Shown: one piece after another, positions 1-64,000 of the stretch | How the letters are laid out: each line of letters begins with the position of its first letter | How positions within the stretch are numbered: position 1 is the stretch's first letter | Position numbers and translations under genes: made by a program | Assembly (NCBI RefSeq): GCF_000337195.1 | Contig: NZ_AOID01000051.1 | Coordinates: 62,001 to 126,000, forward strand | DNA from: Natrinema versiforme JCM 10478 | Lineage (GTDB): Archaea > Halobacteriota > Halobacteria > Halobacteriales > Natrialbaceae | Length of the DNA: 64,000 nt | Reading direction: 5' to 3' | Notes under the pieces: generated by a model | What the model was told of the DNA's origin: nothing | What the model saw: only the letters and a program-made list of their open reading frames with translations | Databases searched by the model: none

Positions 1-96
1 AATACACTCGACCGATCGCGGAGACGGCTCGGTCTCGTAGTCGGAACACTCCACTCGCTCGTGTGAACGATACCCACGGATACACTCTCGCCGTGA

Positions 97-582
97 TCAG
101 AGCAGGAAGACGGCCACGAGAAAGCCGAGGAGGATCGTTGCCGTCAACAGGACCTGAACCGCGGTCGACGCGAGCGTCCCGACGGTCGTGTAGACCGCCG
201 ACCTGGCGCTGCCCTCGAGTTCCTCGCCGCGGACGAACTCGAGGACGAAGACGGTGCCGAAGAGGCCGGCAAGCAGCCCCAGCGGGCCGGTGACGAGCAT
301 GAGGGCGATCCCGACCACGGCGGCGACCGCCGTCGTCACCCACGATGCGCCGCCGGCGCGTGCGGCGATCGACCCGCCGAAGAACTCGACGAGCGCGGTG
401 ACGACGGCGATAACGGCGAGGACGGCGAAGGTGAGGGCGCTCAGTTCGGCGAGCCCGGAACCCCACCAGTAGACGCCGAGGCCGGCCAGCGAGAGGAGAC
501 CGCTCGGCACCATCGGGACGGCCGCGCCGACGATTGCGCCCGCGAGCAACACGATGGCGACGACGAGAGCGACATCAACCAT
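97..582 (-). CDS. DUF456 family membrane protein
   Basis: A 161-residue protein made almost wholly of hydrophobic, glycine- and alanine-rich segments, with about five predicted membrane helices. The pattern (an N-terminal helix, then a VPMVPSGLLSLAGLGVYW-type segment and a glycine-rich GPLGLLAGLFGTVFVLEF segment) matches the DUF456 family of small integral membrane proteins, whose function is unknown. The length fits the family. It stands alone and faces away from the dehydrogenase at 746. The start is the only ATG before the first helix. The family call is from memory of the pattern. Confidence 0.85.
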   Translation of the reverse strand: MVDVALVVAIVLLAGAIVGAAVPMVPSGLLSLAGLGVYWWGSGLAELSALTFAVLAVIAVVTALVEFFGGSIAARAGGASWVTTAVAAVVGIALMLVTGPLGLLAGLFGTVFVLEFVRGEELEGSARSAVYTTVGTLASTAVQVLLTATILLGFLVAVFLL

Positions 583-745
583 ATCGGGGCGACGACGGAC
601 CGCGGCAAAGGCCTACCGCCTTCAGGAGGAGCAGCAGCGACGACTGCCCGTCGCTGCAGACCTGATTGGGTGGTCGCTGCCTACTATTACCAGTGGGACA
701 CCCGTTTCAGTGGCTACTATACGTGGACAGTACCGAACCGTGGAC

Positions 746-1486
746 ATGACGAACCCGCGCGGAGCGATCATCGTCGGCGCGTCGTCGGGGATCGGCGAAG
801 CGCTGGCCCGACGGCTCGCAGCGGACGGCTATCGGATCGGTCTGACGGCACGGCGAACGGAGCGACTACGGGAGATCGGCGAGGAACTGCCGACCAAATC
901 GTACGTCGCGACGATGGACGTTACAGAACCCGACGCCGCTCGAGACGCGTTTTTCGAATTGGCCGAGGCAATGCCCGCGGTCGACCTCGTCGTCGTCAGC
1001 GCCGGGGTCGCGAGCGTCAACCGGGACCTCGAGTGGGAGCCGGAACGACAGACGGTCGACGTCAACGTGGGCGGCTTTACCGCCATCGCGACGGCGGCGA
1101 TGGAGTACTTCGAGCGCGACCGGGACCCCGCGAGCGAGGCCGATGGACATCTCGTCGGGATTTCGTCGGTCGCGGCCCACATCGGCAGCGGCGACGCACC
1201 GGCGTACAACGCCTCCAAGGCCTACGTCTCGACGTACCTCGAGGGGCTTCGGTATCGGCAGACCGATCGAGACGCCGACGTGACGATCACGACCGTCGAG
1301 CCCGGCTTCGTCGACACCAAACTCTCGCTGGGCGGGTTTTGGGAGTGTTCACCCGAGACGGCGGCCGCACAGATCGCTCGAGCGATCCGGAACGAGCGGA
1401 CGCACGTGTACGTGACGCGGCGGTGGCGAGCCGTCGCATGGGTACTGGATCTCCTGCCGGAGCGGCTGTGTCGGCGACTGTTCTGA
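746..1486 (+). CDS. Short-chain dehydrogenase/reductase (SDR)
   Basis: A 246-residue classical SDR, expected to be a cytoplasmic NAD(P)-dependent oxidoreductase. The cofactor motif GASSGIG is about eight residues in. SAGVAS replaces the usual NNAG, and the serine in GISS and the YNASK (YxxxK) motif supply the catalytic residues. The frame stays open back to 554, but the ATG at 746 puts the Rossmann motif at its normal distance from the N-terminus and drops an unrelated low-complexity stretch. The substrate cannot be read from the sequence. Confidence 0.9.
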   Translation: MTNPRGAIIVGASSGIGEALARRLAADGYRIGLTARRTERLREIGEELPTKSYVATMDVTEPDAARDAFFELAEAMPAVDLVVVSAGVASVNRDLEWEPERQTVDVNVGGFTAIATAAMEYFERDRDPASEADGHLVGISSVAAHIGSGDAPAYNASKAYVSTYLEGLRYRQTDRDADVTITTVEPGFVDTKLSLGGFWECSPETAAAQIARAIRNERTHVYVTRRWRAVAWVLDLLPERLCRRLF

Positions 1487-1579
1487 GTTCAGCCTGCGGA
1501 GCCACATTTATTCCACACTCACGTACACGGGATACTATATGAACGACTATACCAGCAGTTACCGATAGGCCGTTCCACA

Positions 1580-1852
1580 GTGACAGATCAAACCGAGAGT
1601 GAGATCGTCCATCGCACGCTCGATCCGGACGGCGACAACCCGGCAGTACAGGTCATCGAAGCGGTCATGGACCTCGAAGGCGTCGATTCGACCGAGCTAC
1701 CAACGATATACGACTGCATAGACGGGATGCTCACCGAACTGTTTTCGAACCCGCCGTCACCGGAGGCACAGATGGAGGTCGAGTTCAGTTATCACCGGTA
1801 TCGAATCACCGTCGAGCAAAACGGGACGGCGAAGTTCGTGAAGACGGGGTAA
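1580..1852 (+). CDS. HalOD1 output domain protein
   Basis: A 90-residue acidic protein starting with GTG. It resembles the halobacterial output domain HalOD1, found alone or attached to haloarchaeal signalling proteins. The recognisable pattern is PAVQVIEAVMDLEGVD followed by LPTIYDCIDG and a closing two-strand segment (VEFSYHRYRITVEQNGT). No enzyme motif or membrane segment is present. The molecular role of HalOD1 is not established. It stands alone, convergent with tmcA. Confidence 0.85.
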   Translation: MTDQTESEIVHRTLDPDGDNPAVQVIEAVMDLEGVDSTELPTIYDCIDGMLTELFSNPPSPEAQMEVEFSYHRYRITVEQNGTAKFVKTG

Positions 1853-1946
1853 GCGGGTATTTCGCTGCCGGGAGAGCCCTCCGCCGCTCGCTGAGTAGCG
1901 AACGGGAGTCCGACTCATCCGTCAGTACTGACCCAGGTCCACTGGA

Positions 1947-4238
1947 TCACTCGTCGACGAACCGGTCTCGAACCTCGAATGCCGTCTCCGTCCCGTAGAG
2001 ATCGACGAGCGGGCGGAACGCGTCGCCGAGCGCTCGCATGCACTGGCTCGTCGAGTGATAGCCGAGGCGATCGGCGACGGTCTCCCAGCCCTGGCCCTGC
2101 AGCACGCGGCGGACGAGCAAGCGCTCCTCGCGATCGGTCAGGGCCACGGACTCGGGGTCGTCGACGAAGTACCGCACGGCGAGGTCCCTGAACGGGCCGG
2201 GATCGACGGCGAACAGCCCCGGGCCGTAGGCGGCGCTCGCGACGAGGTCCCACTCGAAATCGGTCAACGCGAGCGGTGGCCCGGCGTCTGCATCGACGCT
2301 CCGGAGCGCCGCGCGGGCCACGTCGGGCTCGAGGTCGTCCAGCGAGTCCGAACAGAGCGCGGCGAACCGGCGGACGAACCGGTCGGCGTGGCGGTCGTGT
2401 AACGCCCGTCCGTCGTCGCTCGTCGGCGCGAGCATGAGCACGGAGTACTCGCCGCTGGCGTCGTTACGGGTGGTCGAGACGAAGACCGTCCGATAGCCGT
2501 TCTCGCGCCAGAACGCGAGCAGGCCGGGCGTCGCGCCGAAGCCGGTACCGAGCCAGTCGATGCTGCCGGGCTCGTCGCCGGCGTCGCTCCGGCCGCCGAA
2601 TTCTTCGTGGACGCACTCGAGCAGGTGCGAGCCCAGCCCCCGCGAGCGGGCCGCATGGTGGGTCGCGATGCGGACGACCCGGAGGCCGGCCGGCTCGCCC
2701 GCCGCCTCGTCTCGGAGTTGGCTCGTCAGCACGTCCGGCAGCATGTTGCCCCGCACCCGGTCGCCCTCGTACATCATCGAGCGGGTGTCGGCCGGCAGAT
2801 TCCCCTCGCGTGCGAGCAGCGCGACGCTAACGACGTGGCCGTCGTGGACGAGCGCCCGCGCCTCGAGGTTGGGCGCGTCGAGCAGTCGCGCGAGGTCGTT
2901 GGGTTCGGTCCGGTAGTGGGCGAGGACGAGCAGCCCGAAGGCCTCCCGCAGTAGGCGGTCGTCGGCGAGGAGGTCGTTGGGCTCGAGTCGCCGGTACTCG
3001 ACCGATTCGGGTGTCGCGTCGGCTACGAGCGGCTCGACCGGCGGCCGCGCGTCGAGCAACAGCGCGCGGAAGGCCCACACCTCGACGGGGTCGCCCGCCG
3101 CGTACCGGATCGGCTCGACGAGCGTGCAGTCGGTCACTTTCCGGTCGCTTTCGGCGAGATGGTCACGGAATCGGACCGAAAAGCCCCGTCCCGCGCCCTC
3201 GTAGCCGTGGACCGTCGTCGCGAACGCGACTCGGTCGGCGGCGAGCAGGGAATCGAGCGTCGCGACCGGGAGTGCGGCGGCCTCGTCGACGATGACGATA
3301 TCAGCCGACCCGAGGGCGTCGACGGCCGCGCTCGGCTCGCGGAATCGAACGGAGCCGCCAGTGGCCGTCTCGATCAGATGCGATTCGACGGTGGGGCCGC
3401 GCTCGGAGCCGTCCGCGAGCGTCGCACAGAGTTCTTCCGCCCGGTCGAACAGTTCCGAAGCGTTCCGCGCGGCGGGGGCGGTCACGAGCACGTCCTCGCC
3501 GTCGGCGGCGAAGGCCCCCGCGGCCAGCCCCGCAGCGCTCGACTTGCCCCGGCCGCGGTCGGCCTCGAGGACGACGGCCTGTCCGTCCTCGAGCAGCGAC
3601 TCGAAGGCGGCGACGGCGTCGGCCTGATCGCTCGTCAGGCAGGCCTCGTAGGCGGCGGCCGGAAACCGGTGCTCCGGCGGAGGGGCCGGCGCTGCCGTCG
3701 CCAGCCGGGGAGCCGGATCGGTCAGCCCGTCGGCCTCGAGTCGATCGGCATCGAGGTCGACGATCGCGATCCCGCGGTGGGCTCGCAGCGTCTCGACGAG
3801 GCGGCGTCTGAACCGGCCGGTAACCGCGTCCAGTTCGAACGGCGGCACGGCAAGCGACGCGTCGAACTCGCCGCGGCGCTCCGGCCACGCCTCGAGCGGC
3901 GGGGTCAGCAGGATGAGGAGGCCGCCGCCGTCGACCGCTCCGGCGACTTTCCCGAGCGCGTTCGGCTGGAGTTCCGCGTGGGCGTCGACCGCGATGGCGT
4001 CCCGCGTCGTTCCGAGGAGGTCGTCCGCGTTGACCTGCCGGCGCTGTTCACAGCGGAGTCGGTCGTCGGGGCCGACGAGCGTCGTCCCAGTGATCGGGAT
4101 CGACAGCGTCTCGAGGATCGACTCGAGGGCGTCGTACCCTCGCTCGCGGTCGCCCGCGAGCACTACTAGCCGTCGCTCGTTCGCTCGTTTGGCTTCCTCG
4201 CGGAGCGATTCGGCGAGGGCGGCCGCGTCGACGTCCAT
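1947..4238 (-). CDS. tmcA: tRNA(Met) cytidine acetyltransferase TmcA
   Basis: A 763-residue enzyme that makes N4-acetylcytidine in tRNA (and, in archaea, other RNAs) from acetyl-CoA and ATP. Domain order: an N-terminal DUF1726-like region, an RNA helicase-type ATPase with Walker A GRGKSS near residue 230 and the Walker B-like IVDEAAALP, then a GNAT acetyltransferase core (VVRIATHHAARSRGLGSHLL), then a C-terminal tRNA-binding region. The frame extends to 4322, but the ATG at 4238 begins the family-like MDVDAAALAESL and is preferred. Length is normal for archaeal TmcA. It faces away from the DGC-domain gene. Confidence 0.95.
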   Translation of the reverse strand: MDVDAAALAESLREEAKRANERRLVVLAGDRERGYDALESILETLSIPITGTTLVGPDDRLRCEQRRQVNADDLLGTTRDAIAVDAHAELQPNALGKVAGAVDGGGLLILLTPPLEAWPERRGEFDASLAVPPFELDAVTGRFRRRLVETLRAHRGIAIVDLDADRLEADGLTDPAPRLATAAPAPPPEHRFPAAAYEACLTSDQADAVAAFESLLEDGQAVVLEADRGRGKSSAAGLAAGAFAADGEDVLVTAPAARNASELFDRAEELCATLADGSERGPTVESHLIETATGGSVRFREPSAAVDALGSADIVIVDEAAALPVATLDSLLAADRVAFATTVHGYEGAGRGFSVRFRDHLAESDRKVTDCTLVEPIRYAAGDPVEVWAFRALLLDARPPVEPLVADATPESVEYRRLEPNDLLADDRLLREAFGLLVLAHYRTEPNDLARLLDAPNLEARALVHDGHVVSVALLAREGNLPADTRSMMYEGDRVRGNMLPDVLTSQLRDEAAGEPAGLRVVRIATHHAARSRGLGSHLLECVHEEFGGRSDAGDEPGSIDWLGTGFGATPGLLAFWRENGYRTVFVSTTRNDASGEYSVLMLAPTSDDGRALHDRHADRFVRRFAALCSDSLDDLEPDVARAALRSVDADAGPPLALTDFEWDLVASAAYGPGLFAVDPGPFRDLAVRYFVDDPESVALTDREERLLVRRVLQGQGWETVADRLGYHSTSQCMRALGDAFRPLVDLYGTETAFEVRDRFVDE

Positions 4239-4367
4239 GCCTTCGCTGGGGTTCCTCGAGAGTAATAGGCACCGGAACGTGCCGACGGCGACGGGATCAC
4301 GGCCGGTCCGTGTCGAGCGCACATGTACGGGAGTACCGTTATCGGGATTTCGAGCAGGGGTTTCGGT

Positions 4368-4748
4368 ATGTCAGACGCATCCGACGACCACCCGCTGGTG
4401 TACTCGTGTTCGGGCTGTTCGAGCGCAGCGCAGATGGCGAACGATCTGGCCGTCTCGCTGGACAGGGACGGCGTCGCCGAGATGTCGTGTATCGCCGGCG
4501 TCGGCGGCGACGTGGCCCCGCTGGTCGAGACCGCGACCTCCGGCCGGGAGATCGTCGTCATCGACGGCTGTCCGCTCGAGTGCGCAAAGGAGTGTCTCGA
4601 CCACCACGATGTCTCGCCCGACCTGCACTACAATCTCGCAGCGGAGGGTGTGTCGAAGGAGTATCACACGGACTACGACGACGACGAGGCCGAGACGCTG
4701 CGCGGAGAACTGGAAGCAGACATCGAATCCCATATGAAACAGAACTGA
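4368..4748 (+). CDS. DGC-domain putative zinc-binding protein
   Basis: A 126-residue protein with the conserved cysteines of the DGC family: YSCSGCSSAAQMAND near the N-terminus, MSCIAGVGGD in the middle (the family is named for an Asp-Gly-Cys motif), and IDGCPLECAKECLD towards the end. It ends in an acidic tail. Members are thought to bind zinc and are sometimes found near metal-homeostasis genes; the exact role is unknown. The ATG at 4368 is chosen over 4323 because the conserved part begins immediately after it. Confidence 0.85.
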   Translation: MSDASDDHPLVYSCSGCSSAAQMANDLAVSLDRDGVAEMSCIAGVGGDVAPLVETATSGREIVVIDGCPLECAKECLDHHDVSPDLHYNLAAEGVSKEYHTDYDDDEAETLRGELEADIESHMKQN

Positions 4749-4816
4749 TTGGTCGGCACAGAGTAGGGCTGTCGGGCCGTGCGGTGGTATCCCACGGCCT
4801 CGTGCGTTTGAACACG

Positions 4817-4824
4817 CTTTTAAG
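4817..4824 (+). promoter_or_regulatory. TATA-like box of the ribosomal protein operon
   Basis: The sequence cttttaag is the only strong AT-rich box upstream of the L7Ae gene. A start about 25 bases downstream (near 4846) would give a leader of roughly 125 bases. That is unusual in a genome where most transcripts look leaderless, and it leaves room for the structure at 4860-4972. Confidence 0.55.
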
Positions 4825-4859
4825 GGGGGCAGCGCTATTCGAGTGTACACCCTACGCGG

Positions 4860-4972
4860 GGTTGATGATGCTCCTAGCTTCACAGGACTTCCGCCGGAAT
4901 CGATCCGGCACGGGTACCCAGTGCCCGGACGGCAGGGGAGCGCGAGCCCACGTGTAGGAGAGGTGAACAACC
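4860..4972 (+). promoter_or_regulatory. Candidate structured leader hiding the L7Ae ribosome-binding site
   Basis: Two segments can pair across the leader: ggtt (4860-4863) with aacc (4969-4972), and ctccta (4871-4876) with taggag (4955-4960). Between them lies an internal loop with gatgatg on one side and aggtgaac on the other. These carry UGAUGA-like and UGA elements of the kind found in kink-turns, but not a canonical box C/D. The right arm contains the likely Shine-Dalgarno (ggag then ggtga) just before the ATG at 4974. A further perfect six-pair hairpin (gccgga/tccggc) lies inside. Archaeal L7Ae is known to bind kink-turns and to regulate its own mRNA; action here is inference. Confidence 0.45.
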
Positions 4973-4973
4973 A

Positions 4974-5336
4974 ATGTCAGTCTACGTCAATACCGACATC
5001 CCAGCCGACCTCGCCGACGACGCCCTTGAGGCGCTCGAGGTCGCACGAGACACCGGACGCGTAAAGAAAGGAACGAACGAAACCACGAAGGCGATCGAGC
5101 GCGGCAACGCCGAGCTCGTCTACGTCGCCGAAGACGTCTCCCCCGAGGAGATCGTCATGCACCTGCCCGAACTCGCCGATGAGAAGGGTATTCCCGTCGT
5201 CTTTATCGAGACCCAAGACGACGTCGGCCACGCAGCCGGCCTCGAGGTCGGCTCGGCCGCCGCGGCGGTCGTCGACGCCGGCGAGGCAGACGACGACGTC
5301 GAGGACATCGCCAGTAAGCTCGAGGACCTCGACTGA
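4974..5336 (+). CDS. rpl7ae: Ribosomal protein L7Ae
   Basis: A 120-residue member of the L7Ae/L30e RNA-binding family. It is a large-subunit protein and, in archaea, also the kink-turn-binding core of box C/D and H/ACA RNPs and RNase P. Recognisable segments are [14 protein letters not shown] (RNA contact), [18 protein letters not shown] and the closing [11 protein letters not shown]. Length is normal. It is the first gene of an operon with S28e, L24e and nucleoside diphosphate kinase, and it has a strong Shine-Dalgarno, which fits a leadered transcript. Confidence 0.97.
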
Positions 5337-5347
5337 GGTGATCAGAG

Positions 5348-5572
5348 ATGAGTGCTGAAGAGGAAGAAAGCGGCTCTACGCCCGCCGAGGTCATCGAGGT
5401 CGTCGGCAAGACCGGCATGCACGGCGAAGCCATGCAGGTCAAATGCCGAATCAAGGAGGGCGAGAACCAGGGACGAATCATCACCCGTAACTGCCTCGGC
5501 CCGGTCCGCGAAGGGGACGTACTCCAACTTCGCGAGACCGCCCGCGAGGCCGACTCCATCGGAGGACAATAA
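5348..5572 (+). CDS. rps28e: Small-subunit ribosomal protein S28e
   Basis: A 74-residue S28e protein of the small subunit, with the typical [16 protein letters not shown] and the nearly invariant [15 protein letters not shown] followed by LRETAREAD. It starts 11 bases after the L7Ae stop and its own stop overlaps the next ATG by one base, so translation is probably coupled through the operon. S28e lies near the mRNA exit and E site. Length is normal; a short acidic N-terminus is typical of haloarchaea. Confidence 0.97.
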
Positions 5573-5922
5573 TGGTCGAGAAACGCACCTGCGACTACAC
5601 GGGCGAAGAGATCGAACCCGGTACGGGCATCATGTACGTCAAGAACGACGGCAGCGTGCTCCACTTCGTCGACTCCAAGGCGGAGAAAAACTACAAGCTC
5701 GGGCGCGAACCGCGCGACCTCGAGTGGACCGAGGACGGTCGTCGCGGCAAGGGTTCCACGCAGGCCGACACGCCTGCTGACGAGGACGCCGACCAGACCG
5801 AGGAGGTCGAGGCCGGCGACGACGAGGACCTCGAAACGGAGTCCGACGCGGACGACGAAGACGTGCCCGCCGAGGACGAAACCGCCGACGAGACCGAGGA
5901 AACCGAGGCCGAAGAAGCATGA
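5572..5922 (+). CDS. rpl24e: Large-subunit ribosomal protein L24e with acidic tail
   Basis: A 116-residue protein. The first 60 or so residues are L24e: a zinc-ribbon-type start ([14 protein letters not shown]), then [32 protein letters not shown]. The usual second cysteine pair is not present. The last 50 or so residues are a run of Asp and Glu with few other residues, roughly doubling the usual length. Similar acidic tails occur on haloarchaeal ribosomal proteins. It lies between S28e (one-base overlap) and ndk (four-base ATGA overlap). Confidence 0.95.
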
Positions 5923-6383
5923 GCGATCACGAGCGAACCTTCGTGATGGTCAAGCCCGACGCCTTCGCGCGCGGACTCGTGGGCGAAGTCGTCTCTCGAC
6001 TCGAGGACCGCGGGCTCAAGCTCGTCGGTATTAAGGTCGAGACCATGCCTCGCGAGCGAGCGGAAGAACACTACGGTGAACACGAGGACAAGCCGTTCTA
6101 CGACGACCTCGTCGACTTCATCACCTCGGGACCGGTCGTCCCGATGGTCTGGGAGGGCCAGGACGCGACCCGTCAGGTCCGCCAGATGATCGGCGAGACC
6201 GACCCGCTCGAGGCCGAACCCGGCACGATCCGGGGCGACTACGCGCTCGATCTCGGTCGGAACGTCGTCCACGCGGCCGACCACGAGGACGAGGGCGCAA
6301 ACGAGCGCGAAATCGGGATCCACTTCGACGACGACGAACTGATCGACTACGATCAGCACGACGCCGAGTGGCTCTACGAGTAA
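5919..6383 (+). CDS. ndk: Nucleoside diphosphate kinase
   Basis: A 154-residue kinase that balances nucleoside triphosphate pools by moving a phosphate from ATP through a phosphohistidine. [22 protein letters not shown] opens the protein, and [11 protein letters not shown] contains the active-site histidine, followed by EREIGIHF. Length is normal. It closes the ribosomal protein operon (its ATG overlaps the L24e stop). The same order is common in Euryarchaeota, where infB often follows; infB is absent here. Confidence 0.97.
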
Positions 6384-6391
6384 GCGTCTCG

Positions 6392-6415
6392 ACGGCGTGA
6401 GCGCCGTTTCATTTT
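6392..6415 (+). terminator. Possible terminator after ndk
   Basis: A perfect six-pair stem with a four-base loop (acggcg tgag cgccgt, 6392-6407) is followed by the T-rich run ttcatttt. It lies eight bases after the ndk stop, so it is well placed to end the ribosomal operon. Archaeal termination relies mainly on T-runs, and this run is interrupted, so confidence is moderate. Confidence 0.4.
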
Positions 6416-6473
6416 GGAGAGCAGTCGGTAGCGGCTACGATCGGTGTGAGTTCCACCAGTTCTGCTGCGAGCG

Positions 6474-6492
6474 GAGCCGCTGATAGCGGCTC
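6474..6492. other. Perfect short palindrome in the gap after ndk
   Basis: An eight-base perfect inverted repeat with a three-base loop (gagccgct gat agcggctc) lies in the 274-base gap between ndk and the DUF7344 gene. No T-run follows, so it does not look like a terminator. The rest of the gap holds an AT-rich segment (ttaacacacgtatatttctag, around 6557-6577) that could be the promoter of the next gene. No other feature is seen. Confidence 0.3.
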
Positions 6493-6657
6493 AGTACCCG
6501 CCGTTCGTCGAGCCGTCAGTCCGGCACGATTCCGTCTTCACACATACTATCGGATTTAACACACGTATATTTCTAGAGGGACGTAAGGTCTAATGTGGGG
6601 GCTGTAGTAGGTTCCCGTGGTGGTTTCGAATGGTAACATACGGTAGGTGGTTCGTGG

Positions 6658-7065
6658 ATGCGTGAAACGGAGGGCGAGCCGGCGGCGTTAACGGGGGAGG
6701 CAACGCCGTCGTTGGATCTCGTTTTCGATCTGCTCTCGAACAGTCGGCGACGGTACGCACTCTACTTTCTCAATGACCGGCCGGATGGTGTCGCAACGGT
6801 TGACACCCTCACTGAGAACGTTATCGCCCTCGAGCGGACGATAGACGGCGACGAGACGGATGCGGCAGAAACGGCGACGGTCGCAGACTCCATATCGGCC
6901 GACCGACAAACGACGGTCCTAGCCGAACTCCAGCACAGCCACCTTCCGAAACTCGAGGACGCGGGGGTCCTCGAACACGATCGGCGAAGCGAGACGGTTC
7001 GGTACTGGGGCCAACCGTCGCTCGAGGAGTGGCTCGAACACGCCCGCCACAAGGAACTTGAGTAA
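6658..7065 (+). CDS. DUF7344-type winged-helix regulator
   Basis: A 135-residue protein with a winged-helix DNA-binding fold of the haloarchaeal DUF7344 type. LDLVFDLLSNSRRRYALYFLND forms the first helices, and RQTTVLAELQHSHLPKLEDAGVLEHDRRSETVRYWG forms the recognition helix and wing. The SHLPKL-x-x-G segment is diagnostic and recurs in the protein at 62336. It is presumed to be a cytoplasmic transcription regulator; targets are unknown. It stands alone ahead of the superoxide dismutase gene. Confidence 0.8.
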   Translation: MRETEGEPAALTGEATPSLDLVFDLLSNSRRRYALYFLNDRPDGVATVDTLTENVIALERTIDGDETDAAETATVADSISADRQTTVLAELQHSHLPKLEDAGVLEHDRRSETVRYWGQPSLEEWLEHARHKELE

Positions 7066-7265
7066 TCGCGCGGAGCCGGCGGCGATCGAAGACGGGGGAT
7101 GGCGAGCGGGAGTTGCTGAAAGCTTTAAGACCGCGTCCGTGGTTGAACCAGTGGAGTGTCGGTAAATCGCACGACGGAGCGGCCGTGACTTTGTGAGGTG
7201 TGATATCGTCTCACTCCTCAAAACTTAACAAGCGAGATACCGATACAGAACGTGAGGTGCATACT

Positions 7266-7868
7266 ATGGCTGATCACGAACTTCCACCACTACCGTACGA
7301 TTACGACGCGCTCGAACCGGCTCTGTCCGAACAGGTACTGACCTGGCATCACGATACGCACCATCAGGGCTACGTCAATGGCCTCAACTCGGCCGAGGAG
7401 ACCCTCGCCGAGAACCGCGAGGACGGCGACTTCGGCTCGACGCCGGGGGCGCTCAAAAACGTCACCCACAACGGCTGTGGTCACTATCTCCACACGCTGT
7501 TCTGGGAGAACATGTCGCCGAACGGCGGCGGCGAACCCGACGGCGATCTCGCCGACCGCATCGAGGAGGACTTCGGGTCCTACGAGGGCTGGAAGGGCGA
7601 GTTCGAGGCCGCAGCCGGTGCCGCCGGTGGCTGGGCGCTGCTGGTCTACGACCCGGTTGCAAAGCAACTGCGCAACATCGCGGTCGACAAGCACGATCAG
7701 GGTGCGCTCTGGGGCGCACATCCCGTGCTCGCGCTGGACGTCTGGGAGCACTCCTACTACTACGACTACGGTCCGGACCGCGGGGACTTCATCGACGCCT
7801 TCTTCGACGTCGTCAACTGGGAGAAGGCCGAAGAGGAATTCCAGACGTGCCTCGATCACTTCGAGTGA
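7266..7868 (+). CDS. sod: Superoxide dismutase (Mn/Fe family)
   Basis: A 200-residue cytoplasmic enzyme that converts superoxide to oxygen and hydrogen peroxide. The metal ligands are visible in family context: the histidine in LTWHHDTHHQGYVNGLN, the histidine in GCGHYLHTLFW, and the aspartate and histidine in LDVWEHSYYYDYG. Length is normal. The frame extends up to 7200, but the ATG at 7266 begins MADHELPPLPYDYDALEP, the standard N-terminus. Haloarchaeal enzymes of this family normally use manganese. A T-run at about 7906-7911 may end the transcript. Confidence 0.97.
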   Translation: MADHELPPLPYDYDALEPALSEQVLTWHHDTHHQGYVNGLNSAEETLAENREDGDFGSTPGALKNVTHNGCGHYLHTLFWENMSPNGGGEPDGDLADRIEEDFGSYEGWKGEFEAAAGAAGGWALLVYDPVAKQLRNIAVDKHDQGALWGAHPVLALDVWEHSYYYDYGPDRGDFIDAFFDVVNWEKAEEEFQTCLDHFE

Positions 7869-7904
7869 TCTAGCCGGCAGTCAACGCGACGAGTTGTCTA
7901 TCTC

Positions 7905-7912
7905 GACTTTTT
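7905..7912 (+). terminator. T-run terminator after the superoxide dismutase gene
   Basis: A run of six T (cgacttttttgg) about 40 bases after the stop codon. T-runs are the usual intrinsic termination signal for the archaeal RNA polymerase. No stem precedes it. Confidence 0.4.
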
Positions 7913-8090
7913 TGGAGTTCAGTGATGGATAGCGCCGATAGACGTTACTCCCGTTCTCACTCGCCTCCTCTCGCTCGAGACTGCCACCGTCGTTCCCGTG
8001 TCCTCGAGAACTCGACTGTCTGTCCGACATCGCATGGGTTGTGAGCGAGGACCACGGTTTAACTACATGTATCACGATGAATGGTTACAT

Positions 8091-11000
8091 ATGGCCGCCG
8101 AGGACAGCAGCGTCGATGCGACGGTCGAGGATCGGGACCACGGGCGACGGGACAGACCGCTCGAGTCGGGATCAGACGGTGACGGCGAGGCGCTTGCGGC
8201 CGATCTGCGTGACGCCGTCGACGGCGACGTCCGGTTCGACGAGTACACGCGGGTCCTCTACGCGACTGACGGGAGCATCTACGGCGCACAGCCGGCCGGC
8301 GTCGTCTTCCCGCGGGACACCGCCGACGTCCGCGCCGCAATGGCAGTCGCGGCTGACCACGACGCACCGGTCCTGCCCCGAGGTTCGGGGTCGTCGCTGG
8401 CCGGACAAACCGTGGGGCCGGGCTGTGTCGTCCTCGATCTGTCGCGACACATGGACGAGATCCGTGAGATCCATCCCGCGGCGCGGACCGCCGTCGTGCA
8501 GCCGGGTGTCGTCCAGGACGACCTCGACGCGGCACTCGAGCCCCACGGCCTCCGATTCGCTCCCGACCCGGCTTCTTCGAACCGGGCAACGATCGGCGGC
8601 GGGATCGGAAACAACTCGACGGGCGCACACTCGGTGCGGTACGGAATCACGGACGCCTACGTCGACGAGTGTGAGGTCGTCCTCGCCGACGGCTCGCAGA
8701 TTCGCACTCGAGATGTCGCCCTCGATAGCCCCGAATGGGATCGAATCGTCTCGAAGGACGACCGCGAGGCAGCCCTCTACCGGACGGTGCGGGCGCTTGT
8801 CGAGGACCACGCCGCGGAGATCGAGGAGCGGTATCCGGATCTGAAACGGAGCGTCAGCGGCTACAACCTCCAGAAGGTGATCAGAGAGACCGCGGACGGG
8901 GATCGAGTCATCAACCTCTCCAAACTGCTCGTCGGCGCGGAAGGAACGCTCGGCGTCGTCGTCGAGGCGACGCTCTCGCTCGTGACCCGACCCGACGAGA
9001 CCGCACTCGCGGTCTACTGTTACGACGACTTGCTCGAGGCGCTGGCCGCGGTCCCCGAAGCGCTCGACCTCAAGGCCAGCGCGGTCGAACTCATGGACGA
9101 CGAGGTGTTCCGGCTGGCCGCGGAGTCGGCGGAGTACGCCGAGTACGCGGAGCCGATTCCCGAGGGAACTGAGGCGGCACTGATGCTCGAGTTCGACTCC
9201 GAGGTCGTCGACGACCTGCCGGACGCGATCGCGACTGCGACGGCCGGTCTCGTCGACAGCGGGACGGCCTTTGGCTCGATTGAGGCGTTCTCGCCGGCGA
9301 AACAGGACCGGCTCTGGAAGCTCCGGAAGGCCGCGATCCCGCTGTTGATGAGCATGGACGGCGACCCGAAGCCGTACCCGTTCGTCGAGGACGCTTCCGT
9401 GCCGCCGGTGGAACTCGCCGAGTACGTGGCCGGCTTTCAGGAGATTCTCGAGGCCCACGACACCACGGCGGCCTACTTCGCCCACGCGGGGGTCGGCACG
9501 CTCCACATTCGACCGGTCCTCAACCTCAAGGCGGCGGACGACGTCGAGAAAATGCGCGCGATCGCCGACGACGTCACGGACCTCGTCCGCGAACACAACG
9601 GCTCCTTCTCGGGCGAGCACGGCGACGGCCTCGCGCGGACGGAGTTCAACCCCAAGCTGTACGGGCCGGAGCTCTGGGACGCCTTTCAGGACCTCAAATC
9701 GGCGTTCGACCCCGACTGGCGGCTGAACCCGGGGAAGGTCGTGTATCGGGAGGACGACCCCACGGACATCCGCGACCACCTCCGGTACGGCCCGGACTAC
9801 GCCGCGCTCGAGCCCCGGACGACGCTGGATTTCGACGACGAAGGCGGGTTCGCCGACCTCGTGGAACTCTGTAACGGCTGTGGCACCTGCCGGCAGACCG
9901 ACGGCGACGTGATGTGTCCCACCTATCGGGCGACCGAGGAGGAAATCGCGACTACGCGAGGGCGAGCCAACTTGCTCCGGGCGGCGATCAGCGGCGAGAT
10001 CGACCCCGAGGAACTCTATGGCGAGCGGTTTCAGGACGAGGTACTCGACCTCTGTATCGGCTGCAAGGGCTGTCAGAGCGACTGTCCGACCGGGGTCGAC
10101 CTCGCGAAGCTCAAAGCCGAAGTGAAACACCAGTACCACGACCGCGAGGGGACGAGCCTGCGGGAACGGCTCTTCGCAAACGTCGACCGGCTCGCCGCGG
10201 TCGGGAGTGCGTTTGCGCCGCTCGCGAACCGTGCCGCGGAACTACCGGGTGCCAGAACTGTCCTCGAGAAGACCGTCGGAATCGCTGCCGATCGCACGCT
10301 GCCGACCTTCCGGCGGGAGTCGCTCGTCGATTGGTTCCGGCAGCGAGGGGGGCCACGGGTCGCCGCCGAAACCGCGACGGCCGGCGTCGTCCTCTTTCCC
10401 GATACGGACACGAACTACTCGAATCCCGAACTCGGGAAGGCGGCCGTCGCGGTCCTCGAGGCCGCGAACGTCCGCGTCGTGGTTCCGGATCTCGGCCCGA
10501 CCGGACGGGCAGCCTACTCGACCGGCATGCTCGACGTCGCGGCCGAGCAGGGCCGGGACCTGCTTGCAGACCTCGAGCCCTATCTCGAGCGCGGTTGGTC
10601 GGTTCTGTTCGTCGAGCCCTCCGACGCGGCGATGGTCGTCGACGAGTACCGGAGCCTGCTCGCGGACGAGCGGGTCGAACGGCTCGCGGCGAACGCCTTC
10701 GGCGTCTGCGAGTACGTCGACGAGCGGCGTCTGGACGAGGAGCTGACGTTCGTCCAGTCCGAGAACGCAGACACGCGACTGAGCTTCCACGGCCACTGCC
10801 ATCAGAAGGCGCGCGGCGCGGACCACCACGCCGTCGGCGTGCTCCGGCGGGCCGGCTACGCCGTCGACCCCGTCGATTCGAGCTGTTGTGGCATGGCCGG
10901 CAGCTTCGGCTACGAGGCCGAACACTACGACCTCTCGAAAGCGATCGGCTCCCTGCTTCGGGAGGACCTCGAGGCCAGTGCGGCCGGGCGGGCGGACGGT

Positions 11001-11126
11001 GACGGCGAGTCGATCGTCGTCGCGCCGGGCACCTCCTGTCGAACGCAGGTGGGCGACTTCGAGGGCTACGACCGCCCTGCCCATCCCGTCGAACTGCTTG
11101 CACGGGGACTCGAGCCGTCGGACTGA
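8091..11126 (+). CDS. FAD-linked oxidase fused to an Fe-S/CCG domain (GlcD/Dld type)
   Basis: A 1011-residue fusion, probably a 2-hydroxyacid (D-lactate or glycolate) dehydrogenase. Order: an FAD-binding PCMH domain (LPRGSGSSLAGQ, then IGGGIGNNSTGAHSVRYG), an FAD-oxidase C-terminal domain (FSGEHGDGLARTEF), two 4Fe-4S motifs (CNGCGTCRQ, CIGCKGCQSDCPTG), then two CCG-type segments (SFHGHCHQKA, SSCCGMAGSFGYE). In many bacteria these parts are separate GlcD/E/F subunits; single-chain versions are common in haloarchaea. The ATG at 8091 is preferred over 7998 because the upstream stretch is not family-like. Electrons probably go to the quinone pool. The substrate is inferred only from the family. 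Confidence 0.92.
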   Translation: MAAEDSSVDATVEDRDHGRRDRPLESGSDGDGEALAADLRDAVDGDVRFDEYTRVLYATDGSIYGAQPAGVVFPRDTADVRAAMAVAADHDAPVLPRGSGSSLAGQTVGPGCVVLDLSRHMDEIREIHPAARTAVVQPGVVQDDLDAALEPHGLRFAPDPASSNRATIGGGIGNNSTGAHSVRYGITDAYVDECEVVLADGSQIRTRDVALDSPEWDRIVSKDDREAALYRTVRALVEDHAAEIEERYPDLKRSVSGYNLQKVIRETADGDRVINLSKLLVGAEGTLGVVVEATLSLVTRPDETALAVYCYDDLLEALAAVPEALDLKASAVELMDDEVFRLAAESAEYAEYAEPIPEGTEAALMLEFDSEVVDDLPDAIATATAGLVDSGTAFGSIEAFSPAKQDRLWKLRKAAIPLLMSMDGDPKPYPFVEDASVPPVELAEYVAGFQEILEAHDTTAAYFAHAGVGTLHIRPVLNLKAADDVEKMRAIADDVTDLVREHNGSFSGEHGDGLARTEFNPKLYGPELWDAFQDLKSAFDPDWRLNPGKVVYREDDPTDIRDHLRYGPDYAALEPRTTLDFDDEGGFADLVELCNGCGTCRQTDGDVMCPTYRATEEEIATTRGRANLLRAAISGEIDPEELYGERFQDEVLDLCIGCKGCQSDCPTGVDLAKLKAEVKHQYHDREGTSLRERLFANVDRLAAVGSAFAPLANRAAELPGARTVLEKTVGIAADRTLPTFRRESLVDWFRQRGGPRVAAETATAGVVLFPDTDTNYSNPELGKAAVAVLEAANVRVVVPDLGPTGRAAYSTGMLDVAAEQGRDLLADLEPYLERGWSVLFVEPSDAAMVVDEYRSLLADERVERLAANAFGVCEYVDERRLDEELTFVQSENADTRLSFHGHCHQKARGADHHAVGVLRRAGYAVDPVDSSCCGMAGSFGYEAEHYDLSKAIGSLLREDLEASAAGRADGDGESIVVAPGTSCRTQVGDFEGYDRPAHPVELLARGLEPSD

Positions 11127-11247
11127 CCGGCGACTCGATCGGACTCCGCTGGGCTCACCATTGCCGGCAGCGACGAAAGCGGTACGCACGATTCGTGTCT
11201 CGAGCGCGAACGAATCATTTAGGCGTCGGCCCGCGGTACGGAGGGGT

Positions 11248-11514
11248 ATGCCCGTCCCGAAATCGGAGTTCGAGGAGCTGCCGCCGTGTGACTTCTATAC
11301 GCCGGCGGAACTGTTCGAGGACGACCAGATGTACACCGTCTACGAGATCGCCCGCATGCTGCAGGGAGTCGAGCCCGACGCCGAACTCGACCCCGAGACC
11401 GAGGATATCCTGCTCGACTGGGCGATCCCGTGGGTCATGACCAACGCTGACGACCTCGTGGTGGCCGAGCCGCGAGACGAGGACGAACCCGGCTACTACG
11501 GCCTGAAAGAATGA
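11248..11514 (+). CDS. Conserved small acidic haloarchaeal protein
   Basis: An 88-residue acidic protein with no membrane segment and no enzyme motif that I recognise. It resembles a small haloarchaeal family of unknown function, which I believe is listed as DUF5827. The ATG at 11248 is chosen over earlier in-frame ATGs because the upstream stretch overlaps the oxidase gene and is low complexity. Its stop overlaps the ATG of the following ATPase gene (ATGA), so the two are probably translated together and may act together. Confidence 0.75.
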   Translation: MPVPKSEFEELPPCDFYTPAELFEDDQMYTVYEIARMLQGVEPDAELDPETEDILLDWAIPWVMTNADDLVVAEPRDEDEPGYYGLKE

Positions 11515-12341
11515 TCCTCCTCGTGGTCGGTGCCGACCGCGTCGACGCCGGCAAGACCACGTTTTCGGCCGGCCTGCTCGAGCGAACCGGAGCCGTCGGC
11601 TACAAACCCCGCGCCGGCAACGACTTCTGGTTCGACCACGACGACTGCCGGCGAGCGCTCGCCGACGGCCGACTGTACGGCAAGGACGCGGCCCGGCTCT
11701 CGGCGGCGGACGGCCGCGACCGCCCGCCCGAGCGACTCAATCCCGTCCACCGGCTGTGGCGGCCCGCCCCCGGCGGCGGGACCGGACTGCTCGGACGCGC
11801 CGACAGGGAATTCCTCGTGGATCGGGTCGGTCGCGATGGCGACGACCCGCTGTTCGTCCGCAACACGACCGCCGAGATCCCGGACGCGGTCGCTAAGGCG
11901 CTCCCGCTCGAGGAGGCGATCCCCGTCGAGACCGTCGACGAGTTCAACGACCTCGCCCGGCAGCGCTACGTCCCCGCATTCGAGCGACTCGCCGCCGATA
12001 TCGAGGCCGCCGACATCGCCGTCGTCGAGTCCTACAGCGACATCGCACGGCCGCTCGAGGCGCTCGATCCGTCCTCGGTCGCCGCGGTCGCGGCCGTCGA
12101 ACCCGGCCGCGTGCGGACCTACGCCGGCGACCGCTACTGTCGCGCCTGCGAGATCGCGAGTTCGAGCCCCAGAGACGGGGCTGTCGAGAAGCGCGTCGGC
12201 GACGCCCTCGAGTACCTAGACCCGCTCGAGCGCGTGTCGCTGCCAGCGCTCGGCACGGATGCCAGAACCGACCCCGAACGGATCGCGGACGCGTATGCCG
12301 ACGCCTACGACGCGGTCCTCGACGCCGCCGCGCAGCGCTAA
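11511..12341 (+). CDS. P-loop ATPase of unknown function
   Basis: A 276-residue protein that opens with GADRVDAGKTTFSAGLLE, a deviant Walker A like that of dethiobiotin synthetase and related SIMIBI-class NTPases. A later VVESYSDIARPL could be the Walker B region. CRACEI provides a cysteine pair near residue 210. No biotin or cobalamin genes are nearby, so no pathway is assigned. It is coupled by a four-base overlap to the small acidic protein upstream. It is annotated in haloarchaea simply as an ATPase. Confidence 0.75.
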   Translation: MILLVVGADRVDAGKTTFSAGLLERTGAVGYKPRAGNDFWFDHDDCRRALADGRLYGKDAARLSAADGRDRPPERLNPVHRLWRPAPGGGTGLLGRADREFLVDRVGRDGDDPLFVRNTTAEIPDAVAKALPLEEAIPVETVDEFNDLARQRYVPAFERLAADIEAADIAVVESYSDIARPLEALDPSSVAAVAAVEPGRVRTYAGDRYCRACEIASSSPRDGAVEKRVGDALEYLDPLERVSLPALGTDARTDPERIADAYADAYDAVLDAAAQR

Positions 12342-12426
12342 CCTCACTCGAGTGGGGGCGCTACCCGCGAGCGGCGGGGAAAAGCGAACGCCGGACAGCG
12401 ACCGACTCGCTCGCGCTCGGTCCGAC

Positions 12427-13005
12427 TCAGGACTGGCGCGCCATCCGCGCCGAGAGTTCGACGTGATCGTAGGGATCGCTCGTCACGCTCGGCCCGTGGC
12501 CGGTGTGCATCGCCGCGAGGGACGGGTCGATCCGCTCGAGCACGCGGTCGATGCTCTCGATTAGGGTTGTCCGATCGCCCTCCTCGAGATCGGTGCGACC
12601 GAAGCTCCCGTTCTGGAAGATCAGATCGCCCGCGAAGAGGATTCCCGCCCCCTCGGAGTAGAAACAGAGGTGGTCGTCCTTGTGGCCGGGCGTGTGGAGC
12701 GCGACGTACTCGTGGTCGCCCAACCGGACCTGCTCCTCGTCGGCGATCGCGTGATCAACGCCCTCGATCGAGGTGTCGTACCCCCACGCGTCGACGCCGA
12801 AGGCGTCTTTCACTGCGGCGAGATTGCCGACGTGGTCGCGATGCGTATGCGTGAGGATCACTGCCTCGAGGTCGTCGACCTCGGAGCGGACGGCGTCGAC
12901 GACATCGAAGTTCGCCCCCGTATCGACGAGCACGGGTCGGTCGCCGGTCACCAGAAAGACGTTGCTCGTAAACGCTTGGACGTTCCGCGCGAGATTCGTG
13001 ATCAC
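12427..13005 (-). CDS. MBL-fold metallo-hydrolase
   Basis: A 192-residue metallo-beta-lactamase-fold protein with a complete binuclear metal site: HTHRDH (HxHxDH) near residue 53, a histidine in HTPGHKDDH, the aspartate in FAGDLIF, and the final histidine in MHTGHGP. This arrangement fits the glyoxalase II-like hydrolases that cleave thioesters or related substrates. Length is normal for the short members. It is cytoplasmic, with no signal peptide. It stands alone, convergent with the ATPase gene. The substrate is unknown. Confidence 0.9.
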   Translation of the reverse strand: MITNLARNVQAFTSNVFLVTGDRPVLVDTGANFDVVDAVRSEVDDLEAVILTHTHRDHVGNLAAVKDAFGVDAWGYDTSIEGVDHAIADEEQVRLGDHEYVALHTPGHKDDHLCFYSEGAGILFAGDLIFQNGSFGRTDLEEGDRTTLIESIDRVLERIDPSLAAMHTGHGPSVTSDPYDHVELSARMARQS

Positions 13006-13154
13006 GGGACTTGGTACGCGGTCGACCGATTTGTGGGTATCGACACGGATGGCAACGGTTGACGGCGAGAACCAAAACGCAGGCTATTGGTCGCCCAGAC
13101 CGCTCGAAACCGAGAATAACCGCGACTCATTCGATCGACTGCAGTATTCACAAG

Positions 13155-13163
13155 CATTTTTAG
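13155..13163 (+). promoter_or_regulatory. TATA-like box for the membrane-anchored HTH gene
   Basis: The sequence catttttag is centred about 27 bases before the ATG at 13187. This is the spacing of a leaderless haloarchaeal promoter and supports that start over the longer open frame. Confidence 0.5.
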
Positions 13164-13186
13164 CTCCGGCACGTAGTGGTAGACGA

Positions 13187-14446
13187 ATGAATCGGCCGGC
13201 CTCCGTTGGACTCGTCGTTCTCGTGATCCTCGCGTCCGTTGCCGGCGTCAGCGGATCGGTCGTCGCGGCAACCGCCGGATCGGCCGCCCCCTCGGCGACG
13301 GAGCCGGCTTCAGTCGAGAGACAACTCGAGACGACGGCCGACGGTGCGGAGACGAGCCCGTTCGTCTCACAGGAAGCGCAGAACTTCGACAATCGAACGT
13401 TCGACATCACGATTTACGAAAACGGAAGTGCAACGTGGACGTTCCGGTACGAACGCCACTTCGCGAACGCGGACAACGAGACGGCGGCCGAAGCGAACTT
13501 CGAGACCTTCATCGAGCGATTCGAAGCGAACGAAACCGGCCTCTACGAGCAGTTCATCAACCGGTCGCAGTTACTGACCGAAGCCGGTGCGGCGGAGACC
13601 GACCGGGAGATGACGGCCACCGATTTCCGACGATCGGCCCGCATCGAGGAGTGGCCGAGCAAGCGCGGCGTCGTCGAAATGTCGTTTACGTGGACCGGGT
13701 TCGCGGCCGTCAACGAGGAAACCGTCGTGGCGGGTGACGTGTTCCAAGATCTCTATCTCCCATCCGGGCAGGCGATCGTGTACGAAGCCGGCGGCGATCT
13801 CACCTTCCGCGCTATCGAACCGAACGGGGAGTACGCGGGGGACTCCCTCGAGTCGGCGAATTCGGTCCAGTGGAACGGCCAAAACCAGTTCGTCGACGGC
13901 CGGCCCCGCGCAGTTTTCGATCGACCCGGCGGTGTCGCGGCCACCAACAGCGGTAGTGACGACCCGACTGCGGCCATGACCGGGTCCGACATCGTCTGGT
14001 ATCTCACTGGCGGACTCCTCGTGGCCGGCATCGGAGTCGCAGCCGTCGTCTGGTATCGGCGGTACGGCCCCGGATCGGACGATACCGCCGATACCGGCGG
14101 CGCGGCAACGCACCCGGCCGAATCGGATCGATCGCCTGCGGCAGACACCGGCACACCGCCACCGAACGCCGACGCGACGCCCGACTCCGGGGACGCCGCC
14201 CCGCTCACCGACGACGCGCTCATGACCGACGAGGACCGCGTCGTCAAGCTCATCCGCGAGAACGGCGGCCGGATGAAACAGGTCAACATCGTCGACGAGA
14301 CCGGTTGGTCGAAGTCCAAGGTCAGCATGCTGCTTTCGGACATGGAAGACGACGGCACCATCAGCAAACTCCGCGTCGGCCGCGAGAACATCATCAGCCT
14401 CGAAGGCTTCGAACCCGAAGCGACGAAGTCGCCCTTCGAGGAGTAA
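13187..14446 (+). CDS. Membrane-anchored winged-helix regulator
   Basis: A 419-residue protein. Residues 1-30 are a Sec-type signal or first membrane segment (VGLVVLVILASVAGVSGSVVA). A large extracellular domain follows, then one membrane helix (DIVWYLTGGLLVAGIGVAAVVWY) near residue 275, a Pro/Asp/Ala-rich linker, and a C-terminal winged helix (IRENGGRMKQVNIVDETG, then SKVSMLLSDMEDDG). The layout would place a DNA-binding domain inside and a sensing domain outside. Haloarchaea have several such proteins; no ligand or target is known. The start is supported by the TATA-like box at 13155. Confidence 0.85.
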   Translation: MNRPASVGLVVLVILASVAGVSGSVVAATAGSAAPSATEPASVERQLETTADGAETSPFVSQEAQNFDNRTFDITIYENGSATWTFRYERHFANADNETAAEANFETFIERFEANETGLYEQFINRSQLLTEAGAAETDREMTATDFRRSARIEEWPSKRGVVEMSFTWTGFAAVNEETVVAGDVFQDLYLPSGQAIVYEAGGDLTFRAIEPNGEYAGDSLESANSVQWNGQNQFVDGRPRAVFDRPGGVAATNSGSDDPTAAMTGSDIVWYLTGGLLVAGIGVAAVVWYRRYGPGSDDTADTGGAATHPAESDRSPAADTGTPPPNADATPDSGDAAPLTDDALMTDEDRVVKLIRENGGRMKQVNIVDETGWSKSKVSMLLSDMEDDGTISKLRVGRENIISLEGFEPEATKSPFEE

Positions 14447-14618
14447 CCGTTGCCGACACCGCGTCGCTGACAGGTTCTCGCGTGGGACTGTCCGACACTC
14501 TCGAAACGAAACGGAATGCTTAAACATCGTACTGCGCTACGATTGGATGGAGACGAAGCCCGATCCGATGGCCTGCGGAACGACGTGACGCAGGGCCCGG
14601 AGAGAGGCGACGAACCGA

Positions 14619-14693
14619 GCTCCGATGGTGTAGTCCGGCCAATCATATTGCCCTCTCACGGCAATGACCTGGGTTCGAATCCCAGTCGGAGCA
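14619..14693 (+). tRNA. tRNA-Glu (anticodon CTC)
   Basis: A complete 75-base cloverleaf. The acceptor arms gctccga/tcggagc pair over all seven positions and the discriminator is A. The anticodon stem ttgcc/ggcaa encloses the loop ctctcac, giving anticodon CTC. The T-arm is tggg ttcgaat ccca. The CCA end is not encoded. A TATA-like cttaaa lies about 100 bases upstream (14518-14523). No intron is seen. Confidence 0.95.
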
Positions 14694-14888
14694 TTCCCCG
14701 TTTTCACTCGGATAATTGATCTCGACTCGAGAGTCTCGGCTGTAATCAGTTTGCTGTTCCGACGCAGATCCGTGGCCCGCTTGTTTTTGCCAGCGGAGCG
14801 ACCACGACCGACACATGTGACCATCGGCCCCCCGCCTTGCGATAGCGTCGCGGTGGGATCCGCCGGTTAGACCCGTCGTTCTGCGATT

Positions 14889-15491
14889 CTATTGCTTGTA
14901 CCGGCTCGGGACGTAGTCGTCGACGGACTCGGGAACGGCGTCGAAGACGACCGGCGCGGCGTTCGCGAGCCGTCGGCGAAGGAGGACGTACAGCCCGCCG
15001 ATAAGGAGCGCGGCACCAACGAACCACCGAAACGGGTCGTCGAGAACCATCCACAGCGGGACTCCAGCGAGTGACGCGAGCAGCAGGTCCTCCGGCGCGC
15101 CGTCGTACCGAATCCACCGCTTCGGCGCTCGCCAGCGGCGTTGCACGTGGTCGTAGACTGCTCGGTCGGAGGTCCCCTCCCACGGCCGGAGCTCGAGGCC
15201 GCCGCCGTAGCGGTCCATCCGACAGTGCAGGGCGGCTCCGGCGAGCAGGAACGCGGCGGCGACGAGCCACGGCGTCGCGATCAGTACCGCGGCGATCGCG
15301 ATCGGAACGGCGGCGATAGCGTAGATCGTTGGATAGTGAAGCGTTCGCCGGTGGCCCGCGTAGAGGTCGAAATCCGGCATCAAGCTGCCGACAAACGCGC
15401 CGACCAGTGCCGCCGGTGCGAGGTCCGGGGCGAACGCGACGAGCGGCGCTGCGATGGCGAGTCCAACGAGCGCGTGCGTCGGGAGCATCAT
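14889..15491 (-). CDS. YdjM-type membrane-bound metal-dependent hydrolase
   Basis: A 200-residue integral membrane protein with about five helices. It matches the YdjM/DUF457 family: an N-terminal LPTHALVGLAIAAP with a conserved histidine, then GSLMPDFDLYAGHRRTLHYP carrying Asp and His residues thought to bind a metal. The biochemical activity is not proven. Of two adjacent in-frame ATGs the first (15491) is used. The frame continues to 15656, but that part overlaps the start of the divergent membrane protein gene at 15565 and is not family-like. Confidence 0.85.
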   Translation of the reverse strand: MMLPTHALVGLAIAAPLVAFAPDLAPAALVGAFVGSLMPDFDLYAGHRRTLHYPTIYAIAAVPIAIAAVLIATPWLVAAAFLLAGAALHCRMDRYGGGLELRPWEGTSDRAVYDHVQRRWRAPKRWIRYDGAPEDLLLASLAGVPLWMVLDDPFRWFVGAALLIGGLYVLLRRRLANAAPVVFDAVPESVDDYVPSRYKQ

Positions 15492-15564
15492 AGCAACCGG
15501 AAGGGGAGTCGGAGAGATAAGCCCACCGGCGGATTTATGATTCGATGGTGTCTGGAAACCGGAC

Positions 15565-16206
15565 ATGCCGGGCAATAGCGGGAATTCGTCCCGGGAGGAC
15601 CGTTCGGACGACGCGAAAGCGGTGTTCGAACGGCTGTTCCGGAGCGGGCGACTCAACGGCCTCTTCGCGTGGCTGGTGATCGGCGTCCTCGCGACGGTCT
15701 TCCTCGAGAGCGCGCTCGATCTCGACTACCAGTGGCTCGTCTTCGTGACCGGCGTCGGCGTGGTCGTGCTGATCCCGCCGGCGGCCTACCGCGACTGGCG
15801 GATCATGCTGCCGTGGGAGTTGCTCGTCCTCGCGACGTTGCCCATCCTCGTTCGGGGGCTGTTCGGCGGGAGCGTCGGGACGTTCGCCGCCTATCTCGCG
15901 GTCGCCGGGTTGGCGTTGCTCGTGACGGTCGAACTACATATGTTCACGTCGCTGCAAGTCACCCAGTGGTTCGCCGTCGCCTTCGTCGTGTTACTGACGC
16001 TGGCGTCGGTCGCGGCGTGGACCGTGCTCCGCTGGAACCTCGATCGAACTTTCGGCACCTCGTATCTCTCGACGAACGAGGTGTTGATGGCCGAGTGGCT
16101 CTCCGTGACCGTCGCGGGACTGGCGGCCGGCGTGTTGTTCGACGCGTACTTCAGACGCCGCGACCGACAGCTTCGGCGGGCGCTCAGACGGGTGGTGCGC
16201 CGATGA
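15565..16206 (+). CDS. Integral membrane protein of unknown function
   Basis: A 213-residue protein with a short charged N-terminus (about 30 residues) followed by about six hydrophobic segments and a basic C-terminus (RRRDRQLRRALRRVVRR) that would face the cytoplasm. I recognise no catalytic motif. Its stop overlaps the next ATG by four bases (ATGA), so it is co-translated with another membrane protein, and the two may form one unit. Confidence 0.85.
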   Translation: MPGNSGNSSREDRSDDAKAVFERLFRSGRLNGLFAWLVIGVLATVFLESALDLDYQWLVFVTGVGVVVLIPPAAYRDWRIMLPWELLVLATLPILVRGLFGGSVGTFAAYLAVAGLALLVTVELHMFTSLQVTQWFAVAFVVLLTLASVAAWTVLRWNLDRTFGTSYLSTNEVLMAEWLSVTVAGLAAGVLFDAYFRRRDRQLRRALRRVVRR

Positions 16207-16835
16207 CGCGACTGCCGCGGCCCTCGATACGGAACCAGCGACGGCTCACGCGAGCGATGCAAGTCGTCTTGGTCGCACTCGTCGGGTACGGCCTCCTCGA
16301 CGGGCAACCGAAAGCGATCGTCAACGGCGGCGTCGCGCTTCTGATCACGTTCCTACCGGCCCTGTTGGAACGCAACTACGACCTGCCGTTAGATCCGTGG
16401 CTTGCCCTCTGGATCACCTCCGCCGTGTTCCTCCACACGCTCGGGTCTGCGGGCCTGTACGGACAGATCGGCTGGTGGGATCACCTCACGCACGCGCTGT
16501 CGGCGTCGCTCATCGCCGGCGTCGGCTACACGGCCGCTCGAGCGGTCGATCTCCACGCCGACGACATCCACATCCCGAGCCGGATCGCGTTCGTCTACAT
16601 CTTCGCGGTCGTGATGGCCTTCGGCGTCATCTGGGAGTTGTTCGAGTTCGGTCTCGACATCCTCGCCGCGGAGACGGGCCTGACCATGCCGCTGGCCCAG
16701 CACGGACTCGACGACACGGTCCGCGATCTGATGTTCAACTCGCTGGGCGCGCTCCTCGTGGGGCTGTTCGGACAGGTCCATCTGACCGATGTCGCCGAGA
16801 CGGTTCGGGAGCGGCTGCTCGCGGTCCAGTCCTGA
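16203..16835 (+). CDS. DUF2238 (YjdF-like) membrane protein
   Basis: A 210-residue membrane protein with about five helices. GWWDHLTHALSASLIAGVGY and VIWELFEFGLDIL are characteristic of DUF2238/YjdF proteins; the histidine, aspartate and glutamate in these helices are conserved. The final segment HGLDDTVRDLMFNSLGALL also fits. Function is unknown. The start is fixed by the ATGA overlap with the upstream membrane protein. Confidence 0.85.
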   Translation: MTRLPRPSIRNQRRLTRAMQVVLVALVGYGLLDGQPKAIVNGGVALLITFLPALLERNYDLPLDPWLALWITSAVFLHTLGSAGLYGQIGWWDHLTHALSASLIAGVGYTAARAVDLHADDIHIPSRIAFVYIFAVVMAFGVIWELFEFGLDILAAETGLTMPLAQHGLDDTVRDLMFNSLGALLVGLFGQVHLTDVAETVRERLLAVQS

Positions 16836-16877
16836 CGAGACGGGTTCTTTTGTTGACCGCTGTGGCTGCTGTAAGCA

Positions 16878-17774
16878 TCAGCACCGTCGGTTCGGGTCTC
16901 CCGAGAGTGTGAGGTGTCCCGTCGGAAACTGCTGGAGAACCGGGACCGAATCCGCGTGTGGATCGAATGCGGTGTAGGCAAACGCTTGCCACAGCACGCG
17001 CTCGGGATAGGGCCGAGCGGAGAGGTCGACGCCCAGCGACTCGGCAAGGGCCTCGTGATCGAGTTCGCCGTTCGCCGTCGGAACCGTGAGCGGGGACGGA
17101 ACGCTCTCGAGGTCGAGCCCGAACGACGGGAACAGTCGGTAGTTCGCCCCGAGCGCCGGATGGTGTAGCTCCCGCTCGCCGGGGAATCGAACGCGGAGTT
17201 CGGGCGTCGTCTTCGTCGGGCCTCCCTCGCCATCGACTCGGTTCACTGTCCGCTCGGGGAGCGAGACGTGCCGTCGCGTCCCCGCCGGAACGACGATTTC
17301 GGAGCCGTCGACCAACACCTCGAGTCGGGACTCGGACAGCGCCCGTATTCGAACGTCGGGAACGGCGTAGGACTCGACCAGTGCTTGCGTCGAATCGCCG
17401 GCGACCGTCCCCTCGACAGTCACCGCCGTCGTCTCGTCACGTCGCGACACGAGGTCGAAGTCGGTCGAGGCTCGGGCCGTGACTGGGGAAAGCGAGTCCG
17501 TCGTCGCACAGACCCCGCTCCACTCGCTGGGCTCGCTCGAGCCGGGCTCGAGGGCCGGCCGCCAGTAACAGACCCGATGGGTGCCCTCGACCGCGTACGG
17601 GACCGCGTCCGGAAAGAACGAGTCGCCGTACGCGGTCGGCTCGAGGTCCGGGTGCTCGAGTGCGAGTTCGACGTACGGCTGGCGCTCGACGATCGGCTCC
17701 GCGCGGTCCGCGTCGGACGCCCGTTCCCAGCGGATTTCCGTCGGTCGGTCGGTAGCGGCTGCTGGTTCGTCCAT
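16878..17774 (-). CDS. Hypothetical haloarchaeal protein, no recognised domain
   Basis: A 298-residue soluble acidic protein with no signal peptide, membrane helix or motif that I can assign. Base composition and the acidic protein match the neighbours, so it looks native. The middle is rich in beta-forming segments (FDLVSRRDETTAVTVEGTVAG; RALSESRLEVLVDGSEIVV). It faces away from the CopD-like gene with about 140 bases between. Function unknown. Confidence 0.7.
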   Translation of the reverse strand: MDEPAAATDRPTEIRWERASDADRAEPIVERQPYVELALEHPDLEPTAYGDSFFPDAVPYAVEGTHRVCYWRPALEPGSSEPSEWSGVCATTDSLSPVTARASTDFDLVSRRDETTAVTVEGTVAGDSTQALVESYAVPDVRIRALSESRLEVLVDGSEIVVPAGTRRHVSLPERTVNRVDGEGGPTKTTPELRVRFPGERELHHPALGANYRLFPSFGLDLESVPSPLTVPTANGELDHEALAESLGVDLSARPYPERVLWQAFAYTAFDPHADSVPVLQQFPTGHLTLSGDPNRRC

Positions 17775-17914
17775 CGAGTACTCACCACAACTCGGAGTCG
17801 GCCGACCGAAACGCTGTTTCCGGAGATGTTCGGGACACGCTGGACCGCGAGGCGAATATGTCCGTGATCGAACTTAGCGTCGATGAGCGATAACCCTCGG
17901 GCGAGTGACCAGCT

Positions 17915-18892
17915 ATGCCTGATTCACAGACGGGCGTTCGGACGACCGTCTCGACCGATCTCTTCGATAGATACCTCCTGCCAAAAGTCGCCCTGGGCGT
18001 TATTCTGCTCGGGTCGCTGCTCGGGACGTGGGTGTCCGGACGGTTCGGCGGCCAGTCGATCGCCGTCACGCTCGCCAAGTGGTCGTACCTCGTCGCGATA
18101 GGCGTACTTACCGGCGGACTCGTCTGGAAACACGGCTTCGTGCGGCCGCGGGATCTCGGGGCGAACGCCGGCGACTACTGCGGGGAGATGTACGCACGAT
18201 TCGATCGAATCGCGATCGGGGCCGTCGCTCTCCTCGCGGTGACCGGCCCGATCGTCCTCGCGGCGTACGTCTCGGCGCTCGGAACCAAGCCGCTCACGGT
18301 CGGGTTGGGTGCCATGCTCGTAGCCTGGCTCGGGACGGTCGCCGTGACCGCACAGCGCTCGGCGGCCGCCGAGGCCCAGTTTCGGAGTCCGGCCGGGATC
18401 CTCGCCCTGACACTCGCGCTAGCGGTCGTCGCGGGAACGGGCATCGCCGAGGTGAGTTTGCGCGGGTTCGACCCGATCGCCGCGGGCGTCCGAACGACAC
18501 ACCTGTTCGCGTTCGCCGCGTGGATCGGGGGTGCCGTCTGGAACATCTTCATCGCCGTCCCGACGGGACAGAAGCGGCCGACGACCGCCGTGGTTCGAGC
18601 GGCGGGCGACCAACTCGAGCGGTTCCGGTGGACGGTTCGGTTCATCATCCCGCTCGTATTCCTGACCGGATCGTATCAGGCCGTCATGGTCCTCGGCGTC
18701 AGTCTCGAGGGCTATGCCGCCACGACGGTCGGGTGGGCCGTAATCGCCAAGATCGGCATCATCGGGCTGTTGGCCGTCATCTTCAAACTCTGTCCGATGT
18801 GGCGGGCCTGCTCGCCCATCGAGGGCGTCTGCGACCTCGAGGAGAGCGGTGCCGGATCGGGAGCCGCAGGCGGGGGAGACGACGATGACTGA
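17915..18892 (+). CDS. CopD-like polytopic membrane protein
   Basis: A 325-residue protein with about eight membrane helices, resembling the CopD domain of copper-transport proteins (VRTTHLFAFAAWIGGAVWNIF, then FRWTVRFIIPLVFLTGSYQAVM, then WAVIAKIGIIGLLAVIFKL). The histidine in the TTHLFAF segment is typical. A loop near the C-terminus contains CPMWRAC and VCDL, cysteines that might bind metal. No CopC-like partner is next to it. It overlaps the downstream TusA-like gene by eight bases. Copper is the family suggestion; nothing here proves it. Confidence 0.75.
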   Translation: MPDSQTGVRTTVSTDLFDRYLLPKVALGVILLGSLLGTWVSGRFGGQSIAVTLAKWSYLVAIGVLTGGLVWKHGFVRPRDLGANAGDYCGEMYARFDRIAIGAVALLAVTGPIVLAAYVSALGTKPLTVGLGAMLVAWLGTVAVTAQRSAAAEAQFRSPAGILALTLALAVVAGTGIAEVSLRGFDPIAAGVRTTHLFAFAAWIGGAVWNIFIAVPTGQKRPTTAVVRAAGDQLERFRWTVRFIIPLVFLTGSYQAVMVLGVSLEGYAATTVGWAVIAKIGIIGLLAVIFKLCPMWRACSPIEGVCDLEESGAGSGAAGGGDDDD

Positions 18893-19169
18893 GGTCGAGA
18901 TCCCCGAGACGGCCCCCGACGTCGATCCCGATCTAACCGTCGACAACCGAGGCCGGGGCTGTGCGAGCGGTATCGCTCGCGTCCAACGAGCGCTCGAGGA
19001 CCTCGAGTGCGGGTCGATACTTCGCGTTCGGAGCACGGACCGACGGGCGAAACGGGAGTACTCACAGCTGGCGGCACAGACCGAGCACGAACTGCTGGCG
19101 ATCGAAACGAACCGGCGTAAGCTGATCCGAAAAGAGTACACGACGTACCTCGAGATACACCGCTCCTGA
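18885..19169 (+). CDS. TusA/SirA-like small protein with altered active-site motif
   Basis: A 94-residue protein. VDNRGRGCASGIARVQRALEDLECGSILRV, then STDRRAKREYSQLAAQTEHELLAIE follow the TusA/SirA pattern closely: D-x-x-G-x-x-C, a helix with basic residues, the G-x-x-L-x-V strand, the TD-x-x-A turn, and the TGHELL-like strand. The catalytic cysteine (Cys26) is kept, but the nearly invariant proline after it is alanine. TusA proteins carry persulfide sulfur for thiolation or redox regulation. It overlaps the CopD-like gene by eight bases, which suggests a shared role with a membrane partner. Confidence 0.75.
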   Translation: MTEVEIPETAPDVDPDLTVDNRGRGCASGIARVQRALEDLECGSILRVRSTDRRAKREYSQLAAQTEHELLAIETNRRKLIRKEYTTYLEIHRS

Positions 19170-19270
19170 GCGGCGATCGATCGGGGCCCACACGGACTGC
19201 GCTGAGTCATTTCCGGAGCAACCGCGAACCATCCCGCAGTTGCTTCGGTCAATCGGTACGACAGCCCCTA

Positions 19271-19723
19271 TCAGTCGTCCCCCGGATTTCGGCGTGCGAT
19301 CATGCCGAGCCCGATCCACGAGATGACGACATCGCCGTCCTGCGTGATGCCCTCGAGGCGGCTATCGACGTAGCCGCGTTCGGGATCGCTCTCGGAGACG
19401 CGTTTGTCGATGACCTCGGTGCGGATCGACAGCGTATCGCCGGGTCTGACGGGCTGTTTCCACCGGAGTTCGTCGACGCCGCGGGCACCCATGCTGGCCC
19501 GATCCTGCATCGGGCCGTCGACGAGCATCCGCATACAGATCGCGGCGGTGTGCCAGCCCGAGGCGACCAGTTCGCCGAACGCCGACTCTTCGGCCGCCGT
19601 CTCGTCGGTGTGAAACGGCTGGGGATCGTACTGTTCTGCAAACTCGAGGATTTCCTCTTTCGTGACGTGATACTCGCCGAATTCGCGGGTTTCGCCGACC
19701 TCGATATCCTCGTAGTAACGCAT
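19271..19723 (-). CDS. MaoC-family dehydratase (hotdog fold)
   Basis: A 150-residue hotdog-fold protein of the MaoC/R-specific enoyl-CoA hydratase family. The hydratase motif is visible as EFAEQYDPQPFHTDE (Asp and His), followed by GWHTAAICMRMLVD and VRPGDTLSIRTEVIDKRVS. Length is normal for single-domain members. It probably acts on acyl-CoA thioesters in fatty acid or polyhydroxyalkanoate metabolism; the substrate is not readable. A second hotdog protein is at 52644. Confidence 0.9.
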   Translation of the reverse strand: MRYYEDIEVGETREFGEYHVTKEEILEFAEQYDPQPFHTDETAAEESAFGELVASGWHTAAICMRMLVDGPMQDRASMGARGVDELRWKQPVRPGDTLSIRTEVIDKRVSESDPERGYVDSRLEGITQDGDVVISWIGLGMIARRNPGDD

Positions 19724-19953
19724 ATCCGTGTGGTGTGGTACGTATCGTCAAGAACCTGTGGGCAGAGGCAGAACGGGGCACGGCCAGCGCGGTACTCGCC
19801 TCGTGGGATCGATTTCTCGCTGTCGACATCCGACGGTTCAGTCGTCCGACTGCAGCAACGCCCACCGCGACCGCAGGACGACGCCGGTTTCGGACTGCCA
19901 TCTCTAGTCGAGCTTTCACAACATCTATTCGTCGCCGGGTCGGGAGTTTCGAT

Positions 19954-20883
19954 ATGACTCTCGAGGAGCAGGCCGTTCTCGTCACCGGCGGCGCAGGCTT
20001 TATCGGCTCGAATCTGGCGAACCATCTCGCCGAGACGAACGACGTGACCGTCGTCGACGACTGTTATCTGGGGACGCCGGAGAACCTGTCCGACGACGTC
20101 GAGTTCGTCGATGCGAGCGTTCTGGACGACGATCTGCCCACAGATGTCGACGTGGTGTTTCACTTAGCGGCGCTGTCCTCGTACGCGATGCACGAGGACG
20201 ATCCGACGACGGGTGCCAGAGTGAACGTCGAGGGATTCGTCAACGTAGTCGAGCAGGCTCGACAGGAGGGCTGCGAGACGGTAGTCTACGCCTCGACGTC
20301 GTCGATCTACGGCAGTCGCACCGAGCCTTCGCCCGAAGCAATGGACGTCAGCGTCAACACCGGCTACGAAGCCTCGAAACTGGCCCGCGAGCGCTACGGG
20401 GAGTACTTCTCGAATCACTACGACATGTCGATGGCTGGCATGCGATTTTTCTCGGTCTATCAGGGCTACGGCGGGGCCGAGGAACACAAGGGCGAGTACG
20501 CCAACGTGATCGCGCAGTTCGCCGACGACATCGCCAACGGCGAGTCGCCCGTGCTGTACGGCGACGGCACTCAGACGCGAGATTTTACCCACGTCTCCGA
20601 TATCGTCCGCGGCCTCGAGTCCGCCGGCGCGGCGGAACTCGACGGAATCTACAATCTGGGGACCGGCGACGCCTACGATTTCAACACGGTCGTCGAGATG
20701 CTCAACGACGAACTCGGTACCGACGTGGAGCCGGAGTACGTCGAGAACCCGATCCCGGATTCGGTCTACGTCCACGACACCTGTGCCGACGCCTCGAAGA
20801 TCCGCGAGGAAGTCGGCTGGGAGCCCCGAATCGATTTCGAGGAAGGGATCCGCCGCGTCTGTGCGCAGTACACCGACGAGTAA
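19954..20883 (+). CDS. NAD-dependent epimerase/dehydratase (GalE-like)
   Basis: A 309-residue extended SDR that acts on nucleotide sugars. The NAD motif GGAGFIG begins near residue 12. The catalytic Ser/Tyr/Lys appear as ASTSSIYG and YEASK. VYQGYGGAEEHKGEYANVI and GDGTQTRDFTHVSDI match UDP-glucose 4-epimerase-type enzymes. It probably supplies sugars for surface glycans. The ATG at 19954 removes about 70 unrelated residues from the longer frame. No glycosyltransferase is adjacent. Confidence 0.92.
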   Translation: MTLEEQAVLVTGGAGFIGSNLANHLAETNDVTVVDDCYLGTPENLSDDVEFVDASVLDDDLPTDVDVVFHLAALSSYAMHEDDPTTGARVNVEGFVNVVEQARQEGCETVVYASTSSIYGSRTEPSPEAMDVSVNTGYEASKLARERYGEYFSNHYDMSMAGMRFFSVYQGYGGAEEHKGEYANVIAQFADDIANGESPVLYGDGTQTRDFTHVSDIVRGLESAGAAELDGIYNLGTGDAYDFNTVVEMLNDELGTDVEPEYVENPIPDSVYVHDTCADASKIREEVGWEPRIDFEEGIRRVCAQYTDE

Positions 20884-21293
20884 GGCGTTCAACTCCTGAC
20901 GACCGTCGATAGCTGCAGTTCGGTGTCCGTCTCGAGACCGTTCAGTTCGAACTCGAGTATCTCGACTTCCGTGCGACGAGCTTTTACATGATATAAACAG
21001 AAATCCACTCGTTTATCGACACATCTATAACGATCAATCGTAGCTAATTCGATTCCCTAGCCGTGAGTTCTCCGGAGCCGTCGCTTGTCCGCCGAGAGAT
21101 ATAATTTACATTCGTAGTAAATATCTCGTTCTGAGGCGGTGGTTCCCACACTGATTCGCCACGCTGATTGCCGAGTCGACATTGCGTATTCGTCGATTGT
21201 CGAACTCTGCTAATAGTCATCACGGGAGGCGATGAACGGGCGAATCAGTGCTCCTGCGAGGGATTTTTACCATGGCATGTGCATCCCCATGAT
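20884..21293. other. Gene-free 410-base region before PEP carboxylase
   Basis: No gene is seen. The first 240 bases are AT-rich compared with the surroundings and contain TATA-like stretches (gatataaac near 20990; tttatcg near 21012). An imperfect inverted repeat, gagatataatttac (21096-21109) and gtaaatatctc (21117-21127), could be an operator or a small hairpin. A short unrecognised RNA is possible. The PEP carboxylase promoter is at the right end. Confidence 0.4.
21263..21270 (+). promoter_or_regulatory. TATA-like box for PEP carboxylase
   Basis: The sequence atttttac lies about 27 bases before the ATG at 21294, which fits a leaderless transcript. It supports that start over the open frame that runs back to 21168. 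Confidence 0.55.
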
Positions 21294-23984
21294 ATGCGAC
21301 TTCACAACAGGGATGTCCGACAGGATGTTCGCGAACTCGGTGCATTACTCGGGGATGTCCTCGAGGAGCAAACGTCTCGCCGAGCGTTCGAGACCGTCGA
21401 ATCGTGTCGGCAGGCCGCAATCGAGTACCGCTCGGGCGAACTCGAGTCCCGAGACCCCCTCGTCACCGAACTCGAGAACCTCTCGCCACACCAACAGCGG
21501 ATCGTCGCCCGTGCGTTTACGACCTACTTCGAGTTGATCAACCTCGCCGAAGAGCGCGAGCGGGTCCGGACGATTCGGACCGAGTCCCACGAGGGCACCC
21601 TCGAAGACAGCCTCGAGACGGCGGCCGAGGAACTCGGCGAGGCCGACCTTGAGACCGTCCAGCAAGTGCTCGACGACGTGCTGATCGAGCCGACGTTTAC
21701 CGCGCATCCGACCGAGGCTCGCCGGAAGACGGTCAAATCCAAGCTCCGAGAGATTTCGACGTATATCGAAACGCTGGACGAACGGCTGCTGACCGACAAG
21801 GAAGAGAGTCAGGTCTGGCGGGACATCGACGCGGAGGTGACGAGCCTCTGGCAGACGCCGCAGGTCCGCAATCGCCAGCCCGAACCCGAGGACGAAGCGC
21901 GCAACGTCCAGTGGTACCTCGAGAACACGCTGTTCGACGTGGTCGGGGAGGTCTACGACGAACTCGACGACGCCATCGACGCGGAAGTGCCGGGCGACCT
22001 CGAGATCCCGAAACTCTTCGAGTTCCGGTCGTGGGCGGGCAGCGACCGCGACGGGAATCCCTACGTGACTCCCGACGTGACCGCCAACACCCTCGAGCGC
22101 CAGCGGTCGGTCATCGTCGAGCAGTACCGAACCCAGCTCAAGCGCCTCTCCGGAGTGCTGAGTCAAGACGGCAGCCGCATCGACGCCGGTTCTTCTTTCC
22201 AGGCCTCCCTCGAGGCGGATCGCGAGCGCCTGCCCGGCAGCGCCCGCACGGCCCAAGAGCGCTATCCGGGCGAGCCCTACCGACAGAAACTCAAACTCAT
22301 GCGCGAGCGGCTGCGCCGCGTCGGCGATGTTCGCCCGGGTGGCTACGACGACGTCGACGACCTCCTCGAGGACCTCGAGGTAATCGCGATGAGCCTGCGG
22401 AACAACGGTGCCGAGAGCGTCGTCGACGCCCACGTCGACCCGATCCGCCGACAGGTCGCCACCTTCGGCTTCTCGCTGGCGAGTCTCGACCTGCGCGAGC
22501 ATCAGGCAAAGCACACCGACGCCATCGCAGAGGCTCTCGAGGCCGAAGGGATCGACTATCACGGGCTCTCGGAGGACGAGCGCGTCGAGTTCCTAACTGA
22601 CGCCGTCTTGCAGGAGGAATCGGTGATCGATCTCGGGGATACCGCGGACCTCTCGGACGATTCCGAACGGGTCCTCCGGCTGTTCGACAGCCTGGCCGAC
22701 TGGCAGGCCGAGTACGGCAGTCACGCCATCGACACCTACTGTATCTCGATGACCGAAGAGCCCAGCCACGTCCTCGAGGTGCTGTTCTTGGCCGATCAGG
22801 CCGGAGTAGTGTCCCTGCCCGAGCATGCGGGCATCGACATCGTGCCGCTGCTCGAGACCGAATACGCCCTTTCGGGTGCCCGGCGGATCATGGGCACCCT
22901 ATTTGAGAACGAGGCCTACGCCCAGGTCCTCGAGGCCCGGGGACAGACCCAGGAGATCATGCTTGGGTACTCGGACTCGAACAAGGAGAACGGCTTCCTG
23001 GCGGCGAACTGGTCGTTGTACAAGAACCAGCGCCGCCTCGGCGAGATCTGTGACGATCACGACGTGACGATGCGGCTGTTTCACGGCCGCGGCGGCTCGA
23101 TTTCGCGCGGTGGCGGGCCGATGAACGAGGCGCTGCTCGCGCTGCCGAATTCGACGGTGACTGGCCAAGTCAAGTTCACCGAACAGGGCGAAGCGATCGC
23201 CGAAAAGTACGCCAACCCCCGCATCGCCGAGCGCAACATCGAGCAGATGCTCAACGCCCAACTGCGGGCGCGCAAACAAGCGATCGACCAGCCCGAAGAG
23301 GAGGTCCGCGAGGAGTGGGTCGACGCCATGGAGATCATGGCCGATACCGCCCGGCAAGAGTATCGGGATCTCCTCGAGAGCGAGGGATTCGTCCAGTACT
23401 TCGAGCAGGCGACGCCGATTACGGTCATCGAAGACCTCGATCTCGGATCGCGGCCGGCCTCTCGCTCGGGTGAGCGCACGGTCGAGGACCTGCGGGCGAT
23501 CCCATGGGTATTCTCGTGGACCCAGTCGCGGTGTATCCTTCCGGGTTGGTACGCCATCGCGACCGGTATGGAGGCGTATCTTGAAGATGGCGGGTCGATG
23601 GAGACGCTCCAAGAGATGTACGACGAGTGGCCGTTCTTCCGCACGACCCTCGACAACGCCGCGCTCTCGCTGTCACGGACCGAACTCGAGATCGCCGAGC
23701 GGTACGCGGAGATGGCTGAGCCGGAACTTCGCGAGCGGTTCTTCCCGCGTGTCTCCGAGGAGTACGAGCGGGCCGCCGACTTGATCACCGAGATCGGCCA
23801 GCGCGACCGCCTGCACACTCGTGACTGGCTCGGCGAGAACTTGGAGCGCCGGAATCCCTACGTCGACCCGCTGAACGTCCTCCAGGTCCACCTGCTCAAC
23901 CGGAACCACCGAACGGACATCGAAGAACGGACGCTCCGACTGACCGTCAAGGGAATCGCGGCCGGCATGAAGAACACGGGGTGA
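21294..23984 (+). CDS. ppc: Phosphoenolpyruvate carboxylase
   Basis: An 896-residue enzyme that carboxylates PEP with bicarbonate to oxaloacetate, an anaplerotic reaction. It is the long (bacterial-type) form. Hallmarks: FTAHPTEARRKTV near residue 140 (catalytic histidine), SWAGSDRDGNPYVT, GYSDSNKENGF, FHGRGGSISRGGGP (second active-site loop), and the C-terminal RNHRTDIEERTLRLTVKGIAAGMKNTG that ends at the conserved glycine. Length is normal. The start is supported by the TATA spacing. Confidence 0.97.
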   Translation: MRLHNRDVRQDVRELGALLGDVLEEQTSRRAFETVESCRQAAIEYRSGELESRDPLVTELENLSPHQQRIVARAFTTYFELINLAEERERVRTIRTESHEGTLEDSLETAAEELGEADLETVQQVLDDVLIEPTFTAHPTEARRKTVKSKLREISTYIETLDERLLTDKEESQVWRDIDAEVTSLWQTPQVRNRQPEPEDEARNVQWYLENTLFDVVGEVYDELDDAIDAEVPGDLEIPKLFEFRSWAGSDRDGNPYVTPDVTANTLERQRSVIVEQYRTQLKRLSGVLSQDGSRIDAGSSFQASLEADRERLPGSARTAQERYPGEPYRQKLKLMRERLRRVGDVRPGGYDDVDDLLEDLEVIAMSLRNNGAESVVDAHVDPIRRQVATFGFSLASLDLREHQAKHTDAIAEALEAEGIDYHGLSEDERVEFLTDAVLQEESVIDLGDTADLSDDSERVLRLFDSLADWQAEYGSHAIDTYCISMTEEPSHVLEVLFLADQAGVVSLPEHAGIDIVPLLETEYALSGARRIMGTLFENEAYAQVLEARGQTQEIMLGYSDSNKENGFLAANWSLYKNQRRLGEICDDHDVTMRLFHGRGGSISRGGGPMNEALLALPNSTVTGQVKFTEQGEAIAEKYANPRIAERNIEQMLNAQLRARKQAIDQPEEEVREEWVDAMEIMADTARQEYRDLLESEGFVQYFEQATPITVIEDLDLGSRPASRSGERTVEDLRAIPWVFSWTQSRCILPGWYAIATGMEAYLEDGGSMETLQEMYDEWPFFRTTLDNAALSLSRTELEIAERYAEMAEPELRERFFPRVSEEYERAADLITEIGQRDRLHTRDWLGENLERRNPYVDPLNVLQVHLLNRNHRTDIEERTLRLTVKGIAAGMKNTG

Positions 23985-24104
23985 TCGAGCGCGGGTTCGC
24001 TCGAGCCGCGAGCGGGCCGCCGCTCCGATCGGTGTGAGCGAACCAGTCACAGGGAGCGGGGAAATCGAAACGGGTAAAAACGTCACTCGGGTAGGTAGGA
24101 GTGA

Positions 24105-24189
24105 GCCGAGATAGCCTAGCCCGGCCAAGGCGGTAGATTCGAAATCTACTGTCCTCACGGACTCGGGAGTTCAAATCTCCCTCTCGGCG
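24105..24189 (+). tRNA. tRNA-Ser (anticodon CGA)
   Basis: An 85-base class II tRNA. The acceptor arms gccgaga/tctcggc pair over seven positions and the discriminator is G, as in tRNA-Ser. The anticodon stem gtaga/tctac encloses ttcgaaa, giving anticodon CGA. A long variable arm (tgtcctcacggactc) follows, then the T-arm ggga gttcaaa tccc. The CCA end is not encoded. Its 3' end is copied twice downstream. Confidence 0.95.
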
Positions 24190-24463
24190 TTTTTCCAGCA
24201 ACAAACCGATGAGCGCCGCACAGCGGCGCGAATCAATCCTCGTTGCTGGAAAACGGCAGGGAGTTTGAACGAGACGGGTCGCGGCCCAGGAAGCGAGCAC
24301 AGCGAGCGACCCGGCCCGTCTCGGCGTGGTTCAAATCTCCCTCTCGGCGCTTTTCAGACGAACAAAACCGACGAGCGCAGCGAGAGCGCGGTCGCTATGC
24401 GATCGTGAGCGGTGAAGCCGCGAGCGAGCCGGTCTTTGCGTGGTTCAAATCTCTCCCGGCGCT
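24169..24463. repeat. Direct and inverted copies of the tRNA-Ser 3' end
   Basis: The 21-base 3' end of the tRNA (24169-24189) recurs exactly at 24329-24349 and, slightly changed, at 24443-24461. The two downstream copies share extra flanks (gcgtgg before, cgctttt after). An inverted partial copy (gggagtttgaac, 24259-24270) faces the second copy, and gagacggg/cccgtctc lie inside that pair. Directly after the tRNA, ttttccagcaac (24191-24202) and gttgctggaaaa (24242-24253) form a perfect 12-base inverted repeat. Repeated tRNA 3' ends are the usual scars of integrase-mediated insertion, but no integrase gene is in the window. Confidence 0.7.
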
Positions 24464-24720
24464 TTTCCAGTAGCGGCGGGCGGCGAACAACGTGATCCGC
24501 TCCGCATTTGTACGATTCTCGAGTCCCACGAGCGACCGCTTAAGGTCCGTATTACGTCCCTTCCGTTCCGAAACCTACTGAACCGAGTCCCGAGTCTACG
24601 AGCGACTCCTCGCCCGTCATTCGCAGGCAGGGTCACTACGGCCATACTAGTGATATGTGTAGTGATTCAAGCCACAATGATCGCCACTCGAGAGCCAACA
24701 GCCACGAGGCGGTGGGACCG
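24464..24720. other. Gene-free stretch before the Fe-S protein gene
   Basis: No gene is seen. A TATA-like cttaaggtcc lies near 24539. An earlier in-frame ATG at 24655 could be the start of the Fe-S protein. Otherwise no structure stands out. Confidence 0.4.
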
Positions 24721-26331
24721 ATGAGTTTCGACGACGAACCGGCGGACGACGAGGCGTTTCATCCGCTCGGAGAGGCGTGGCAAGACGAACTCGAGGACGT
24801 ACTCGAGGAGACGGAGTACGACACGGAACTCGGGATGGAGATGGCGAAAGACGCCATGCGAGTGACGGAGGGAGAACTGGCCGAGGAGGAGTTCCACGAG
24901 CGGTATCACGACGACGTGATGGAAGAGTTCGGCGAGGACGAACGGCCGATCGCCAGCCCGGACGACGCCGACGAGGGTGGGATGGGATCGATGCTTTCCC
25001 AGTTGGGTGCCAGCGAGGAGTCCCGGCGCGAGATGCTCAAGAAAGCGAGCGCGGGAGCCGGCTTCCTCGGACTCGGCGCGTGGGCCACGATTGAGGACCG
25101 CGAGCCCGCCGATATCGCCGCCGCCGAAGAAACGACCGAATCCGAAGACACCGGAGGAACCCAGTGGGGGATGACGATCGACCTCGAGCACTGCGACGGC
25201 TGTCTCTCCTGTGTGACCGCCTGCAATCAGGAACACCAGTGGGACGACGGAGCCAACTGGATGTACGTCCTCGCTTACGAGGACGGCAGCGTCGAGTCGC
25301 CGGAGCCCGACGATTTCGACAGCGTTCGGGATTTCAACTATCTGGTGCGGCCGTGCCAGCACTGTACGGACGCCCCCTGCGAGAAGGTCTGTCCGACGAC
25401 CGCCCGCCACACGCGCGACGAGGGCGGACTCGTCCTGACCGACTACGAGGTCTGTATCGGCTGTCGGTACTGTCAGGTCGCCTGCCCCTACGGCGTCAAC
25501 TACTTCCAGTGGGACGAGCCCGACGTCGAGCGGGAGGACCTCGAGCCCGAGGGGATCTACGACGAGCGCGGACGGCCGGTCAGTCGACGCGCGCCGCGGG
25601 GTGTCATGTCGAAGTGCGTCTTCGATCCGGCTCGCCAAGACGGCAACGCCGGCGAGGAACTCGTCGGGACGACCGCCTGCGAGCAGGCCTGTCCGCCGAA
25701 CGTGATTCAGTTCGGGGACAAGAACAACCCCGCGAGCGACCCGCAGCGCTACGAGGAGAACCCGAGCCGGGCGCGAACGGTCATCCGGCTGAACTCCGAG
25801 CTCCCGTCGCCGAACTCGGTCGAATCGTCGCTCGAGGGGGTCGACAACAATCTGGACGCCGTTCTCGACGCCGTCGACGACCTCACCGAGGAGCAGGTCG
25901 CCCTCGCGAAAGGGGTCGAGTTGACGGTCGAGGAGTACGAACAGGACGCGCCTGCGGGCGATACCCTGCCGGAGAAGGAGGAAACAGTACTTTCCGTCGT
26001 CAGCGCGATCGAGGACAGCGGGCTCGACCTCGAGACACAGGACATCCTCGTTCGGCTCGAACTCGGGGAAGAACCCGGCGACGACGAGGAGTTCCAGGGA
26101 CCGAGCGAGGAACTCGCACAGGAGCGCTTCGAGGCGTTCGCCGACGGTCCCGAATCGCAGTTCGAACTCCTCGCGGACATCGGGACGAACCCGAACGTCA
26201 CCTATCTCGGGAACCAGCCAGGGCCGAACGCCGAACAGGTCGAAGGGCCGACCAGCTACGAGGACGTCGGTATGGTCGACGTTCGACAGGACGTCCTCGA
26301 CGATCAGACGATCGGCCTCGATTACTCCTGA
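24721..26331 (+). CDS. Four-cluster 4Fe-4S electron-transfer protein (DmsB/PsrB-like)
   Basis: A 536-residue protein (558 if started at 24655). Residues 1-100 are an acidic domain found in haloarchaeal versions. Residues 101-120 look like a Tat signal (SRREMLKKASAGAGFLGLGAW) but sit inside the chain. Cysteine groups follow: CDGCLSCVTACNQ, CQHCTDAPCEKVCPT, CIGCRYCQVACPYG, and a last set KCVFD plus CEQACPPN. The C-terminal 190 residues are an acidic extension. Such subunits pass electrons between a molybdopterin enzyme and a membrane anchor, but neither partner is next to it here. Confidence 0.85.
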   Translation: MSFDDEPADDEAFHPLGEAWQDELEDVLEETEYDTELGMEMAKDAMRVTEGELAEEEFHERYHDDVMEEFGEDERPIASPDDADEGGMGSMLSQLGASEESRREMLKKASAGAGFLGLGAWATIEDREPADIAAAEETTESEDTGGTQWGMTIDLEHCDGCLSCVTACNQEHQWDDGANWMYVLAYEDGSVESPEPDDFDSVRDFNYLVRPCQHCTDAPCEKVCPTTARHTRDEGGLVLTDYEVCIGCRYCQVACPYGVNYFQWDEPDVEREDLEPEGIYDERGRPVSRRAPRGVMSKCVFDPARQDGNAGEELVGTTACEQACPPNVIQFGDKNNPASDPQRYEENPSRARTVIRLNSELPSPNSVESSLEGVDNNLDAVLDAVDDLTEEQVALAKGVELTVEEYEQDAPAGDTLPEKEETVLSVVSAIEDSGLDLETQDILVRLELGEEPGDDEEFQGPSEELAQERFEAFADGPESQFELLADIGTNPNVTYLGNQPGPNAEQVEGPTSYEDVGMVDVRQDVLDDQTIGLDYS

Positions 26332-26452
26332 CCGGCGGCAGCGGCCGGCTCGAGTCGAACGGCGGGCAACGAATCTCGAAAACGGCTGATCGGTAGCAGT
26401 CGCTGGTCGGTGCCGTCGAGGCGGAACTGAAAACCGTGTGGTGGGCAGTCGC

Positions 26453-27985
26453 TCAGTCGTCGGCCGGCGCGAGCGGCTGCTGATCGGACGCGAGCAGTCG
26501 ATCGAGTGCGTCGACCATCGCCGTGACGCTCGCGCGGGTGATGTCGGCCTCGCTGCGGGCGACCGTCACCGAGCGATCGTTGCGAACCATCGTCACCTCG
26601 ACGGTGACGACGGCGTCGGTGCCCCCGGTGACGGCGTCGACGTGATAGGACTCGAGTTCGGCATCGGCCATCGAGCCGAGCGCCTCGCGGACGGCGGAGA
26701 CGGCGGCGTCGACGGGACCGGAGCCGGTGCCGCTGGCGACGCGTTCCTCGCCGTCGACGGAGAGCCGGACGCTGGCCGTGGGGACGGCACCGCCGCTGGT
26801 GGCCGAGAGATCGAGCAGGTCGACGACGCGCTCGCGGTCGTCGCCGGTGACGTCTTCGGCGATTGCCAGCAGGTCGGCGTCGGTGACCCGGCGGCCGCGG
26901 TCGCCGAGTTCGGTCACGCGGTTCGCGATCTCGGCGATTTCGTCGTCGTCGGCCTCGACGCCGTGTTCCTCGAGGGTGGCCTTGACGCCCGCGCGGCCGG
27001 TGTGTTTGCCGAGCGCGAGCCGGCGTTCGCGGCCGACGGTCTCGGGCGCGTAGGGCTCGTACATCTTGTCGTCTTTGAGCGTGCCGTCGGTGTGGATGCC
27101 GCTCTCGTGGGTGAAGGCATTCTCGCCGATGACGGCCTTGTTCGGCGCGAGTTGAATGCCCGTCGCTCGAGAGACGATCTGTGCGAGATCGTACAGCTCC
27201 TCGAGTTCGAGCGTCTCGAGGTCGTAGACGTGCGAAAGGGCGATCGCGACCTCCTCGAGGGCGACGTTGCCCGCGCGCTCGCCCAGCCCGTTGACGGTGC
27301 AGTGAACGAGGTCCGCACCGGCCGAAATCGCCGCGAGCGCGTTGGTCACGCCCAGCCCGAGGTCGTCGTGGGTGTGTGCGCTGACCGGGCCGAGTTCGGC
27401 GAGCCGGGAGACGGCCTCGTAGGTGTGTTCGGGCCCCGTGTGGCCGACGGTGTCGGCGAAACAGAAGCGCTCTGCACCCGCGTCGAGGGAGGTTTCGGCT
27501 AACGCCTCGAGGTAGTCCAGATCCGCGCGGGAGCCGTCCTCGCCGATGACCTCGACCCAGAGGTCGTGGTCTTTCGCGTAGGCGACGAGTTCGGCGGTCT
27601 TCTCGAGGTTGTCCTCGCGGGAGGTGCCGACCTTGCCCTCGACGTGGCGGTCGCTGGCGGGGACGACGATGTGGACGCCGTCGACGTCACACTCGAGCGC
27701 GAGGTCGATGTCGCCTTTCATCCCGCGGCAGAAACTGGTGACGCGGGCGTCGAGATCGAGGTCGGTCACCCGCGAAATCGCCTGTCGCTCACCCGCGCCG
27801 GTACAGGCGCTGCCGGCCTCGATGACGGAGACGCCGGCGCGTTCCAACGAGCGGGCGATCTCGACTTTCTCGTCGGGAGAAAGCGAGACGCCCGGCGCTT
27901 GTTCGCCGTCGCGAAGCGTCGTGTCGAGAAGGCGCACTGTACGGTCCGATTCGATCGTCTGTTCGGCGGAGTGAGGTACGGGCAC
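26453..27985 (-). CDS. 2-isopropylmalate synthase / (R)-citramalate synthase family enzyme
   Basis: A 510-residue enzyme that condenses acetyl-CoA with a 2-oxoacid, either 2-oxoisovalerate (leucine pathway, LeuA) or pyruvate (citramalate route to isoleucine, CimA). RLLDTTLRDGEQAPG, VSAHTHDDLGLGVTNALAAI and NGLGERAGN form the active site. The C-terminal domain (SVDGEERVASGTGSGPVDAAVSAVREAL) is the regulatory LeuA dimer domain and binds the feedback inhibitor. LeuA and CimA are too alike to separate by reading. It stands alone; IlvD is at 49432. Confidence 0.9.
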   Translation of the reverse strand: MPVPHSAEQTIESDRTVRLLDTTLRDGEQAPGVSLSPDEKVEIARSLERAGVSVIEAGSACTGAGERQAISRVTDLDLDARVTSFCRGMKGDIDLALECDVDGVHIVVPASDRHVEGKVGTSREDNLEKTAELVAYAKDHDLWVEVIGEDGSRADLDYLEALAETSLDAGAERFCFADTVGHTGPEHTYEAVSRLAELGPVSAHTHDDLGLGVTNALAAISAGADLVHCTVNGLGERAGNVALEEVAIALSHVYDLETLELEELYDLAQIVSRATGIQLAPNKAVIGENAFTHESGIHTDGTLKDDKMYEPYAPETVGRERRLALGKHTGRAGVKATLEEHGVEADDDEIAEIANRVTELGDRGRRVTDADLLAIAEDVTGDDRERVVDLLDLSATSGGAVPTASVRLSVDGEERVASGTGSGPVDAAVSAVREALGSMADAELESYHVDAVTGGTDAVVTVEVTMVRNDRSVTVARSEADITRASVTAMVDALDRLLASDQQPLAPADD

Positions 27986-28192
27986 GGGTGATGAAGTAGG
28001 CTTAGTTTCGTCGGAGAATTTCGCATCCAGCCGGGTCGCCCCGACTTCCTCTATCCTCGTCGTGCGGCGGTGAGACGGAATCTCGTGCCATTGTACTGTG
28101 GGCTAACGTATCATGCTGACTTAAATCCGCCGGTCACGGCTCGGTGAGATCGGGTTCGGCCGACTTCGATTGGCTCGGTCGTCCTCGGCAAT

Positions 28193-28585
28193 TCACCCGT
28201 CCTCGAGACGCAGCCGATCACCGGGCTCGACATTGGCCGCGGTGCCGGCGGGGAGTTCGACGATCAGGTCGGCTTCGGCGCGAGCGAAACTCCGCCACGG
28301 GCGAAGGGTCTCGACGCGCCGGACGACGCCGTCAGTGATCCAGACCGCGTCGATGGGGAAGAAGACGAACAGCATGTGGAGGTCTCGGGTCTTCGCCGAC
28401 CCGAACTCGAACGCCAGCGCGTAGTCGTCCGGAATCGATCGCCGGAACATGAGCCCCAGCGTCTGGCTCACGATCGAGTCCGCGAGGTCGACCCGCGTCG
28501 CCAGCACCCGGGCGTCGCGATCAGTATCGTCGCTGGGATCGTCGCCTAGGTCGTCATCAGAGACCGGATCGTGGACGAGTCGCAC
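28193..28585 (-). CDS. DUF192 family protein
   Basis: A protein of about 130 residues. SQTLGLMFRRSIPDDYALAFEFGSAKTRDLHMLFVFFPIDAVWI matches DUF192, where the pattern is GLM-x-R followed by a hydrophobic strand and an LDIIF-type segment. Function is unknown. No ATG lies close upstream. The GTG at 28585 is my choice because it leaves about 115 bases to the divergent gene; a TTG at 28612 is an alternative. The longer open frame to 29095 overlaps that gene and is rejected. Confidence 0.7.
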   Translation of the reverse strand: MRLVHDPVSDDDLGDDPSDDTDRDARVLATRVDLADSIVSQTLGLMFRRSIPDDYALAFEFGSAKTRDLHMLFVFFPIDAVWITDGVVRRVETLRPWRSFARAEADLIVELPAGTAANVEPGDRLRLEDG

Positions 28586-28702
28586 GCCCTCGAGTCGGAC
28601 CGGCGATAGCAAAAACCTTCTCGCCGACGGCGATCCGTCGGGTCGGTCGGAACGGCGGACGCCAGCTTCAACTGGTCGGTGGCCCAAAGACGGTCGAGCA
28701 CG

Positions 28703-29233
28703 ATGGAGAAAACGCCGCAGGGAACATCGGTCGGCGTCGACGACCCCTACGAGTTCGCCGGGCTCTGTGACTACCTCACCGGCGAAGGGCAGTGTCGGTA
28801 CGCCCTCGAGCACCACGGCCACGACCCGGAATTCGGTCGCGAGCGCGCGGCCGACGACTACGCGTGCCCCGTGGTCGACCCCGAGTCCGACTGGTCGTGG
28901 GCCGACTGCCCGCACTTCCGCTCGCGCAACCGCGACCGCGAGTGCGTCCGCTGCGGGCTCGAGGAAAAGCGGATGGCCCACGACGACGAGCGTCCGTTGC
29001 TCGAGGAACACCACCTCTCGTATGCGCGCGATGGTGAGACCCTCTCTCACGAGATCACGATCTATCTCTGTCGGTGGTGTCACGCAAAAGTCCACAACTC
29101 GTGGGCGCGGATCACCGACGACGCCGCGCCCGAACCAAATGCGATCGCCGCGCTCGAGGAGCGTCGCGGCCGCGAACAGTCGGAACTGGGATTCGAGTCG
29201 GCGGCCGAGCGATACGATGGTGACGACGGATAG
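28703..29233 (+). CDS. Cysteine/histidine-rich HNH-like protein
   Basis: A 176-residue protein. CVRCGLEEKR, then EEHHLSYARDG, then CRWCHAKVHNSW resemble an HNH endonuclease zinc module (two Cys pairs around a His-His and an Asn/His). Further cysteines (CDYLTGEGQCRYALEHHG; CPVVDPE and ADCPHF) lie in the N-terminal half and may bind another metal. I believe it belongs to a haloarchaeal family (DUF7097). Nuclease activity is inference. It is divergent from the DUF192 gene. The ATG at 28703 is used. Confidence 0.75.
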   Translation: MEKTPQGTSVGVDDPYEFAGLCDYLTGEGQCRYALEHHGHDPEFGRERAADDYACPVVDPESDWSWADCPHFRSRNRDRECVRCGLEEKRMAHDDERPLLEEHHLSYARDGETLSHEITIYLCRWCHAKVHNSWARITDDAAPEPNAIAALEERRGREQSELGFESAAERYDGDDG

Positions 29234-29260
29234 GCGACCGTCCGTTCGGGGAGCGGCGAT

Positions 29261-30196
29261 TCAGACGAGTTTTCGGAGAATGCCGTAGACCGCATCGCGC
29301 AGTCGATCCGGCAGGTAGCGCGCGTAGAGTCCGTACTGGGCGAGCGGGCCGACCGGGTACCGCGCCGGGGGATCGGGGCTGGTCGCGGATTCGACGATCG
29401 CTTCCGCGACGTCGTCGGGGTCGGACGCGAACGGACCGCCACCGCCGCCGATCAGTTGCGCGTCGTCGTAAAGGTCGTACAGCGACTCGTATGCCGCCGT
29501 CCGCTCGTCGTCGGGCAGTTCGTCGTCGACGCGGTCGGTGAAGTTCGTGTCGACCGGCCCGGGTTCGATCACGACGACATCGATTCCGAACTCGTCGACC
29601 TCGGCGCGCAGGGAGTCGCTCATCGCCTCGAGCGCGTGTTTCGAGCCGGCGTAGGAACCCGCGCCGGGGAACGAGATCCGCCCGATGACACTCGAGACGT
29701 TGACGATCCGACCCTCGCCCTGTGCTCGCATGTGCGGCAGCGCGGCGCGGGCGAGCCGGTGGGGGCCGTAGACGTTGACGTCGAACTGTCGGTGGAGATC
29801 GACCGTCGGGACGTCCTCGAGCGGCCCCATCTGGGCGTAGCCGGCGTTGTTGACGACGCAGTCGATCGCGCCGGCGATGTCGACGACCCGCTCGACAACC
29901 GACGCGACCTGCTCCGGATCGGTCACGTCTAACTCGAGGGTCTCACAGCCCGCCTCCTCGAGAGATGCGATATCGTCGACGTTGCGCGCCGTCGCGAAGA
30001 CCTGCCAGTTCTGGGCGAGGAAAGCCTGTGCGGTCGCACGACCGATGCCCGACGAGCAGCCGGTGATGAGGACCGATTTCTTGCGCGTGTAGCGGTCGTC
30101 GTCGGTCCCGGTGGTCTCGCGGCCGCGGTCGTCCTCGACGACGGTCCCGTCCGGCCCGTCATCGGCTGTCCTCTCGACGTCCTCAGCGGTGGCCAT
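29261..30196 (-). CDS. Classical short-chain dehydrogenase (SDR)
   Basis: A 311-residue SDR with all key parts: TGCSSGIG near residue 46, VNNAGYAQMG, the serine in VSSVIGR, and YAGSKHALEAMS (YxxxK). It has about 40 extra acidic residues at the N-terminus. The closing segment (ARYPVGPLAQYGLYARYLPDRLRDAVYGIL) matches SDRs of the oxidoreductase group that includes retinol-type and acyl-group reductases. The substrate is unknown. It shares little beyond the family core with the SDR at 746. Confidence 0.9.
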   Translation of the reverse strand: MATAEDVERTADDGPDGTVVEDDRGRETTGTDDDRYTRKKSVLITGCSSGIGRATAQAFLAQNWQVFATARNVDDIASLEEAGCETLELDVTDPEQVASVVERVVDIAGAIDCVVNNAGYAQMGPLEDVPTVDLHRQFDVNVYGPHRLARAALPHMRAQGEGRIVNVSSVIGRISFPGAGSYAGSKHALEAMSDSLRAEVDEFGIDVVVIEPGPVDTNFTDRVDDELPDDERTAAYESLYDLYDDAQLIGGGGGPFASDPDDVAEAIVESATSPDPPARYPVGPLAQYGLYARYLPDRLRDAVYGILRKLV

Positions 30197-30377
30197 GTGT
30201 GACGGGTTCGAGAGACGATACCTAAGTATCGACGGTTTGTCGCGCTATCCGTAATTTCAAGACATAGTTGAGATGACAACGACCCGGACGATCGATACCG
30301 GTCAGCAAACACCTCGAAAGTCCCACCCACAACGAGCGGTTGGTCAGGCAGCTGTGGCCAGTGGCTGAGTAGCGGGC

Positions 30378-31169
30378 CTAGTCGTCGAGGCTCGTCTTCG
30401 CGTCGTCGGCGTACTTGTCCGCCAGTCGGACCGGCTCCGGGAGCTTGTACGACGCCGAAAGCGCGAGCGCGATGTCGGCGGCGGTCTCGGGGCCGACGCG
30501 GTGGCCGGGACTGACGTAGAGCGGGTTGATATACCGGTTTGGCGACTCGTACTGTCGGGTCTGGACGGCGTAGCCGAGCAGGGTCCCGTCGGGCGCGTCG
30601 ACTCTGGCGTTGGATTCGATACCGACCGTGGTCCCTTCGGAAAGGTCCTCGAGATTGCCGCGCGGAGACCCACAGAGCAGGCTCTTGGCGACGCCGATAC
30701 TCGGTACGTCCCTGACCACGCCCATGTGGGTCGCGATGCCGGCCTGCCGGAAATGGATGCGGCCGCTGCCGTCGAACAGGAACAGATCCGGCGTGACGGA
30801 CAACTCCTCGAGCGCCGCGAGGATCGGTGCGCCTTCGCGGAAGGAGAGGAGGCCGGGGATGTAGGGGATCTCGAGGGGCGTGACCGCGAAGACGCGTTCG
30901 ATGACTTCGCCGCCGCGCATCGCGACGACGGCGGAAAGCGCGCGGTCCTGATCGCCGTCCGCGTTCGTGAGAAACGACTGGTCGATGCCGACGACGACCG
31001 GGGGTTGTCCGCCGCTCGAGGTCGCCGCGAGGGGGTTCGAGAGCGCGTCGGTGTCGAACGCGAACGCGTCGTCGAAGACGGCGACATCGGCGATTTCGCG
31101 CTGGAGAGTTTCCATCTCCTCGCGCGAGAGGTCGGCGTCGGGGGCGAGATCGGGGCGAGGCTGGCTCAT
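30378..31169 (-). CDS. nfi: Endonuclease V
   Basis: A 263-residue endonuclease V, which nicks DNA one base 3' of deaminated purines such as hypoxanthine and starts their repair. The family signatures are VVGIDQSF (first catalytic Asp), IPYIPGLLSFREGAPILAALE (catalytic Glu) and LFLFDGSGRIHFRQAGIATHMGV (second Asp), followed by SIGVAKS. Length is slightly above the usual 220-240 because of an acidic N-terminus. It stands alone, with the divergent region at 31170-31247 being short. Confidence 0.95.
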   Translation of the reverse strand: MSQPRPDLAPDADLSREEMETLQREIADVAVFDDAFAFDTDALSNPLAATSSGGQPPVVVGIDQSFLTNADGDQDRALSAVVAMRGGEVIERVFAVTPLEIPYIPGLLSFREGAPILAALEELSVTPDLFLFDGSGRIHFRQAGIATHMGVVRDVPSIGVAKSLLCGSPRGNLEDLSEGTTVGIESNARVDAPDGTLLGYAVQTRQYESPNRYINPLYVSPGHRVGPETAADIALALSASYKLPEPVRLADKYADDAKTSLDD

Positions 31170-31247
31170 CTGGGAGGGGATAGACGCCGGGTGAAAATCA
31201 GTTGCGGGGTTATAGCGGGATGACGGTCCCGCGGAGGGGTCGAGCTA

Positions 31248-32186
31248 TCAGAACCGACGGCGACCGCCCGGTCCACCGGGACCACCCGGCCCGCCGGGGC
31301 CGCCACCGCCGAACTGCAGTTGATTCGGCGCGCTGACGTTCCGGTTTCGCTTGACGTATTCGCCGTAGCCGAGGCCGATCAGGAGCCCGACGAGGTGGGC
31401 CATGTGGGCGATGCCACCGCCGCCGCCGGTCGAGAGGAAGGCGACGCTAATGAACGCGTAGCCGGCGGTCAACAGCCAGATCGGCACCGGGAGGATGAAG
31501 TAGAGGTACACCTTGAGTCCGGGGTTCAGGACCGTTAGGACGCCCAGAATCGCGAGTGCGGCCCCGCTCGCACCGACGACACCCGGAGTGAACGGCATCA
31601 CCGTGGGGGTCTGGATGATCTGAATGCCGATCTGTCCGAGCCCGGCGAGCACGCCGCTGGCGAGAAAGAGGATCGCGAACTTTCGCGATCCCACGTACCG
31701 CTCGACGAGCGGTCCGAAGAAGAATATCACGATGCTGTTCCCGACGATATGCATGAAGCCGCCGTGTGCGAAGATCGACGTGACCCACGTCCAGACGTAC
31801 TGCGGATAGTAGGGACGGAGGACGAAGAGGGTCTGCATCAGTTCGGGTCCGAAGACCCTCCCGACGACAATTTGACAGAAGAATGTGAGCCACATCAACG
31901 CGAGGAACGTGTAGGTCGCGTTCCCGCGGAAGTACGCGAGCGGGCCGCCCGGCCCGGTATCGATCGGGAGCTTATCCATGAGGCCCGAGGCCCGAGACGT
32001 GCTCCCGCCCGAATTGACGTTATCGTCGAAGCCGCTGTCGAAGACGCCCTTCGGGTCGTTCCAGTTCTCGAGCCCCGAGCAACTGTGATTTTCGGGGAGC
32101 CGATGATCGCCGCAGTACGTGCCACCGCAGTGCCGACAGTTGTACGGCATGTTTTCATCTTTCCCACACACGTCGCACTTGGCCAT
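31248..32186 (-). CDS. AN1 zinc finger-rhomboid intramembrane protease
   Basis: A 312-residue fusion. Residues 1-45 are an AN1-type zinc finger (CDVCGKDENMPYNCRHCGGTYCGDHRLPENHSC). A linker is followed by about six membrane helices of the rhomboid serine protease fold. The catalytic serine is in GVVGASGAALAILG, and the histidine is in IAHMAHLVGLLIGLGYG. The C-terminus is a Gly/Pro-rich tail. Rhomboids cut membrane helices. The AN1 domain, which in eukaryotes interacts with ubiquitin pathways, would lie in the cytoplasm. This fusion is known in haloarchaea. Confidence 0.92.
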   Translation of the reverse strand: MAKCDVCGKDENMPYNCRHCGGTYCGDHRLPENHSCSGLENWNDPKGVFDSGFDDNVNSGGSTSRASGLMDKLPIDTGPGGPLAYFRGNATYTFLALMWLTFFCQIVVGRVFGPELMQTLFVLRPYYPQYVWTWVTSIFAHGGFMHIVGNSIVIFFFGPLVERYVGSRKFAILFLASGVLAGLGQIGIQIIQTPTVMPFTPGVVGASGAALAILGVLTVLNPGLKVYLYFILPVPIWLLTAGYAFISVAFLSTGGGGGIAHMAHLVGLLIGLGYGEYVKRNRNVSAPNQLQFGGGGPGGPGGPGGPGGRRRF

Positions 32187-32341
32187 TGACCGGGGGTATG
32201 TGGGGAGCCGCTAAGGGATTTGGGGTTTGACGTGATAAAGATCGGCGCGCAAACGGCCAGAAGATCGGCTCTGGGCCCTGGCGTTGGCGACAGTGCCGTG
32301 TAGACTGTACATTTTTGCCTCCCCGTCCCCCATCTCCGGAC

Positions 32342-32782
32342 GTGCAAGAGTACGAGCGCAAGCAACTGCTCGAGCGCGTCGAGCGCGAGGGCGCGACCGT
32401 CGGCGCGGACATTCCGGAGACGATCACGATCCAGGGGGAGGAGATCGACCTCCGGACGTTCGTCTTCGAGATCAAGCGCCGCGAGACGGTCCCGGCCGGC
32501 GAACGCGACCGCGTCGAACAGGCGAAGCGGAACCTGCGACGCGAGCGGCTCGAGCGACTCGAGCGGATCGAGGAGGGCGATATCAGCCGCGAGGTGGGCG
32601 ACGACCTCGCCCAGAGCATCATCGGCATCGATCGGGCGTTAAACGCCCTCGAGAGTCTAGGGCCGACGGACTTAGAGCGCGAGCAGCAGGTCCAGAAAGC
32701 CCAGGACCGCAAGCGCTGGATGTCGTTTCTCAAGAAGGCGCTGGGACAGGACGACGACGCCAGTTCACGGGGAGGACGATGA
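32342..32782 (+). CDS. DUF5788 family protein
   Basis: A 146-residue soluble protein, mostly charged helices (VEQAKRNLRRERLERLERIEEGDISREVGDDLAQSIIGIDRALNALE). It is thought to belong to the haloarchaeal DUF5788 family, of unknown function. The GTG at 32342 is favoured over the ATG at 32315 because the ATG version adds a proline-rich stretch (PPRPPSP). Its stop overlaps the PolX start by ATGA, which suggests shared expression with the repair polymerase. Confidence 0.8.
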   Translation: MQEYERKQLLERVEREGATVGADIPETITIQGEEIDLRTFVFEIKRRETVPAGERDRVEQAKRNLRRERLERLERIEEGDISREVGDDLAQSIIGIDRALNALESLGPTDLEREQQVQKAQDRKRWMSFLKKALGQDDDASSRGGR

Positions 32783-34575
32783 CGACCAACGCCGAACTCG
32801 CCGCCCGCTTCGAGGAGTTCGCCGACCTGCTCGAGGCCGACGGCGTCGAGTACAAACCCCGCGCGTACCGCCGTGCAGCCGAGAACATCCGTGCACATCC
32901 CGCGCCGATCGCCGACCGAATCGAGGCCGGCGACCGCGAGGCCGTCGAGAACATCGATGGGGTCGGCGACGCCATTTCCTCGAAGGTCATCGAGTACGTC
33001 GAGACCGGCACGATCGAGGAACTCGAGGACCTCCGCTCTGAGCTGCCGATCGATATCGCCGACATCACCCGCATCGAGGGCGTCGGCCCCAAGACCGCGG
33101 GCAAGCTCTACCGCGAACTCGGCGTACAGACGCTAGACGACCTCGAGGCGGCCGCCGAGGCCGGCGAGGTACAGGAGGTCAAGGGCTTCGGTCCGAAGAC
33201 CGAACAGAACATCCTCGAGAACCTCGAGTTCGCCCGGACCGTCGGCCAGCGCCAGTTGCTGGGCGAGGCGCGACCGCTCGCCGACGACGTGCTCGCCTTC
33301 CTCGAGTCGATCGACGCGGTCGAGCGCTGCGAGGTGGCGGGCTCGATCCGGCGGTGGCGCGAGACGATCGGCGATGTGGACGTGCTCGCGGCGACCGACG
33401 CCGGCGAGGATGTCGTCGAGGCGTTTGTCGGCTGGGATTCGGTCGATGACGAGATCGAATCAGGTCCCGAAAAAGCGAGCGTCCGCGTCGGCGAGAGCCG
33501 CGTCGATCTGCGGGTCGTCGTTCCCGAAGAGTTCGGCGCTGCCCTGCAGTACTTCACGGGAAGCAAGGATCACAACGTAGCCCTGCGAAACTACGCGATC
33601 GACCGCGAGATGAAGTTGAACGAGTACGGGGCCTTCGACGTGAGCAGCGAGGCGCTACGCGCCTCGAGCAGTCGGACGGAGTCCGACGACGACATCGAGG
33701 ACCCGGAGAGCGGGCAGCGCGTCGGCGAGCGCGTCGCCGGCGAGACCGAGGACGGGATGTACGAAGCGCTCGGCCTGCCGTGGATCCCGCCGGAACTCAG
33801 AACGGATCGCGGCGAGATCGCCGCCGCGGAACGCGGCGAGTTGCCGGCGCTGCTCGTTCGCGACGATATCCGCGGCGACCTGCATACCCACACCGAGTGG
33901 TCCGACGGCAACACCGACGTTGCCGCGATGGTCGAGGCCGCCGCCGAGCGGGGCTACGACTACTTCGGGATCGCCGACCACGCCGAAGGCCCCGGAATCG
34001 TCGGCGGTATGGGGCTCTCCGACGCCGAGATCCTCGAGTACGCCGAGGAGGTCCGCGCGGTCGGCGAGGAGGCCGAGATCGAGGTCTTCGCCGGCATCGA
34101 AGCGAACGTCGACGCCGACGGCGAGATCGACCTCTCCGAGGAAGTGATCGAGACGCTGGACGTGATCGTCGCCTCGACCCACAGCGCGCTCGACCAGGAC
34201 GCCGAAACCGCCACCGAGCGGCTCGTCCACGCCCTCGAGAACCCGGCGATCGACGTACTGGGCCATCCCAGCGGCCGCCTGCTCAACGAGCGCTCCGGCC
34301 TCGAGTTCGACGCGACCGCGCTCGGGGAAGCCGCCGCCGAACACGACACCGCACTCGAGGTCAACAGCAACCCCCGCCGACTCGATCTGTGGGGCAGCGC
34401 CGTCCAGGCCGCACTCGAGAAGGGCGCGCCGATTTCGATCAACACCGACTCCCACCGGCCCGCGACGCTCGAGTACATGCGCTGGGGCGTCCACACGGCA
34501 CGCCGCGGATGGGCCGAGCCCGACGACGTGATTAACACGTGGGGGCTCGCGGATCTCCGCGAGTTCCTCCACTGA
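32779..34575 (+). CDS. polX: PolX family DNA polymerase with PHP exonuclease domain
   Basis: A 598-residue repair polymerase. The N-terminal part has an 8-kDa-like domain and helix-hairpin-helix repeats (NIDGVGDAISSKVIEYV; RIEGVGPKTAGKLYRELG). The X-family palm shows AGSIRRWRETIGDVDVLAATD near residue 190, with the catalytic Asp pair. A PHP domain begins near residue 366 (DLHTHTEWSDGNTD) and ends with NTDSHRPATLEYMRWG. PHP domains in PolX give a 3'-5' exonuclease used in base excision repair. Length is normal. Coupled to the DUF5788 gene. Confidence 0.96.
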   Translation: MTTNAELAARFEEFADLLEADGVEYKPRAYRRAAENIRAHPAPIADRIEAGDREAVENIDGVGDAISSKVIEYVETGTIEELEDLRSELPIDIADITRIEGVGPKTAGKLYRELGVQTLDDLEAAAEAGEVQEVKGFGPKTEQNILENLEFARTVGQRQLLGEARPLADDVLAFLESIDAVERCEVAGSIRRWRETIGDVDVLAATDAGEDVVEAFVGWDSVDDEIESGPEKASVRVGESRVDLRVVVPEEFGAALQYFTGSKDHNVALRNYAIDREMKLNEYGAFDVSSEALRASSSRTESDDDIEDPESGQRVGERVAGETEDGMYEALGLPWIPPELRTDRGEIAAAERGELPALLVRDDIRGDLHTHTEWSDGNTDVAAMVEAAAERGYDYFGIADHAEGPGIVGGMGLSDAEILEYAEEVRAVGEEAEIEVFAGIEANVDADGEIDLSEEVIETLDVIVASTHSALDQDAETATERLVHALENPAIDVLGHPSGRLLNERSGLEFDATALGEAAAEHDTALEVNSNPRRLDLWGSAVQAALEKGAPISINTDSHRPATLEYMRWGVHTARRGWAEPDDVINTWGLADLREFLH

Positions 34576-34611
34576 TCGATTCGGACCTTCCCCTGAGAAC
34601 GCACCAAACCG

Positions 34612-35055
34612 ATGCGACTCCTCCTCGATGTCATGTGCGGCGGGCTCACCTCCTACCTGCGAATGTGTAACTACGACACCGCCTACGCCGGCGACCGCGG
34701 GCTCGAGGCCGACGACGACCTGCTCGCCGTCGCCCGGGACGAGGGGCGAACAGTCGTCACTCGAGACGTCGAACTCGCGGCTCATGCCGACGAGGCGATC
34801 CTGCTCGAATCCCGCGAGGTCGACGCCCAACTCGCGGAGGTAGACGCCGCTGGACTCGATCTCTCGCCGGCGGCCGAACCCGCGTTCTGTGGCCGCTGTA
34901 ACGGCCCGCTTGTGGATGTCGATCCGGCGACTTCTACGCCGGCGTACGCTCCGGACCCCTCGGGGGTCGAGACGTGGGTCTGTCGCGACTGCGGGCAGTA
35001 TTTCTGGCGCGGCAGTCACTGGGATCGAGTTGTCGCGACGCTTTCGGAAATCTGA
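34612..35055 (+). CDS. Mut7-C RNase-domain protein with zinc ribbon
   Basis: A 147-residue protein. LLLDVMCGGLTSYLRMCNYDTAY and TVVTRDVELAAHADEAILLES match the PIN-like Mut7-C domain, with acidic residues that would bind the metal. CGRCNG and CRDCGQYFWRGSHWDRV at the C-terminus form a zinc ribbon, as in other Mut7-C proteins. A ribonuclease role is predicted for the family but is not shown. It is just downstream of polX (36 bases). Confidence 0.9.
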   Translation: MRLLLDVMCGGLTSYLRMCNYDTAYAGDRGLEADDDLLAVARDEGRTVVTRDVELAAHADEAILLESREVDAQLAEVDAAGLDLSPAAEPAFCGRCNGPLVDVDPATSTPAYAPDPSGVETWVCRDCGQYFWRGSHWDRVVATLSEI

Positions 35056-35104
35056 GACGCGAAGTCGCCGCTATCGAACGGGAGAGCGCGGATGACAGGG
35101 ATTT

Positions 35105-35875
35105 CTAATAGACGGCGACGTCGTCGAACCGGCCGTCGTAGGCGATGTGCTGTGGATGTGTCGGCTCCGTCCCCGAGAGGAACAGCCGGTCGACCTTCTT
35201 CCACGTGTTCTCGTAGACGAGGTGGCCGAGTTCCGCCGCCGTCGTCGCCCACCGATCGAAGCCGTTGTCGTAGACGACGCGGCGAGCGATGCCGTCCTCG
35301 AGCGCGGTCAGGAGATCGGCTTCGCTCTCGATGGGCGCGTCGAAGGCGGTATGGGCCACGCCGACGGATCGGGGAAGATGGGCGTACGAGGAGGTAAACG
35401 GCGGCATCGACAGGTCGTCGGCGAGTTCCCGCGCCCGGCGATTGTCCGGCGGGAAGTGACGCGGATTGAAGATCTCGATCGCGTCGATCGTCTCCGCGTA
35501 CGTTCGGAGGTCGTCCTCGTCGAGGCTCACGTTCGCAAAGTCCGGGTGGGGGACGAGCACCGTGGCATCCTGGCGGTCGAACTCGGCCATCGCCGACTCG
35601 AACGGGATGAAGTCCGGCACGGGCTCTTCGAGGCCCAGCGCGAGGACGTGTCTCCGATTCCGCCACGTCCCGGTAAACACTTCGCGGGCGGGGATCACCA
35701 GAAGGTCCTCGCTCGAGTACGCGGCCGCCCGCTCGCGGATCTCGGGAAGGCGGGTAAAGTGAGGGGCGTAGACGATCGCATCGAGGCCGGCCTGCTTGGC
35801 ACGCTCGACGACGCGATCGGAGAGCACCTTCACGTGACAGTCGATTCGGAACGTCACTCCATCGGTCACGACCAC
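35105..35875 (-). CDS. PHP-domain phosphoesterase
   Basis: A 256-residue protein of the PHP (polymerase and histidinol phosphatase) superfamily. The first motif reads RIDCHVKVLSDRVVERAKQAGLDAIVYAPHF, and later metal-site segments include LVIPAREVFTG, VLVPHPDFAN and AIEIFNPRH. The first motif departs from the DLHxHT consensus but keeps D-x-H. Such free-standing PHP proteins act on phosphate esters or nucleic acids; the substrate is unknown. It is convergent with the Mut7-C gene. Confidence 0.85.
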   Translation of the reverse strand: MVVTDGVTFRIDCHVKVLSDRVVERAKQAGLDAIVYAPHFTRLPEIRERAAAYSSEDLLVIPAREVFTGTWRNRRHVLALGLEEPVPDFIPFESAMAEFDRQDATVLVPHPDFANVSLDEDDLRTYAETIDAIEIFNPRHFPPDNRRARELADDLSMPPFTSSYAHLPRSVGVAHTAFDAPIESEADLLTALEDGIARRVVYDNGFDRWATTAAELGHLVYENTWKKVDRLFLSGTEPTHPQHIAYDGRFDDVAVY

Positions 35876-35894
35876 TACTTCCGGGACAGCCGAG

Positions 35895-36323
35895 TTATGA
35901 ATTCTGATTCGGCGGCCACTCGAGGGCCTCCTTGATCGCGTCGACGATAGGGACGACTGGCTCGTCCGGGTCGACCGAGATGAACAGTCCGTCGTCGCCG
36001 ACGTAGACCCGGAGGATCTTCAAAAAGTCCATCGACGTGGTGATGTACTCGACCCGCTCGGCCTCGGGAAACAGCGTGTTCCGGAAGAGTTCGCTCTGCA
36101 TGAAATCCATGTGGACGTTGGTGTGGATTCGATCGAAGTGCTCGAGCATCGCCTCGCGGCCGTCGTACATCGAGATCGTCCGGTCGTCGATATAGAGCGG
36201 CCGAAACGATTCCGTATCGTACTCACAGAAGGCATACAACGGCCCGGACACCGTTTCCTGGACGACATGGCGCACGCGGTCGGCGTCGAACGCGGCCAGT
36301 GTCGACCTGTTAGTCGCCGGCAT
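35895..36323 (-). CDS. Conserved haloarchaeal protein (DUF7522-like)
   Basis: A 142-residue acidic protein with no membrane segment or catalytic motif. It has a compact alpha/beta look: HVVQETVSGPLYAFCEYDTESF, then YIDDRTISMYDGREAMLEHFDRIHTNVHMDF, then LRVYVGDDGLFISVDPDEPVVPIVDAIKEAL. I believe it is the family listed as DUF7522. The ATG at 36323 is used; upstream residues to 36404 look like noise. It follows the PHP gene in the same direction and may be cotranscribed. Confidence 0.75.
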   Translation of the reverse strand: MPATNRSTLAAFDADRVRHVVQETVSGPLYAFCEYDTESFRPLYIDDRTISMYDGREAMLEHFDRIHTNVHMDFMQSELFRNTLFPEAERVEYITTSMDFLKILRVYVGDDGLFISVDPDEPVVPIVDAIKEALEWPPNQNS

Positions 36324-36433
36324 GACCGAGGAGATGTACCGCAGAGTGGAAGGGTTGTCGGGCACACCTCTTCCGGTCGAGAGGAATCGCTGCGAAAGGA
36401 TCATTAGGGCGGCCGTTCGAGTGGCAGTATCGA

Positions 36434-36721
36434 ATGGCCTGGGAATGCGGGATCGACGGCTGTGGCGCAGTTTTCGAGGACGTCGAGTCGGCCGTCGTCC
36501 ATCAGGCGACGGAACACCAGCGCCGCGAGTGTAAGGTCTGTGGCACCGTCGTCCCCGACGGCTATCTCGCGATCCGACACGCCTTTACCGACCACAGCCG
36601 CGCCGAATACGTCCGCGCCTACGGCGCTAGCTCCGAGGAAGTCCGGGAGCGCGAAGAGCTCCTCGAGGAGATCGAATCGGAAGCGGACATGCAAGCGATC
36701 GCCACGGAACTACAGCGGTAA
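36434..36721 (+). CDS. Small two-finger C2H2-like zinc protein
   Basis: A 95-residue protein. Two zinc-finger-like units are seen: CGIDGCGAVFEDVESAVVHQATEHQ, then CKVCGTVVPDGYLAIRHAFTDH, each with two Cys and two His. A charged C-terminal helix (SEEVREREELLEEIESEADMQ) follows. Small C2H2 proteins are common in haloarchaea and are probably DNA or protein binders, but few have a known role. It is divergent from the gene at 35895. Confidence 0.85.
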   Translation: MAWECGIDGCGAVFEDVESAVVHQATEHQRRECKVCGTVVPDGYLAIRHAFTDHSRAEYVRAYGASSEEVREREELLEEIESEADMQAIATELQR

Positions 36722-36854
36722 CGAGCGGGCTCGGAGTTGGCCGTGTTGGGGCTACGACCGCTATTCTCGACGTGCTCGGCTACCATTCGTCCCATAATGT
36801 CGTAGAAAACGATCTCGGTGCTCACATAGGGTTCGCACCGAGTGAACCGACTCG

Positions 36855-37292
36855 CTATCGCTCGTCGGAATCGAGTACGCGAATCTGGTCGCCCCGAACC
36901 GTCACGGGAATCGGAACCGTCGCCTCGTACAGTTCGACGGTGACCTGATCCTTGCCCTCGTCGATCCGCTGGACCTGCGCCTTCTCGCCCTTGAACGGGC
37001 CGGCGATGAGTTCGACGATGTCGCCCTCGGCAATCCCCTCGACGTCCGGCTTCGGCGAGAGGAAGTGCTCGACTTCCGAGATGTCCGACTCGCCGGGGAC
37101 GATACTGCGCGCGTGGGGGATGTCCTCGAGGACGCGGTTGAGAACCGCGTTGCCTTCGGCTTCGACCATCACGTAGGAGGTCAGCGAGTCTGGGGCGAGC
37201 GCGGCGTGGATCTCCGACTCCTCGCGGTTGATAATCATGTCCGCGACGGTGCGTTCTTGACTCGCCGTCGTTTTGACAGCAAAGATCCCCAT
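36855..37292 (-). CDS. spt5: Transcription elongation factor Spt5
   Basis: A 145-residue archaeal Spt5 (NusG-like). The NGN domain starts with [19 protein letters not shown], and the KOW domain near residue 90 reads [23 protein letters not shown]. It clamps RNA polymerase with Spt4 and raises processivity. The ATG is joined to the secE stop (TAATG, one base shared), the standard archaeal secE-spt5 order. Confidence 0.96.
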
Positions 37293-37465
37293 TAGACGCC
37301 ACCCGGCAGTAACAGCATGATCGCACCGATGAGGAATCCGACGAGACCGACCAGGAGGATCCCTGCACCGGCGATTTTCGACACCTGGAAGAACTCGTTA
37401 GTCGTGGGTGTCGTCGCCATTTTCAACACCCGAATGTACGAGGTGAGATCGTACGGAACGTCCAT
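37292..37465 (-). CDS. secE: Protein translocase SecE/Sec61-gamma
   Basis: A 57-residue protein: [20 protein letters not shown], then [20 protein letters not shown], ending in a single membrane helix rich in G, V, L and I. It is the small gamma subunit of the SecYEG/Sec61 channel, with the amphipathic N-terminal helix and one transmembrane helix. The length is typical of archaea and short enough to be missed by ORF filters. It lies directly upstream of spt5 (overlap one base). Confidence 0.95.
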
Positions 37466-37602
37466 ATCTGTCTATTCACAGCGTAGGGTCTTTTATCTGT
37501 CTTTCGTGTCCCGTGAACGTTCCCGGACACTCGCCGGCGCTGTCGACGGACGTTGCACTCGACGGCCCCGCGTCCAAACGGCTCGGCGACGAACGTCGGT
37601 TC

Positions 37603-37815
37603 ATGGCCGAAGACGACTCCGACAGAGCAAACGAGTACGAGGCGGAACGCGAGGCCGAGATCGAAGACGAACTCGAGCGGATCGACCGCGATCCGGACGA
37701 AGTCGACGAGGGCGACGGCAACCTCGGCACGCAGAACGCGCCCCGCGAGGACGCGGACGATCTCGAGGAAGCCGAAGAAGCTGCGGAGTCCGACGCGGAC
37801 GAGGAAGCGGACTGA
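37603..37815 (+). CDS. Small acidic protein
   Basis: A 70-residue protein, almost entirely Asp, Glu, Arg and Ala (NEYEAEREAEIEDELERIDRDPDEVDEG, then EEAEEAAESDADEEAD). It looks natively unfolded or helical. The start at 37603 (MAEDDSDRANEYE) is chosen; the earlier frame from 37513 adds a non-acidic stretch. Similar tiny acidic proteins occur in other haloarchaea, with no known role. It may not be translated. Confidence 0.55.
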   Translation: MAEDDSDRANEYEAEREAEIEDELERIDRDPDEVDEGDGNLGTQNAPREDADDLEEAEEAAESDADEEAD

Positions 37816-37866
37816 AGCCACCGATCCGCGGCGAGTCGACCCGCTCGAGCGGGGAGCCGATGTCGA

Positions 37867-39048
37867 TTAGGGGCCCGTGGTCGGCGGCTGCTCGCGCGGG
37901 CCGCCGCCGATCGGGGTCCGCGATTGCTCGGCGGCCGGCCGCTCCGCGAGGGTTACCTCGACGGTCTGGCGCTCGCCGTCGCGGATGATCTCGAGTTCGA
38001 TCGTATCGCCGGGCGACGTCTCGAGCGCGAGATACGACGAGAGCGCCGACTGATTCGGGATTTCCTGGCCGTTAATGGCGACGATCACGTCACCGCTGCC
38101 CGGCCGAGCCGTACTGGCCGGCTGGAGGACCCCGTCGGCGGGGCCACCAGGGACGACCTCCATGACGAGCACGCCGGTCGCCTCCTCGAGGCCGATTTCG
38201 GCGGCGATTTCCGGACCGACGGGCTGGACGCCGACGCCCAAGTAGGCGTGGTCGTAGGAGCCGTCCTCGATGAGCGCGGGCACGACGCGGTTTGCCAGCG
38301 CCGCGGAGATGGCGAAGCCGATGGTCTGGCCCGCACCGGCGAAGACGACGCCGAGTACCTCTCGCTCGAGGCTCACGAGCGGCCCGCCGCTGTTCCCGGG
38401 GTTGATCGGCGCATCGGTCTGGATCGCGGCCGGGATCGAGAAGCCGGTGGGGCTGGGAAGCGAGCGGCCGGTCCCGCTGACGATTCCCTGGGAGACCGAC
38501 GCGTCGAACCCGAACGGGTTGCCGATCGCGAGCACTTCCTGTCCGATGACCGGATCGGACTCGGCGAGCGACAGACCGGCCGCGACGTCGGGCATGTCCT
38601 CGACGCGGAGAACGGCGAGGTCGCTGTAGACGTCAGTCCCGACGATCGAGGCGGCTCGCCACTCTTCGGTACTGAACTGGAGTTCGATGCCGCCCTCGCT
38701 TGCGGTCTCGACGACGTGATTGTTGGTCAGGACGTGTTCGTCGTCGATGACGAACCCGGTTCCGAGCCCGCCCCCGCCGGTACCGGGCCCGCCCGTCCCG
38801 GTGACGGTAACGAGAACGACGGAGTCGATCGTGTCGCGATACACCGCCGTGTACTCGCTGCCCGCTTCGGCCTCCGCTGGCTGGTCCGCCCCGTCCGAGG
38901 CGTTCGAGTCCGCGGACTCGTTTTGGGCCACACCGGCCCCGGAGCCGCCGAGCCCGAACGCCGTGGCCGCCCCGGCTGCACCGAGTACGCCTGTCGAACG
39001 CAGTAGCCGTCTGCGCGTGCAGTGGTCTGGGTCTGAAGTCACGCCCAT
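37867..39048 (-). CDS. HtrA/DegP-type serine protease, Tat-exported
   Basis: A 393-residue S1C protease. The N-terminus has a Tat signal (RRRLLRSTGVLGAAGAATAFGLGG). The trypsin-like triad is present: His in LTNNHVVETA, Asp in YSDLAVLRVED, Ser in NPGNSGGPLVSL. A PDZ domain follows (YLGVGVQPVGPEIAAEIGLE; GSGDVIVAINGQEIPNQSALSSYLA). It would degrade or refold misfolded proteins outside the membrane. The ATG at 39048 is preferred over the GTG at 39054 and fits the TATA-like box at 39065. Confidence 0.94.
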   Translation of the reverse strand: MGVTSDPDHCTRRRLLRSTGVLGAAGAATAFGLGGSGAGVAQNESADSNASDGADQPAEAEAGSEYTAVYRDTIDSVVLVTVTGTGGPGTGGGGLGTGFVIDDEHVLTNNHVVETASEGGIELQFSTEEWRAASIVGTDVYSDLAVLRVEDMPDVAAGLSLAESDPVIGQEVLAIGNPFGFDASVSQGIVSGTGRSLPSPTGFSIPAAIQTDAPINPGNSGGPLVSLEREVLGVVFAGAGQTIGFAISAALANRVVPALIEDGSYDHAYLGVGVQPVGPEIAAEIGLEEATGVLVMEVVPGGPADGVLQPASTARPGSGDVIVAINGQEIPNQSALSSYLALETSPGDTIELEIIRDGERQTVEVTLAERPAAEQSRTPIGGGPREQPPTTGP

Positions 39049-39064
39049 TGCCACCCCGACGAGC

Positions 39065-39073
39065 GATATAAAA
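39065..39073 (-). promoter_or_regulatory. TATA-like box of the HtrA protease gene
   Basis: On the minus strand this reads ttttatatc, about 21 bases before the ATG at 39048. The spacing is slightly short for a leaderless gene, but it is the only strong box near the start. Confidence 0.45.
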
Positions 39074-39141
39074 CGGAGCCCAGCAACAGCCGATCGGTTC
39101 GGGACCGCTCACAACGCGGTCGCCCAGCGCGTCCCGTTCGA

Positions 39142-39795
39142 CTACTCGCTTCGGGCTGCCTCGACGGCCTCGACGAACGACGCCGCCGTCTCTCGGACTC
39201 GATCCATGTCGCCGTCGGCGACGGCCGAATCGTCCACGATGGCACCGCCGGCACCGACCGCCACCGCACCGGCGTCGAAGAAGTCGGCGACGTTGTCCCG
39301 GGAGACACCGCCCGTCGGGATGATGTCGACATCGCCCAGCGGCCCCGCGAGCGCGCCAATGTGGCCCGGGCCGACCGTCGACGCGGGGAACATCTTGAGG
39401 AGGTCCGCGCCGGCTTCCATCGCCGTCACGGCCTCCGTCGGCGTCATGACGCCGGGCGCGACGAGGACGCCGTGACGGTTGCAGGTCCGCACCACGTCCG
39501 CGTTCGTATGCGGCGAAACGACGAACGATGCGCCCGCGTCGATCGCGGCCTGTGCGGTCGGCGCGTCGAGGACGGTCCCCGCCCCGACCACCGCGTCGGT
39601 GTCCGCGAGTTCGCGGTCGACAGCCGCGATCTGCTCGGCCGCGCGCGTTCCATCCGCCGTGATCTCGAGCGCGTCGACCCCGGCGTCGTAAATCGCGCGA
39701 GCGACCGGGACGATTCGGTCCTCGTCGATACCACGGAGGACCGCGACGACGCCGCCCTCGGTGATTCGCTCCCGAACCGCCGCTTTCTCGGTCAT
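39142..39795 (-). CDS. 2-keto-3-deoxy-6-phosphogluconate (KDPG) aldolase
   Basis: A 217-residue class I aldolase of the KDPG/KHG family. It splits KDPG into pyruvate and glyceraldehyde 3-phosphate. GGVVAVLRGIDEDRIVPVARAIYDAGVDALEIT opens the fold. The Schiff-base lysine is in DLLKMFPASTVGPGHIGALAGPLGD, and the final PTGGVSRDN binds phosphate. Length is normal. It is close to the gluconate dehydratase gene, as expected for the haloarchaeal semi-phosphorylative Entner-Doudoroff route. The ATG at 39795 is used. Confidence 0.95.
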   Translation of the reverse strand: MTEKAAVRERITEGGVVAVLRGIDEDRIVPVARAIYDAGVDALEITADGTRAAEQIAAVDRELADTDAVVGAGTVLDAPTAQAAIDAGASFVVSPHTNADVVRTCNRHGVLVAPGVMTPTEAVTAMEAGADLLKMFPASTVGPGHIGALAGPLGDVDIIPTGGVSRDNVADFFDAGAVAVGAGGAIVDDSAVADGDMDRVRETAASFVEAVEAARSE

Positions 39796-40153
39796 TCCGC
39801 TCGCCCTCCCGCGACCGCCGTTCGACGCTCGTTCTCGAGCCGTTCGCTCCGTGTACCGTAACGTTCCATCACGGCGAAGTCCGTGCCGCGCCTTCAATAA
39901 ATTTACTCACGGTCGAAAAAGCGGCCAGGGTCGGTGCCGTTCACTCCTCGAACGGCGATCGGATCCGCGCGAAGTCGGCCGGGGCTATCGGCTTACGCCT
40001 CGTCAAACACCGCCGAGCAGAGCTCGGCGAGCCCGACGAAGCTCTTACGCTTCGTCGAACAACGGAAGACTCGCGATGCTCGCCTTCCGAGCTCGACGCG
40101 GCTTATGCCGCGTCGAACAACGCAAATCAGAGATTTGCTGGCTTGACGTCGGC
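39796..40153. other. Gene-free stretch with a hairpin repeat cluster
   Basis: No gene is seen. The right half is the repeat cluster described separately. The left part carries the promoter side of the KDPG aldolase gene (AT-rich caataaatttactc at 39895-39908, reading outwards on the minus strand). Confidence 0.5.
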
Positions 40154-40171
40154 TTACGCCTCGTCAAAGAG
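39988..40171 (-). repeat. Repeats of the gluconate dehydratase stop region with paired hairpins
   Basis: The 20-base segment tcggcttacgcctcgtcaaa at the end of the dehydratase gene (40149-40168) recurs exactly at 39988-40007. Two diverged copies lie between: cgacgcggc ttat gccgcgtcg (40094-40115) and cgacgaagc tcttac gcttcgtcg (40034-40057), both perfect nine-pair hairpins in which two base pairs have changed on both arms. Each copy is followed by a second hairpin: gcaaatc aga gatttgc (40122-40138), cggaag...cttccg (40063-40089), cgccgagc aga gctcggcg (40011-40029). On the gene strand every unit reads LFDEA-stop or a close variant. Confidence 0.7.
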
Positions 40172-41392
40172 TTCCTCGCCCTCGACCATGTGTTCCTCGA
40201 CGACGTCCATATCGAGCGTGACGCCCAGCCCCGGCTCCTCGGGGATCTCGATGTAGCCGTCCTCGATGACCTCTTCCTCGACGAGGTCCTCCCACCAGTC
40301 GAGTTCGTAGGAGTGGTACTCGACGGCAAGCGAGTTCGAAATGGCCGCACCGACGTGGGACCCGGCCATCGTCGCCACGGGCGAGGCGACGTTGTGCATC
40401 GCGACCGGGACGTAGTACATGTCCGCGAGATCGGCGATCTTCCGGGTTTCGCGCATGCCGCCGACCTTGGGCATGTCCGGCGCGACGATGTCCAGCGCCT
40501 GCTCCTCGATCAGGCGGCGCTGGCCGTGCTTGCGGTAGACGTTCTCGCCGACCGTGATCGGCGTCGACGTGTTCTGCGTGACCTCCCGCTGGACATCGTG
40601 GTTCTCCGGCGGGACGGGGTCCTCGAGCCACCAGATATCGTACTCCTCGAGTCGCTTTGCGAGCCGTTTCGCGCTGCCGCCGGAGAAGGTCCAGTGGCAG
40701 TCGAAGGCGACGTCGGCGCGGTCGCCGACGCGCTCGGTGACCTTCTCGACGATTTCGGCCTTGTGCTCGATTTCGGGCTCGCGGAGGTGGCGGTTCGCGC
40801 GGTCTTTCTCGTGCCCGCTGGGCACGTCGAGATCGAACTTCAGGGCGTCGTAGCCGAGCTCCTCGACGACGCGTTCGGCCTCGTCGGCGCAGGCGTCGGG
40901 GTCGGCCTCGTCCTCGGTGTGACAGTCACAGTAGACGCGGACCTCGTCGCGGTACTTGCCGCCCAGCAGCTGATAGGCTGGTACCTCGAGGATCTTCCCG
41001 GCGAGATCGTGCAGGGCGACCTCGATGCCCGAGATCGCGGTGACGGTGACGCCGCCGATCGAGCCCTCGCCGGACATCTTCTGGACGAGGTGTTCGGTCA
41101 GTCGGTCGATGTCGAGCGGGTTCTCGCCCACGAGGAAGGGCGTCATCCGCTGGATCAGTTCCGGGACGCCCGCGCCCCAGTAGGCCTCGCCGGTGCCGAC
41201 GATGCCGGCGTCGGTGTAGATCCGGACCAGCGTCCACGGGAAGTTCCCGTCGATCATCGTCGTCTGGATGTCGGTGATCTCGACGTCTCGGCCACCGCCG
41301 CGCTCGCCCGTGACACCCATCGTTTCTGCCGAGAGGTCCCGCATCGTGTACTCGGCGTTCGGATCGTGCAACTGCGAGTAATCGATTCCCAT
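40154..41392 (-). CDS. gnaD: D-gluconate dehydratase (enolase superfamily)
   Basis: A 412-residue member of the mandelate racemase/muconate lactonising group of the enolase superfamily. It would dehydrate gluconate to 2-keto-3-deoxygluconate. Metal-ligand segments are VAFDCHWTFSGGS (Asp), IWWLEDPVPPEN (Glu) and TVGENVYRKHG (Glu). The other active-site parts are YDALKFDLDVPSGHEK and VAMHNVASPVATMAG. Closely related haloarchaeal enzymes act on xylonate, so the substrate is inferred from the nearby KDPG aldolase. The promoter box lies at 41414. Confidence 0.88.
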   Translation of the reverse strand: MGIDYSQLHDPNAEYTMRDLSAETMGVTGERGGGRDVEITDIQTTMIDGNFPWTLVRIYTDAGIVGTGEAYWGAGVPELIQRMTPFLVGENPLDIDRLTEHLVQKMSGEGSIGGVTVTAISGIEVALHDLAGKILEVPAYQLLGGKYRDEVRVYCDCHTEDEADPDACADEAERVVEELGYDALKFDLDVPSGHEKDRANRHLREPEIEHKAEIVEKVTERVGDRADVAFDCHWTFSGGSAKRLAKRLEEYDIWWLEDPVPPENHDVQREVTQNTSTPITVGENVYRKHGQRRLIEEQALDIVAPDMPKVGGMRETRKIADLADMYYVPVAMHNVASPVATMAGSHVGAAISNSLAVEYHSYELDWWEDLVEEEVIEDGYIEIPEEPGLGVTLDMDVVEEHMVEGEELFDEA

Positions 41393-41413
41393 GGGTGCTA
41401 ATTCACTCGTAAG

Positions 41414-41426
41414 TTAGTAATAGTTT
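41414..41426 (-). promoter_or_regulatory. TATA-like region of the gluconate dehydratase gene
   Basis: On the minus strand this reads aaactattactaa, centred about 28 bases before the ATG at 41392. It fits a leaderless transcript. Confidence 0.45.
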
Positions 41427-41552
41427 CTACCTGCCGGTAGCGGTCTCGACACCGTCTTCGATCGAGGGCTGGAAACGCGTACCTATGGCTCCACTGCTTG
41501 CAAAAGGTATTGTCACCAGCTCGGGGGTGTCGTTTCTCGTCGTCAGCCGCGG

Positions 41553-42449
41553 TCACTGCCGACCGCTGGCGGATCTCACGCGCTCGAGTTTGTCGCCGAC
41601 CTCCTCGAGATCGGCATCCAGCGCCGACGTCGCGGCGAAGGCCGCCCGCTTCTCCGCGGTTCGGCGCTCGATCGCCTGCGGGCCGACGGCGAATTCGATT
41701 CGGGTCACGCCCGCGTCGGGACTCGAGCCGCCGAGCACCGTGACGGGCCCGACCTCGCGGGTGTTCCGGACGTGGGTGCCGCCACACGCCGAGATGTCCC
41801 ACGGGTTCGTCGGACCGGCCGTCCCGGAGAGACGGTTTCCGCTCCGGTTGTCGTTCTCGTCTTCGATCGTGACGAGGCGGACTCGCCCCTTCCGGACTGC
41901 ACCCGCGTCGGCTGCTCTCTCGGCGTCGAACGCGACCGCCTCGCGCTCGCGGGCTTCCGAAATCGGCACATCGTCCCACGACACCGGCCGCGACTCCCAG
42001 ACGACGCGGTTGACGGCCTCGTCCAGTTCGATCAGCGTCTCGTCGTCGAGGGCCGTCCCCGTCTCGAGGTCGACGCGGACCGTCTCCGGGCCGATTTCGA
42101 GGCCGGCGTAAGCCGCCCCCTCGAGCAGTCGCCGGGCGGCCCCGACGAGGACGTGACTGGCGGTGTGAGCCCGCATGCAGTACATCCGAAACGACCAGTC
42201 GACCGAACAGAGGACGCGGTGGCCCGGTTTGAACGACGGTTCCTCGGCTAACACGTGGACCTGTTCGCCGTCGACGAACTGCACGTCCGCGACCGCGATA
42301 TCGCCGATCGTGCCGCGGTCGGCCGGCTGGCCGCCGCCGGCACCGTAGAAGTGACTGCGCTCGAGCCAGACCCGTCGGCCGTCGATCGACGTCACCTCGG
42401 TCTCGAACCGCGTGGCGTACGGCTCCGCTGCCGCCCGTTGCCCGGTCAT
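41553..42449 (-). CDS. Alanyl-tRNA editing protein AlaX
   Basis: A 298-residue free-standing editing enzyme that hydrolyses Ser-tRNA(Ala) or Gly-tRNA(Ala). FYGAGGGQPADRGTI is the N-terminal glycine motif. The zinc site is MRAHTASHVLVG (HxxxH) plus SACGGTHVRNT (CxxxH). The C-terminus (AIERRTAEKRAAFAATSALDADLEEVGDKLERV) resembles the start of the AlaRS C-terminal coiled region, so this is a medium-length AlaX. It is cytoplasmic and stands alone. Confidence 0.93.
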   Translation of the reverse strand: MTGQRAAAEPYATRFETEVTSIDGRRVWLERSHFYGAGGGQPADRGTIGDIAVADVQFVDGEQVHVLAEEPSFKPGHRVLCSVDWSFRMYCMRAHTASHVLVGAARRLLEGAAYAGLEIGPETVRVDLETGTALDDETLIELDEAVNRVVWESRPVSWDDVPISEAREREAVAFDAERAADAGAVRKGRVRLVTIEDENDNRSGNRLSGTAGPTNPWDISACGGTHVRNTREVGPVTVLGGSSPDAGVTRIEFAVGPQAIERRTAEKRAAFAATSALDADLEEVGDKLERVRSASGRQ

Positions 42450-42522
42450 CGGTCACAGTCTGTCGTCTGCGCTTAAAAGTCTGCTCGCCGAGATAGTCGT
42501 GAAACCGAGAATATCGCCTCGC

Positions 42523-43047
42523 TTACTCCGCGAGAGTCACGTCGAGGCGCTCCTCGAGGGCCTCGATCAACCCGCCGCCGACGCCGGCTTGGGTCGCGCG
42601 TCCCTGTTCGACCGCGAGGATGTCTTTGGCCGGTGCGCCGAGTTCCTCGGCGAGTTCCTCACGCTGGAGGCCGGCGTCTTGCCGGGCCTCGACGAGCGCG
42701 TCGCCGTAGTCCGAGACGAGATACGGCAGCGGGTCGTCGTCGTAGTTCGTCCCCTCGCTCTCCCAGTGTTCGGAGTCGCCGTCCCAGACCGGGTTCGCCT
42801 TCGCGACGTTCTGGGCCGCCTTCCGCTTGCGACTGGTCTCGTCGTCCGAGCCGGCGTCCTGATCGCTCCGATTCCGGTTTTTGTCCCGTCCGTGCGTCTC
42901 GGAATCGTCGTGGGGCGCACAGTCCGGACAGACCTCGAGTTCGGCTCCGGCGACCGATGCGAGCGTGAGCGAGTCGCTCTCGGCACCGCAGAGTTCACAG
43001 TTCGTCCCGCCACCACCACCGGACGAACCGGTCGAGTATTTGGCCAT
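42523..43047 (-). CDS. Archaeal multiprotein bridging factor aMBF1
   Basis: A 174-residue protein. An N-terminal zinc ribbon (CELCGAESDSLTL, then CPDCAPH) is followed by a charged linker and a C-terminal Cro-type HTH (LVEARQDAGLQREELAEELGAPAKDILAVEQGRA). This is the aMBF1 layout (TIGR00270). Archaeal MBF1 binds ribosomes and may link to transcription. The ATG at 43047 (MAKYSTGSSGG) is preferred over those at 43062 and 43071. Confidence 0.9.
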   Translation of the reverse strand: MAKYSTGSSGGGGGTNCELCGAESDSLTLASVAGAELEVCPDCAPHDDSETHGRDKNRNRSDQDAGSDDETSRKRKAAQNVAKANPVWDGDSEHWESEGTNYDDDPLPYLVSDYGDALVEARQDAGLQREELAEELGAPAKDILAVEQGRATQAGVGGGLIEALEERLDVTLAE

Positions 43048-43162
43048 GCGAGGCTTTGGCATCTGTCGCATTTCAACTGTTCGGTAGTGCGGGCGTCTCG
43101 AGCCGTCACACCACGGCACGGTCGGCCACTCGAGCCCTCGCCTCGAGCCGACCGGCCGAAAA

Positions 43163-44494
43163 TCAGCGATCGAAATGCTTTCTGATGGTCGCCCGCAGCG
43201 GCAGTCCCAGCGCGCCCGCAAGCGGGAGGATCACGAACGCGGCGAGATCGGTCGGGAGCGAGGCGACGCCGGCCGCGGCGATGCCGAACCCAACCAGCGG
43301 CGCGAGGACCGGGAGGACGTAGCCGTACGACGGCTTCCAGCCGGGCCCGCGTCTTGTCCAGCGGACGATCACGCCGAACAGCAGCGGCATGAGCACCGCG
43401 CCAGCGAGCAGGGGGCCGCCGACCAGCGTCGTCGTCGCCCCCACCGCGAGCGCGACGACGATCGTCTCGTTGATCGTCAGCCGCCCCCACGTGTTCGCTC
43501 TGGTGACCGCACGAACGACGAGCAGGCCGACCAGCGCGAGCGCGACGACGCCAGCCAGCGCGCCGTACCACAGCGTCGTCTCGAGCGGCGGCGCGACGAA
43601 TTCGACGCCCTGAACGAACGCCAGCGTCGTCTCGAGCCCGTGGCGGCTCTCCAAGAGCAGCGTCGAGAGCCCGGACGGGTTGGCACCGATTGACTGGATT
43701 TCGGCCCACAGCGAGGAGAGCGCGTCCTGATTCTCGAGACCGAAGTGGCCGATCCCGGCGGCGTAGACGAGGACGGAAAGCCAGATCAGCGGCAAGGAGA
43801 AGTTCTGTCGCCGCCACCAGCGGGTGAGTGGGTTGCCGGCAGTATCGGCGGTTTCGGACCCGGAACCGGTCGCGGTCCGGCCGGATCGGGCGGTTCCGCG
43901 AGCGGACCCACCGCTCGTTCCACCGGTTCGGCTCCTGGTTCCCGACCCGTTACTGCCGGCAGACCCCGTTCCGGATCCAGTTCCGGTCCCGGTACCAGTA
44001 CTGGCCGTACTCGAGGCACCGCTTGTGGTGCCGGCCGAGGCCGACGTCGTTCCGGCCGTCGATGTCGTCCCGCTCGAGTCGGCGGTCGACGACGACCGAC
44101 CGGCGCTCGCCGAACTGGACGCCGCGGAGCCGGCCGACGACGACGACGCAGTCGACGCTTCGGCGGACGCCGTTTCCGATTCCGAATAGCTCAGTTCCGT
44201 GCCGCTCGAGTCGTCCTCGGCTTCGTCGTCGCTCTTCCAGACATCTGGGGAGGGGAGGCCGCTGGTACGCTTCGCGACGTAATCCTCGTGGCCGAGTCGA
44301 TCGTAGGCCTGCCGTTCGACCGGATCGCCGAGGATGTCGTAGGCCGTTTTGACCGCAGTGAACTGGGCCTGTGCGCGGTCGTCGTCGTTCAGATCGGGGT
44401 GGTAGACGCGGACCTGGTCGCGATAGGCGTCCTTGATCTCGTCTTGGGAGGCGTCGGGCGGGATCTCGAGAAGGTCGTAGAAGTCTTCTGTCAT
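43163..44494 (-). CDS. J-domain membrane protein
   Basis: A 443-residue protein. Residues 4-70 form a J domain (FYDLLEIPPDASQDEIKDAYRD, HPD at 32-34, AYDILGDPVERQAYDRLG), the part that stimulates Hsp70 (DnaK). Residues 100-215 are a low-complexity Ser/Thr/Gly/Ala run. About six membrane helices fill the rest. It would be a membrane co-chaperone with the J domain in the cytoplasm. It lacks the zinc and C-terminal domains of DnaJ. A TATA-like attataacc lies about 50 bases upstream. Confidence 0.88.
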   Translation of the reverse strand: MTEDFYDLLEIPPDASQDEIKDAYRDQVRVYHPDLNDDDRAQAQFTAVKTAYDILGDPVERQAYDRLGHEDYVAKRTSGLPSPDVWKSDDEAEDDSSGTELSYSESETASAEASTASSSSAGSAASSSASAGRSSSTADSSGTTSTAGTTSASAGTTSGASSTASTGTGTGTGSGTGSAGSNGSGTRSRTGGTSGGSARGTARSGRTATGSGSETADTAGNPLTRWWRRQNFSLPLIWLSVLVYAAGIGHFGLENQDALSSLWAEIQSIGANPSGLSTLLLESRHGLETTLAFVQGVEFVAPPLETTLWYGALAGVVALALVGLLVVRAVTRANTWGRLTINETIVVALAVGATTTLVGGPLLAGAVLMPLLFGVIVRWTRRGPGWKPSYGYVLPVLAPLVGFGIAAAGVASLPTDLAAFVILPLAGALGLPLRATIRKHFDR

Positions 44495-44629
44495 ATGAGC
44501 ATGAGGCCGATGTGGTCTGTGACGATGATTATCGGGGTGGGGTTATAATTTCGGTGTTCTTTCCAGTTCGGTATACTGTTGGCTCGAGGAGGGTGGCTGG
44601 TTCGGCCGGTCGCGGTCCGCGGACGTGAC

Positions 44630-45976
44630 TTACGAAAAGTCCGCGAGGGAGGTTTGCCCGACCAAGCGGTCGCCGCTGGCCGGGTCCGGCTCCGAGTCCG
44701 GATCGGGGTCGGGGTCTGACTCGAGCCCGGGTTCGGCCCCGGACTCCCGCTCGCTCCCAGTCTCGGGTTCAGATTCGGAATCGGGTTCTGGGTCGGACTC
44801 GACCGCGGACTCCCACCCCGCGAGGCTGGTCTGGTCCGCCGTCGCGAACTCGAGGTTGGCGACCCGAACGCCGAGCTTGCGGACGGGTTCGCGCTCGAAC
44901 TCGGCGAACAGGTCGCGAGCGATGCGGTCGACGAGGTCGCGGTCGTCGATCGGGCCGGGCAGGGACCGCTCGCGCGTGTTCACGTCGTACGGCGGCGTGA
45001 CGGCTTTGACGCCGATGGTCCGGTACAGCGCGCCCTCGCGGCGGGCGCGGTCCGCAACGGCGTCCGCGAGCGTCTCGATCAGGTCGTACTTCGGGTCGGG
45101 TTCTTCGACGGGTTCGGCAAAGGCGGATTCCCGCGAGAAGCTCTTGGGATCGCCCTTCGGCTCGATCCGGCGGTCGTCCTCGCCGCGTGCGCGGTCGTAC
45201 AGTTCACGGCCGCGCTCGCCGAACCGCTCGACCAGCGGCTCCGGGTCGGCCGCGGCCACGTCGCCCGCCGTCTCGAGGCCCATCTCTCGAAGCTCGCGGG
45301 CCGTTACGGGGCCGACGCCGTGGAGCAGGTCGACCTCGAGCGGCGCGAGGAACTCCCGGACGTTGCCGGGCTCGACGACGGTGAGCCCGTCGGGTTTGTC
45401 GAAGTCGCTGGCGATCTTGGCCGCGCTCATCGTGGGGGCGACGCCGACGCTGACGGTGACGCCGACTTCCCGCCGGATGCGGTCCCTGATATGGCGGGCG
45501 AAGCCGTCCGCGACCTCCCACGCGGTCCGCTCGGTCACGTCGAGGTAGGCCTCATCGATGCTCACCTCGCGGACGACGCCGGCGCAGTCGTGGAGTATCT
45601 CCCGGACGTCGGCCGCGACGGACTCGTAGTAGTCCATGTCGACGGGCCGGTAGTAACCGGTGTCCTCGCGCTCGAGATCCGGATCGTCGAGCGTCCCGTC
45701 TTCGAACGCCGCGCGTCTGGGGAGTCGCTCGAGGGCTGTCGAGATGGCCTGGGCGCTCTCGACGCCGAACTCGCGGGCCTCGTAGCTGGCGGTGGCGACG
45801 GCACCGATCGTCTCCCCTTCCTCGTAGCCCATGCCGACGACGAGGGGCTCCTCGCGGAGTTCGGGCTCGCGCAGCCGCTCGCAGGAGGCATAGAAGCAGT
45901 CGGCGTCGACGTGGCAGACGATCCGGTCCTCGTCGGCCTCGCGCTCGACGCCCGGCAGCCGCGGCCCGTCGGACAT
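44630..45976 (-). CDS. dinB: DNA polymerase IV (Y family)
   Basis: A 448-residue translesion polymerase. HVDADCFYASCERLREPEL begins the palm, and EVSIDEAYLDVTERTAW holds the second catalytic acidic pair. LLHGVGPVTARELREMGLE is the helix-hairpin-helix, and the little finger ends near residue 375. The C-terminus QTSLADFS is a PCNA-binding PIP box. A second, weaker QTSLAGWE lies 59 residues earlier, and the two are joined by an acidic low-complexity run of D, E, P and S. Length is larger than the usual 350-420 because of that run. Confidence 0.95.
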   Translation of the reverse strand: MSDGPRLPGVEREADEDRIVCHVDADCFYASCERLREPELREEPLVVGMGYEEGETIGAVATASYEAREFGVESAQAISTALERLPRRAAFEDGTLDDPDLEREDTGYYRPVDMDYYESVAADVREILHDCAGVVREVSIDEAYLDVTERTAWEVADGFARHIRDRIRREVGVTVSVGVAPTMSAAKIASDFDKPDGLTVVEPGNVREFLAPLEVDLLHGVGPVTARELREMGLETAGDVAAADPEPLVERFGERGRELYDRARGEDDRRIEPKGDPKSFSRESAFAEPVEEPDPKYDLIETLADAVADRARREGALYRTIGVKAVTPPYDVNTRERSLPGPIDDRDLVDRIARDLFAEFEREPVRKLGVRVANLEFATADQTSLAGWESAVESDPEPDSESEPETGSERESGAEPGLESDPDPDPDSEPDPASGDRLVGQTSLADFS

Positions 45977-46078
45977 TCGTCTACCGGTCGATTCGGCCGG
46001 ACCGACGTGAACGTTGCGCCCGCGGTGTGGTCACGGTCGGCGGTCCGATAGGCGAACCGCCGCCGTCCAGCAACGGTG

Positions 46079-46810
46079 CTACAGTTCGCGTGCCATCATC
46101 ACTTCGTCGACGTACTCGCCGTCGATCGTGTAGTGGTCCCGCCGGATCGCCTCGGTATCCCAGCCATGTACGGTCAGGAATTCGAGTGCGGTGTCGTTGA
46201 CGACCGGCACGCTGTTGTAGAGTTTCCGGTAGCCGTTCGCTTCGGCCCACTCGAGGCCGCGCTGTAAGAGCGTACTCCCGATTCCGAACCCACGATAGGC
46301 CTCGCGAACGCCGACGGTCTGCTGGGCGACTTCCCGGACCGGATCGGTCTGTTCGCACTCGAGGTGGGTCCAGCCGACGACCTCGCCGTCGACGGTCGCG
46401 ACGAAGAACGTCCGAGATTGGACCGCGTTGTGTCTGGTGACGGCGTCTTCGTACAGCAGTTGTTCGGCGATCGTCTCGGCGACGACGTAGGTCTCCTCAG
46501 CCGTGACGTCGCGGATGGTGTCGACGAGGCCGTCGAAATCCGCCTGTCGAGCGGGGCGAACGGTGACGGTAAACTCGTCTAACTCGTGTTTCTCGACCGC
46601 CCCGAACTCGAGTGCGATCCGAAGGGTCCCGCCGTCCTCTTCGAGGTAGCCGTCCGATTTCAGCCCCTCGAGGCAGGTTCGGAACTCCTCGGCGGGCAGG
46701 GAGAGGATGTCCAATACCTTGTGGCGCTCGACGGTGCCGTGTCGTTCGACGTATTCGTAGATGCGTCTGCTGGCGTCGGACGCAAACGTCGGCCGTTCAA
46801 TCGCGTCCAT
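46079..46810 (-). CDS. GNAT acetyltransferase with N-terminal winged helix
   Basis: A 243-residue protein. Residues 1-70 form a winged helix (RIYEYVERHGTVERHKVLDIL, then EEFRTCLEGLKSDGYLEEDGGTLRIAL). Residues 80-243 are a GNAT domain with the acetyl-CoA motif QQTVGVREAYRGFGIGSTLLQRGLEWAEANGY. The GNAT domain resembles archaeal protein or small-molecule acetyltransferases; the substrate is unknown. A paralogue starts at 63738. Confidence 0.88.
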   Translation of the reverse strand: MDAIERPTFASDASRRIYEYVERHGTVERHKVLDILSLPAEEFRTCLEGLKSDGYLEEDGGTLRIALEFGAVEKHELDEFTVTVRPARQADFDGLVDTIRDVTAEETYVVAETIAEQLLYEDAVTRHNAVQSRTFFVATVDGEVVGWTHLECEQTDPVREVAQQTVGVREAYRGFGIGSTLLQRGLEWAEANGYRKLYNSVPVVNDTALEFLTVHGWDTEAIRRDHYTIDGEYVDEVMMAREL

Positions 46811-47015
46811 ACCCCCGATACGTGGGCCGGCCGCTTAGTCCTTGGTCATTGATAGCACCAGACAAATATAGCTGAGAAGTCACGATTGGCACCGGCTTCG
46901 GCTACTCCGCGACGAATCAGGAACTCGAGCGGTACTCGTTCGCTCTCCGGCTCGCGCCGACATCCCACAAAGAAGACGGCCAGTGGCTGGTACGAACCGG
47001 AACCGAGTCGCGGGC

Positions 47016-47345
47016 TCAGTTGTACTCCCGCCAGCGGTTCCCACAGTCGGTACACTTGAAAAATCGCGTCGGCGGCTCGTCGGCCGAGGCGGTCTGCTTG
47101 AGCGTGTACCACGCCTCCTCGGCACCGCACTCGTCGCAGATGATGTCTGTGGCCTTCGGTTTGCCCTCGAAGTTGGCCTCCTCGCTGGACTCGATCACGT
47201 CGTCATCGGTCTGTGACTCCGTCGTGACGAAGGCGTCTTCCTGCTCGCGGTCTCGCTCGCTCGAGGCCCCGCAATCGTCGTTCGTACAGACCATGCGGTC
47301 GCCCTCGGCTTTCATCATCGAGCCGCAGTCGTCGCAGAATTGCAT
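47016..47345 (-). CDS. tfs: Transcription factor S (TFS)
   Basis: A 109-residue protein with two zinc ribbons, as in TFIIS and RPB9/RPA12. The N-terminal one is FCDDCGSMMK...CTNDDCG. The C-terminal one is CDECGAEEAWYTLKQTASADEPPTRFFKCTDCGNRW, with the acidic DE pair at the tip that stimulates RNA cleavage in the polymerase active site. It rescues arrested elongation complexes. Length is normal. Confidence 0.96.
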   Translation of the reverse strand: MQFCDDCGSMMKAEGDRMVCTNDDCGASSERDREQEDAFVTTESQTDDDVIESSEEANFEGKPKATDIICDECGAEEAWYTLKQTASADEPPTRFFKCTDCGNRWREYN

Positions 47346-47404
47346 ATCGGTCCGCTACGGGCTCGGGACGCAAAAACACACCACTTCGGTCGACTTGAGC
47401 CGCG

Positions 47405-48385
47405 TCAGTCCGTCGTTCGGACTCGAGCCCCGGCCTCGGCGGGCTCCGCGAGGATAACCCGCCCGCCGAGGCCGCGGTCCGCGAGCGCGGCGTCGGCCGC
47501 GGCCTCAGCCTCGGCGGCGTGGGCGGTATCGGTCACGCCGTAGACGACCGGGCCCCACGACGACTGGCCGACACCGGAGAGGACCGGACAGCCCTCGAGC
47601 GCTTCGACGAGTTCGCCCGCAGGCGGCCGGAAGACCCCGCCCTGCGCGTCGGCGTACCACGCCCCGTTCTTGCGGCCGATCTCGGCGATCGCCTCGCCGA
47701 AGGGCTCGAGGCGGCCCGCGGCGGCGGCCGGCAGCAGTTTCCGGGTGACGACGCCGGCGAGTTCGTCGGCGACGGCAGGGTCGGCGCGTTCGACGACCGA
47801 GCGCATGCTCGCGTCCTCGTCGTCGCCGTTGCGGCCGGGTTCGGCGTCGGGAACGACGACGACGAGGAACCGCCACTCCGGTGGCAAGTCGTGGCGGGCG
47901 ACGACCGGCGGCACCGTCCAGTCGCCCTCCGCCGGCGGCTCGGTGGTGAACCGGTTCGTCGGATGGCCGGCGTCGACGACGAAGCCGCCGCCCTCGAAGG
48001 TCGCGACGCCGACGCCGCTACGACCGCCCCTGCCCATCGCTGGCGCGCGCTCCCGAACTCGCGGCTCGAGGCCGTGGGCCCGCGCCGTCGCCGTGAGCAC
48101 GGCGAGGGCGAGCTGGGTCCCGCTGCCGAGCCCGACGTGGCGCGGCAGGGACTCCTCGAGTTCGACCGCGACGCCGGGAACCTCGAGGATGTCGACGGCG
48201 CGGCGTGCGTATGTCCGAATCAGCGGATCGGCAGCCTCGACGGTGGCGGCGGGCTCAGCCGTAACGGTCGCTCGCGGTTCCGCGAGCCCGACGCCGATGC
48301 CGCCGTAGAGCCGCTCGCGAGCGAGCGAGAGGTTCTGGAAGCCGACGTGGAGCCGCGCGCCCGCGCTGACGGTCGCGGTCATCAT
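47405..48385 (-). CDS. GHMP kinase-like beta-RFAP synthase family protein
   Basis: A 326-residue GHMP-superfamily protein related to beta-ribofuranosylaminobenzene 5'-phosphate synthase. The motif LPRHVGLGSGTQLALAV near residue 85 is the GHMP ATP- or phosphate-binding loop. RLHVGFQNLS and the C-terminal GVGQSSWGPVVYG also fit. In methanogens this enzyme makes methanopterin. Haloarchaea use folate-type carriers, so the role here is uncertain. Two adjacent ATGs (48385, 48382) are possible starts. Confidence 0.88.
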   Translation of the reverse strand: MMTATVSAGARLHVGFQNLSLARERLYGGIGVGLAEPRATVTAEPAATVEAADPLIRTYARRAVDILEVPGVAVELEESLPRHVGLGSGTQLALAVLTATARAHGLEPRVRERAPAMGRGGRSGVGVATFEGGGFVVDAGHPTNRFTTEPPAEGDWTVPPVVARHDLPPEWRFLVVVVPDAEPGRNGDDEDASMRSVVERADPAVADELAGVVTRKLLPAAAAGRLEPFGEAIAEIGRKNGAWYADAQGGVFRPPAGELVEALEGCPVLSGVGQSSWGPVVYGVTDTAHAAEAEAAADAALADRGLGGRVILAEPAEAGARVRTTD

Positions 48386-48610
48386 GGATCGTGATCGTGC
48401 CGGGCTATGCATCCCCTCGGGAAGGGGATTTCGACGGTGGCAACGACTGATACGGGTTGCTGTAACGGTTCACCGGCCCACCCCCGACCGCACTGGGGTT
48501 GGGCCGGCAATGACGTACCGGAGACCGTATGCGAGCGTCACCACAGTGTGACCGCGCGCCGCGGTCGACAGACACAGCGGTTATATCGCTCGTCCCGACA
48601 GTCCTCGACG

Positions 48611-49318
48611 ATGTCGGCAGCCGACGCCTCGGTCGTCGTTCCCGCCCGCGAGGAGGGCTCCCGTCTCGAGCGAACGCTGGACTCGCTCGCGGCCCAGCTC
48701 TTCAACGGGCGGCTCGAGGTGATCGTCGTCGCGAGCGGGGCGACGACGGAGCGCGTCGCTCGAGCGCATCCGGCGGTCGACCGAGTACTGGTCGATGACC
48801 GCCGGGCGGGTCCTGGGCCGGCCAGAAATCTGGGCGCGGCGGTCGCCGGCGGCGAGGTGGTGTTGTTCACCGACGCCGACACGGTCGTTCCGCCCCGGTG
48901 GGTGCGCCGCCACTACCGCCACTACGCCGCTCCCGAGGTCGTCGGCGTCGGCGGACCGCTCCGGCCGCTCGAGGGCGGGCTCCGTCACCGCGCGCTCTTT
49001 CGGGTCCTCTCGGACTGGTGGTATCGGGCCTGCTGGCCGGTCGGGTTCGTCCAGCAGGCGGGCTGTAACTGCAGCGTTCGCCGGACGGCGTTCGAGACGA
49101 TCGGCGGGTTCGACGACGACTTACGGTTTCTCGAGGACACCGACCTCTCTCTGCGGCTCGCGCGCGAGGGGCCGGTCGTCTACGATCACACCTGTCCCGT
49201 CGAAACGTCGGCCCGCCGGCAGGGCCGAGTCGGCTACGCGCGGCTCTTCTGGACCTATCTCGTCGGCTACCTCGAGTACGCGCTGCCCGGCTCGTCGCCG
49301 ACTCGAGACTACTTCTGA
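48611..49318 (+). CDS. GT2 family glycosyltransferase
   Basis: A 235-residue GT-A-fold transferase. VVVPAREEGSRLERTLDSLAAQ opens the family pattern, VLFTDADTVVPP has the DxD-type acidic motif, and GGFDDDLRFLEDTDLSLRLA is the acceptor-side motif. No clear membrane helix is present, so it may associate with the membrane only peripherally. Target glycan is unknown. The start at 48611 matches the family N-terminus; the longer frame from 48407 is rejected. Confidence 0.92.
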   Translation: MSAADASVVVPAREEGSRLERTLDSLAAQLFNGRLEVIVVASGATTERVARAHPAVDRVLVDDRRAGPGPARNLGAAVAGGEVVLFTDADTVVPPRWVRRHYRHYAAPEVVGVGGPLRPLEGGLRHRALFRVLSDWWYRACWPVGFVQQAGCNCSVRRTAFETIGGFDDDLRFLEDTDLSLRLAREGPVVYDHTCPVETSARRQGRVGYARLFWTYLVGYLEYALPGSSPTRDYF

Positions 49319-49402
49319 CGCCGCGAACGACAATCCCCGGCCATCGCCCGAACTTGTTCGCCTGGACGAAACTGCCACGAACGATTGGCCGAGAAAGGGT
49401 GA

Positions 49403-49409
49403 CTTATAC
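49403..49409 (+). promoter_or_regulatory. TATA-like box of ilvD
   Basis: The sequence cttatac is centred 26 bases before the ATG at 49432. It supports that start and a leaderless transcript. Confidence 0.55.
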
Positions 49410-49431
49410 CCCTCCGACGCAAGGTCTGACC

Positions 49432-51159
49432 ATGAGCAGCGACGACGAGTTCGACTACGGAAAAGACGAGCAGTTGCGGAGCCGCGAAGTGACGGAAGGT
49501 CCGGACAAGGCCCCCCACCGCGCGATGTTCCGCGCGATGGGCTTCGACGACGAGGACTTCGGCTCGCCGATGATCGGCGTGCCGAACCCGGCCGCGGACA
49601 TCACGCCGTGTAACGTCCACCTCGACGACGTCGCCGACGCCGCACTCGAGGGGATCGACGACTCCGGTGGGATGCCAATCGAGTTCGGGACGATCACCAT
49701 CTCCGACGCCATCTCGATGGGAACCGAGGGGATGAAGGCCTCGCTGATCTCTCGGGAACTCATCGCCGACTCCGTCGAACTGGTCTCCTTCGGCGAGCGC
49801 ATGGACGGGCTGGTCACGATCGGCGGCTGCGACAAGAACATGCCCGGCATGATGATGGCCGCGATCCGAACGGATCTCCCCAGCGTCTTCCTCTACGGCG
49901 GCTCGATCATGCCCGGCGAGCACGAGGGCAGGGAAGTCACCGTCCAGAACCTCTTCGAGGGCGTCGGTGCCGTCGCCGACGGCGAGATGGAAAGCGAGGA
50001 ACTCGACGAGATGGAGCGCAACGCCTGTCCAGGGGCGGGCTCCTGTGGCGGGATGTTCACCGCCAACACGATGGCCTCGATCTCCGAGGCGCTCGGCTTC
50101 GCGCCGCTGGGCAGTGCCAGCCCGCCCGCCGAGGCCGACTCGCGCTACGACGTCGCCCGCGAGGCCGGCGAACTCGCCGTCGAGGTCGTCGAGGAACAGC
50201 GCAAGCCCTCCGACTTCCTCAGCAAGGAGTCATTCGAGAACGCCATCGCGCTGCAGGTCGCCGTCGGCGGCTCGACCAACGCCGTCCTTCACCTGCTGGC
50301 GATGGCCGCCGAAGCCGGCGTCGATCTCTCCATCGAGGAGTTCGACGAGATCAGCCGGCGCACCCCGAAGATCGCGAATCTCCAGCCCGGCGGCTCTCGC
50401 GTCATGAACGACCTCCACGAGGTCGGCGGCGTCCCGGTCGTGCTGAACGCCCTCTACGAGGCCGACCTACTCCACGGCGACGCGCTGACTGTCACCGGTA
50501 ACACGATCGGTGAGGAACTCGAGGCGCTCGCTCCGCCGACGATCGAAGAACTCGACGTGGACTTCCTCTACACCGTCGACGAGCCCAAAGACGAACAGGG
50601 CGCGATCCGCATCCTGACGGGCAACCTCGCGCCCGGCGGCTCCGTCCTCAAGGTCACCGGCGATGACGAACTCCACCACGAAGGCCCCGTCCGCGTCTTC
50701 GAGAACGAGGAAAACGCCATGGCGTACGTCCAAGAGGGACACGTCGAGAGCGGCGACGTGATCGTCATCCGCAACGAGGGGCCACAGGGCGGGCCCGGCA
50801 TGCGGGAGATGCTCGGCGTCACGAGCGCGGTCGCCGGACAGGGCCACGCCGAAGACGTGGCGCTCATCACCGACGGCCGCTTCTCCGGTGCGACCCGCGG
50901 GTTCTCGATCGGCCACGTCGCCCCCGAGGCGTTCGCCGGCGGCCCCATCGGCCTCATCGAGGACGGCGACGTGATCACCATCGACATCGAGGACCGGACC
51001 CTCGCGGTCGACGTGAGCGAAGAGGAACTCGAGGCCCGCCGCGAGGAGTGGGAGCAGCCCGACCCCAACTACGAGACCGGCGTGCTGGCGAAGTTCGGCC
51101 ACGCGTTCGGCTCGGCGGCAAACGGCGCGGTGACGAACCCCGGCGTCAAAGAGGACTAG
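49432..51159 (+). CDS. ilvD: Dihydroxy-acid dehydratase
   Basis: A 575-residue Fe-S dehydratase that makes the 2-oxoacid precursors of valine, leucine and isoleucine. Cluster cysteines are in GGCDKNMPGMMMAA and NACPGAGSCGGMFTANTM. The C-terminal swivelling domain includes NEGPQGGPGMREM and TDGRFSGATRGFSIGHVAPEA. Length is normal. It stands alone and connects to the LeuA/CimA gene at 26453 by pathway only. Confidence 0.97.
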   Translation: MSSDDEFDYGKDEQLRSREVTEGPDKAPHRAMFRAMGFDDEDFGSPMIGVPNPAADITPCNVHLDDVADAALEGIDDSGGMPIEFGTITISDAISMGTEGMKASLISRELIADSVELVSFGERMDGLVTIGGCDKNMPGMMMAAIRTDLPSVFLYGGSIMPGEHEGREVTVQNLFEGVGAVADGEMESEELDEMERNACPGAGSCGGMFTANTMASISEALGFAPLGSASPPAEADSRYDVAREAGELAVEVVEEQRKPSDFLSKESFENAIALQVAVGGSTNAVLHLLAMAAEAGVDLSIEEFDEISRRTPKIANLQPGGSRVMNDLHEVGGVPVVLNALYEADLLHGDALTVTGNTIGEELEALAPPTIEELDVDFLYTVDEPKDEQGAIRILTGNLAPGGSVLKVTGDDELHHEGPVRVFENEENAMAYVQEGHVESGDVIVIRNEGPQGGPGMREMLGVTSAVAGQGHAEDVALITDGRFSGATRGFSIGHVAPEAFAGGPIGLIEDGDVITIDIEDRTLAVDVSEEELEARREEWEQPDPNYETGVLAKFGHAFGSAANGAVTNPGVKED

Positions 51160-51284
51160 CTGACTGACACGCGCCCGAACCGGTCGATTCACCCGCTCAC
51201 GGGTGACGGTTCGCAACTCCCTCCCTTCGATTTCCTGCACGAGTCTTTCCCGCCTATGTGACCGACTACCAGCTAGATAGACGA

Positions 51285-51440
51285 ATGTGTAAATACTGCC
51301 TCGAGTGTGACTGGCAGATCAGTACTGCCGACGGCTACACCGAAAAGGAGGTGTCAGAAAAGGCGATCGAGCACTTCGTCGAGACGGGACATACGGTCGA
51401 TTCGCTCCGGCTGCCACCGCCGGTCATCCTCGAGAACTGA
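51285..51440 (+). CDS. Small Cys/His zinc-finger-like protein
   Basis: A 51-residue protein: CKYCLECDW at the N-terminus, then KEVSEKAIEHFVETGHTVDSL. Two Cys and two His would make a small zinc finger, with one more Cys spare. It ends in a proline-rich LPPPVIL. Such tiny proteins are common in haloarchaea and are mostly uncharacterised. The ATG at 51285 is favoured; a GTG at 51258 would add nine residues. Confidence 0.7.
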   Translation: MCKYCLECDWQISTADGYTEKEVSEKAIEHFVETGHTVDSLRLPPPVILEN

Positions 51441-51536
51441 TCGATGCGAGCGATCGAGCCGAACCAGCCCCAGTGACGAGTTTTCGTGATGCCGTCGTTC
51501 GCGAAGTGGGTGGGCCGATTCTCCTCTTTCGACGGC

Positions 51537-51974
51537 TCACCCGCGGCGCTCAAGGATCCGATCGATGATCAGCCGCGTCGAAAGCAGCTGTTCGTCGGCG
51601 TCGTCACCCGCCTCTCGAGCGCTCGCCCGACGGACCTCGCAGTCGATCCCGCGGGACTCGAGTTCAGCCGCGATGGCCGCGTCGTCGTGGTGTTGGTCGT
51701 GGCCCAGCGCGATCACGTCCGGATCGATCTCCTCGATCGGCACGAAGATGTCCTCCTCGTGGCCGAGTCGGGCCTCGTCGACGGCCTCGAGCGCCGCGAC
51801 CATGTCCCGGCGCTGACTCGCCGGACAGATCGGAGCCGCCTTGTGGTCGACGTTGGTCGTGCGCGCGACGATGACGTGGAGTTCGTCGCCCATCGCGGCG
51901 GCCTCCTCGAGGTAGTGGACGTGGCCGGGGTGGAGGATGTCGAAGGTTCCCTGGGCAATGACCGTCCGGCTCAT
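51537..51974 (-). CDS. ribL: FAD synthase (RibL-type nucleotidyltransferase)
   Basis: A 145-residue nucleotidyltransferase. [22 protein letters not shown] carries the HxGH motif. Archaeal RibL makes FAD from FMN and ATP. A related family makes CDP-glycerol, but the length and the conserved [22 protein letters not shown] and [14 protein letters not shown] segments fit RibL. It stands next to the JAMM protease gene in the same direction. Confidence 0.9.
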
Positions 51975-52077
51975 GGTCGCCTCGCGTCCGATCCGGCGGC
52001 GTGTGGTTTCCGTGGCGATCCCGTCGTCGGTCGTGCGGTAGTCACTGATAGCATCGTCTCGAGAGACAAGGGGTGGC

Positions 52078-52572
52078 TCATCGCAGTTCCTCGTCGATAT
52101 CCGCCTGTGTGAAATCGAAGAAGTCGTCGGTCTCGGGCAGGTCGACGTCGATCACGTTCAGTTGGGTCGGTTTCCCCTGCGAATCGAACGCCTTCCAATC
52201 GGTCCGGCGGTAGGGCGCGCCGATAATGACGTGGACGCTGCCCCGGCCGAACGTGTCCAGATCCGCGTCGCTCGGGCGAATAACGCCGTTTGGATGGGAG
52301 TGGATGCTCCCCAGTGCCTTCACGTCGTTCGGAATCTGGTTCGTCTTGACGGTCGCGCTGACGCTGTTGGACTCGGTGCCGGGCACCACGAGGATATCCG
52401 TGATGACCAGCCCCTCTCGGTCCAGATCGAGGCGTTCGGCCTCGGTCCCCCGGAGAAATCCCATGTACTCGTTCGGGTGGGTCGCCTCCGAGGACTCGAG
52501 GGCGAACTCGAGGGTTTCCTCGGCGATGCCGAGGATCTCGCTCGAGCGAAACAGCGCGTCGAACAACCCCAT
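52078..52572 (-). CDS. JAMM/Mov34-family metalloprotease
   Basis: A 164-residue protein. The JAMM motif is present as [24 protein letters not shown] (HxH ... D), with an upstream glutamate in [11 protein letters not shown], which together bind zinc. In haloarchaea, JAMM enzymes remove ubiquitin-like SAMP proteins from their targets. Whether this one does so is inferred. The ATG at 52572 is chosen, because the longer frame to 52695 runs into the MaoC gene. Confidence 0.9.
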
Positions 52573-52643
52573 AGTCCCACCTGCGGTCTTGCGGTTGCTA
52601 AACGTTCCGATGCGCCGGTTTGCCGCGACCGGCACCCACGGCC

Positions 52644-53051
52644 CTACGCGTCCGGAACGGCGTCTTTCGGAATGATGCCGTCGACGTCGGCACACAGGAC
52701 GTCCTCGCCGTCTTCGTTCGTACAGACCGCGGTGCTCTGGACGTCGTAGTACTCGTCGCGTTCGGTCACCGACTCGAGGCGACAGGTGCAGGTGATCCGC
52801 TCGCCGGTGTGGACCGGCTGGGCGAACTCGAACTCCATCCCGCGGGCGATGTAGTTGAGTTCGCCGCCGATCTCCGTCGGCAGCGTTGCGGTGAGCAACC
52901 CCTGTGCGGTCAGTCGTCCCGCCTCGTCCGGCTCGGTGTGGATCGGCTGCTGATCGCCCGATAGCTCGCCGAATTCTCGGACATCCTCGTGATCGAAGGT
53001 CCGCTCGACGGTGTACTCGTCGCCCTCCTCGGGCGGGTGTGAAACGTCCAT
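52644..53051 (-). CDS. MaoC-like hotdog protein
   Basis: A 135-residue hotdog-fold protein. TFDHEDVREFGELSGDQQPIHTEPDEAGRL carries the D-x-x-P-x-H hydratase motif, followed by FAQPVHTGERITCTCRLESVTERDEYYDV. It probably hydrates enoyl-CoA thioesters. It is smaller than the one at 19271. Transcribed in the same direction as the JAMM gene and separated from it by 71 bases. Confidence 0.85.
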   Translation of the reverse strand: MDVSHPPEEGDEYTVERTFDHEDVREFGELSGDQQPIHTEPDEAGRLTAQGLLTATLPTEIGGELNYIARGMEFEFAQPVHTGERITCTCRLESVTERDEYYDVQSTAVCTNEDGEDVLCADVDGIIPKDAVPDA

Positions 53052-53221
53052 GAGCGGATGCTTTTGTGGCCGATCCTATAACTTCTGGTCGTCAATAGCG
53101 AAACTGGTACTGCGGATCGCCCCGGCAATTTTCGTTCGCGGTGGTAGGCAATCCGATCCGTTTTATTAGTTCCAGTTCACTCGTTCAAAAGACATATTGA
53201 TCCCCTAATCAACATCGAGCT

Positions 53222-54340
53222 ATGCCCTCTCGCCGTTCGGTTCTCGCTACTGCCGTCGGCGTCTTGCCGTCCGTTAGCGCCGGTTGTGCATCGTTTCCTC
53301 GCTTTCGCGATCCGGCTGGGACTGACTGGTCAGCCCCAGTCCCGGAGTCGGGAATTCCCGCACCACCGGTCGCTACCGAAGGAGTCGTCGTCGCTAGTGG
53401 CCGCCATAACGGAGATTTAGAGGAGAGTCGCCTGATCGCCTTCGATACCGGAACGGGGAACCAGCAGTGGGAACACGCGCTCGGACGGATGACCGGTCTC
53501 GTCGCTGCCGGCGGTACCGTATACGTCGGTGAAAAACGGGGCGCGAATCAGTCGCGGGTCCTCGCTTTCGATGCTCGGACGGGTGCACAACGGTGGACAC
53601 AGACCGTCGCCACTCTCTCGTCGGCGATGACAGTGGCGAACGAAACGCTGTATACTGCAAACGGTGGCCTCGCCGCGCTCGAAACGGCCGACGGATCGAT
53701 TCGATGGGAACAGTCCCGTATCGCCGAAACGGATTTTACTGTCGTCGCCGCCCCGGACGATCAGTTGGCAGCCGACGATGGTGCGGTCTATTTCGGTGAT
53801 GTAGACGGGGTCGTTGCGATCTCGCCCACCGACGGGACGGCCTCGTGGAGTTGGCGACCGGAACAGTGGGAGGCGACCGCCGTCGGTCCAGTTCCAGTCG
53901 ACGACGCGATCTACGTCGGCGGTAGCGGTGATGTCGTCGCACTCGACGCGACAGACGGTGCCGCTCGGTGGCGGACTCCGTTCGGCCGAGGTGCCGAGAT
54001 CACAGGTGTCCGCGCGACCGAGTCGTCGTTGCTCGTCGCGGAGTCGACGGACAGCGCGCCGTCGGACATGTTCGGAACAGTGTATGAACTCTCGTTGGAA
54101 GACGGCAGCGAATGGTACGAAATACGGTTCGACGCGCCAGTTACTCAAGCCGCATCGACGACGGCAACGCTCGTCGTCGGGACGGACGACGGAACCGTAA
54201 CGTGGACCAATGGTGCGTCGTTTTTCGACCGATACGAGACTTCACTCCCGACGAAGGATTTCAGACTCGGTGCCGCCGGCAAACAAGCATTCGCCCAGAC
54301 CACCGAGGGAACGCTTTGGGCCCTGTCTCCTCCTGAGTGA
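53222..54340 (+). CDS. Tat-exported lipoprotein with PQQ-like beta-propeller
   Basis: A 372-residue protein. The N-terminus SRRSVLATAVGVLPSVSAGC has the Tat twin-arginine and a lipobox Cys at residue 22. The rest is a beta-propeller made of repeats that contain D-x-x-T/D-G and W: TGTGNQQWEHAL, ARTGAQRWTQTV, ATDGAARWRTPFG and others. PQQ-like propellers bind ligands or act as scaffolds; the catalytic residues of true PQQ enzymes cannot be confirmed here. Confidence 0.88.
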   Translation: MPSRRSVLATAVGVLPSVSAGCASFPRFRDPAGTDWSAPVPESGIPAPPVATEGVVVASGRHNGDLEESRLIAFDTGTGNQQWEHALGRMTGLVAAGGTVYVGEKRGANQSRVLAFDARTGAQRWTQTVATLSSAMTVANETLYTANGGLAALETADGSIRWEQSRIAETDFTVVAAPDDQLAADDGAVYFGDVDGVVAISPTDGTASWSWRPEQWEATAVGPVPVDDAIYVGGSGDVVALDATDGAARWRTPFGRGAEITGVRATESSLLVAESTDSAPSDMFGTVYELSLEDGSEWYEIRFDAPVTQAASTTATLVVGTDDGTVTWTNGASFFDRYETSLPTKDFRLGAAGKQAFAQTTEGTLWALSPPE

Positions 54341-54433
54341 GAGGTCCCGTCGTCTCCTGGGACACCGATCAGCAGGATCCGACTGCGTGGACCAGCGATC
54401 GACTCTCACGAGTCCCCATCGCTTCTTGACAAG

Positions 54434-54440
54434 GGTTATA
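54434..54440 (+). promoter_or_regulatory. TATA-like box of the RecJ-like nuclease gene
   Basis: The sequence ggttata is centred about 31 bases before the ATG at 54468. It supports that start against the longer frame from 54210. Confidence 0.45.
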
Positions 54441-54467
54441 CGCGACCGCCTCAAACAGCGAATCAAG

Positions 54468-56372
54468 ATGACGCGTGACTCCGCCGGGGAACCCGGCGCA
54501 GACGACGGGGATTCCGTCGTCTACGATCTCGCTTCCGATTGTACCGCCGACGATGTCGAGCAAGGCCGTTACTATCTCGCCGAAATCAACGGTATCGTCG
54601 ACTACGGCGTCTTCGTCGATCTCTCCGATTCCGTCTCCGGACTCGTCCACGAATCCGTCCTCGAGGGCACCTTCGCCGTCGGCGACGAACTCGTCGTCGA
54701 ACTCGAGAGTGTCAGAGAAAACGGCGACATGGCCTTCGAGCCGGCCGACATCGATGACTACGAGGTTGAAACGGTCGGCCACGACTACTCGCTGACCGGG
54801 ACCGACCGCCTCGAGAGCGCCATCGGCGAGCAGATCCACCTCGAAGGAACGGTCACGCAGGTCAAACAGACCGGCGGCCCGACGATCTTCCACGTCTCCG
54901 ACGAGCAGGGCGTCGTTCCCTGCGCTGCCTTCGAAGAAGCCGGCGTCCGCGCCTACCCGACCATCGAGGTCGGCGACGTCGTCCGGGTCACCGGCGCGCC
55001 CGAACACCGCGAGGGCTCGGTCCAGATCGAAGTCGACGGCCTCTCGAAACTCAAGGGCGAAGACGCCGCCGACGCCCGCGAGCGACTCGAGGACGCGCTC
55101 GACGCCCGCGCCGAACCCCACGACGTCGAGCCGCTGATCGACTGGCCGGCCTTCGAGAAGCTCCGCCCGGATCTGGAGGAGGTCGCCCGACTGCTCCGCC
55201 GAACGGTCCTCGAAGGGCGGCCGATCCGCGTGCGCCACCACGCCGACGGCGACGGAATGTGCGCCGCGGTCCCCGTCCAGATCGCGCTCCAGCGGTTTAT
55301 CGCCGATGTCCACGAAGACGAGGACGCACCGCGGCACCTCATCAAGCGGCTGCCGGCGAAAGCGCCGTTCTACGAGATGGAAGACGCCACGCGGGACCTG
55401 AACTTCGCGCTCGAGGACCGCGAGAAACACGGCCAGCAACTCCCGCTCTTGCTGATGCTCGACAACGGCTCGACGGCCGAGGACGTCCCGGCCTACGAGA
55501 CGCTGGCCCACTACGACATCCCGATCGTCACGGTCGACCACCACCACCCCGACCCGGAGGCGGTCGAGGACCTGCTCGACGCCCACGTCAATCCCTACCT
55601 CCACGACGAGGACTACCGGATCACGACCGGGATGCTCTGTGTCGAACTCGCGCGGATGATCTACCCCGATCTGGGCGACGAACTCCGCCACGTTCCCGCC
55701 GTCGCCGGCCTCTCGGATCGCTCGAAGGCCGACGCGATGGACGACTACATCGACCTCGCCGCCGCGGAAGGCTACGACGAGGACCGCCTGCAAGACGTCA
55801 GCGAGGCGCTCGACTACGCCGCCTTCTGGCTGCGCTACAACTCCGGCGACCAGCTGATTCAGGACCTGCTGCAGGTCGACGGCGACGACGAACAGCGCCA
55901 CCGCGAACTCGTGGACTTCTTCGCCGACCGCGGTCGCGAGGAAGTCGACGAGCAACTCGAGGCCGCGATGCCCCACCTCGAACACGAAACCCTCGAGAAC
56001 GGCGCTCACCTCTACCGGATTGACGTCGAGAACTACGCCCACCGGTTTACCTACCCCGCGCCGGGGAAGACCACGGGCGAGATCCACGACCGCAAGATCG
56101 AGGAGACCGGCGACCCGGTCATCACGGTCGGCTACGGCCCGGACTTCGCCGTACTCCGCAGTGACGGCGTCCGACTCGACATCCCGAACATGGTCTCCGA
56201 ACTCGAGGCCGAGATCGCCGGCGGCGGCGTCTCGGGCGGCGGCCACCTCGTCGTCGGCTCGATCAAGTTCGTCACTGGCCGGCGCGAGGAAGTGATCGAC
56301 GCCCTGGTCGAGAAGATGGCCGAGGCCGACATCGACGAAGCGCTCTCGAGTGCGGCCCCGATCGACGACTAA
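54468..56372 (+). CDS. RecJ-like DHH nuclease with S1 domain
   Basis: A 634-residue protein. An N-terminal S1 RNA-binding domain (YYLAEINGIVDYGVFVDLSDSVSGLVHES) and an OB-fold (GTVTQVKQTGGPTIFHVSDEQG) precede a DHH phosphoesterase: RHHADGDGMCAAV, MLDNGSTAED, VTVDHHHPD, then the C-terminal DHHA1 part ending GGGVSGGGHLVVGSIKF. Archaeal RecJ-like proteins (some called GAN) are 5'-3' exonucleases that act with GINS in replication or repair. The stop overlaps the foreign KAP gene stop by three bases. Confidence 0.9.
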   Translation: MTRDSAGEPGADDGDSVVYDLASDCTADDVEQGRYYLAEINGIVDYGVFVDLSDSVSGLVHESVLEGTFAVGDELVVELESVRENGDMAFEPADIDDYEVETVGHDYSLTGTDRLESAIGEQIHLEGTVTQVKQTGGPTIFHVSDEQGVVPCAAFEEAGVRAYPTIEVGDVVRVTGAPEHREGSVQIEVDGLSKLKGEDAADARERLEDALDARAEPHDVEPLIDWPAFEKLRPDLEEVARLLRRTVLEGRPIRVRHHADGDGMCAAVPVQIALQRFIADVHEDEDAPRHLIKRLPAKAPFYEMEDATRDLNFALEDREKHGQQLPLLLMLDNGSTAEDVPAYETLAHYDIPIVTVDHHHPDPEAVEDLLDAHVNPYLHDEDYRITTGMLCVELARMIYPDLGDELRHVPAVAGLSDRSKADAMDDYIDLAAAEGYDEDRLQDVSEALDYAAFWLRYNSGDQLIQDLLQVDGDDEQRHRELVDFFADRGREEVDEQLEAAMPHLEHETLENGAHLYRIDVENYAHRFTYPAPGKTTGEIHDRKIEETGDPVITVGYGPDFAVLRSDGVRLDIPNMVSELEAEIAGGGVSGGGHLVVGSIKFVTGRREEVIDALVEKMAEADIDEALSSAAPIDD

Positions 56373-59323
56373 GTTCCGAGTTGTTTCTTGAGTTTGGCTT
56401 TTCGGCTAGTAAACCAGACCTCTTCCTTGTTTAAATCAAGACTAGATTTTTCAGCTAATGAAGAACCATAATCACACCATTGGATTGCTTCATTAATATC
56501 GTTTTTCCGCACATATAGTACTACCATTCTCATTAACAGATCAATTCTCCGTTCTTCCAGGTCGAATTCCTCACAAATACCGAGTGCCTTGTTATATGAG
56601 GCGTGGGATTTTTCTAGATCTTCAATTTTCTCATATACTAGCCCAATATTATGGAGAGTATTAACCTCCCCAATATGATTTTCGTTCTTTATATGGCATT
56701 CGCGGCTTTTTCTATAAAAACTGAGTGCCTCTTCTAATCTTCCAGTTGATCTACAAATATGCCCTAATTTATTCAATAATTCTGCCACTCCCTTAATATC
56801 GCCCATCTCCCTCTTTATATCTAATTTTTCATGTAGGTTGTCTTCTATCGTGCTATATTGGTTTTTATTTCCATCAATCAAACCAAGACTATTTAGATGA
56901 TCTTTCAGACTAGGATTTTCTTTTAATTCTTCTTCTATTTTAAACGCAGTCCTAACTTGGTCTAGAGTAATCCACTGATCTTCATCAGTCACTTTTTCGA
57001 GATGGTTGACAATTTCCATAATCTCATCTATACTAGGATCTGGCATTGAATATTCTGTTAGGTTTGATTGTGTACCAATCCACTCGGTTAGAAGATCCGG
57101 CAGATCATTGGCCTCATCATTTTCTGTTACTTTTTCATATTTTCCTTCGGTACCCTCAAGCAAAAAGCAAACGTCCGTATCAGTACTATAGCTTGAGATC
57201 AACTCAGAAATTCCTGATATATGGGTCTGAAAGGGATCTTCAATAACGATAAGCATGGGGCTACTGTCTTGTTCTTTAGCTCTACTTATTGACTCATTCA
57301 GTATATTAATTTTATTACTAGTGATATTCTCAATATTATTTTCTTTTCTATAAAGTACATCTCCGGTTTCGTTTGATGTATACCATTCATAAGCAAGAAA
57401 ACGGCAAGTTGTGCTTTTACCAGATCCAGATCTGCCGGAAAGTATCACGCTATCTCCATTCAACAACGTATTGAATAGCTGACCCTTCCTTTTAGGCTCA
57501 CTACTATTATCATCTATATATGGCCGATCAAGAGTTATACCTGAAGCAATTTCTGCAAAAGAGAACGGACCATTCCCCCATTGAGTATGATCAATAGAAG
57601 ACTCAAAGTCGTTTTCTGAAAGCCATTTGAATCCATTTTCATTCAATTTTGAATATAATCCTTCCAATTCAGACACTTTTTCTTCATCTGTTAATGTGTC
57701 TTGATCCTCTGTTTTTGTTGGTTGATCAGTGCGTGGTGAAACCCAGAGCAGTTTTTCTACATCAACATCACGAACAGAATATTTAGGCATACTCCTGTCA
57801 TCACTACAGCCATATCTGAGCAATGTCGTCAATTCATCATTTTGGGTCCACGGCTGGATTTCTTTCTTAATATCTTGCTCATTATAATTACCTAGGGCAT
57901 GTTTTTCAAGATTGGCGAGTCCATCAGGATATGAATCTAATTGAGTAAGTAAACGGGGAGAATGTAGGCTAATAGCTACAAACTTCCCCAATTGTTGCAG
58001 CGTCAGACTATCATTTGTGTATTCTCCATCAGAGAATTGTACCATCCCCATCTCATATGCTAAGAGTGATCGGAGTCGATAAAGGTTTATAAAACGTATA
58101 ATTCTCCTAGGATTATGATTGAGGCAAGGTGCAACCATATCTATAACTTCATCTAGAACTTCTGAATGGTATTTTAACAAATCCTCTTCTATTTTATTTC
58201 TATTAGTCCCGCGATTAGGTTCTTGTTCTTTATTAATAAGGTGCTTAATGTTGTTGGTTTGAGCTGATGGAACAATAACAGGAATCTGGATGAACTTCTC
58301 AAGATACTGATGACCAAATCGAATTCCGCGATGATATGCATCTTTGTCTTCTTTTGAAGCGTTCTCACCTGCTATTGGTGTATCTTCTCGGTTGAGATAC
58401 GGAAGCAATTCCTCATATTGAGCGGCAAGCCCTGCAGCAGTTTTTTCTCGGTCTAAAGCAATGACAAAGGCAATCCGTGTGTCGTCAGTCAACATTAAGT
58501 TTATTGATTGCATTAATTGTGCTGCCTTAGAAACTTTACAACGATCTAGATCATCAATAAACACGTAGACACTATCATCACCAATATATGAATCTAAGAT
58601 ACGATCGAAGTCGTCGTGAAATTCATTAAGGAACGTTGACCTATCCTCATATTCTGGATTTGTCGCATACTCTTGCAGATTTGGATGGAGTGGGTTCAAC
58701 AATTGACTGCGAACTTGATCGATAACAGTTAAACCACCCAGGAGTGCTGCAATGATACCGCTACTCCCAACGAGAATTTCTACCAATCTTGTTCTTTGTC
58801 CTAAATCAATTGGAATTGGAATTGGATAAGATGAGATAAGAACTAATATAGATACTATTGCTAGCGCCAAAACAACAAATAGTGTCAAAATAGACCTTAT
58901 TAATTTGGTCTTTTTCGCATCTCGCACAAATCTATTCGAAAGTAATTTAATATCTCCACATAGTCGATTCTTTCGAGACTTCGATGACCGTACTTCACTA
59001 ACAAATACTTGTGCAAAAGAGGCCCATAGAGCTTCTTTATTCTCATATCGCCATGGGTTAAACTGGACTGTTGTCTCATCAGATTCAGCCAATTCTTCAT
59101 TTAACTGCTTCATAAAAGACGATTTTCCCGTACCCCATTCTCCTTCCACAGACATTGTAAGTGGGAATGATTCTTCAGATTTTATTAGAAATTCTTTAAT
59201 CACCCCCACATATTCATCAAATCCTAGATAGTCTTCTTCAGACGGTTGATCGTTAAGTGCACTAATCTTCGATGTAGACGACTCAGAGTCTGATTTGTCT
59301 GATTTTGTGTCGGCTACATTCAT
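56369..59323 (-). CDS. KAP-type NTPase with second P-loop module and TPR repeats
   Basis: A 984-residue AT-rich gene unlike every neighbour. Residues 1-32 are a Ser/Asp/Lys-rich lead. Walker A GEWGTGKSS (61-69) and Walker B VYVFIDDLDRC (252-262), with an FNPWRYE motif between, mark a KAP-family P-loop NTPase. Two membrane helices (about 143-166 and 181-202) lie between Walker A and B, as is usual for KAP proteins. A second P-loop GRSGSGKST (630-638), with a Walker B-like LIVIEDPF (691-698), follows. TPR-like repeats fill about 842-960. No start is better than 59323. The role is unknown; defence is suggested by architecture only. Confidence 0.85.
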   Translation of the reverse strand: MNVADTKSDKSDSESSTSKISALNDQPSEEDYLGFDEYVGVIKEFLIKSEESFPLTMSVEGEWGTGKSSFMKQLNEELAESDETTVQFNPWRYENKEALWASFAQVFVSEVRSSKSRKNRLCGDIKLLSNRFVRDAKKTKLIRSILTLFVVLALAIVSILVLISSYPIPIPIDLGQRTRLVEILVGSSGIIAALLGGLTVIDQVRSQLLNPLHPNLQEYATNPEYEDRSTFLNEFHDDFDRILDSYIGDDSVYVFIDDLDRCKVSKAAQLMQSINLMLTDDTRIAFVIALDREKTAAGLAAQYEELLPYLNREDTPIAGENASKEDKDAYHRGIRFGHQYLEKFIQIPVIVPSAQTNNIKHLINKEQEPNRGTNRNKIEEDLLKYHSEVLDEVIDMVAPCLNHNPRRIIRFINLYRLRSLLAYEMGMVQFSDGEYTNDSLTLQQLGKFVAISLHSPRLLTQLDSYPDGLANLEKHALGNYNEQDIKKEIQPWTQNDELTTLLRYGCSDDRSMPKYSVRDVDVEKLLWVSPRTDQPTKTEDQDTLTDEEKVSELEGLYSKLNENGFKWLSENDFESSIDHTQWGNGPFSFAEIASGITLDRPYIDDNSSEPKRKGQLFNTLLNGDSVILSGRSGSGKSTTCRFLAYEWYTSNETGDVLYRKENNIENITSNKINILNESISRAKEQDSSPMLIVIEDPFQTHISGISELISSYSTDTDVCFLLEGTEGKYEKVTENDEANDLPDLLTEWIGTQSNLTEYSMPDPSIDEIMEIVNHLEKVTDEDQWITLDQVRTAFKIEEELKENPSLKDHLNSLGLIDGNKNQYSTIEDNLHEKLDIKREMGDIKGVAELLNKLGHICRSTGRLEEALSFYRKSRECHIKNENHIGEVNTLHNIGLVYEKIEDLEKSHASYNKALGICEEFDLEERRIDLLMRMVVLYVRKNDINEAIQWCDYGSSLAEKSSLDLNKEEVWFTSRKAKLKKQLGT

Positions 59324-59393
59324 TAAATATACTGACTTTACTCACTGTACTCGTCATACATAACATTTTCCGGTTATAGATGCTGATTTGGGT

Positions 59394-59717
59394 TTAGAAC
59401 TGATAACGGCGCTCGTCGTCCATCGACGGATACTGGTCCGCACCGGTCATCTCCTCGAAGGTCATCCCCGAGAGGTACTCGTCGTAGGTCACGTCGTAGG
59501 CCGACCGCAGCTGGAAGTCGAACTTGCCGGTGTCGACGGTCGACTGAAAGAGCATGTGGATCGCCCGCCGGACGAGTTCGTCCGTCTCCTCGGGCTCGAG
59601 GGCGGCCTCGAGCAATGCGAGTTCGTTGCGCGTTTCGCGGTCCAGCGACAGCGACAACTCGTCGCCGATATCGGTGTACGACGCTGTCACGTCATCGTTG
59701 AGATCGTCGAGGCTCAT
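59394..59717 (-). CDS. Conserved haloarchaeal protein of unknown function
   Basis: A 107-residue acidic protein with helical segments (LSLDRETRNELALLEAALEPEETDELVRRAIHMLFQ). No motif or membrane segment is recognised. Base composition matches the haloarchaeal backbone, in contrast to the AT-rich gene 70 bases downstream. It reads in the same direction as that gene, so they could share a promoter, but the change in composition argues against an old operon. Confidence 0.7.
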   Translation of the reverse strand: MSLDDLNDDVTASYTDIGDELSLSLDRETRNELALLEAALEPEETDELVRRAIHMLFQSTVDTGKFDFQLRSAYDVTYDEYLSGMTFEEMTGADQYPSMDDERRYQF

Positions 59718-59858
59718 ACGGGAGGGGACTCGAGCCGGTCGGATAGGCCTTTCGTGGTCGTCCGAACGCGTCTGGGCGGGCTATGCGGGGCCGAAATCGA
59801 ATCCGTTCGCCGTCCGCGGACCATCACTCATAAACCGTCGGTTCCCTAATCCTCGCCG

Positions 59859-60782
59859 ATGACAACAGGGGCCCAGGAGTGGGCGTTGCCGGACGATCTC
59901 GAGGGCGTTCGCGAGGCGCTGCTCGCGTGGTACAAGGACGACCACCGCGAGTTCCCGTGGCGACGCACGGACGACCCCTACGAAATCCTCGTCAGCGAGG
60001 TCATGAGCCAGCAGACCCAACTCGGCCGCGTCGTCGAGGCCTGGGAGGGCTTCCTCGAGCGGTGGCCGACCACCGCCGAACTGGCCGACGCCGACCGCGC
60101 GGACGTCGTCGGGTTCTGGACCGACCACAGTCTGGGATACAACAACCGGGCGAAGTACCTCCACGAGGCGGCGGGCCAGGTCGAGGAGGAGTACGACGGC
60201 GAGTTCCCCGACACGCCCGACGAACTGCAGGAGCTGATGGGCGTCGGTCCGTACACCGCCAACGCGGTGGCGAGTTTCGCGTTCAACAACGGCGACGCGG
60301 TCGTCGACACGAACGTCAAACGAGTGCTCTACCGCGCATTCGACGTGCCGGACGACGACGCGGCCTTCGAGGACGCCGCGAGCGATCTCATGCCGGCGGG
60401 GCGCTCGCGGGTCTGGAACAACGCGATCATGGAACTGGGCGGGGTCGCCTGCGAGCAGACGCCGAAGTGCGACGCGGCCGGTTGCCCGTGGCGGGAGTGG
60501 TGTGGGGCCTACGCCAGCGGCGACTTCACCGCCCCCGACGTGCCGACCCAGCCGAGTTTCGAGGGGAGCCGCCGGCAGTTCCGTGGCCGCGTGATCGGCA
60601 CCCTCCGGGAGTACGACGAACTCGAGCTCGATACCCTCGGCCACCGCATCCGAGTCGACTATACCCCCGACGGCGAGTACGGCCGCGAGTGGCTCGCGGG
60701 CCTGCTGACCGACCTCGAGTCGGACGGGCTGGTCGAATTCGACGACGGCGGAGCCGAGCCGGTCGCACGGCTCCAGCGCTAA
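59859..60782 (+). CDS. mutY: Adenine DNA glycosylase MutY
   Basis: A 307-residue glycosylase that removes adenine opposite 8-oxoguanine. VSEVMSQQTQLGRVVEAWEGFL and LMGVGPYTANAVASFAFNNGDAVVDTNVKRVLYRAF form the HhH-GPD fold with catalytic Glu and Asp. The cluster loop reads CEQTPKCDAAGCPWREWC: Cys spacing 5, 4, 5 instead of the usual 6, 2, 5. The C-terminal NUDIX-like domain of bacterial MutY is lacking; a short winged-helix-like segment takes its place. Length fits archaeal forms. Confidence 0.92.
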   Translation: MTTGAQEWALPDDLEGVREALLAWYKDDHREFPWRRTDDPYEILVSEVMSQQTQLGRVVEAWEGFLERWPTTAELADADRADVVGFWTDHSLGYNNRAKYLHEAAGQVEEEYDGEFPDTPDELQELMGVGPYTANAVASFAFNNGDAVVDTNVKRVLYRAFDVPDDDAAFEDAASDLMPAGRSRVWNNAIMELGGVACEQTPKCDAAGCPWREWCGAYASGDFTAPDVPTQPSFEGSRRQFRGRVIGTLREYDELELDTLGHRIRVDYTPDGEYGREWLAGLLTDLESDGLVEFDDGGAEPVARLQR

Positions 60783-61172
60783 CGGAGCGGTTCATCGGCG
60801 AGTCAATTCCGGCTGCCGTGTTCTCTCGAGTCGAAAACCCGTTTTCTACAGTAAGCGAAATCAGTCCGCCGCTGGGCGTGCAGCCGTCTCGGACTGCACC
60901 GGCGAAGACAGCGGGCGGCGGTCGCCGTGCATTCCCTGTCGGTCAGTTTCGATCGATGACCGGCCGAAAGAAGATGGCGATGGTACTTGTACCTGTCCGG
61001 GAATTGCACGGATTGAGAACACTCCCGATCGGCGGCAGGTCGTTCGGTCCTCGCGGACCGAAAGATTACTGCAGTGAACCGTCGGTCGAGAGTGAGAGTC
61101 ACCGGAATTGGGTGGCGGGAAAGGCTACCGGAAACCAAATCCGTCTATACGTCTCTGTGGTGGGCTTTGGTG
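60783..61172. other. Gene-free 390-base region after mutY
   Basis: No gene and no strong hairpin is seen, apart from a TATA-like box at 61144 that serves the HTH gene. Composition is like the surroundings. Short open frames in it are not supported by any motif. Confidence 0.4.
61144..61150 (+). promoter_or_regulatory. TATA-like box of the Bat-type HTH gene
   Basis: The sequence tctatac is centred 26 bases before the ATG at 61173, fitting a leaderless transcript and fixing the start. Confidence 0.5.
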
Positions 61173-61871
61173 ATGACCACAGTCGTCGAACTCGGGATTC
61201 CGGCCGATCGGCTCGGACTCGCTCGCACGTTCGATCGAGCGTCGGGCTTCGAGTTTCAGGTCGGCGGAATGATCGGTGGCTCGCCGCCGCTCGTCTGGAC
61301 GAGCGGCTCGGACCGCGACAGCGTTCGCCGGGCGCTCGAGGCGGATCCGTCGGTCGACGTGATCGCGAGCGTCGCCGACGACACCGGGAAGTCCTCGACG
61401 GACGACGGAACCGCGTTCAGCCAACGCGACCGCTGGCTGTTCCGCCTCGAGTTCGGCGACGGCGTGAAACTGTTCGAGCAGATCGTGACCGAAAACGACG
61501 GCGCGATCCTGACGGCGCGGGGCCGTGAGAGCCAGTGGGCGGTGAAACTGCTCTTTCACGATCGGGAGTCGGTCTCGGCGTGTCACGACCTGCTCGAGCA
61601 GTACGAGTTCGGGGCCGACGTCACCCGAATCAGCGGAGTCAACGACCTCGCGAGCGCGCGGACGCCCCTGACGGAGACGCAGTACGAAACGATCCACAAG
61701 GCCCACGAACTCGGCTACTTCGACGTTCCCAGAGGAGTGACACTCAAGGAGTTGGCCGCGGAGCTAGACGTGTCACATCAGGCGCTCTCCGAGCGACTCC
61801 GGCGGAGCCACGCCGCCCTCGTCAGTGCGGAACTAACCGATCGGACCGCGCCGATGGAGATCGATCCGTGA
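61173..61871 (+). CDS. Bat-type HTH regulator
   Basis: A 232-residue protein. The C-terminal helix-turn-helix is of the bacterio-opsin activator type (HTH_10): LTETQYETIHKAHELGYFDVPRGVTLKELAAELDVSHQALSERLRRSH. The N-terminal 150 residues are the sensor-like part often seen in this family (FRLEFGDGVKLFEQIVTENDGAI). Haloarchaea carry many paralogues; the target is not known. Start supported by TATA spacing. Confidence 0.9.
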   Translation: MTTVVELGIPADRLGLARTFDRASGFEFQVGGMIGGSPPLVWTSGSDRDSVRRALEADPSVDVIASVADDTGKSSTDDGTAFSQRDRWLFRLEFGDGVKLFEQIVTENDGAILTARGRESQWAVKLLFHDRESVSACHDLLEQYEFGADVTRISGVNDLASARTPLTETQYETIHKAHELGYFDVPRGVTLKELAAELDVSHQALSERLRRSHAALVSAELTDRTAPMEIDP

Positions 61872-62335
61872 GTCGACCGCGTCTCAGCGACTCGAGGAAG
61901 AAGTCACACGCCTGAGCGTGTACCGGGACCGCGTCACCGCTCTACTCTCCCGTTCGACCATCCACTACTCTTTCCCTCTCCTACCCAGACCATAGTGGAC
62001 ATCCGACTAACGATTGGACGTATCTGCCCTGTATATTCGTCCCTTTTGCGCCACTATTGGAGCTATTTGAGTCAAGGACTAGCTTTATTACTGGACACGC
62101 CAATAACAGAACGTCGGCGTGGTGCCGACCGACGCACCGTACGTCGCTGTGAGCGCCGGTGGATCACCCGGACGCAACTACCGATTCGCGGTCATTCGTG
62201 GCTGTGTGGCCGCTCGATAATCGGACCACCGACGGGCCGTCTCAGGCCCCAAATCGGCTTTTCCGACGGCTGAACCCGCCGAGCCAGTGCCTAGTTTTAT
62301 CTGTTGGACGAGAATACAGTCAGGCGAGAATTGAA
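61872..62335. other. Gene-free 464-base region between two regulators
   Basis: No gene is recognised. A T-rich promoter-like box (agttttatc, 62293-62301) serves the next gene. A weak stem (gccgtc...gacggc) lies near 62238-62271. A second AT-rich box lies near 62080-62090 (agctttattactgg) with no gene following, so a short RNA cannot be excluded. Confidence 0.35.
62293..62301 (+). promoter_or_regulatory. TATA-like box of the DUF7344 membrane protein gene
   Basis: The sequence agttttatc lies about 39 bases before the GTG at 62336. A transcript would begin near 62324, giving a very short leader. Confidence 0.4.
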
Positions 62336-62905
62336 GTGATCGGACGCAGCCGAACGGACGGCGTCGACGAGCCGCCTCGAGCGTCCGATACGAACGCCGG
62401 TCCGTCGGATCTCTCGCTGGACGATATCTATCACCTTCTGCAGACGAAGCGCCGTCGAGACGTGCTCCGCTACCTCCGCACAGCGGACGGGCCGGTCCGG
62501 TTGCGCGAACTAGCCGAACAGGTCGCGGCGTGGGAACAGGAGACGACCGTCGACCAGCTTAATTCGAGCGAGCGCCAGCGCGTCTATATCTCGCTGTACC
62601 AGTCCCACCTGCCGAAACTCGACAACCACGGAATCGTCGACTACGACAAGGACCGCGGCAGGGTCGAAGCGACGCCGCTGACCGCACAACTCGACGCGTA
62701 CCTCAAGCCCGCTCGGGAGGCCGACTCGCCCGACCCGTGGCTCCGGCGATACGTTGGGACAGCCGCACTCTGTACGCTCGCGGTCGGAGCGATCGCGACC
62801 GGACTCGTCCCAGTATCCGGACTGATCGGCGCGGGATTCGTCCTCGCCTCGTTCGCGGTCGTCACGGGCGCATACGCGTGGTCGGCCGGCGTGTCCCGTC
62901 GATAA
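62336..62905 (+). CDS. DUF7344-type regulator with membrane helices
   Basis: A 189-residue protein. DDIYHLLQTKRRRDVLRYLRTADGP and RVYISLYQSHLPKLDNHGIVDYDKDRGRVE match the winged helix of the protein at 6658, including SHLPKL. Two membrane helices follow (YVGTAALCTLAVGAIATGLV; LIGAGFVLASFAVVTGAYAW), so the DNA-binding part would be tethered to the membrane. The GTG at 62336 is preferred over the ATG at 62159, as the upstream residues are not family-like. Confidence 0.8.
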   Translation: MIGRSRTDGVDEPPRASDTNAGPSDLSLDDIYHLLQTKRRRDVLRYLRTADGPVRLRELAEQVAAWEQETTVDQLNSSERQRVYISLYQSHLPKLDNHGIVDYDKDRGRVEATPLTAQLDAYLKPAREADSPDPWLRRYVGTAALCTLAVGAIATGLVPVSGLIGAGFVLASFAVVTGAYAWSAGVSRR

Positions 62906-62976
62906 CGAGTTCCCGCTCCGCGAGTTCCTGCCGAGCGGTTGCGATGGATTCGAAACCGGCAGCCAAGCGACGACCG

Positions 62977-63474
62977 TCAGTCGGCGCGGGAGGGGGCTGC
63001 CGCGTTCGGCTCGGGGGACCGCTCGAGGAGCCGATGGGCGTGAAAGGCGACCGAGAAGTCCTGCGGGCTCGGGAGCGCGCAGGCGAGCCAGCCGATCGCC
63101 GCCGCGGCGACGACCGGCGTGTCGGTCGTCACGTAGCCGGCGGCGGCGAGTCCGAAGACGGGAACCGCGAGGAGGGCGGGCGCGAGCGCCGCGAGGCGAA
63201 GCGTCCACGGCGGTTCGCCGCCGGTCGGACGGGGGTAGACGGCGGCCCACGGACGGGTCGTCAGGAGGGCGAGGACCCCGTCGGGGCGACCGGGGAAATA
63301 GGAGACGGAATACTCGACGCGTGCCAGTCGAAGGACCGCCGCGTGCGTCCACTCGTGGGCCACCAGTCCGACCGCTACCGCGAGGGCGAGCGCACAGCCA
63401 GCAACCACCACGTTCGATCCGATCATTGCGACGCGAGATGCACACTGCCGGCGTCGGCCGGCTGGGGCGCTCAT
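62977..63474 (-). CDS. HExxH membrane protein (putative zincin, DUF3267-like)
   Basis: A 165-residue membrane protein with about four helices. The motif GLVAHEWTHAAVLRL (HExxH) lies in the first helix region, as in DUF3267 and related site-2-protease-like families. A distal ligand, needed for a working zincin, cannot be assigned with confidence. Start at 63474 or at 63426 (second ATG, just before the first helix). Convergent with the DUF7344 gene. Confidence 0.7.
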   Translation of the reverse strand: MSAPAGRRRQCASRVAMIGSNVVVAGCALALAVAVGLVAHEWTHAAVLRLARVEYSVSYFPGRPDGVLALLTTRPWAAVYPRPTGGEPPWTLRLAALAPALLAVPVFGLAAAGYVTTDTPVVAAAAIGWLACALPSPQDFSVAFHAHRLLERSPEPNAAAPSRAD

Positions 63475-63707
63475 CTCGCATCCGGAGTCGATGCGTTCCC
63501 GGCGGAAGGTCCCCCGCCTGTACCAGTTGTCGCCTTAAGAGCCGACAACAGCGAGGCGGAGGGCGTTGGTCTCGGCTCGAGCCGATCACGTTCGCAACGC
63601 GCTCGGAACGAGCGAACTCCGAGCATCACACTGGGGAATTTCGGAGTGGAACACCGGGAAGTACCGGAAGACCCGCCAGTCGCGACGAGGCGGTGGGCCA
63701 GCCAAGA

Positions 63708-63717
63708 ACTATGTATT
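63708..63717 (+). promoter_or_regulatory. TATA-like box of the last gene
   Basis: The sequence actatgtatt is centred about 26 bases before the ATG at 63738. Confidence 0.4.
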
Positions 63718-63737
63718 GCTGGGCGGTACCATACGAC

Positions 63738-64000
63738 ATGGAATCGACTGAGACGCTCGAGTTCGGTCACGCGGACCGCAAAGGGATCTACGAGTACGTC
63801 GAGCGCCACGGCGCGGTCGACCCCGCGGAAACTCGGGACCGACTCGGCCTCGATTCGAGCAGGTTCCGCCATCACGTCGCGATCCTCAAACGGGACGGCC
63901 GACTCGAGGAAGCCGACGGAAAACTGCGAGTCACGATCGATGCGGGTGCCGAAGAAGAGTATCTCGCCGACGACCTCGAGTTTCACATTCGGCCGGCGCG
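63738..64000 (+). CDS. Winged-helix GNAT acetyltransferase, partial (runs off the window)
   Basis: The first 87 residues of a gene cut by the window edge. KGIYEYVERHGAVDPAETRDRLGLD, then SRFRHHVAILKRDGRLEEADGKLRVTI, then LEFHIRPA align with the N-terminal half of the protein at 46079, covering the winged helix and the start of the GNAT domain. It is therefore likely a paralogue. The rest lies past position 64000. Confidence 0.75.
   Translation, partial: MESTETLEFGHADRKGIYEYVERHGAVDPAETRDRLGLDSSRFRHHVAILKRDGRLEEADGKLRVTIDAGAEEEYLADDLEFHIRPA

Follow-up and report, generated by a model that had tools for sequence, protein, structure and literature searches.

Why should the last codons of a gene recur, as a row of hairpins with covarying stems, in the non-coding DNA behind it? 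The question is raised by a minus-strand dehydratase gene of the window (the whole 64,000-nucleotide stretch of Natrinema versiforme DNA analyzed here), whose gene end an earlier note had seen repeated downstream, perhaps as a string of transcript-end structures or a small palindromic element, possibly spread by slippage. The encoded protein carries MR_MLE domains (Pfam PF13378, E 1.4e-62, plus PF02746) and falls below every NCBIfam equivalog cut-off, such that its substrate is not settled by these models and “gluconate dehydratase” is only a likely name. The features of the locus are as follows:

40154–41392, minus strand: dehydratase gene (enolase superfamily, gluconate dehydratase-like, 412 aa, C-terminus ELFDEA-stop), from the ORF and Pfam.
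40142–40168, minus strand: hairpin A1 at the gene end, TTTGACGAGGCGTAAGCCGACGTCAAG, from sequence and fold.
40122–40138, minus strand: hairpin B1, GCAAATC-TCT-GATTTGC, from sequence and fold.
40092–40117, minus strand: hairpin A2, loop ATAA, reading FDAA-stop, from fold and model R1.
40064–40088, minus strand: hairpin B2, GGAAGGCGAGCATCGCGAGTCTTCC, GA..GA on both arms and a GC-ATC-GC apex, from sequence and fold.
40032–40059, minus strand: hairpin A3, reading FDEA-stop, from fold and model R1.
40011–40029, minus strand: hairpin B3, CGCCGAGC-TCT-GCTCGGCG, from sequence and fold.
40008–40059, minus strand: the complete unit A3 + B3, from models R1 and R2.
39986–40007, minus strand: A4, the last copy, truncated (left arm and loop kept, right arm lost), from sequence.
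39915–39920, minus strand: TTTTTC tract beyond the array, a candidate transcript end, from sequence and a published Haloferax motif.

Read on the minus strand, the array runs from 40168 down to 39986 and comprises three units of ~50 nt, each a hairpin A followed by a hairpin B, and then the truncated A; the copies are direct repeats within the window and are 70–100% alike. At the gene end itself, the left arm of A1 codes for F-D-E-A, the loop GTAA contains the stop codon TAA, and the stem is interrupted (GA..GA). The gene-end repeats described in the earlier note are present where it had placed them (copies A1–A4), and its two nine-pair stems (cgacgcggc/gccgcgtcg and cgacgaagc/gcttcgtcg) are exact, with two changes on each arm between them. 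Two other details of that description stand in part: LFDEA-stop copies downstream are borne out by A3 but not by A2, where Ala replaces Glu, and a second hairpin does lie behind A1, A2, and A3 (with the plus-strand loop aga in B1 and B3), whereas none lies behind A4. A 23-mer around B1 has an exact copy in a distant genome (locus L069). The type of hairpin seen at 40064–40088 of the window, with a GC-N3-GC apex and GA in each arm, is found again at L057, L058, and L059, in other contexts in distant haloarchaeal genomes.

The array is real and exceeds chance expectation: a 266-nt region folds at z = −5.69, with none of 200 shuffles as good. Units from several genomes align well, at about 50 nt (58 when B is long), in the order hairpin A (TTYGACGARGC-GTRA-GCYTCGTC-like), a linker close to GGCTCG, a variable hairpin B, and, directly against the next unit, a CGGTG-like tail. 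In 26 such units, picked by hand from several genomes, 91.6% of stem cells are paired, 11 pairs are changed on both sides, and covariation reaches 0.42 against 0.16 for shuffled and at most 0.10 for slid pairs; as the structure was derived from the same 26 units, this mainly confirms that the arms change together. A covariance model trained on dehydratase units with the coding end included (R1) recovers the three window units at E values of 4e-14, 1e-13, and 3e-12, all three being members of its training set. A second model (R2), built from 12 non-dehydratase units of mostly 51 nt (one of the 12 training rows has a wrong last base through a typing error), matches the window unit at 40008–40059 (G000:C51:102008–102059) with E = 8e-6 in a search of the whole genome and, having been trained without dehydratase units, provides independent support. 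We consider it probable that the window units belong to a haloarchaeal palindromic repeat element, here arrayed locally in tandem.

Matches to R1 (E ≤ 0.001) occur in 145 of 293 haloarchaeal genomes, spanning 49 of 87 genera. A dehydratase gene ends at the match in all of the best 30 loci; the next 20, read by eye, include 17 behind a dehydratase end, one at a partial dehydratase (L116), and two at other genes (L102, L114). Among the 150 matches listed, which come from 33 genomes chosen for having R1 hits, 135 lie within 450 nt of a dehydratase 3′ end (125 sense, 10 antisense, the latter being readings of the same palindromes as sense matches) and 15 lie elsewhere. In these hit-selected genomes, 55 of 61 dehydratases of at least 70% identity have a unit, against 3 of 36 more distant ones. 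This concentration is partly ascertainment, since R1 was trained on dehydratase units and their coding end. When loci were instead fetched through the dehydratase protein alone, 35 of 80 had an array (counted by hand from the match table), with matches on the sense strand at or just behind the dehydratase end, and 45 had no match. A reading in which the unit is exclusive to the dehydratase was dropped, as units were found at other genes and dispersed. At L116 (G234:C1:1234300–1238400), the dehydratase keeps its first ~49 residues and its last ones, followed by a unit, and has apparently lost its interior. At L114 (G188:C2:362200–366300), another gene has a unit at its end (..YLVFDGA-stop), ~440 nt upstream of a same-strand dehydratase. 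At L023 and L024 (genomes G011 and G016), the array runs into a common tail (..CCGGYATAACAGTATTGG..), perhaps the end of a mobile element.

Array presence is no more clustered on the dehydratase tree than shuffled labels are (a quick tree of 81 proteins requires 25 changes, against a shuffled mean of 26.6, with 146 of 500 shuffles reaching a count as low). The branches between Haloferax larsenii and H. elongans have zero length, yet only H. elongans has one extra unit, between identical flanks, with the former gene end now a non-coding copy behind it. Together, these observations indicate that the arrays turn over fast, although the Haloferax difference could be a gain or a loss by recombination between direct repeats. 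Arrays do not change the C-terminus more often, FDEA being found at 29 of 35 array loci against 28 of 45 others (p = 0.05, in the opposite direction). Copy number also varies: genome G015 has the three units of the window and one more in front, and genome G181 has three identical 59-nt units. The spread by slippage proposed in the earlier note is to this extent upheld as a change in copy number; slippage alone is insufficient, because the same B hairpins are found across families and similar units at other genes.

The array could also be a functional 3′-UTR element of the dehydratase mRNA, selected as RNA to protect the 3′ end or to tune translation termination and expression; we regard this as unlikely but worth weighing. 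The hairpin row is present in many families, and in most of the 35 array loci (among the 80 unselected ones) matches start at the gene end, as such an element would have it. Against this stand the 45 of 80 dehydratase loci without a match and the unclustered presence on the tree, as well as the orientation of relatives inside genes, which are mostly antisense, such that RNA from the host gene would not form the same fold.

The stems themselves can be examined by strand, on the premise that RNA selection should leave G-U in excess of A-C intermediates on the sense strand. We scored 141 matches (after removal of nine antisense ones), giving 65 first and 75 later distinct units, with related rows counted uncorrected and with counts that are not independent of R1, which favors its own loop and pairs. 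At the eight inner pairs of stem A, G-U to A-C is 8:7 in first and 12:8 in later units, and this evenness gives stem A the look of a stem copied or corrected at the DNA level. At the six inner pairs of stem B, the ratio is 9:7 in first units and 15:1 in later ones (p = 0.0005), a skew that leaves room for selection and fits selection on the sense strand over neutral DNA copying. The A loops, later copies included, are mostly GTAA, GTGA, or GTA, loops that would also suit stable GNRA or GNA-type apexes, and these too speak for an RNA element. Later, non-coding copies keep the stop as fifth codon in 63 of 75 cases and FDEA in 50 of 75, which can be credited to RNA selection and would also follow from sequence exchange between these copies and the gene end.

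Transcript termination is a role that the earlier note had suggested, and here the locus does not comply: no unit precedes a T run, and T5C occurs only beyond the array, at 39920–39915. Three terminator-like sites were found in 38000–42000, none of them in the array, and a sigma-70 promoter scan likewise returned nothing there. An intrinsic or T-tract terminator was rejected, there being no T run directly behind any hairpin, and the array is not ordinary termination. T5C is a T-tract type shown to terminate in Haloferax volcanii, as given in excerpts of PMC7237163, which also describe terminators that, like the array, lie downstream of genes with hairpins near some 3′ ends; the window units differ in lacking a T run, with T5C beyond them. 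By analogy, T5C at 39920–39915 would end the transcript and the array more likely lies within the 3′ UTR than at its end, where an effect on the dehydratase mRNA is possible. A scan of 39500–40600 against Rfam gave five matches up to E 5, all far below the gathering score. A CRISPR array was rejected, given copies 70–100% alike and a best Rfam CRISPR match of 15.8 bits against a cut-off of 39.

In the window's own genome, a single-mismatch pattern search made only the array and its paralogue stand out, the rest resembling coding look-alikes. Weak R1 matches away from dehydratases, in turn, led to dispersed twin hairpins, and R2 (E ≤ 0.03) finds 62 copies in G090, 53 in G277, 23 in G292, and 21 in G048, along with several dehydratase arrays. 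Across the phylum, R2 matches (E ≤ 1e-4) are found in 15 of 196 genomes, all 15 of the haloarchaeal order (161 matchless genomes are not itemized). Among the non-dehydratase R2 matches listed, 125 of 146 have a length divisible by three, a tally that leans toward 51 because R2 was trained mostly on 51-nt units. Reading two sets of sites by hand placed 14 of 20 and 6 of 7 in frame within long coding frames, in hosts whose translations look MutL-, GluRS-, TrpC-, BioD-, acyl-CoA dehydrogenase-, and histidine-kinase-like by eye. In 19 of 20 in-frame sites, the element is antisense to its host gene and contributes peptides like DADEQSSSSPRSASPRED; the dehydratase units are sense-oriented. Many dispersed copies have CGTC ahead of them (by eye). 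A direct-repeat autocorrelation test over 30 dispersed sites, tandem arrays included, gives a mean of 9.15, against 7.75 for permuted flanks (sd 0.60), a weak to modest signal that the highest of 500 permutations surpasses.

Several of these sites deserve separate mention. Histidine-kinase-like genes at L180–L182, L185, and L189 have tandem in-frame units at the N-box (NAVEHGSTSPRSASPREDAVEHG), with the host motif AVEHG repeated. Acyl-CoA dehydrogenase-like genes of two families (L123 in G090, L130 in G170) have an in-frame unit at apparently the same site. In the window's genome, a BioD-like gene carries a sense-oriented, in-frame unit of 45 nt (L194, G000:C35:16427–16471), which G015 shares.

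Filled and empty versions of the same site can be compared at two genes. In the GluRS (tRNA-synthetase) gene, read at 16 of 30 fetched loci, a 45-nt insert is present in G164, eroded in G131, absent from 13 of 16, and unclear in one. At the end of a narH-like gene (31 loci, by eye), 13 have clear units, six irregular ones, five are bare, and seven have no visible unit; at the five bare junctions, the gene end overlaps the start of the next gene. The narH-like unit has near repeats of GGTGTTCGACGATG on either side, and at L155 and L165 a gene-specific stretch of 13 nt reappears in the inverted arm, indicating that the arms of hairpin A follow the host gene. These arms would be either target-derived or later corrected to match it. 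The dispersed relatives are thus found as in-frame repeats in otherwise conserved genes with empty orthologues, in the manner of Rickettsia palindromic elements (RPE); the window's copies do not lie inside a gene. The “small palindromic element” of the earlier note is borne out: the unit is a repeat family, polymorphic for presence and absence, whose relatives are dispersed.

What moves such units? They could be non-autonomous elements mobilized by an IS200/IS605-type (Y1, HUH) transposase, comparable to bacterial REPs or the 52-bp terminal-only PATEs of Haloquadratum, an explanation we hold to be quite improbable. Paired palindromes of ~50 bp would suit it, as would the presence of Y1 transposases in 15 of 20 haloarchaeal genomes, and the excerpted sources add that core deletions leave PATEs of 52 bp that are suggested to be mobile (PMC3119063), and that REPs sometimes lie within ORFs and supply the stop codon (PMC3733652). 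However, unit copy number does not follow Y1 transposases (PF01797, 20 genomes): the unit-rich genomes G048 and G226 (21 and 11 R2 matches) have no Y1 match, and G181 presents the reverse, with nine Y1 and two R2 matches. The variable-length target repeats are also unlike IS605-type elements, which, in the portion of PMC3119063 drawn upon, make no target duplication. No transposase or other mover was found for the units. Local slippage only, which would involve no element but a tandem duplication of the gene end and palindromes grown from replication errors, is highly improbable: every unit does contain a near copy of the gene end, and the identical units of G181, the block duplication of G015, and the direct repeats in the window accord with it, but different families, narH-like genes, and the interiors of other genes show the same B hairpins and linkers, and the match of R2 to the window array weakens it.

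The reading we favor is a palindromic repeat element. Its units occupy dehydratase 3′ ends and a narH-like gene end, with relatives of other stems scattered and often in frame in genes. Where a unit meets a gene end, the left arm of A supplies the last codons and its loop the stop codon, and a near copy of the gene end stands behind each unit, giving the order T, loop, inverted copy T′, hairpin B, and T again. We think that units are gained or lost where the sequence resembles their own end (in the window, TTGTTCGACGA) and might then multiply or shrink via recombination or slippage between the direct repeats. Likeness between the arms would be maintained mainly in the DNA itself, as arms and units copy or correct one another, and the coding constraint on the gene end may feed back into the copies. 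We infer insertion rather than only loss, a target preference, and correction between arms; presence and absence can as well be explained by loss between direct repeats as by gain.

A bolder proposal, possible if rather doubtful, is that the units form a distinct archaeal class of mobile palindrome, one hairpin of which is built from the target (T, loop, inverted T, conserved hairpin, T), each event leaving that order behind, such that the element writes a palindrome of the site it enters, rewrites gene ends (the stop codon being moved into the loop so formed), and spreads in frame within coding genes with no transposase of known family. Should the element reading hold, a class of ~50-nt palindromic elements, widespread in haloarchaea yet little described, would be supplying proteins with short hydrophilic peptides and remodeling the ends of genes. 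Closely related species show the dehydratase site empty, filled, or with several units, and this would make it a ready system for studying palindrome spread, and for addressing whether covarying stems must mean selected RNA structure, a point that bears on RNA discovery.

In the open-access literature searched, we found no description of a haloarchaeal twin-hairpin element. By resemblance, the array is akin in kind to RPE and REP/BIME elements, with no claim to family membership. PATEs and SMRs of Haloquadratum walsbyi are likewise transposase-free haloarchaeal mobile repeats with palindromes, as excerpted from PMC3119063; PATE ends are IS605-like, whereas the haloarchaeal unit, compared by description only, showed no link to IS605 ends. 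REP/BIME elements (GTAG- and CGTC-tagged palindromes) share with the units short stem–loops, covarying stems, single or clustered occurrence, and a position near gene ends; in the sections of PMC3733652 used here, CGTC repeats are reported from bacterial phyla, and REP/BIMEs are mostly HH or TT dimers, whereas the haloarchaeal unit is a head-to-tail pair of unlike hairpins with the stop codon in a loop rather than in the GTAG foot. RPE, and with them the palindromes in protein-coding genes of Wolbachia and Methanocaldococcus jannaschii, compared here by description only, differ in host and, for RPE, in length (105–146 bp, against about 50 nt with two hairpins), and the haloarchaeal units form tandem arrays overlapping the stop codon; yet, in the excerpts of PMC2229807 and PMC2996958, these too are short palindromic repeats that lie between genes and also in frame inside conserved protein genes.

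Follow-up and report, generated by a model that had tools for sequence, protein, structure and literature searches.

A gene of foreign composition in Natrinema versiforme that joins a KAP NTPase to nSTAND5 and TPR modules, a candidate conflict protein

A chimeric gene in a variable slot

The window, the whole stretch of 64,000 nucleotides of Natrinema versiforme DNA analysed here, carries a gene of 984 codons in which a KAP-type NTPase is followed by a second P-loop module and by TPRs (Table 1). A preliminary description, made from the sequence, had proposed this arrangement, and each part was borne out by a Pfam match above the curated cutoff. KAP_NTPase (PF07693) matched with an E value of 5e-32 and 111.7 bits (cutoff 20), the best stretch covering residues 39-306 and a second stretch lying beyond it; nSTAND_NTPase5 (PF25199) matched at residues 624-723 (E 9e-13, 48.7 bits against 34); and the C-terminal repeat sensor was identified by TPR_12 at residues 846-919 (E 5e-14, 52.8 bits against 30.1). 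The Walker A and B pairs of both P-loops are intact. KAP proteins are defined by transmembrane helices inserted in the NTPase domain, and, as had been predicted, two hydropathy peaks (residues ~138-163 and ~178-202) fall between the KAP Walker motifs (residues 67 and 257), where the AF2 model likewise places two helices. The model is poor at residues ~560-820, as its alignment could include KAP relatives only, and we draw no structural claim there. The coding signature extends along the whole frame (GC1.49, GC2.34, GC3.29), and since shuffled versions gave at most 129 stop-free codons, the frame is far too long to have arisen by chance. Promoter and terminator scans gave nothing above chance level.

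Table 1. Coordinates of the gene, its parts and its flanks in the window
Feature	Position	Strand	Evidence
Chimeric gene, 984 aa, ATG start	56369..59323	-	ORF, Pfam, uniform GC3 0.29
KAP module, residues 25-540	57704..59251	-	PF07693; alignment with KAP-only proteins
KAP Walker A GEWGTGKSS, residues 61-69	59117..59143	-	Sequence; invariant positions in alignment A3
Membrane helix 1, ~residues 141-163	58835..58903	-	Hydropathy peak 3.29; AF2 helix 138-165
Membrane helix 2, ~residues 180-202	58718..58786	-	Hydropathy peak 2.17; AF2 helix 177-209
KAP Walker B VYVFIDDLDRC, residues 252-262	58538..58570	-	D257, D258, D260 and R261 invariant in alignment A3
nSTAND5 P-loop core, residues ~558-790, without downstream helical/winged-helix block	56954..57652	-	PF25199, core profile
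Second Walker A GRSGSGKST, residues 630-638	57410..57436	-	Sequence; invariant positions in alignment A2
Second Walker B MLIVIEDPF, residues 690-698	57230..57256	-	E and D invariant in alignment A2
TPR region, residues ~824-984	56372..56854	-	TPR_12; eight helices at 824-983 in AF2 model
Replaced slot between HAN nuclease gene and 107-aa gene, GC 0.37	56373..59393	.	Sister identity edges
Flank: Hef-associated nuclease (HAN) gene, convergent with KAP gene	54516..56372	+	NF053577, 1121 bits against 840
Flank: conserved 107-aa protein, unknown family	59394..59717	-	90-98% identical in congeners

The gene lies between two conserved neighbors. The stop codons of the HAN and KAP genes overlap; the gene for the 107-aa protein, which had no Pfam match, lies 70 bp upstream of the KAP gene on the same strand, with MutY beyond it. 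HAN was found in all 29 congeneric genomes searched and is 98% identical in the nearest sister (locus L094). Identity to this sister breaks off exactly where the HAN stop codon ends (56372) and picks up again within the stop codon of the 107-aa gene (59394); all 3.0 kb in between is different DNA. In the sister, a 115-aa gene (GC.47) shares the slot with a small zinc-ribbon-like ORF. Other congeners have a gene of 1244-1325 aa with an apparent twin-arginine signal at its N terminus (GC ~.67), a gene that reads as aldo-keto-reductase-like, or a small gene resembling the window gene at 52644, and in some the slot measures just 0.25-0.45 kb, making at least five different kinds of content across the genus (L094-L111). 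The slot is thus variable, and the gene is a cassette that took the place of the slot's contents. Most of the congeners' slots hold genes without any sign of a defence role, which counts against a defence reading.

The zinc-ribbon-like ORF, which ends in CPxCxGxLxxxYESLxCDDCGYTPRHGAD, is conserved in the slot of most congeners (positions ~93-267 of the L094 slot; also L096, L101, and L108-L111) and has been lost from the window genome. Shortening of the KAP-containing ORF by an insertion, its TAG stop lying within the HAN stop region, was considered and rejected, as its C terminus aligns with the C termini of several nSTAND5-TPR relatives (for example, residues 866-1074 of 1074 in L008 with 810-980 of the window protein; 693-916 of 922 in L057 with 791-976).

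The gene is strikingly AT-rich, as the preliminary description had stated, at 37% GC compared with ~61-72% elsewhere in the window. Its GC3 of 0.29, against 0.87-0.90 in the adjoining genes, points to a recent arrival, and this part of the description is strengthened by the exact replacement of a variable slot. GC3 is alike over all three modules, suggesting that the fusion predates or accompanied the arrival. Neither KAP nor nSTAND5 occurs a second time in the genome, which leaves no candidate donor there. It is highly improbable that an assembly error fused two genes here. The genome is a draft of 72 contigs and a second copy of the fusion is unknown, but the gene lies inside a 167,651-base contig with both flanks in the gene order of the genus, and the frame is open across the border between its parts with uniform GC3.

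Two modular parent families

The gene is a join of two separate modular families, KAP and nSTAND5-TPR. It captures an exchange of modules between two NTPase families of archaea, with sharply defined insertion boundaries.

One counterpart of the KAP part is a 590-aa KAP protein of genome G233 that has no tail and matches the window protein up to residue 572 (41% identity over residues 11-572). The window protein keeps 79 of the 88 conserved KAP columns, and it has the fold profile, the Walker motifs and the two intervening membrane helices of the family. Relatives sharing ~25-41% identity come from haloarchaea, Methanosarcina, cyanobacteria, Planctomycetota, Acidobacteriota, Chloroflexota, and others. 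In a tree of the KAP part, the window protein falls within a haloarchaeal group of 12 rows (SH-aLRT 96, by a quick method). Members of this group have no tail (G233), a haloarchaeal tail of ~155 aa, TPR arrays (Salinigranum, L142 and L145), a short TPR_12-type tail (G505, L197; 816 aa), or, in the window protein, the nSTAND5 and TPR tail; GUN4, FGE-sulfatase-like, and pentapeptide-repeat tails are found outside it. The labelled tails imply at least seven changes on the tree. The Salinigranum and G505 proteins thus share with the window protein both its KAP clade and C-terminal TPRs but have no P-loop module between the two, and no other KAP relative examined has a second P-loop module. The family as a whole is modular in archaea and bacteria alike, with C-terminal GUN4, FGE-sulfatase-like, pentapeptide or TPR parts (L120-L122, L125, L142, L145, and L197).

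A search for a conserved partner gene of KAP relatives found none that is general. In three haloarchaeal genera, though, the gene immediately upstream of KAP, on the same strand, belongs to the FtsZ family: Haloferax elongans, Halorubrum salinum, and Halolamina rubra (L112:8640-9797, L116:8659-9816, and L160:8756-9909). It is 78% identical between Haloferax elongans and Halorubrum salinum and is split into two ORFs in Halolamina, and an FtsZ-KAP pair is possible in these genera. Such a pairing would suit a housekeeping or envelope- or cytoskeleton-linked NTPase, in which KAP works at the membrane, perhaps with FtsZ-like partners. We consider this role quite unlikely for the window gene, as no FtsZ gene adjoins it, and as a very patchy distribution, tail swapping and foreign composition fit conflict genes better.

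The second parent family, haloarchaeal nSTAND_NTPase5-TPR (PF25199), resembles the window protein in its C-terminal TPRs and in a P-loop core that begins at about residue 558 of the latter. Within the order, 72 genomes had a match, most of them carrying proteins that match residues ~540-980 only. The N termini of the 25 nSTAND5-TPR proteins examined are of at least three unrelated kinds: a probably helical domain of ~175-200 aa and unknown nature (11 of the 25), a wHTH with FilR1_middle (10), and a Gly-rich domain of 239 aa (3). In the window protein KAP replaces these modules and occupies their position. The wHTH and FilR1_middle N termini (among L003, L005, L007, and L044-L063) suggest that the proteins carrying them are STAND-controlled transcription factors.

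Searched with a profile built from the cores of these relatives, the window protein gave a match at 1.2e-40 over residues 559-811. In STAND proteins a winged helix comes after the NTPase core, and the next 293-320 aa in the relatives hold, by our reading, such a helical and winged-helix region. A profile of this block matches 25 relatives and, even at an E value of 1, not the window protein; a search by hhalign for a hidden winged helix at residues 745-860 returned only a TPR-like alignment. The loss is internal, given that the C terminus aligns with those of several relatives. At the sensor-1 position the window protein has Thr725, whereas 96% of 26 relatives have Arg there. With the block absent and this Arg lost, a canonical STAND switch is unlikely. 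The claim of a separate STAND-like module therefore stands for the core, which PF25199 matches, and finds no support for a working switch. A 423-aa nSTAND5 protein on a plasmid of Halocatena marina (L004:4485-5756) is likewise devoid of the helical/winged-helix and TPR parts, so there may be other examples of a minimal core.

These features bear on an NLR-like interpretation, in which sensing falls to the TPRs, switching and oligomerisation to the nSTAND5 P-loop, and the N-terminal effector role to KAP. The intact second Walker A and B motifs, the core match and the placing of KAP where relatives have other N-terminal modules are in its favor; the missing block and the Arg-to-Thr difference speak against it, and we think it unlikely.

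No other full-length match was found in 125 genomes of the family, 392 of the order, three further haloarchaeal families, or 393 genomes of the phylum (these searches overlap). Plasmid records gave only partial (half) matches, and viral contigs and phage records gave no relative. A scan of genome contigs with the single protein had no match, and a pattern-based scan of ~85,000 species genomes with the KAP alignment gave 79 loci among the matches listed (best 80); a P-loop pattern search found no second P-loop in the tails of these 79. The layout of KAP, nSTAND5 core and TPR was thus not seen elsewhere among the genomes searched, and there was no sign of vertically inherited full-length homologues, which the preliminary description had named as evidence that would speak against it. 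Its view of the layout as uncharacterised holds for the full chain, although a membrane-inserted KAP is itself ordinary and KAP with C-terminal TPRs occurs in other haloarchaea.

Without a full-length relative, the gene could be a dead-end or decaying chimera, a passenger of random recombination with at most residual KAP activity. Its confinement to one genome among those searched and the block missing inside the STAND part fit this explanation, whereas the uninterrupted 984-codon frame, its strong coding signature and the intact catalytic motifs do not. Decay may, however, have had little time to set in, given the still foreign composition, and we leave the dead-end explanation a small but real share of the probability.

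A candidate membrane-anchored conflict protein

We favor, with moderate confidence, the view that this is a recently acquired, single-gene, membrane-anchored conflict protein, most likely directed against viruses, assembled from a complete haloarchaeal KAP and nSTAND5-TPR parts. In its favor are intact KAP motifs, swappable tails and N termini, replacement of the contents of a variable slot, foreign GC3 and profile matches to antiphage KAPs. The defence role, and with it a membrane-anchored KAP effector gated by a TPR sensor, is one that we infer from the likenesses to antiphage KAPs and from the STAND pattern of module swapping. The two helices would hold the AAA+-like KAP domain at the cytoplasmic membrane, and the C-terminal TPRs would bind a ligand derived from an invader or from damage. 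Binding might alter the nucleotide state of KAP and its oligomerisation, possibly into a ring, and the oligomer might then damage the membrane or stop the invader. ATP binding may persist in the second P-loop core, which is probably a linker or scaffold; perhaps it has been reduced to a linker, possibly a relic. Should the defence role be true, the gene would link poorly understood membrane KAP defences to the logic of sensor repeats and offer a haloarchaeal example open to testing.

A more elaborate and rather doubtful variant is a one-chain, two-NTPase immune receptor, in which the TPR sensor and a minimal STAND-derived core without a winged helix gate a membrane-embedded KAP ring, which would carry out the response. 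If that were true, the usual helical domains would be dispensable to STAND cores, with KAP serving as a membrane effector that can be plugged in.

Comparison with known defence systems

The nearest profiles with a named role are those of the antiphage KAPs QatA, PifA, and PDC-S20, and the PADLOC matches are confined to short stretches around the P-loop. For PifA and PDC-S20 there are two to three such stretches, the best covering residues 28-119 and 18-118 of the window protein, respectively. To our knowledge, neither PifA nor Tmn has a STAND core or TPRs. Tmn, an antiphage protein, is a single KAP NTPase carrying two TM domains (PMC11846954), and its likeness to the window protein, KAP with two TM domains, is a comparison of described anatomy alone. 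QatA shares the KAP NTPase but has another C-terminal domain, and its score of 96.1 (NF041923, cutoff 600) is below membership. Purified QatA is reported to form ring-sized oligomers, heptamers or octamers, and to bind DNA (PMC13279940). No qatB, qatC, or qatD lies nearby, the neighbors being HAN, the 107-aa protein and MutY; as the preliminary description had noted, the slot holds no partner gene.

In a Foldseek search with the AF2 model, the RdrA rings of RADAR, heptameric AAA+ assemblies, came first (E 2.6e-5), at a TM score of only ~0.2 and 12% identity, followed by Orc1/Cdc6 proteins. The resemblance to RdrA is a fold match only: RdrA is absent from the PADLOC matches, and the locus has no RdrB partner gene. 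No Avs (AVAST) protein was among the PADLOC matches at E values up to 1. Defence matches were scattered among the 85 genes flanking KAP relatives, in an uncontrolled PADLOC tally that carries no weight for a defence role. Elsewhere, KAP NTPases are among proposed antigen sensors (PMC10907252) and occur in a neighborhood with Orc/Cdc6 genes tied to anti-invader systems (PMC10853773).

Conflict proteins typically exchange parts around an NTPase (PMC9122126, PMC10907252), and antiphage STAND proteins with TPRs have swappable modules around theirs (PMC9122126). The window protein follows the order of the STAND-TPR antiphage proteins with TIR, SIR2, or nuclease effectors, namely N-terminal module, STAND NTPase and TPRs (PMC9122126), but has KAP instead of an enzymatic effector and an incomplete STAND module. 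Together with its relatives, it points to a modular design of KAP NTPases, a platform on which TPR, pentapeptide, FGE, GUN4, or STAND-derived tails can be mounted, in the way that STAND proteins exchange their effectors.
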